Both the position numbers and the translations under genes were made by a program. Positions 1-22,268 of a DNA stretch of 22,268 nt are shown piece by piece. This stretch comes from Gammaproteobacteria bacterium (lineage in GTDB: Bacteria > Pseudomonadota > Gammaproteobacteria > Chromatiales > Chromatiaceae): positions 1 to 22,268 of the forward strand of contig JAUVEG010000002.1 of NCBI GenBank assembly GCA_030594925.1. Direction: 5' to 3'. The notes beneath the pieces are model-generated. The model was given only the letters and a program-made list of their open reading frames with translations, did no database searches and was not told the origin of the DNA. Every line of letters starts with the position of its first letter. Position 1 is the stretch's first letter.

Positions 1-1
1 C

Positions 2-1327
2 CGTGAGCATGGACTCGATTATCTGCAACAGGCGGTTGATGCCGGATGCGTTGCTGTGGTGGCTGAAATCGATGACGAATGGGGTAGAGAGCGCATCGAG
101 GCATTGAATGCCGCTATCCCCGTGATTGCCGCCGAAAAAGTTCATGCGGGTCGCATTGCTGCAAGATTCTATGGTGACCCATCTGCGCAGCTGACGATCA
201 TTGGGTATACAGGTACCAATGGTAAAACCACCTGCGCCTGGCTGACAGCGGGTGTGCTGGAAAATTGTGCCATGATCGGAACACTTGGTAATGGCGCGCC
301 AACTGCTCTTCAGCAGGCAACGCATACCACGCCTGATGCAATTACGCTGCAGCAGATGTTTGCTGACTATCTGCAAGCAGGCATTACTGCGGTCGCGATG
401 GAGGTCTCCTCCCATGCGCTGGATCAGGAGAGAGTCGGTGGCGCGCATATTGATGTGGCGGTGTTCACCAATCTTAGTCGTGATCACCTCGATTATCACG
501 GCACGATGCAGGCGTATGGTGAAGCCAAGCAGAAGTTGTTCCACCAGCCGGGTTTGAGTTGCGTTGTGATCAACATGGATGACCCGTACGGCCAGAAAAT
601 CAGGGAGAGTCTCACGCCGGAAATGCGCTGCATCACAGTTGGCGTGAATACTTTGGAGGCGCAGCTGCGGGCATCACACATACGTCAAACCCGGCAGGGC
701 CTCAAAATGGTTCTGCACTATGAGCAGCAGCAGGTGGTGCTTGAATCTCCGCTGATCGGGCGCTTTAATGTCGACAATCTGCTGTCAGTTGCGGGAGCTT
801 TGGTTGCGGCAGGAGTACCGCTGGTTCAGTTGGTCAAACGTCTCTCCAGTGTGCCGGCAGTGCCCGGGCGTATGGAGCGTTTTGGCGGTGAGGATCAACC
901 GTTGGTCGTGGTTGATTACGCACATACGCCGGATGCGCTGAAAAATGCACTGCTTGCTGCCCGTGAACATAGTGATGGTGAGCTTATCTGCGTGTTTGGC
1001 TGTGGCGGTGATCGTGATCCCGGCAAGCGTCCATTGATGGGGGCAGTAGCCGAAGAGCTGGCGGACCGGGTTATTGTGACGGATGATAATCCACGCAGCG
1101 AGTCTGGTGACGTCATTATCGAACAAATTTTATGTGGTATGAAGCATCCGGTACGCGTTGTGCGTGATCGTCTACAGGCGATCTCTACTGCCATAGAGCA
1201 TGCGGCGGCAGGGGATCTGGTGCTGGTTGCGGGGAAGGGGCATGAAGATGTGCAGATTATTGGTGATCAACGCCATCACTTCAGTGACAGGGAAGTGGTT
1301 GCAGAGCTCCTAGGGAGTGGCCAATGA
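2..1327 (+). CDS. murE: UDP-N-acetylmuramoyl-L-alanyl-D-glutamate--2,6-diaminopimelate ligase (5' partial)
   Basis: Cytoplasmic Mur ligase that adds meso-diaminopimelate to UDP-MurNAc-L-Ala-D-Glu using ATP. The reading frame is open to the left edge (first full codon at base 2), so the N-terminal UDP-binding domain is largely outside the window. A GTG at 56 is internal, not the start. Counting from that GTG, the P-loop TGTNGKTT lies at residues 52-59. The DNPRSE motif, which recognises meso-DAP rather than lysine, lies near the C-terminus, followed by GKGHE. The order central ATPase then C-terminal ligase domain is normal. The stop overlaps the murF start (ATGA, 1324-1327). DAP specificity fits a Gram-negative wall. 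Confidence 0.97.
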   Translation, partial: REHGLDYLQQAVDAGCVAVVAEIDDEWGRERIEALNAAIPVIAAEKVHAGRIAARFYGDPSAQLTIIGYTGTNGKTTCAWLTAGVLENCAMIGTLGNGAPTALQQATHTTPDAITLQQMFADYLQAGITAVAMEVSSHALDQERVGGAHIDVAVFTNLSRDHLDYHGTMQAYGEAKQKLFHQPGLSCVVINMDDPYGQKIRESLTPEMRCITVGVNTLEAQLRASHIRQTRQGLKMVLHYEQQQVVLESPLIGRFNVDNLLSVAGALVAAGVPLVQLVKRLSSVPAVPGRMERFGGEDQPLVVVDYAHTPDALKNALLAAREHSDGELICVFGCGGDRDPGKRPLMGAVAEELADRVIVTDDNPRSESGDVIIEQILCGMKHPVRVVRDRLQAISTAIEHAAAGDLVLVAGKGHEDVQIIGDQRHHFSDREVVAELLGSGQ

Positions 1328-2697
1328 TCGATTTCTCCGTCAGCGAAGCGGCAAAGATCCTGCAGGGAGAGGTTGTCAACGGTGAAGCGCGTTTTAATGC
1401 CGTTAGCACAGATAGCCGGACGCTCAATGGTGCGGCGCTGTTTGTAGCGATTCCGGGTGATCGTTTTGATGGCCATGATTATGTGGCAATGGCGGCCGGG
1501 CAGGGTGCGGTTGCCGCATTGGTTGAGAGGAAGATCGAGAGTGAGATCCCGCAGATCGTTGTTGCTGATGTGCGCCTTGCCTTGCTGCAACTGGCCAGTG
1601 CGTGGCGCAGCAAATCGGAGGCAGTTGTTATTGCAGTGACCGGAAGCAATGGGAAAACCACTGTCAAGGAGATGCTTGCTGCGATTTTATCTCTGCAGGG
1701 TAGCGTGCTCGCAACCATCGGCAACCTGAATAACGACATAGGCGTGCCGCTGACCCTGACGCGGCTTCAGGAACATGAGTTTGCGGTGATCGAGATGGGC
1801 GCCAATCATGCGCGTGAAATTCATCAGCTTAGTATCACAACCTCTCCTCATGTGGCGTTGCTGAATAATGCCGGACGCGCCCATCTCGAAGGCTTCGGCT
1901 CCATAGAGGGGGTTGCCCGCTCCAAGGGCGAGATTGTCGATGGACTCCTCCCGGATGGTGTTTTTGTGTGTAATGGAGAGAGTCAATGGCTGCCGCTGTG
2001 GCGCGAACTGGCTGCTGATCATGAGGTCATGACATTCGGCCAAACCGAGGCCTGTGATGTGCGGCTTGAAAAAAACTCATCGACGGCAGAGTGGAATGAG
2101 GGTGGTTTTGAGCAGCAGTTTGATGTGCATGCCGGTGCACAGCGATTCATGTTGCAACTGCCGTTGGCGGGAGAGCACAATCGTATGAATGCGCTTGCAG
2201 CAGTTGCAGTGTGTGTGGCGCTTAAGATTGATCACAGGTTGATCCATGACGGTCTGAAATCAATCCGGCCTGTGCCGGGGCGGCTTTTTCCCTGCCGCAG
2301 TGCTGCAGGAGTGCGCATTATTGATGATACCTATAATGCCAACCCGGACTCGGTCACGGCGGCGATAACTGTGCTGGGGGATTTTTCCGCACGCAGGGTG
2401 CTGGTGCTTGGTGATCTGGCCGAGTTGGGGGGCGATGTTGAAGCCATTCATGCTGATCTTGGAAGAGTGGCGGCGCAGCGCGGCATCGACAGACTCTATA
2501 CGCTCGGGCCGATGAGCGCCGCTGCTGCTGCCGCCTTTGGCGACAATGGCTTTGCCTTTAATGACATCGATGCATTGAATAATGCCCTGCAATCACAACT
2601 GGATGATCAGTATATCGTACTGGTCAAAGGTTCACGCGCCGCTCGTATGGAGCGTGTTGTTGAGGCGTTGACAACAAATGAGGATATCGGATGCTGA
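1324..2697 (+). CDS. murF: UDP-N-acetylmuramoyl-tripeptide--D-alanyl-D-alanine ligase
   Basis: Last cytoplasmic Mur ligase: joins D-Ala-D-Ala (made by the Ddl encoded downstream) to the UDP-MurNAc-tripeptide. It is 457 residues, a normal MurF length. The N-terminal domain carries the STDSR stretch (residues 28-32) typical of the UDP-substrate domain, the P-loop TGSNGKTT is at 106-113, and the C-terminal domain contains the [12 protein letters not shown] segment characteristic of MurF. ATG overlaps the murE stop by four bases, and its own stop overlaps the mraY start by seven, consistent with translational coupling. Confidence 0.98.
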
Positions 2698-3770
2698 TCT
2701 ATCTGGCTGACTATCTGGCGCAATTCGAGAGTGGCTTCAGCGTCTTTCAATATCAGACGCTGCGCATCATCCTCAGTGTGTTGACGGCATTGGTGGTCTC
2801 TTTTGTGATTGGACCGGCAATGATTCGCAAGCTTGCCACCTACAAGGGGCAGCCGGTGCGAAATGACGGGCCGGAGAGCCATTTCGCCAAGGCGGGAACA
2901 CCGACCATGGGCGGTGCGTTGATTCTGGTTGCAGTCAGTGTCAGCACCCTGCTGTGGGCGGATCTGGGAAACCGTTATGTGTGGATCGTTCTGCTCACCA
3001 CGTTGGCATTCGGCGGTGTGGGACTGGTGGATGATTACAAGAAGCTGGTCATGCAGGATCCCAAAGGGCTTGCCTCCCGCTATAAATATTTGTGGCAATC
3101 GCTGTTTGGCTTTGCTGCGGCCATGGCGCTCTACCTCACCGCAACAGAGCCGCAGGAGACACAGCTGTTTGTTCCCTTTTTCAAGGATGTGGCATTGGAC
3201 CTGGGCATCTTCTATGTGGTGCTGGCCTACTTTGTCATCGTTGGCACCTCCAATGCGGTCAATCTGACGGATGGCCTTGATGGTCTGGCGATTGTACCGA
3301 CGATCCTGGTTGCCGGAGGCTTGATGATTTTTGCCTACCTCTCTGGACACGTCAAGTTCGCAGAGTATTTGCAGATCCCCTATCTCTCCGGGGTCGGCGA
3401 GGTGGCCATCTTTTGCGCAGCACTGCTGGGCGCAGGCATCGGTTTCCTGTGGTTCAACACCCATCCTGCAATGGTCTTTATGGGAGATATCGGAGCACTT
3501 GCAATCGGCGCGGCGCTTGGCGTGGTCGCTGTTGCAGTGCGTCAGGAGCTGGTGCTGATGATCATGGGCGGAATTTTTGTGGTCGAGACATTGTCGGTCA
3601 TTATTCAGGTCGCCTCGTTCAAAATGACAGGCAAACGCGTGTTTCGCATGGCGCCGTTGCATCATCACTACGAACTCAAAGGGTGGCCGGAACCGCGAGT
3701 CATTGTCAGGTTCTGGATTATCAGTCTTATCCTGGTGTTGATCGGACTCGCCACGTTGAAACTTCGATGA
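2691..3770 (+). CDS. mraY: Phospho-N-acetylmuramoyl-pentapeptide transferase
   Basis: Polytopic inner-membrane enzyme that transfers phospho-MurNAc-pentapeptide to undecaprenyl phosphate, giving lipid I. It is 359 residues, as expected, with about ten hydrophobic segments. Visible active-site motifs are the paired aspartates in GLVDDYKK (D114, D115), [10 protein letters not shown] at 191-200, the MGDIG aspartate (D266) and the HHH triad at 324-326 in [11 protein letters not shown]. It starts inside the end of murF and is followed by a short gap before murD, the first non-overlapping junction in the operon. Confidence 0.98.
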
Positions 3771-3780
3771 CAGATTACAA

Positions 3781-5151
3781 ATGAGCACAGCAATCGAGAG
3801 CAACATGATCAAACAGCAGGTGGGAGCTCCCATGACCCTGGTAGTGGGTCTGGGGCCTACCGGGCTCTCCTGCGTGCGTTTTCTGGCTGGCGGGGATGTC
3901 CGCCTGGCCGTCATCGATAGTCGTGATCATCCCCCTTGTTTACAGCAGCTGCGTGATGAATTTCCGGATGTGGCGCTCTTTACCGGTGCTTTTGAAGCAG
4001 ATGTTTTCGAGGCTGCCGAGCGTTTGATCGTGAGCCCCGGGGTCTCCCTGAAAGAGCCGCTGATAGAGCAGGCTATCTCGCGCGGCATCGAGGTGATTGG
4101 TGATGTCGAACTGTTTTTGCGAGAGGTCTCTGTGCCGGTTGTGGCAATTACCGGATCCAACGGCAAGAGCACGGTAACGACTCTGCTGGGAGAGATGGCG
4201 AAAGTTGCCGGTCTTCGCGCCGGTGTTGGAGGCAATCTTGGCACGCCGGTGCTGGAATTGCTGGATGAGGCCAATGAGCTCTATATCCTGGAGCTCTCCA
4301 GTTTTCAGCTGGAGACAATTTGCAGCTTGCGGGCAACAGCGGCCGTCATCCTGAATCTCAGCGCTGATCATCTGGATCGTTATGAATCTTATGACGAATA
4401 CGTGCAGGCAAAGGCGGTGATTTACCGCAATGCCAAAACTGCGATCGTCAATCTGGATGATTCTGCTGCGATGCGGCCGGCTAAAAATGCTCGTTCCATC
4501 AGCTTTTGCATGCAGGCTCCACAGCCGGATCAATATGGTATCTGTGATATCGATGGTGTGCAGTGGTTGTGTAGAGGAGAGCAGCTTCTGCTGCAAACTT
4601 CTGAAATTCCTGCTGCCGGAAAACACAACCAGGCAAATGCGCTGGCTGCGCTGGCGCTTGGTGAAGCCGTTGGCTTGCCGATGGATGCCATGCTGCTGGC
4701 TATCAGGAATTTTCGCGGACTTGCCCACCGTACATGGTTCGTTGCTGAAGTCAATCATGTGCGCTGGTACAACGACTCCAAGGGGACAAATGTCGGCGCC
4801 TCTATCGCTGCGCTGGAGGGGCTGGATATGGCGGACGGGAGCCGCTCCATCCTGATTGCAGGAGGAGATTGCAAAGGGGCTGATTTTTCCCCGCTTGCGG
4901 CTCTGTTGCCAGCCTATGTGCGCGCCCTGGTGTTGATCGGGCGTGATGCATCGCACATTGACGAAGCTGTCGACGGGGCTGTGTCAAGCGTTAGTGCGGT
5001 CGATATGAATGATGCCGTCAGGCTTGCTGCGGGCCTCGCCCATCCGGGCGACAGGGTGTTGTTGTCTCCAGCCTGCGCCAGTTTTGATATGTATGAAAAT
5101 TATATGCAGCGTGGCGAAGCTTTCATGGAAGCCGTCGGGAGGCTTGCCTGA
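3781..5151 (+). CDS. murD: UDP-N-acetylmuramoyl-L-alanine--D-glutamate ligase
   Basis: Adds D-glutamate to UDP-MurNAc-L-Ala in the cytoplasm. From the first ATG it is 456 residues, with a Rossmann-like N-terminus VVGLGPTGLS, P-loop TGSNGKST at 124-131, and the LSADHLDRY segment typical of MurD. The start is uncertain. ATG 3781 has no visible ribosome-binding site, ATG 3805 has GAGAG about six bases upstream, and ATG 3832 has GTGGGAG upstream but leaves only two residues before the dinucleotide-fold strand. ATG 3805 gives a typical N-terminus and is a reasonable alternative. The stop overlaps the ftsW ATG by one base. Confidence 0.96.
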   Translation: MSTAIESNMIKQQVGAPMTLVVGLGPTGLSCVRFLAGGDVRLAVIDSRDHPPCLQQLRDEFPDVALFTGAFEADVFEAAERLIVSPGVSLKEPLIEQAISRGIEVIGDVELFLREVSVPVVAITGSNGKSTVTTLLGEMAKVAGLRAGVGGNLGTPVLELLDEANELYILELSSFQLETICSLRATAAVILNLSADHLDRYESYDEYVQAKAVIYRNAKTAIVNLDDSAAMRPAKNARSISFCMQAPQPDQYGICDIDGVQWLCRGEQLLLQTSEIPAAGKHNQANALAALALGEAVGLPMDAMLLAIRNFRGLAHRTWFVAEVNHVRWYNDSKGTNVGASIAALEGLDMADGSRSILIAGGDCKGADFSPLAALLPAYVRALVLIGRDASHIDEAVDGAVSSVSAVDMNDAVRLAAGLAHPGDRVLLSPACASFDMYENYMQRGEAFMEAVGRLA

Positions 5152-6305
5152 TGGAAGCGATCATGCAACAGAGAGATGGGAAAATATGGCAGATGCCGCA
5201 GCTGGATTACCCACTACTGACAGCAGCCCTGGCATTGTTGCTGTTTGGGATCGTGATGGTGGGCTCGGCAACCATACATCGCTACGCTGCTGCGCCCTAC
5301 TTTTTCGTTAGTCGCCATCTGTTTGCCGTCATGCTGGGTTTGGCAGCAGCTGTGATTGTCATGCGCATCCCGATTGATCGCTGGGAACGCTGGGCTCCGC
5401 TGCTCTATATTGTGGGTATTGTGCTGCTGGTGCTGGTGCTGATTCCAGGAGTAGGGCGTACTGTCAATGGCGCGCAGCGCTGGATCTCACTGGGTGGTTT
5501 CAATCTGCAGAGTTCCGAGTTTATGAAGTTGTTTGTGATGCTCTACCTGGCTGGATATCTCAAGCGTAAGCACCTGGAGGTCACGACCAGTGTGTGGGGG
5601 TTTGTCAGACCACTGCTGCCGGTTCTGCTCGCAGCGGCACTGATCATGCTGGAACCTGATATGGGGACTACAGTGGTGTTGCTGTTCACCGCCTTTGGCA
5701 TGCTGTTTCTCGGAGGGGTGCCGATACGCCAGTACCTGGTTCTGTTTGCCGTTGCCGTTGTGTCGCTGGGTGTACTGGTGGTCGTAGAGCCCTATCGCAT
5801 GAAGCGCGTCACCTCTTTTATGGATCCCTTTGCCGACCCGCTCAACAGCGGTTATCAGCTCTCCAATGCATTGATCGCATTTGGACGTGGTGAGTGGAGT
5901 GGCGTCGGACTCGGGGAGGGGGTGCAAAAGCTTTTCTACCTCCCGGAAGCGCATAACGATTTTCTGATGGCAGTGATCGGTGAGGAGTTCGGTCTGTTTG
6001 GCACGGTGGTGATTATTTCCCTGTTTGCTTTTATCAGCTGGCGCGCATTCCGCATTGGCGCCATGGCGGAGAAGCAGGGCAAGCGCTTTGCAGCCCATAT
6101 CGCCTATGGCTGTGGATTGTGGATTGGTTTTCAGGCGTTTATCAATATAGGCGTTAATCTTGGTCTGCTTCCCACCAAGGGGTTGACTTTGCCGCTGATG
6201 AGCTATGGAGGCAACAGTATCATTGTTGCCTGTCTGGTAATTGCAATGTTACAGCGCATCCATCTTGAAGTTGTTCCCAAAGAAAGTAAACGGAGCTCGA
6301 AATGA
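5151..6305 (+). CDS. ftsW: SEDS-family septal peptidoglycan polymerase FtsW
   Basis: Polytopic inner-membrane glycosyltransferase of the divisome that polymerises lipid II with a class B PBP partner (FtsI, expected upstream of murE). It is 384 residues with around ten transmembrane segments. SEDS hallmarks are NGAQRWI near 106-112, QSSEFMKL near 120-127, YQLSNALIAFGRGEWSG near 235-251, and PEAHNDF at 265-271, whose aspartate (D270) corresponds to the catalytic acid of SEDS enzymes. A second in-frame ATG at 5163 is possible, but the first directly overlaps the murD stop. The location between murD and murG supports FtsW rather than RodA. Confidence 0.97.
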   Translation: MEAIMQQRDGKIWQMPQLDYPLLTAALALLLFGIVMVGSATIHRYAAAPYFFVSRHLFAVMLGLAAAVIVMRIPIDRWERWAPLLYIVGIVLLVLVLIPGVGRTVNGAQRWISLGGFNLQSSEFMKLFVMLYLAGYLKRKHLEVTTSVWGFVRPLLPVLLAAALIMLEPDMGTTVVLLFTAFGMLFLGGVPIRQYLVLFAVAVVSLGVLVVVEPYRMKRVTSFMDPFADPLNSGYQLSNALIAFGRGEWSGVGLGEGVQKLFYLPEAHNDFLMAVIGEEFGLFGTVVIISLFAFISWRAFRIGAMAEKQGKRFAAHIAYGCGLWIGFQAFINIGVNLGLLPTKGLTLPLMSYGGNSIIVACLVIAMLQRIHLEVVPKESKRSSK

Positions 6306-7372
6306 AGCACGTCATTATCATGGCCGGGGGAACCGGAGGACATGTCTATCCTGCGCTGGCGACTGCGAAAGAGATGATCTCAAGAGGCTACACGGTCAGT
6401 TGGCTGGGAGCTCCGGACAGCTTTGAATCACGGCTTGTTCCACAGCATAATATCGAGTTTGATGTGGTCAATATCAAGGGGCTGCGCGGTAATGGCGTCA
6501 AGCGCATGTTGACAGCCCCGTTTCTATTGACGCAATCACTGCTGCAGGCGCTGGCAGTGATGCGTCACAGAAAACCGGCGCTGGTTGTCGGTATGGGGGG
6601 CTTCGCCTCCGGTCCTGGTGGCGTGGCTGCACGCCTGACAGGAAGGCCGCTGGTGATTCATGAACAGAATGCGATTGCCGGAGTCACCAACAAGCTGCTA
6701 TCCAGGTTTGCCACCGCGATTTGTGAAGCATTTCCGGGAACCTTCAGAGCGTCGAAAAAAGTGACTACGACGGGGAATCCTGTGCGTGCGGAGATAGCTG
6801 CAATAGCGCCTCCCGCAGAACGCATGGCCCGGCGCGAGGGGCCGGTACAGGTGCTGGTTGTTGGGGGGTCTCTCGGTGCTGCAACGCTAAATGAAGTGGT
6901 TCCTGAAGCGCTGGCCCTCATTGATGAAGCGCAGCGTCCAGCCATCGGGCATCAATCAGGGCGTAATAAAGAGCAGGAGACACTGCAGGCCTATGAAGAT
7001 GCCGGGGTGAAATCATGGGTTGTCGAATTTATTGATGATATGGCGGAAGCCTATAGCTGGGCGGATCTGATGATTTGCCGCAGCGGCGCACTGACCGTTT
7101 CCGAGCTTGCTGCGGCTGGTGTTGCCTCGATACTGGTTCCCTACCCCTATGCGGTGGATGACCATCAGACCCTCAATGCGCGTTATCTTGCTGACCAGGG
7201 GGCTGCAGTCATTTTGCAGCAGCGTGATATGAGTGCTGCAGTGCTGGCGCAGAAAATTCGCAATCTTGACCGTAACAGGCTGCTGCATATGGCGCAGAAA
7301 GCACGGCTGCTCGCAAGGAGCGATGCGACTTCACAGGTTGTCGAAATTTGTGAAAGGGTGATGATGCGATGA
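6302..7372 (+). CDS. murG: UDP-N-acetylglucosamine--MurNAc-(pentapeptide) pyrophosphoryl-undecaprenol GlcNAc transferase
   Basis: Peripheral inner-membrane GT28 transferase that adds GlcNAc to lipid I to give lipid II. It has 356 residues in two Rossmann-like halves. The N-terminal glycine-rich loop GGTGGH is at 9-14, with the acceptor-site histidine H14. [11 protein letters not shown] and the second glycine loop GGSLGA follow, and the C-terminal UDP-GlcNAc pocket is seen in [11 protein letters not shown] and [10 protein letters not shown]. It overlaps ftsW and murC with ATGA junctions. Nothing looks abnormal. Confidence 0.98.
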
Positions 7373-8802
7373 CGACACAGGGCATCATGCCGGAGAGCCG
7401 TGCAATGGAGGCGATGCGTATGCGCGTTTCGCATCTCTACTTTGTGGGCATCGGCGGTTCGGGCATGAATGGTATCGCGCAGGTGATGGTCAATCTCGGC
7501 TACCGGGTCTCAGGCTCGGATCTATCCGACAATGCAGCGGTGCGGCAGTTGCGCAGTATGGGCGCAACAATTTATCAGAGCCATGCGGCAGAGCAGGTTG
7601 AAGGTTGTGATGCGATAGTGGTCTCTACGGCGATTCGTGATGATAATCCGGAGGTGCTTTACGCCAGGGAAAAACGCATCCCGGTGGTGCCGCGTGCCGA
7701 GATGCTGGCCGAGTTGATGCGTTTTCGCTATGGCATCGCGGTCGCAGGAACCCATGGAAAAACCACCGCCACCAGCCTGGTGACCAGCCTGCTTGCGGAG
7801 GGAGGACTGGATCCGACCTTTGTTATTGGCGGGCTGTTGAATTCAGCCGGAGCCAATGCGCAGTTGGGCGCCAGTGATTACCTGGTCGCAGAGGCTGATG
7901 AGAGCGATGCCTCGTTTCTCTATCTGCAGCCGATGATCTCTGTGATCACGAATATCGATCATGACCATATGGAGACCTATGGTGGGGATTTCGAGCGGCT
8001 GCGCCAGACATTTGTAGAGTTTCTGCATCATCTGCCTTTCTATGGACTGGCAGTCATGTGCATTGATGACCCCGAAGTGCGCAGCCTGATCCCCCGGGTA
8101 ACGCGTCGTGTGATCACCTATGGTCAGTCGCAGGATGCCGATGTGCGCATTCTTAATGTAGAGCAGCAGGGGATGCGCACCACGTTCAAGGTACAGTGTG
8201 CCGATAGCGAGGTTGTTGATATCAATCTCAATATGCCGGGCCAGCACAATGTATTGAATGCGGTAGCAGCGATTGCAGTCGCGCGTGAATTGGGTGTGGA
8301 TAATGCAGCTATTCAGCGCGCACTGGAGAATTTTGCAGGAATTGGCAGGCGTTTCCAGAGTCAGGATTTCAACTGGAAGGGTGGTAGGGTGATGCTGGTC
8401 GATGATTACGGCCATCATCCGCGTGAAGTGGCCGCAACGATCACTGCTGTCAGGGCGGGCTGGCCGCAGCGGCGTTTGATACTGGCATTTCAACCGCACC
8501 GCTATAGCCGCACCCAGGAGCAGTTTGAAGATTTCACAGTGGTTCTCTCGAGCGTGGATGTGCTGCTGTTGAACGAGGTCTATGCCGCCGGAGAGTCATC
8601 GATCAGTGGTGCTGACGGGCGTGCACTGGCTGCCGCCATCCGCACCAGGGGGCAGATCAACCCCATTTTTGTTGAGCAGCTTGACGAGCTGCCGCGTGCG
8701 CTGGCTGCCGTGCTGGAGCCGGATGACGTGGTGTTGATGATGGGCGCCGGCAGCATTGGACAGGTTGCTGCGAAGCTGCCTCAGCTTGTGGGGGCGCTCT
8801 GA
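7369..8802 (+). CDS. murC: UDP-N-acetylmuramate--L-alanine ligase
   Basis: First Mur ligase: attaches L-alanine to UDP-MurNAc in the cytoplasm. It is 477 residues from the ATG that overlaps the murG stop. The uridine-binding loop GIGGSGMNG is around 27-35, the P-loop GTHGKTT at 127-133, and the C-terminal domain contains [10 protein letters not shown], typical of MurC. In-frame ATGs at residues 7, 13, 16 and 18 leave the exact N-terminus somewhat open, since about 18 residues precede the first conserved strand. TGATG overlap with murB. Confidence 0.98.
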
Positions 8803-9680
8803 TGCGCCATCTGCGTGGAGAGCTGATGCAACAGGAGCCGATGGGGCCTCACTGCAGCTGGCGCACGGGTGGAGTCGTGAAACAGCTGTTTCGACCGGAA
8901 AACACGGCTGATCTGCAGCTGTTTCTACATCAGCTTGCTGATGATGAGCAGCTCATCTGGGTCGGATTGGGAAGCAACCTGCTGGTGCGTGACGGTGGTT
9001 TTGACGGTAGTGTGATTCTCACAAAGGGGAGATTTCAGCAGCTTGGAATCAGTGATGACATGCTCTCAGCGCAAGCTGGTGTGAGTTGTGCAAAGGTGGC
9101 AAGAGAGAGCGCTAAACAGGGTTACTGCGGGCTTGAATTTTTTGCCGGCATCCCCGGTACTATCGGTGGCGCCCTGGCCATGAATGCCGGCGCTTTCGGT
9201 GGCGTGACCTGGGAAAATGTTATTAAGGTTGAAACCATTGATCGCCACGGCAATATCAGAACGCGTTTGCCGGAAGATTTTGAAGTGCGTTACCGCGAGG
9301 TAATCCGGCCTGACGATGAGTATTTTCTGCGCGGATGGTTTCGTCAGCAGCATGGTGATGTCAATAAAGCACAGCAGCAAATCCGACATTTGCTTGAACG
9401 TCGCGCACAAACACAGCCAACTACCCAGGCAAGCTGTGGCTCGACATTCCGAAACCCCGAAGGTGATTTTGCGGCGCGTCTGATCGAGTCCGCAGGCCTT
9501 AAGGGCCACTGTATCGGAGGCGCCTGTGTCTCTGAAAAACATGCAAATTTCATTATCAATCGTGGTGATGCCACGGCAACAGATATTGAGCTGCTGATGG
9601 GATATGTACAGCAGCAGGTATTCCGGCAAAGCAGTATCTCCCTGCAGGCCGAAGTGCATATTGTAGGGGAGGCGGCATGA
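8802..9680 (+). CDS. murB: UDP-N-acetylenolpyruvoylglucosamine reductase (type II-like)
   Basis: FAD- and NADPH-dependent reductase that completes UDP-MurNAc synthesis. At 292 residues it is shorter than the roughly 340-residue enterobacterial (type I) enzyme, and the sequence fits type II MurB. FAD-binding motifs are GSNLLVRDGG at 57-66 and GIPGTIGGALAMNAGA at 116-131. The proton-donating serine is S214 in CGSTFRNP, and the C-terminal catalytic glutamate is in LQAEVHIVG (E284). Starts in the murC stop and ends overlapping the ddl start. Confidence 0.96.
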   Translation: MRHLRGELMQQEPMGPHCSWRTGGVVKQLFRPENTADLQLFLHQLADDEQLIWVGLGSNLLVRDGGFDGSVILTKGRFQQLGISDDMLSAQAGVSCAKVARESAKQGYCGLEFFAGIPGTIGGALAMNAGAFGGVTWENVIKVETIDRHGNIRTRLPEDFEVRYREVIRPDDEYFLRGWFRQQHGDVNKAQQQIRHLLERRAQTQPTTQASCGSTFRNPEGDFAARLIESAGLKGHCIGGACVSEKHANFIINRGDATATDIELLMGYVQQQVFRQSSISLQAEVHIVGEAA

Positions 9681-10600
9681 GTGATGCGCAGCAGTTTGGA
9701 AAGGTGGCAGTACTGATGGGCGGAACATCGGCCGAACGTGAAGTATCGCTGAACAGTGGTCGTGCCGTTCTCGACGGGCTGCTTCGCCGCGGCGTCGATG
9801 CCCATGCTGTAGATATCACCACTGCAAAGGATTTCGTGGATCTCTATCAACACAACTATGAGCGCGCCTTTATCGTGCTGCACGGCAGGGGTGGCGAAGA
9901 CGGACAGATTCAGGGTGCGCTGCAAACGCTGGGCATCCCCTATACCGGTAGCGGGGTGATGGGATCCGCTATCGCCATGGATAAATACCGCACCAAGCTG
10001 ATGTGGGGAGGCGTTGGATTGCCGACGCCAGACTATCAATTGCTGCGCAATCCCTCTGATTTGAAACTGGCAGCCGCGTTAAGTTTTCCTCTCATGATCA
10101 AACCCGCAAATGAAGGTTCCAGTATCGGTATGTCGCGTGTCACTACTGAAGCTGAACTCGATCAGGCATGGCAGGTGGCCCGTGAGTATGACCCAATTGT
10201 GATTGCAGAGCGGTGGATCACTGGAAGTGAATATACAGTCGCCATTCTGGGTAGTGATGCGCTGCCGGTGATTCGTCTGCAGACGCCCAATGAGTTTTAT
10301 GATTATGAGGCCAAGTATCAATCGGATGAGACCGGGTATCACATCCCTTCGGGTCTCGATTCCATCAGGGAGGAGCGTGCGCAGGCTGTTGCGATGGAGG
10401 CATTTTCTGCAGTAGGAGCGAATGGCTGGGGGCGCGTCGATATGATGATCGATGAGGCTGGCGCAATGTGGCTGATTGAGATCAATACCGTGCCGGGGAT
10501 GACTGATCACAGCCTGGTGCCGATGGCGGCAAAGGCTCAGGGTATCAGTTTTGATGAGCTGGTGTGGAAAATTTTGCAGCAGACGCTGGAGCAAGCCTGA
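9677..10600 (+). CDS. ddl: D-alanine--D-alanine ligase
   Basis: ATP-grasp enzyme that makes the D-Ala-D-Ala dipeptide used by MurF. It is 307 residues, the length of DdlB-type ligases. The N-terminal substrate motif GGTSAEREVSLNSG is at 15-28, the ATP-grasp lysine loop is in KPANEGSSIGM, and the C-terminal metal and phosphate-binding stretch is EINTVPGMTDHSLVP. Position between murB and ftsQ matches ddlB of other gammaproteobacteria. The four-base overlap with murB and one-base overlap with ftsQ imply coupled translation. Confidence 0.97.
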   Translation: MSDAQQFGKVAVLMGGTSAEREVSLNSGRAVLDGLLRRGVDAHAVDITTAKDFVDLYQHNYERAFIVLHGRGGEDGQIQGALQTLGIPYTGSGVMGSAIAMDKYRTKLMWGGVGLPTPDYQLLRNPSDLKLAAALSFPLMIKPANEGSSIGMSRVTTEAELDQAWQVAREYDPIVIAERWITGSEYTVAILGSDALPVIRLQTPNEFYDYEAKYQSDETGYHIPSGLDSIREERAQAVAMEAFSAVGANGWGRVDMMIDEAGAMWLIEINTVPGMTDHSLVPMAAKAQGISFDELVWKILQQTLEQA

Positions 10601-11403
10601 TGACTGCAAATAGAAAAACGGCTGGAAAAAAGCAAGGTGTATCACGCGCTGATGTGTTGTGGATGCGTTCCGGCGGTGCTTTGTTGCTGGTGGCTGTCAT
10701 CGCTGTCTCCGCCTACTGGATACATCACAAATTTCAGGATCCGTCACTGATGCCAGTGAAGTCTGTGGTGCTGGACGGAAGCTTTGAGCATATCGAACGC
10801 AGTGAGTTGGAGGGCATTATTTCGCGGGCAATGAACGGCGGATTTTTTATGCTGGACGTCAATGGAATTCAGTCAGCTCTTAAGCACCTGCAGTGGGTTT
10901 CTGCTGTCACTGTGCGCAGAGTTTGGCCGGATGTGCTGGTGATCAATATCGAAGAGCATGTGCCGTTTGCCCGCTGGGGAGCAGGCAAACTGATCAGCCG
11001 GCAGGGTGAGTTGTTTGTCCCGCGCGCTATGGAGGAGTTTTCGAGCTTGCCGCAGATAGATGCTGAAGCAGAGTTTGCAGCAGATGTGATGCAGCGTTCC
11101 AGCCAGTTCAGCAAACTGTTGTCTGCAGGTGATGTTGTGGCCAGGCTGCGTCGTAATGCGCGCAGTGGCTGGACATTATGGCTGGCCTCGGGGGTGCGTA
11201 TCGAGCTTGGCAACAGCAAGGTCATGGAACGATTGGCAAGGGCCAGGTTGCTGTTGGATCACTTTGCAGGCCAGGCAGCTATGCTCGATGTCATCGATGC
11301 GCGTTACTCCGGGGGGGTGGCGGTGAGAATGAGACAGCAGGGCCTTAAAGCCAACAAGAAAACAAACGAGTTGAAAAAAGAGTCGATAGAGTCACAAGTA
11401 TGA
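10600..11403 (+). CDS. ftsQ: Cell division protein FtsQ
   Basis: Bitopic divisome scaffold linking early cytoplasmic and late periplasmic division proteins (FtsQLB). The ATG at 10600 overlaps the ddl stop (TGATG), giving 267 residues. An in-frame GTG 36 bases upstream lies inside ddl and is less likely. A short basic cytoplasmic tail (RKTAGKKQ) precedes one transmembrane helix at about 24-42. A POTRA domain follows at about 52-121 (VKSVVLDGSFEHI through VINIEEH), then the beta domain. The C-terminal tail is lysine-rich. The sequence is poorly conserved, as usual, so context and POTRA carry the call. Confidence 0.95.
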   Translation: MTANRKTAGKKQGVSRADVLWMRSGGALLLVAVIAVSAYWIHHKFQDPSLMPVKSVVLDGSFEHIERSELEGIISRAMNGGFFMLDVNGIQSALKHLQWVSAVTVRRVWPDVLVINIEEHVPFARWGAGKLISRQGELFVPRAMEEFSSLPQIDAEAEFAADVMQRSSQFSKLLSAGDVVARLRRNARSGWTLWLASGVRIELGNSKVMERLARARLLLDHFAGQAAMLDVIDARYSGGVAVRMRQQGLKANKKTNELKKESIESQV

Positions 11404-12632
11404 GTTTACAGGCAGATAAAAATCTTATTGTCGGACTGGATATAGGGACATCCAAGATTGTCTGTCTTGTCGGTGAGGTACAGCAGGACGGCGAGATAGA
11501 GGTCATCAGTCTGGGTACGCATCCATCGACAGGTTTGAAAAAAGGCGTGGTCGTCGATATTAAGGCCACGGTGCATTCAATACAACGTGCAGTTGAAGAG
11601 GCGGAGCTGATGGCAGGATGTGAGATCCATTCTGTGTTTGCCGGGATTGCAGGTAGCCACATCAATAGTTTGAATTCCCACGGCATCGTGGCAATCAAGG
11701 ATGGCGAGGTGACGCAGAGTGATGTCGACAGGGTGATCGATGCGGCGCAGGCCGTAGCGATTCCGGCTGACCGCAAAATTCTGCATATATTGCCTCAGGA
11801 ATTTATTATCGATGAGCAGGAGGGGATCCACCAGCCTGTTGGCATGTCCGGAGTGCGTCTCGAAACGCGTGTGCATATCGTCACCGGGGCTGTTAGTGCG
11901 GCGCAGAATATTGACAAGTGCGTACGTCACTGTGGCCTTGAAGTCTGTGATCTGACACTGGAGCAGCTTGCCTCAAGCTATGCGGTTCTCTCGGACGATG
12001 AGAAGGAGCTTGGCGTCTGCCTGGTTGATATTGGCGGCGGCACCACGGATATTGCAGTCTTTACCGAAGGCTCGATTCGGCATACCGCTGTGATTCCCAT
12101 CGCCGGCGACCAGGTGACAAATGATATTGCGGTCGCACTACGAACGCCAACTGTGCATGCCGAGGAGATCAAGATTCGTTATGGCTGTGCATTGACACAG
12201 CTGGCAGCGACGGAAGAGACCATCGAGGTTGCCAGTATTGGTGATCGCCCGTCAAGGACCCTGTCGCGCCAGACTCTGGCGGAGGTGATCGAGCCGCGCT
12301 ACGAAGAGTTGCTGCAGCTGATACAGGCGGAATTGAGACGCAGCGGTTTTGAAAAGCTGCTGGCAGGCGGAGTTGTCATGACCGGCGGCAGTTCCAAGGT
12401 GGAGGGGTTGATTGACCTGGCGGAGGAGGTGTTCCACATGCCGGTGAGACTGGGGATTCCCCAGCTGGTCACGGGGATGGCTGAAGTCACTAATAATCCA
12501 ATTCACGCAACAGGCGTGGGGCTGCTGTTATTTGGTCTTGAGAATGGCGCATCAAATGAACGGAGTCGGGGTGGTGGAAGTTTCCTTGAAATATGGGGGC
12601 GTATGAAGAGCTGGTTTCAGGGTAATTTCTGA
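11400..12632 (+). CDS. ftsA: Cell division protein FtsA
   Basis: Actin-like ATPase that tethers FtsZ to the inner membrane and recruits later divisome proteins. It has 410 residues. Phosphate-1 loop GLDIGTSK is at 12-19, the 1C (SHS2) domain lies roughly between 85 and 160, phosphate-2 DIGGGTTD is at 210-217, and the adenosine motif is seen in VVMTGGSSKVEGL. The last 17 residues (SFLEIWGRMKSWFQGNF) form the expected amphipathic membrane-targeting helix. ATG overlaps the ftsQ stop by four bases. Unlike the rest of the operon, a 238-bp gap separates it from ftsZ. Confidence 0.98.
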   Translation: MSLQADKNLIVGLDIGTSKIVCLVGEVQQDGEIEVISLGTHPSTGLKKGVVVDIKATVHSIQRAVEEAELMAGCEIHSVFAGIAGSHINSLNSHGIVAIKDGEVTQSDVDRVIDAAQAVAIPADRKILHILPQEFIIDEQEGIHQPVGMSGVRLETRVHIVTGAVSAAQNIDKCVRHCGLEVCDLTLEQLASSYAVLSDDEKELGVCLVDIGGGTTDIAVFTEGSIRHTAVIPIAGDQVTNDIAVALRTPTVHAEEIKIRYGCALTQLAATEETIEVASIGDRPSRTLSRQTLAEVIEPRYEELLQLIQAELRRSGFEKLLAGGVVMTGGSSKVEGLIDLAEEVFHMPVRLGIPQLVTGMAEVTNNPIHATGVGLLLFGLENGASNERSRGGGSFLEIWGRMKSWFQGNF

Positions 12633-12870
12633 TGATGGCTGCGATCTACAGGGGGGGTGAGTGAAAGATATTGAAGCAGCAGTGGAACAACGGGCAAGCG
12701 ATGTAACTGTTTTTGATTGACGAGATTTTTTCAATGGCCGGTTGCCTACCAGGCCGTTGAAGAATGCCGGATGCGAAGTGAATTCGGTTGGAGCAGGCGG
12801 GAGAGTTTTTCTTCCTCCTTTGGGGGCGACACATAAATGATAATTTTAACTGGGTGCAGGAGAGTAAGAT
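12633..12870 (+). other. Long ftsA-ftsZ intergenic region with a 13-bp-stem hairpin
   Basis: 238 bp with no convincing gene. It contains an inverted repeat, 12727-12739 pairing with 12752-12764, that has 13 consecutive pairs (two of them G-U in RNA) and a 12-base loop in which a further GGT/ACC pairing is possible. There is no T-run after it on the plus strand, so it does not look like an intrinsic terminator. I could not find a good -35/-10 pair; GATAAT at 12839-12844 is the best -10-like hexamer but lacks a partner. The region may be the ftsZ leader with its own promoter, as seen in other bacteria; that is inference. Confidence 0.6.
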
Positions 12871-14088
12871 ATGTTTGAAATAATTGATAACTATACGCAA
12901 GAAGCAGTGATCAAGGTGATTGGCGTAGGTGGCGGAGGTGGTAATGCCGTTACCCATATGCTGAGTGAAAACCTTGAGGGAGTTGACTTTATATGTGCCA
13001 ATACTGATGTGCAGGCACTCAACAGGAGCGGTGTGCCGGCACTCTTGCCAATCGGCTCGAATCTGACAAAAGGGCTTGGCGCCGGAGCCAATCCGCAGGT
13101 TGGACAGCAGGCTGCTCTCGAGGATCGTGACCGGATTAAAGAGCAGCTGCAGGGTGCTGATATGGTCTTTATCACCGCAGGTATGGGGGGTGGGACAGGC
13201 ACAGGTGCAGCCCCTGTTGTGGCCGAGATATCTAAGGAGCTGGGGATTCTGACGGTTGCAGTGGTGACCAAGCCGTTTCGTTTTGAAGGTGCGCGCCGCC
13301 AGCAGGCAGCCGAGCTTGGACTCAAGTTGCTGCGTGAATCCGTTGATTCCTTGATTACCATTCCAAACGATAAGCTGGTGCCGGTACTGGGGTCGAATAT
13401 GACACTGCTGGATGCTTTTAAAGCTGCCAATGATGTGTTGCTGAACGCGGTACAGGGTATATCAGAACTGATTACCAAGCCTGGCCTGATCAATGTTGAT
13501 TTTGCCGATGTACGTACTGTGATGGCAGAGATGGGGCTTGCGATGATGGGCAGCGGCAGTGCGACAGGTAATGAGCGTGCACGCGAAGCGGCTGAGATCG
13601 CACTGCAGAGTCCGTTGCTGGAAGATGTCAATCTGACAGGCGCCAAGGGTATCCTTGTCAATATTACGGCCGGGATGGATATGTCGATCGGTGAATTTGA
13701 TGAAGTTGGCACCACTGTCAGAGAGTACGCAGATGATGATGCGACAGTTGTTGTTGGTACTGTTATTGACCCGGATATGCATGATGAATTAAAAGTTACA
13801 GTTGTTGCAACTGGAATCGGCGGTGAAGAGGAGCAGAAACAGCCGAAGAGACCTGAAGTGCGTAAACCAGAGATGGAGGTCGTTAAACAGGTGAAGGTGG
13901 TTGGCAGTGATGTCGTTAATCCGGTAGCTGATGCCAATGCACATACCTCAACCAGCTATGGAGAGTTTGACAACCCGACTGTTATCCGCAGAACCACCAA
14001 CAAGGCTGCTTTACAGGATGAGCCTATGGATAATGCAGGAATGGATTACCTTGATATTCCGGCATTTTTACGTAAACAGAATGATTGA
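12871..14088 (+). CDS. ftsZ: Cell division protein FtsZ
   Basis: Tubulin-like GTPase that forms the Z ring. It has 405 residues. [11 protein letters not shown] lies near 17-27, the tubulin signature loop GGGTGTG at 106-112, and the globular core ends around 315. A charged variable linker follows, ending in the conserved peptide [12 protein letters not shown] (about 392-403), which binds FtsA and ZipA. The ATG has a strong ribosome-binding site, AGGAGAG, about seven bases upstream, which suits a highly expressed protein that is not translationally coupled to ftsA. Confidence 0.99.
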
Positions 14089-14129
14089 ATTGCGATAAAT
14101 GTTGCAAATGTCATCATTTTATAGTTCAA

Positions 14130-14149
14130 TATTAGGGAATTCCCTAATA
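14130..14149. promoter_or_regulatory. Perfect 20-bp palindrome in the ftsZ-lpxC gap
   Basis: The half-site TATTAGGGAA is followed directly by its reverse complement with no spacer and an EcoRI site at the centre. This geometry is more like an operator for a dimeric regulator than a terminator, and no T-run follows. A second inverted repeat, GTCTAAA 14164-14170 with TTTAGAC 14192-14198, lies between it and lpxC. A weak promoter-like pair (TTGCAA 14102-14107 and TTCAAT 14125-14130, 17-base spacer) would place the palindrome at the transcription start. Regulator unknown; function is inferred from symmetry only. Confidence 0.4.
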
Positions 14150-14230
14150 AAGAGGGATCTGTTGTCTAAAGGAGAGCTGATTAGCACTGTATTTAGACGC
14201 ACTTAACCTCGTATTTTAAAGAGATTGCTG

Positions 14231-15145
14231 ATGATTAAACAGCGCACCCTCAAAAACAGCATCAAGGCGACCGGTGTCGGGCTTCATACCGGGGACAAGG
14301 TGTTGTTGACTCTGCGCCCTGCAGCAGCGAATACAGGCATTGTATTTCGCCGCATTGATCTTGATCCTCCTGTCGAGATTGAAGCCCGGGCGGAAAATGT
14401 CGGAGACACCAGTCTCTCGACGACATTGGTAAAAGGTGATGTGCGGGTCTCCACAGTGGAGCACCTGCTATCTGCCTTTGCCGGTCTCGGTGTTGATAAT
14501 GCCTTTGTGGATGTCAGTGCAGCAGAGGTGCCCATCATGGACGGCAGTGCTGCACCATTTGTTTTTCTGATCCAGTCTGCAGGGATTGTTGAGCAGAATG
14601 TCGCAAAGCGCTTTGTACGGATCCTGCGGCCAATCGAGGTCAGTGACGGCGATAAAAAAGCCGCCTTTACCCCTTTTGATGGCTTCAAAATGAGTTTTGG
14701 GATTGATTTTGACCATCCGGCATTCATTGACCGCCCCAAAACTGCGGTCATCGATTTCTCGTCAACCTCTTTTGTGCGCGAAGTGAGTCGTGCGCGAACC
14801 TTCGGCTTCCTCAACGAGATTGAGATGCTGCGTGAAAATAATCTTGCGTTGGGAGGAAGCCTGGACAACGCAGTTGTTGTCGATGACTATCGGGTCATGA
14901 ATGAAGATGGACTGCGCTATGATGATGAGTTTGTCAAACACAAAATCCTGGATGCTGTTGGTGATCTCTACCTGCTCGGACATAGTCTGATTGGCGCTTT
15001 TCACGGCTTCAAGTCAGGGCATGCCCTCAATAATCAGTTGCTGCATGCGTTGCTTGCAAATCAATCCGCATGGGAAGAGGTCGTGTTCGATGAGCGGGAT
15101 GGCGCCCCCATCTCTTACGTTCAGGCTGCCAAAGTTACTGCTTAA
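14231..15145 (+). CDS. lpxC: UDP-3-O-acyl-N-acetylglucosamine deacetylase
   Basis: Zinc hydrolase for the first committed step of lipid A synthesis in the cytoplasm. ATG 14231 (AAAGAGA upstream) gives 304 residues, and an in-frame TTG six bases earlier is less likely. The E. coli active-site residues all align one position earlier: zinc ligands H78 (VEHLLSA), H237 and D241 (HKILDAVGD), E77, and catalytic H264 in KSGHALNN. Position after ftsZ is the standard one at the end of the dcw cluster. The last 11 bases overlap the 3' end of the convergent dciA gene. Confidence 0.98.
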
Positions 15146-15560
15146 CCGCCTTTGACAGGCGCAGCAAAACAGCTTTCAGCTCCTTGTCAGCAGTGTAACC
15201 GGCTGCATCCGATAATATCTCTGCGCCCTTGTCAGAGTGACGGGGCCGGGTTTTGTTCTCTCTTTGCTGTTGCGCGGGTGGAGGCGGGGATACCCTGATT
15301 TTGACCTCCCGGACCGCAGCGCTTTCAGCAATCTTCCCACTCATATACCGCATCTTGCTGGCCCACACCGGAGCGTCTACATAGAGCGTCAGGACTTGAC
15401 CGTGTAGATGTAATGCTGTAAAGTGGTTGGTTACTTCGCGTGGAAATTGTTGCTGGATTTTCTGCAATAATTTCGCTTCCTTCCTGTATGTGTCGTACAG
15501 AGAGGAGAATAAATCGCTATGTTGTAAATAGCGTGAGACGGTCTGAGGGCGTTTTGCCAC
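15135..15560 (-). CDS. dciA: DUF721 protein, DciA-like replicative helicase loader
   Basis: 141-residue protein of the DUF721/DciA family. DciA is known to load the replicative helicase DnaB in bacteria lacking DnaC or DnaI. The start is GTG at 15560, supported by CAGGAGAGA about eight bases upstream on the minus strand. The N-terminal half carries the family pattern: a helix with [16 protein letters not shown], the strands [23 protein letters not shown], and a following REVKIRVSP strand, like the KH-like fold of DciA. The C-terminal part is low in conservation. It converges on lpxC with 11 bp overlap and diverges from the M23 gene with a 51-bp gap. Family assignment is by pattern and context. 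Confidence 0.82.
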
Positions 15561-15611
15561 GTGTAAATCTCTCCTGGAAAGGCCGGCTTTTAATTGTTGA
15601 GGAAAAGTAGT

Positions 15612-16526
15612 ATGTTTTCAAGCTCAATACAGAAAAAAATATCTCTCCATAAGCTGGCAACGCTTTTTATCCTGCTGCTCGTTGTGGCGATGCTCTCTGC
15701 GGGCATGGCCGGAAGAATTGGTTATCAGCTTGGCTATCACAACGCCAGCATTCCAGAGGAATCAGAATCTGAAATTGCATCACTCCAGGATGTGGTCCGC
15801 AAAGAGCGCAGGAATCTTCAACTGGTCAAGGTGGAAACAGAAAATAATCTTGATGCTCTGGCAATTAAATTGGGATCGTTGCAGGCGAAATTGATGCGTC
15901 TGGAGGCAATTGGAGAGCGTCTTGTCTCTGCGATTGATGTTGATATCGATAAAGAGACCTTCAAGAAGGACCCTGGAATGGGACGCGCCTCGGATGGTGA
16001 AGAGGGTCGGACTCAAACCTCGATTGATCTGCTGATGGGGATTGAGCGCTTAAGCGATCAATTGGCGTCCCAGGACAAGCAGCTGACTACGCTGGAAAAA
16101 GTATTGATCGAACGCGACGTGAAAAAGGAGGTTGTGCCTTCTGGTATGCCGGTGAAAGGGTACATCTCATCGGGGTACGGGGGCAGGGTCCATCCGATAT
16201 CCGGAAAATACAAGGGGCATAAGGGGGTTGATATTCCCGGAAAAACCGGTACCAAAATCAAGGCTGTTGCCGGTGGGGTAGTCGTCGCGTCCGGGCGTGT
16301 CTCCGGCTATGGGAATTTGGTTGAGGTCAAGCATGCTGATGGGTTTAGCACGCTTTATGCGCACAACAAAAAGAATATTGTAAAGAAAGGCGATATTATC
16401 GAGAAAGGCGAGTCTGTTGCGCTACTTGGCAGCACCGGACGCTCGACCGGACCGCATGTCCATTTTGAAGTGCGCAAGCATGGTAAGCCCGTCAACCCTA
16501 TGCGCTATATCAACACGATTAACTGA
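15612..16526 (+). CDS. Membrane-anchored M23 family metallopeptidase
   Basis: 304 residues from ATG 15612 (GAGGAAAAG upstream); a TTG at 15594 is in frame but less likely. One transmembrane helix at about 15-36 is followed by a GYQLGYHN stretch and a probable coiled coil (about 53-105). A second helical stretch at about 135-170 precedes a LytM/M23 domain at about 180-300. Zinc and catalytic residues are intact: H203 and D207 (GHKGVDIP), H251 (LYAHN), and H282/H284 (PHVHFEV). It is therefore probably an active periplasmic DD-endopeptidase cutting peptidoglycan cross-links, not a degenerate NlpD/EnvC-type activator. M23 genes of this type often sit between dciA and secA; here secA is absent. 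Confidence 0.92.
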   Translation: MFSSSIQKKISLHKLATLFILLLVVAMLSAGMAGRIGYQLGYHNASIPEESESEIASLQDVVRKERRNLQLVKVETENNLDALAIKLGSLQAKLMRLEAIGERLVSAIDVDIDKETFKKDPGMGRASDGEEGRTQTSIDLLMGIERLSDQLASQDKQLTTLEKVLIERDVKKEVVPSGMPVKGYISSGYGGRVHPISGKYKGHKGVDIPGKTGTKIKAVAGGVVVASGRVSGYGNLVEVKHADGFSTLYAHNKKNIVKKGDIIEKGESVALLGSTGRSTGPHVHFEVRKHGKPVNPMRYINTIN

Positions 16527-16588
16527 TTGCTTGTAATTTCTCTCACATCCCACACATCTTGGTACTTTAATTTCTGCCTCATCCCTTA

Positions 16589-16658
16589 CCACGGAACATA
16601 CGGATAACACGGAAATATTTTTCCGTTCCTTCTGTCTCTCCCGTGGTTTGTTTTTTTC
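16589..16658 (+). terminator. Nested hairpin followed by a T-rich tract downstream of the M23 gene
   Basis: Outer arms CCACGG (16589-16594) and CCGTGG (16641-16646) enclose a stronger inner hairpin, ACGGAAA 16609-16615 with TTTCCGT 16620-16626 and a four-base loop. The 3' arm is followed by a T-rich tract (16647-16658). It begins about 60 bp after the M23 stop, so it is a plausible terminator, though the outer CCACGGA-type arms resemble dispersed intergenic repeats. Confidence 0.5.
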
Positions 16659-16714
16659 TCTTCTCGTGACGTATGGGTTTTTCGCAAGCGGGTTCTTCTG
16701 CGACCTGAAAATGC

Positions 16715-17150
16715 AAAGGAAGCTCTGATCAACTCGCGCCCAACCCCTCTAGCAGAGCATTCTCACAAGTTTTCTACGGGGGAAGGGGCTATCTTCAATG
16801 GTTTAGGGGCGTCAGGCGTAACTTCTCAATAAGCCCGTGCAATAATTGAGTCTGTGCGGGGTCGGGACCAGCATTTCAGGGACGCGTGAATACATCCCTG
16901 GTCGCTTCCGGCATCCTGCCTCTGGCGACATTAATACATCCATGTATGTCATAAGCTCTGATAAAACATCCCTGTTTTCGACCGCCATGGAAGGCGGAAG
17001 TGCCGAAAATGCAGAAGCATTTTTTCGGCCTACAGCCCTGAAACGTAAATCCCAACCCTGCCTACTGCACAGGGTTATTGAGATGTTACCGTCAGGCTCA
17101 CCCTTTCCCCCTGCGCCCCTGATTCCATCGGTTTATTCAGGATTTCCTTA
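16715..17150 (+). mobile_element. Family-1 miniature element, copy A (interrupted by a second element)
   Basis: The left end AGGAAGCTCTGAT (16717-16729) and the right end, read inward on the minus strand as TAAGGAAATCCTGAATAA, match the ends of the other three copies. Internal landmarks are GCTCTG 16722-16727 pairing with CAGAGC 16753-16758, and GGGGGAAGGG from 16778 pairing with CCCTTTCCCCC 17101-17111. The second pair is separated by an unrelated 272-bp insertion. Removing that insertion and one copy of its 8-bp duplication leaves about 156 bp, close to copies B and D. The flanking TA is kept on the right (17149-17150) but is AA on the left. Confidence 0.75.
16818..17089. mobile_element. 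Family-2 miniature element nested in copy A, with 8-bp target duplication
   Basis: CGTCAGGC occurs directly on both sides (16810-16817 and 17090-17097). The enclosed 272 bp have terminal inverted repeats: 16818-16844 matches the reverse complement of 17063-17089 at 23 of 27 positions, and at 14 of the outermost 15, starting GTAAC. The interior has small hairpins and no transposase: CTCAAT/ATTGAG (16825, 16845), ATACATCCATGTAT (16934-16947), AAAACA/TGTTTT (16963-16978), CCGCC/GGCGG (16982-16997), GCCGAAAATGC with GCATTTTTTCGGC (17002-17029), and AACCCTG/CAGGGTT (17054-17076). GTAA ends with 8-bp duplications are known for IS66-family elements, so an IS66-mobilised MITE is a fair guess. Confidence 0.75.
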
Positions 17151-17159
17151 GCCATCTTA

Positions 17160-17636
17160 TTAATCGATAGCACCGCCAACTTTGTCCAGGGTGCGTTGAA
17201 AAAATCCTTTGCCCTCGTGGTCAGGTACTGAGATAACGATGCGCTCGTTTTCATCATCGATCTTCTGATCAGGCTCATAATCTCCGGCAATACGATCAAG
17301 TAGTCCGTCATCACTGAAATAGAGTGTGAGGTTCTTGTGTACCAGCTCTTCACCTGGCACCTGTAGCCAATAGATGTAATCCCAGCGCTGCTGATGAAAT
17401 ACATCAACGAAAGAGGGGGTTCCCAACGTCAGGCGAACCTCTTCCATTGACATGCCGGGTTCAAGTTTGTCAAGAGCTTCACTATTAAGAATGTTGCCTT
17501 GCTGAATAGTCTGTTTGTGCACAAAAGAGATTTTTGAAAATGGCTTTTGAGCAACGCCTTTGACAATTTTTTCTGAGGTGGCACAGCCACCGGTCAGTAA
17601 ACTGACTGTAATGATGGAAAAGAGATGCCTGTGCAT
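17160..17636 (-). CDS. bamE: Outer membrane protein assembly factor BamE (SmpA/OmlA lipoprotein)
   Basis: Small outer-membrane lipoprotein of the Bam complex that inserts beta-barrel proteins. ATG 17636 is chosen because it begins a short signal peptide, MHRHLFSIITVSLLTGGC, whose lipobox LTGGC gives lipidated Cys18. The frame stays open upstream, but there it only translates a repeat. The mature part contains the SmpA/OmlA core: PGMSMEEVRLTLGTPSFVDVF, then RWDYIYWLQVPG and TLYFSDDGLLDRIAGDY. At 158 residues it is longer than E. coli BamE (113), with a charged tail. No strong ribosome-binding site is seen. It is divergent from fur, an arrangement known for omlA-fur in Pseudomonas. Confidence 0.93.
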   Translation of the reverse strand: MHRHLFSIITVSLLTGGCATSEKIVKGVAQKPFSKISFVHKQTIQQGNILNSEALDKLEPGMSMEEVRLTLGTPSFVDVFHQQRWDYIYWLQVPGEELVHKNLTLYFSDDGLLDRIAGDYEPDQKIDDENERIVISVPDHEGKGFFQRTLDKVGGAID

Positions 17637-17670
17637 ATTTAGGTGCTGATTTTCATACGGAAAGACTGTT

Positions 17671-17699
17671 ATTATACAGCAATCAGAGATTACTAAGGA
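17671..17699 (-). promoter_or_regulatory. Candidate bamE promoter
   Basis: A perfect TATAAT lies on the minus strand at 17671-17676, 35 bp before the bamE ATG. With a 17-base spacer the -35 hexamer would be TCCTTA at 17694-17699, a poor match that falls exactly in the terminal bases of repeat copy B. The -10 box is seen directly; its use as a promoter is inferred. Confidence 0.45.
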
Positions 17700-17860
17700 A
17701 CCTCTGAATAAATCAATGGGATGAGGGCCTGGAGGATGGGCTTGCAGAATATCTATTCTCACTGATTGATAGCCAGGGTAAAATGCCCGCCCGTTCCCCT
17801 TAGAAAAACGTGTGACAAGCACTACCCGAGACGCGCAGCAACTCGTTCGGTGCTTCCCTA
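17694..17860 (+). mobile_element. Family-1 miniature element, copy B, between bamE and fur
   Basis: The left end TAAGGAACCTCTGAATAAAT and the right end TGCTTCCCTA match the ends of copies A, C and D, with TA on both sides. The paired G-rich and C-rich arms are present but degenerate (CTGGAGGATGGGC and GCCCGCCCGTTCCCC), and the right-hand stem (AAGCAC/GTGCTT type) has diverged. It fills about 167 of the 242 bp between the divergent genes and stops 18 bp before the fur ATG. Confidence 0.7.
17756..17784 (+). promoter_or_regulatory. Candidate fur promoter inside repeat copy B
   Basis: TTCTCA (17756-17761) and TAAAAT (17779-17784) are separated by 17 bases, matching the sigma-70 consensus at four and five of six positions. 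A start here would give a leader of about 85 bases for fur. The match is modest and no Fur-box-like 19-bp palindrome was recognised nearby. Confidence 0.3.
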
Positions 17861-17878
17861 ACAGAGAAACAGGATCCC

Positions 17879-18310
17879 ATGGATAATAATGATATTCGTC
17901 AGGCTGGTCTAAAAGTAACTTTGCCGAGGCTCAAGATTCTTGAAATTCTTGAACGCAATCAAACGCGTCATCTGAGTGCTGAAAGTGTCTACAAAATTCT
18001 GCTGAAGAATGACGAGGAGATCGGTCTCGCCACCGTTTATCGTGTTTTAACGCAGTTTGAAGCGGCAGGGCTGGTCAAACGCCAGAATTTTGAAGGCAGC
18101 ACTTCAGTGTTTGAGCTGGATCGCGGAATGCACCATGATCATATCGTTTGTATTGAATGCGGGCATATCGAGGAGTTTGTTGATGAGACCATTGAGGAGT
18201 CTCAGAAAAAGATCGCAAACAAGCTCGGTTTTGAATTGGCCGAGCACTCCATGGTTCTCTACGGGCGCTGTCAAAATGAGAATTGCCCCCATCGCAAGCC
18301 GAAATCCTGA
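17879..18310 (+). CDS. fur: Ferric uptake regulator Fur
   Basis: Iron-responsive dimeric repressor of about the usual length (143 residues). The N-terminal winged helix contains LKVTLPRLKILEIL and the recognition stretch EIGLATVYRVLTQFEAAGLV (about 47-66). Metal sites are visible: H31 (HLSAES), the MHHDHIVC segment with H85, H86 and H88, a zinc-binding pair C91/C94 (CIECG), and a second pair C131/C136 (GRCQNENCPH). AGGA five bases before ATG 17879 supports the start. It is typical Fur rather than Zur or PerR by its similarity to the proteobacterial Fur pattern. Confidence 0.97.
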   Translation: MDNNDIRQAGLKVTLPRLKILEILERNQTRHLSAESVYKILLKNDEEIGLATVYRVLTQFEAAGLVKRQNFEGSTSVFELDRGMHHDHIVCIECGHIEEFVDETIEESQKKIANKLGFELAEHSMVLYGRCQNENCPHRKPKS

Positions 18311-18374
18311 AGTGAGAACAATCCCTTGAGCGAGATGCTAGACTAGACTCCTCAAATGGCCAGCATCTTTACAA

Positions 18375-18505
18375 ATGAGTCAAATTTCAATAATGACTCT
18401 CGCCAAGACGCAAAGACCGCAAAGGTTTTTCTTGGCGAACTTTGCGCCTTTGCGAGAGAAAATGTTTTTTTTCATGCCTTGTCAGTCTGAGACTTGGTCT
18501 CGCTA
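18375..18505 (+). repeat. Family-3 repeat (hairpin core in a conserved shell), copy 1, between fur and recN
   Basis: The core hairpin pairs CTCTCGCCAAGACGCAAAG (18397-18415) with 18440-18458 at 17 of 19 positions and is followed by a T-rich run at 18464-18472, so it could end transcription of fur. It is preceded by TTTCAATAATGACTCTCG and followed by CATGCCTTGTCAGTCTGAG and TTGGTCTC. Both flanks recur, inverted, beside soxZ (21387-21541). GACGCAAAG-type arms are a common style of intergenic repeat in gammaproteobacteria. Between fur and this repeat, AGATGCT (18333) and AGCATCT (18362) form another weak inverted repeat. Confidence 0.7.
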
Positions 18506-18534
18506 GTTGTTACAGTTGTTTCCAAAGACGATAG

Positions 18535-20199
18535 TCATTCTGTTGAGAGCATCTCCTGAGCGTGCTTGAGGGTGCGTTCTGTCATCTCGACGCCCCCAAG
18601 CATGCGCGCGACCTCATCGACGCGTTGACTCTCCTCGAGTGGGGTGATGCGAGTATGCGTAGAGTTGTTGTGGCACTGCTTTTCAACAAGCAGATGATGA
18701 TGCGCCTGTGCCGCGACTTGGGGCAGGTGGGTGACGCACAGGATCTGCCGCTCTTCTCCCAGTTTGCGTAACAGTTTGCCGACAATTTCTGCAATCCCTC
18801 CTCCAATACCGACATCCACTTCATCGAAGATTAGCGTGGGGATTTTCGCAAGGCCGATTGTAGCGACCTGTATGGCGAGGCTGATTCTGGAAAGTTCGCC
18901 ACCTGAGGCGGCTTTGCTGAGAGGCTGTTGCTGTTGTCCGGGATTGGCGCTGAAATAAAATCCAATTGTTTCGAGGCCGTGTGCTGTCGGTTTCAGCTGC
19001 TCTATGGGGTGGATTACTACACTGAACTCTCCATCCGGCATGGAGAGCTGCTGCATGGTTGCAGAAACCTGTGCGGCCAGTGATTCTGCTGCCTTGCGTC
19101 TTGAACGGCTTAAGCTCTCCGCAACTCTATGCCACTGTTGCTGATGCTTGCCAATTTGCTGCTGCAAATTATCCAGCTGCTCATCGCTCTGCAGTAGTTC
19201 TGCCAGTTGTTGTTGAAGCGTGCGGAGATGAAGGGGGAGTTCGGCTGGTTCAAGCTGGTGTTTGCGGGCGAGCAACAGGATGCTGCCGAGACGCAGGTCA
19301 ACGCTGGCGAGTCTTGCCGGGTCAAGCTTGATATCAGCAGTGAACTGGTGCAGGGAGTGTGAAGACTCTTCGACTTCAATGAGTGCGCTTCGCAGCATCT
19401 CCAGGCTGTCAGGCGGTAGTTTGTCAATTTCACGCAGCTCTTCGAGGATGGAGAGACTGCGTTGCAGCAGTTGTGCGACGCCATTGTCGTGATAGAGGAT
19501 GTTGAGCAGCTCTTCGCTGCGTTCGCGCAGCAGACTGGCATTGCTGAGGCGGCATTGTTCAGACTCAAGTTGCTGCCACTCCTCCTCGGCAGGCGACAAA
19601 TTTTCCAGCTCGTCAATCTGAAACCGCAGCAGTTCAATGTGTGAATGGCGATCCTGCTGCTGCTGTTGTAAAAGGGAAAGCTCCGCGGTTGCAGTGTTCC
19701 ATTGCTGCCATAGTTGCTGCAACTTGTTCAGCTGCTCTTCGTTGCCGGCATAAGCATCAAGCAGAGCACGTTGATAGGGGGTTTTCAGCAGGGATTGGTG
19801 CGCATGCTGTCCATGGATATCAACCAGTTTTTCACTCAGTTGAGTGAGGGATGTGAGTGTTACCGGTGTATTGTTGATAAAAGCACGGGAGCGCCCTTTG
19901 ACGCTAAGCACCCGGCGCACCAGGCAGTCGCAGGAGTCATCCAGTAACTCCATTTTTTTCAACAACTGTTTAGCCTCGGCGTTGTCAGAGAGATCAAACG
20001 CCGCTGTAATCTCGGCTTTGTCCTCGCCGTTTCGAATCAGGGTGCTGTCGGCCTTGTCACCCAGTACCAGTCCGAGAGAGTCGATAAGGATGGATTTTCC
20101 TGCGCCGGTCTCACCGGTGAGAGCGCTCATTCCCGAATCAAATTCAAGTGACAGCTCTTCAATGGTGACAAGATTGCGGATGTGGATGGAGGTCAGCAT
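18535..20199 (-). CDS. recN: DNA repair protein RecN
   Basis: SMC-like ATPase that holds broken DNA ends during recombinational repair. It has 554 residues. The Walker A loop GETGAGKS is at 29-36, long helical coiled-coil arms rich in Gln and Leu run from about 150 to 360, the ABC signature is in SKAASGGELSRISLA, Walker B is LIFDEVDVGIGG, and the H-loop is CVTHLPQVAA. The ATG at 20199 gives the usual N-terminus (MLTSIHIRNLVTIEEL). It lies 37 bp downstream of nadK on the same strand, as in many gammaproteobacteria, so the two are probably cotranscribed. No LexA-type box was recognised in the short gap. Confidence 0.98.
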   Translation of the reverse strand: MLTSIHIRNLVTIEELSLEFDSGMSALTGETGAGKSILIDSLGLVLGDKADSTLIRNGEDKAEITAAFDLSDNAEAKQLLKKMELLDDSCDCLVRRVLSVKGRSRAFINNTPVTLTSLTQLSEKLVDIHGQHAHQSLLKTPYQRALLDAYAGNEEQLNKLQQLWQQWNTATAELSLLQQQQQDRHSHIELLRFQIDELENLSPAEEEWQQLESEQCRLSNASLLRERSEELLNILYHDNGVAQLLQRSLSILEELREIDKLPPDSLEMLRSALIEVEESSHSLHQFTADIKLDPARLASVDLRLGSILLLARKHQLEPAELPLHLRTLQQQLAELLQSDEQLDNLQQQIGKHQQQWHRVAESLSRSRRKAAESLAAQVSATMQQLSMPDGEFSVVIHPIEQLKPTAHGLETIGFYFSANPGQQQQPLSKAASGGELSRISLAIQVATIGLAKIPTLIFDEVDVGIGGGIAEIVGKLLRKLGEERQILCVTHLPQVAAQAHHHLLVEKQCHNNSTHTRITPLEESQRVDEVARMLGGVEMTERTLKHAQEMLSTE

Positions 20200-20236
20200 T
20201 TATGGTTGTCTCTATTCATGATGTTTAGAAACGCCA

Positions 20237-21106
20237 TTAAGTACGATGCCCCCAGTTGAGTTTGTTGCGCAGAATCTGGAAATGGTCGTGGCCTGCAGGA
20301 TGAATCAGGCGCACATGATGTTTGGAGCGGGAGATTACGAGCTGATTCTGGCGGCTGATTTCAAGTGTGGTTTGCCCGTCACAGGTAATACGAACATTTT
20401 CGATTGCGGTGCGTTCACACATCCTGAAACGTATAGTTGAGTCAGCGCGGATCATGATCGGCCGGTTGCTCAAGGTGTGCGGACAGATAGGCACCAGTAG
20501 AATGGCGTTAAGATCCGGGTAGACCAGAGGTCCGCCACCGGAGAGCGCATAGGCGGTCGACCCGGTCGGGGTGGAGATGATGATGCCGTCAGAGCGCTGG
20601 GACTCCACAAAGCTGTCGTTGATCCAGATTTCAAACTCGATCATACGGGCAGAGAGCCACTTATGAATCACGACATCATTCAGCGCCAGAGATGAGTCCA
20701 GGCAATTGCCGTCGGCATCGATGATCTCGCTGCGCAGCAAAAAGCGTGGATCCTCGTTGTATTGACCGTCAAGAATCTGATCGAGGCTTTCGAGCATCCT
20801 GTCAGAAGCGATATCCGCAAGAAACCCGAGGCGGCCGCGATTGATGCCGACAACCGGAACATTATAAGGAGCGAGGATGCGGGCGCTGTGCAACAGTGTT
20901 CCGTCACCTCCGATGATGACGACAAGGTCAGAGTTGTCGGCGATGCTTTTCAGTGATGCCGTGGTGTGATCGGGAAGATGCTCTGAGAGGCGCTCATCAA
21001 GAATCAGCTGCTTAACCCTGGGTGCGAGGTGGTCAAACAGCGGACGCAGCAGTGCTCCGATTTCGCTGTCCGTTGTTTTACCGGTAATTCCAATTCGAGG
21101 GAACAA
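20237..21106 (-). CDS. nadK: NAD kinase
   Basis: Phosphorylates NAD to NADP in the cytosol with ATP or polyphosphate. It has 289 residues. The signature GGDGT is at 66-70, followed by NRGRLGFLADI at 89-99 and the NAD-binding stretch SDGIIISTPTGSTAYALSGGGP. The start appears to be TTG (21106): no ATG or GTG exists between it and the next in-frame stop upstream, and no clear ribosome-binding site is visible. CTG 12 bases upstream is the only other plausible initiator. It leads the nadK-recN pair. Confidence 0.96.
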   Translation of the reverse strand: MFPRIGITGKTTDSEIGALLRPLFDHLAPRVKQLILDERLSEHLPDHTTASLKSIADNSDLVVIIGGDGTLLHSARILAPYNVPVVGINRGRLGFLADIASDRMLESLDQILDGQYNEDPRFLLRSEIIDADGNCLDSSLALNDVVIHKWLSARMIEFEIWINDSFVESQRSDGIIISTPTGSTAYALSGGGPLVYPDLNAILLVPICPHTLSNRPIMIRADSTIRFRMCERTAIENVRITCDGQTTLEISRQNQLVISRSKHHVRLIHPAGHDHFQILRNKLNWGHRT

Positions 21107-21171
21107 GGGGTGTACCAGATCAGTTGGAGGAGTAGATAGTGGTCAAATTAACATGCAGGGTAGACAGAGTC

Positions 21172-21373
21172 TAGGGAGCCTCTGAATAAGTCCATGGGAT
21201 GGGTGTTCGGGGGAAGGGCGATCTGGATGTGCATTATACCCTTTGATAGATATTCCTTCCCCCGTAGACTAACTTGCAGGAATGCTCTGATTTGAGGAGC
21301 GAAGCTTCCGCTCCTTGCTCACGCCCCTCATCTACGTCCATGTAGGCGAAGCGACCGGATCAGAGCTTTCCTA
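21172..21373 (+). mobile_element. Family-1 miniature element, copy C, upstream of nadK
   Basis: TA at both ends (21172-21173 and 21372-21373). The left terminus is TAGGGAGCCTCTGAATAA and the right terminus ends CAGAGCTTTCCTA. Stem one pairs 21208-21217 with 21255-21264 over ten perfect pairs (CGGGGGAAGG/CCTTCCCCCG). Stem two pairs GCTCTGAT 21284-21291 with ATCAGAGC 21359-21366. Stem two encloses extra material absent from the shorter copies: AGGAGCG/CGCTCCT (21295-21315) and CTACGTCCATGTAG (21332-21345). At 202 bp it is longer than copies B and D. Confidence 0.78.
21233..21238 (-). promoter_or_regulatory. TATAAT box inside repeat copy C, candidate nadK promoter
   Basis: A perfect TATAAT reads toward nadK on the minus strand, about 127 bp before its TTG start, in the A/T-rich loop of the repeat's G/C stem. 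No good -35 is found at 16-18 bases. Promoter activity is speculative. Confidence 0.25.
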
Positions 21374-21386
21374 ACCTGTTTATTGT

Positions 21387-21541
21387 CTTGTGAGACCAAA
21401 CCTCAGGCCGGCAAGACATGAAAGAGATTATGTTCTCTCGCCAAGCTTCCGTGTCCTGCGCCTCCTTGCGCTCACGGCATTTGTACATCCGTATACGGCA
21501 GACGCGGAAGCTTGGCGAGAGTAATTATTGGAAACTCGCTA
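21387..21541 (-). repeat. Family-3 repeat, copy 2, directly after soxZ
   Basis: Read on the minus strand it begins TAGCGAGTTTCCAATAAT, has a 17-bp perfect inverted repeat (21505-21521 with 21435-21451, CTCTCGCCAAGCTTCCG) that extends to 21 bp with one G-U, then CATGTCTTGCCGGCCTGAG and TTGGTCTC. The flanks align without gaps to copy 1 near fur, but the hairpin core is different and longer, with a CCGTATACGG palindrome inside. It begins at the soxZ stop codon and could act as its transcript end. Confidence 0.7.
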
Positions 21542-21856
21542 CTTGATTTTAGACTCTACGGAGTCACTCTCTCCCTTGTTGTCTTTCCAGCTCATCTTGA
21601 TCGGATCACCGGAGGCGCCGCCCTTGAACTTGAAGCTGACATAGGGGTTCTTGGAGACGCCGCCGCTCAGTGATGCAGTGAGGCGGGGTTTGCCGCCATG
21701 CTCACATACTACCTCTGTGATGTAGTGAGGGGGAATCTTCTCTCCGGTCTTCTTATCCTTGCGGTTGCCGCTCTCCATCGGATGTTTGATGAGGGCTTTT
21801 ACCTCGACCACGTCTTCTTTGACCTTGGCTCTGAGTTTGATTGATGATTTTGCCAT
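21539..21856 (-). CDS. soxZ: Sulfur oxidation carrier subunit SoxZ
   Basis: SoxZ pairs with SoxY to form the periplasmic carrier that holds sulfur intermediates during thiosulfate oxidation. The ATG at 21856 (AGGT upstream) gives 105 residues beginning MAKSSIKLRAKVKEDVVEVK, the typical SoxZ N-terminus. A longer in-frame start 36 bases upstream adds non-conserved residues. Family landmarks are ALIKHPMESGNRKDKKTGEKIPPHYI, GGVSKNPYVSFKFKGG and the terminal WKDNKGESDS. It has no signal peptide, as SoxZ is usually exported bound to SoxY. Its stop TAG coincides with the first bases of a family-3 repeat. Confidence 0.96.
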   Translation of the reverse strand: MAKSSIKLRAKVKEDVVEVKALIKHPMESGNRKDKKTGEKIPPHYITEVVCEHGGKPRLTASLSGGVSKNPYVSFKFKGGASGDPIKMSWKDNKGESDSVESKIK

Positions 21857-22054
21857 TATGTTTACCTGTGTTATGTATTTTGTGAAGGACATCCTGGCTT
21901 GTTAGGGATGCCCCGGATGAATTGACGGGATGGGGGTTTGGGGGAAGGGAAAAGCAAATCCTCGCTAGAACTTACTGATAATTGCCCCTTCCCCCATAGA
22001 AAAACTTGCAAGGCAGTTCTGATAGAAGCGCGAAGCGATTCAATCAGAGCTTCC
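21857..22054 (-). other. 198-bp soxY-soxZ spacer occupied by a repeat
   Basis: soxY and soxZ normally lie within a few tens of bases in one operon. Here most of the spacer is family-1 copy D; about 46 bp next to soxZ, including its ribosome-binding site, are unique. No promoter for soxZ stands out. Confidence 0.8.
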
Positions 22055-22057
22055 TTA
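21903..22057 (-). mobile_element. Family-1 miniature element, copy D, between soxY and soxZ
   Basis: TA at both ends (21903-21904 and 22056-22057). On the minus strand it starts TAAGGAAGCTCTGATT, shows the inner stem GAAGCG-type hairpin closed by ATCAG/CTGAT, then AAAAACTTGC-like spacer and the strong stem 21939-21949 with 21986-21996 (TGGGGGAAGGG/CCCTTCCCCCA, 11 perfect pairs). It ends with GGGGCATCCCTA. At 155 bp it matches repaired copy A in length. Its end abuts, and supplies the last base of, the soxY stop codon. Confidence 0.75.
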
Positions 22058-22268
22058 ACCGCCGCAGCCGCCAATTGTGACCTTGACTGCCTTTTTAGCT
22101 ATGTAGGTTTTGTCGCCTGCCTTGATAACGGCGACAACATCACCGGTTTTCCCCATCTTGATGTTGGTTCTGGCAAAAGCCTGTGCGCCTTCGCCGAGGG
22201 TGAAAGCTGCAACCATTGGGACAGGATTGTTTGGCGCCATAATCAGAATGTCTGTGGTGCCTTCGATG
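22055..22268 (-). CDS. soxY: Sulfur oxidation carrier subunit SoxY (C-terminal part; 5' end outside window)
   Basis: The frame is open to the right edge, so the N-terminal signal peptide and first half are missing; the internal ATG at 22240 is not the start. About 70 residues are visible. PNNPVPMVAAFTL and RTNIKMGKTGDVVAVIKAGDKTYIAKK lead to the hallmark C-terminus KVTIGGCGG. The cysteine in GGCGG is the swinging-arm thiol that carries the sulfur cargo between SoxAX, SoxB and SoxCD. The motif is intact, so the carrier is probably functional. It precedes soxZ on the same strand. Confidence 0.96.
   Translation of the reverse strand, partial: IEGTTDILIMAPNNPVPMVAAFTLGEGAQAFARTNIKMGKTGDVVAVIKAGDKTYIAKKAVKVTIGGCGG

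Follow-up and report, generated by a model that had tools for sequence, protein, structure and literature searches.

Bacterial MITEs are short and gene-less, have inverted ends and a duplicated target and occur in many copies, and nested MITEs are a known phenomenon in bacteria. The IS66 subgroup closest to the elements considered below, which lacks the two small accessory ORFs, is presumably the ISBst12-like one. Neither a nested bacterial IS66-type MITE nor a DruA-IS66 transposon is announced in open-access titles or abstract openings among the matches listed. ISPpa5a and ISPpa7, two published IS66 elements, are listed with 8 bp in the part of PMC3281130 considered here. In the corresponding part of PMC3733652, A. 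variabilis and H. neapolitanus are reported to have REP dimers within longer palindromes, and T. roseum to have REP elements within small ones. Against this background a nested MITE alone is a modest result; the locus described here adds to it the identification of a coding partner that carries a DruA-domain gene, and evidence for the exchange of ends and cores between elements. The locus lies in a stretch of 22,268 nucleotides, referred to as the window, from a gammaproteobacterial metagenome-assembled genome (MAG).

Anatomy of the nested insertion

The source MAG of the window (G000; 1.78 Mb, 330 contigs, 72% complete; the window is contig C15) carries the insertion between the 3' ends of two convergent genes, which encode an M23 peptidase and a BamE-domain protein (Table 1). 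The initial annotation had described a 272-bp segment with 27-bp terminal inverted repeats matching at 23 of 27 positions and a perfect 8-bp duplication, and its coordinates proved exact to the base. None of 20000 shuffles of the insert reached 23/27, the shuffle maximum being 16. The interrupted family-1 repeat has the tips AGGAAG...TTTCCT and measures 152 bp after subtraction of the insert and one duplication, which agrees with the 156-bp restored element of the initial annotation once 2 bases are added on each side. Likewise, the second family-1 hairpin, whose arms had been put about 33 bp apart after excision, has a measured loop of 33 bp.

Table 1. Features of the nested repeat region and its neighbouring genes, in window coordinates.
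Feature	Position	Strand	Remarks
M23 peptidase	ORF end 16526		Left neighbour of the repeat region
Family-1 repeat, interrupted (ca. 152 bp without insert)	16717..17148	.	Matches elsewhere, loop measurements
Family 1, first hairpin	16722..16758	+	By eye, likewise placed in other copies
Second family-1 hairpin, left arm (loop = insertion site)	16774..16788	+	
Target-site duplication CGTCAGGC, left copy	16810..16817	+	
Family-2 element, non-autonomous IS66-type MITE, core F	16818..17089	.	
Family-2 27-bp terminal inverted repeat, left	16818..16844	+	
51-bp hairpin module A	16900..16950	+	Edge uncertain by 1-2 bases; in 1 of 5 aligned sister copies
52-bp hairpin module B	16979..17030	+	In 2 of 5 aligned sister copies
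Family-2 27-bp terminal inverted repeat, right	17063..17089	-	
Target-site duplication CGTCAGGC, right copy	17090..17097	+	
Second family-1 hairpin, right arm	17100..17113	+	
BamE-domain protein	ORF end 17160	-	Convergent with the M23 peptidase gene

The insert, referred to as family 2, contains no transposase gene of its own; the two overlapping ORFs of at least 90 aa, 16846-17151 (+) and 17075-17407 (-), both cross its right end. An Rfam search in E-value mode over 16500-17300 returned a single match, far under the gathering score and outside the element.

With its left part as query, family 1 gave 20 BLAST matches in G000, the window copy included, three of them in the window's contig; here and for family 2 several matches may belong to one element. 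Copies read with their flanks mostly show, by eye, the first hairpin followed by the long second one, and the loop of the latter spans 32-38 bp in the 13 loci, out of 20, where it could be measured. Of 26 rows of family-1 junctions, 16 have TA on the left and 17 have it on the right; an identical 2-mer stands on both sides in nine rows and a matching 3-mer in none, all these counts including reversed and spurious pairings. Further family-1 matches occur on the minus strand of the window at 21981-22056 and 21255-21289.

The order of events, family 1 first and family 2 second, rests on the position of the duplication within family 1 and on the paralogous family-1 copies, no orthologous empty site having been found. 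The empty site sought by the initial annotation exists in paralogous form as insert-free family-1 copies; in the aligned orthologous intergenic spaces of G002, G003 and G004 family 1 and family 2 are both absent. The observation is real, and its reading as a nested insertion, as first annotated, holds. In a fragmented MAG of 330 contigs, with several repeat copies at contig ends, an assembler might have fused two repeats and so created the nested arrangement; such an artefact is very improbable here, as a false join would not produce a perfect 8-bp duplication at the exact element tips, and the genes on either side are arranged collinearly in G002, G003 and G004. The orthologous site in G004 is occupied by a different, unrelated long palindrome (L151:1343-1495, AGTCGTTGTCCATAAATAACC...), and the intergenic space may be a hot spot for repeats.

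Family 2 and its coding partner

Family 2 is represented in G000 by at least 65 BLAST matches, the window copy included (40 of 135 candidates scored). Its tip pattern GTAACWTCTCAATAA, with up to two mismatches, matches 144 times (78 + 66), compared with 7 times (3 + 4) for the reversed control. Left and right tips with up to four mismatches, 40-420 bp apart, were paired in a sample of G000 loci picked by tip or element match and drawn among the matches listed. At the exact boundary, 17 of the 61 candidate pairings have identical flanking 8-mers and four agree at 7 of 8 positions, while with the boundary displaced or slid 1-4 bases away (16 settings) no setting has more than one pairing that reaches 7/8. 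After resolution of overlaps 48 tip pairs remain, 17 with perfect and four with 7/8 duplications, corresponding to 21 distinct duplications; the other 27 pairs lack a duplication of this quality, some of them being surely spurious and others old. The initial annotation had staked its reading on further copies with these boundaries and 8-bp duplications. Such copies are present in G000, the family-2 tip pairs carrying 21 different duplications at 7-8/8.

The gene-less element also recurs in other genomes, with at least 33 matches in G000, 31 in G001, 36 in G002, 33 in G003 and 26 in G004 (at least, in each case; 20 candidates scored per genome) and none in G005. Outside the genus it matches in four genomes, G009, G010, G016 and G033, and among the matches listed these are short inner pieces only in G009, G010 and G033 and 27 bases in G016. 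A nearly empty shell of 57 bp with the perfect duplication TTCTCCCT was noted at L067:1501-1557. In G000, tips paired at a distance of 1.2-1.5 kb (C106 and C41) were considered as full elements and rejected, as they enclose ordinary genes and have no duplication. A pair of IS66-type tips 1460 bp apart (L106:327-1786) flanks an alcohol-dehydrogenase-type gene (PF08240, PF00107) without a duplication and probably consists of two MITE remnants.

Within G000, given as 72% complete, neither the PF03050 profile nor the transposase of locus L146 found a match; the latter is present in G003, which belongs to the same genus. PF03050 matches occur in 8 of 21 genomes searched, and among 20 loci examined close tip matches are confined to L132/L146, L137/L148 and L145/L162, the remaining loci having no tips, single loose ones (up to four mismatches) or different GTAA pairs. 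The element of L146 (199-2913) measures 2715 bp from tip to tip, its tips being mutually identical at 22 of 25 positions, and contains ORFs for a 299-aa DruA-domain protein (276-1175; PF14236, E 4.1e-39) and a 568-aa IS66-type transposase (1182-2888; PF03050, E 1.9e-20, over the cut-off). Its contig sequence is identical letter for letter to DAOUQU010000207.1, and its flanks show no duplication (2/8). The inverted ends are common to the window element (tip GTAACTTCTCAATAAGCCCGTGCA) and L146 (tip GTAACTTCTCAATAAGTCCGTGCA), so that the IS66-like parent suspected in the initial annotation has a same-genus counterpart with matching ends and a PF03050 domain.

The same two-gene layout is found on a Desulfobulbaceae contig (L165, 427-3002) with tips matching at 24 of 25 positions and the perfect duplication GATTCTTG; its best segment is 69% identical to L146, and its transposase likewise exceeds the PF03050 cut-off (E 2.5e-18). 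One long transposase ORF lies between the tips in both L162:128-1862 (tips 22/25, duplication 7/8) and L148:531-2346 (tips 25/25, perfect duplication CGTAAATC). A class-wide search with the L146 transposase matched only 4 of 369 sampled genomes at E <= 1e-60, G003 and G008 not being among these, and the coding element is therefore uncommon in this sample; L148 alone among five loci from that search combines such tips with a duplication.

A DruA-domain (PF14236) gene between IS66-type tips is thus seen at L146:276-1175 and at L165:505-1383, the latter with a perfect 8-bp duplication. This gene is possibly a relative of the defence gene DruA; the PADLOC DruA model gives E 1.5e-8 and 2e-6. The further genes of a Druantia defence system do not show between the tips, where this gene and the transposase are the only conspicuous ones. 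The presence of a DruA-domain gene within an IS66-type transposon bears on the possible origin of DruA. Two Phage_integrase-domain (tyrosine recombinase) ORFs adjoin the Desulfobulbaceae element (L165:2988-4893); the nearer one extends into its right end and was probably cut by the element.

We therefore regard family 2, with high confidence, as a MITE of a DruA + IS66-type transposon; this MITE entered an older family-1 repeat at its loop, and 8 bp of target were copied. In the proposed scenario an IS66-type transposase would be supplied in trans, in the source genome or in an ancestor, and would bind the GTAAC[AT]TCTCAATAA tips of family 2; the element would then insert into the family-1 loop, and the 8 bp of target would be copied. 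Judged from the shared ends, the mover was presumably a transposase of the L146 kind. The 272 bp might instead be a long REP/BIME-like hairpin repeat grown in place, with flanking 8-mers alike by chance, given that the insert is strongly palindromic (predicted RNA fold -105 kcal/mol) and holds hairpin modules also present elsewhere. We consider this hardly credible in view of the 21 different duplications, each of 7-8/8, located exactly at the tips, and of the coding elements that carry the same or similar ends.

Cores and modules inside the shells

Between the same IS66-type tips, with perfect duplications outside them, lie at least six hairpin cores of dissimilar sequence; BLAST at E 0.1 matches none of them to another. 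Tips with up to four mismatches were tallied within 110 bases of each core in G000 loci selected for the most part through their tips or core F; the one-sided counts include chance matches. Tips on both sides, one side and neither side were found 5, 4 and 5 times for core B, 8, 6 and 6 times for core C, 9, 5 and 10 times for core D, 2, 2 and 5 times for core E, 3, 2 and 3 times for a 102-bp core, and 11, 11 and 2 times for core F. From the places without tips it follows that the five cores other than F also exist free.

Two of these cores are linked to another type of gene. Y1_Tnp genes are present in 7 of 11 genomes searched, and 12 loci were examined among the 21 matches listed. At three of them (L235, L237 and L232) both sides of the gene bear core B, core C or, inside a core-C-like hairpin, a family-1-type module, while the other nine have no such hairpins on both sides. 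We read the Y1_Tnp genes of these three loci as RAYTs. In the part of PMC3116915 considered here, REPs are described as standing on both sides of their RAYT gene. Cores B and C, which flank RAYT-like genes as REPs do, are accordingly best read as REP-like, and by this analogy they would be repeats formerly spread by RAYT enzymes.

The insert itself is composite, a feature absent from the initial annotation. In an alignment of the window copy with five other core-F copies, picked to represent forms that have the blocks and forms that lack them, it contains two clean extra blocks, A and B, of which A is shared with one and B with two of the others. We infer that modules A and B were gained by the window copy rather than lost by its sister copies, and there are probably three levels of nesting.

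In the loci examined from G000 to G004, 27 sequences that differ over module A and its 15 neighbouring bases on either side contain the module; the window copy is no separate row among them, being identical to another over this stretch. By their flanks 12 belong to core F, eight to elements with GTAACTATTCAGC-type ends and seven to family-1-type hairpins; of these seven, L210 and L211 do not fit on the left side. TCC[ACG]T stands immediately to the left of the module in 24 and [AG]TA immediately to its right in 26 of the 27 sequences, and in module-A-free carriers the two sides are joined, as ACATCCATGTAGGC in the family-1-type hairpin of L232 and as ACATCC[AC]TGTA in core F. In all three types of carrier module A sits at one and the same junction. 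The carriers with GTAACTATTCAGC ends have duplications of their own, in six pairs at eight loci, of which three are perfect, two match at 7/8 and one at 6/8.

One tentative explanation would see in module A a site-specific mobile hairpin of a kind not yet described, which would enter TACATCC[AC]TGTA mini-hairpin loops and bring a fresh copy of the target with it; if so, hairpins could nest in hairpins without limit, in carriers spread by unrelated enzymes. For the inner layers only, a similarly doubtful alternative is that A and B are ancestral and were lost from the sister copies by slippage between CATCC[AC]TG repeats. Such repeats do stand on both sides of module A, and in copy C92 another stretch flanked by two CATCC[AC]TG motifs is missing, as slippage predicts; loss within core F, however, leaves the like junction of module A in two other carriers unexplained. 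Module A may have spread by its own movement or through slippage and recombination. The data provide evidence of an exchange of ends and cores among elements, with one small module recurrent at one junction, and they suggest separate histories for the ends of a MITE and its inner hairpins. This matters for the classification of intergenic repeats, since families differ when named by core and when named by ends.

Comparison with known systems

The locus provides a single genome in which layered insertions can be read in order and the likely enzyme can be named for one layer. The elements resemble the IS66 family in their GTA tips, 8-bp duplication and PF03050 transposase. They differ from it in the DruA-domain gene ahead of the transposase in L146 and L165 and in the NCBIfam IS66 model (NF033517), which gives 101-142 bits on the three transposases tested, below its cut-off of 180. 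Family 2 corresponds to bacterial MITEs in being short, gene-less and multicopy with inverted ends and a duplicated target; what sets it apart is that a single set of ends holds several hairpin cores unlike one another. In contrast to this locus, the outer palindromes of PMC3733652 are given no 8-bp duplication or coding partner in section 7 of that paper. The likeness to REPINs and RAYTs, as far as described in the part of PMC3116915 considered, lies in the three of 12 loci where core B, core C or the module flanks a Y1_Tnp gene; the difference is that the hairpin pairs occur here also inside an IS66-type shell.
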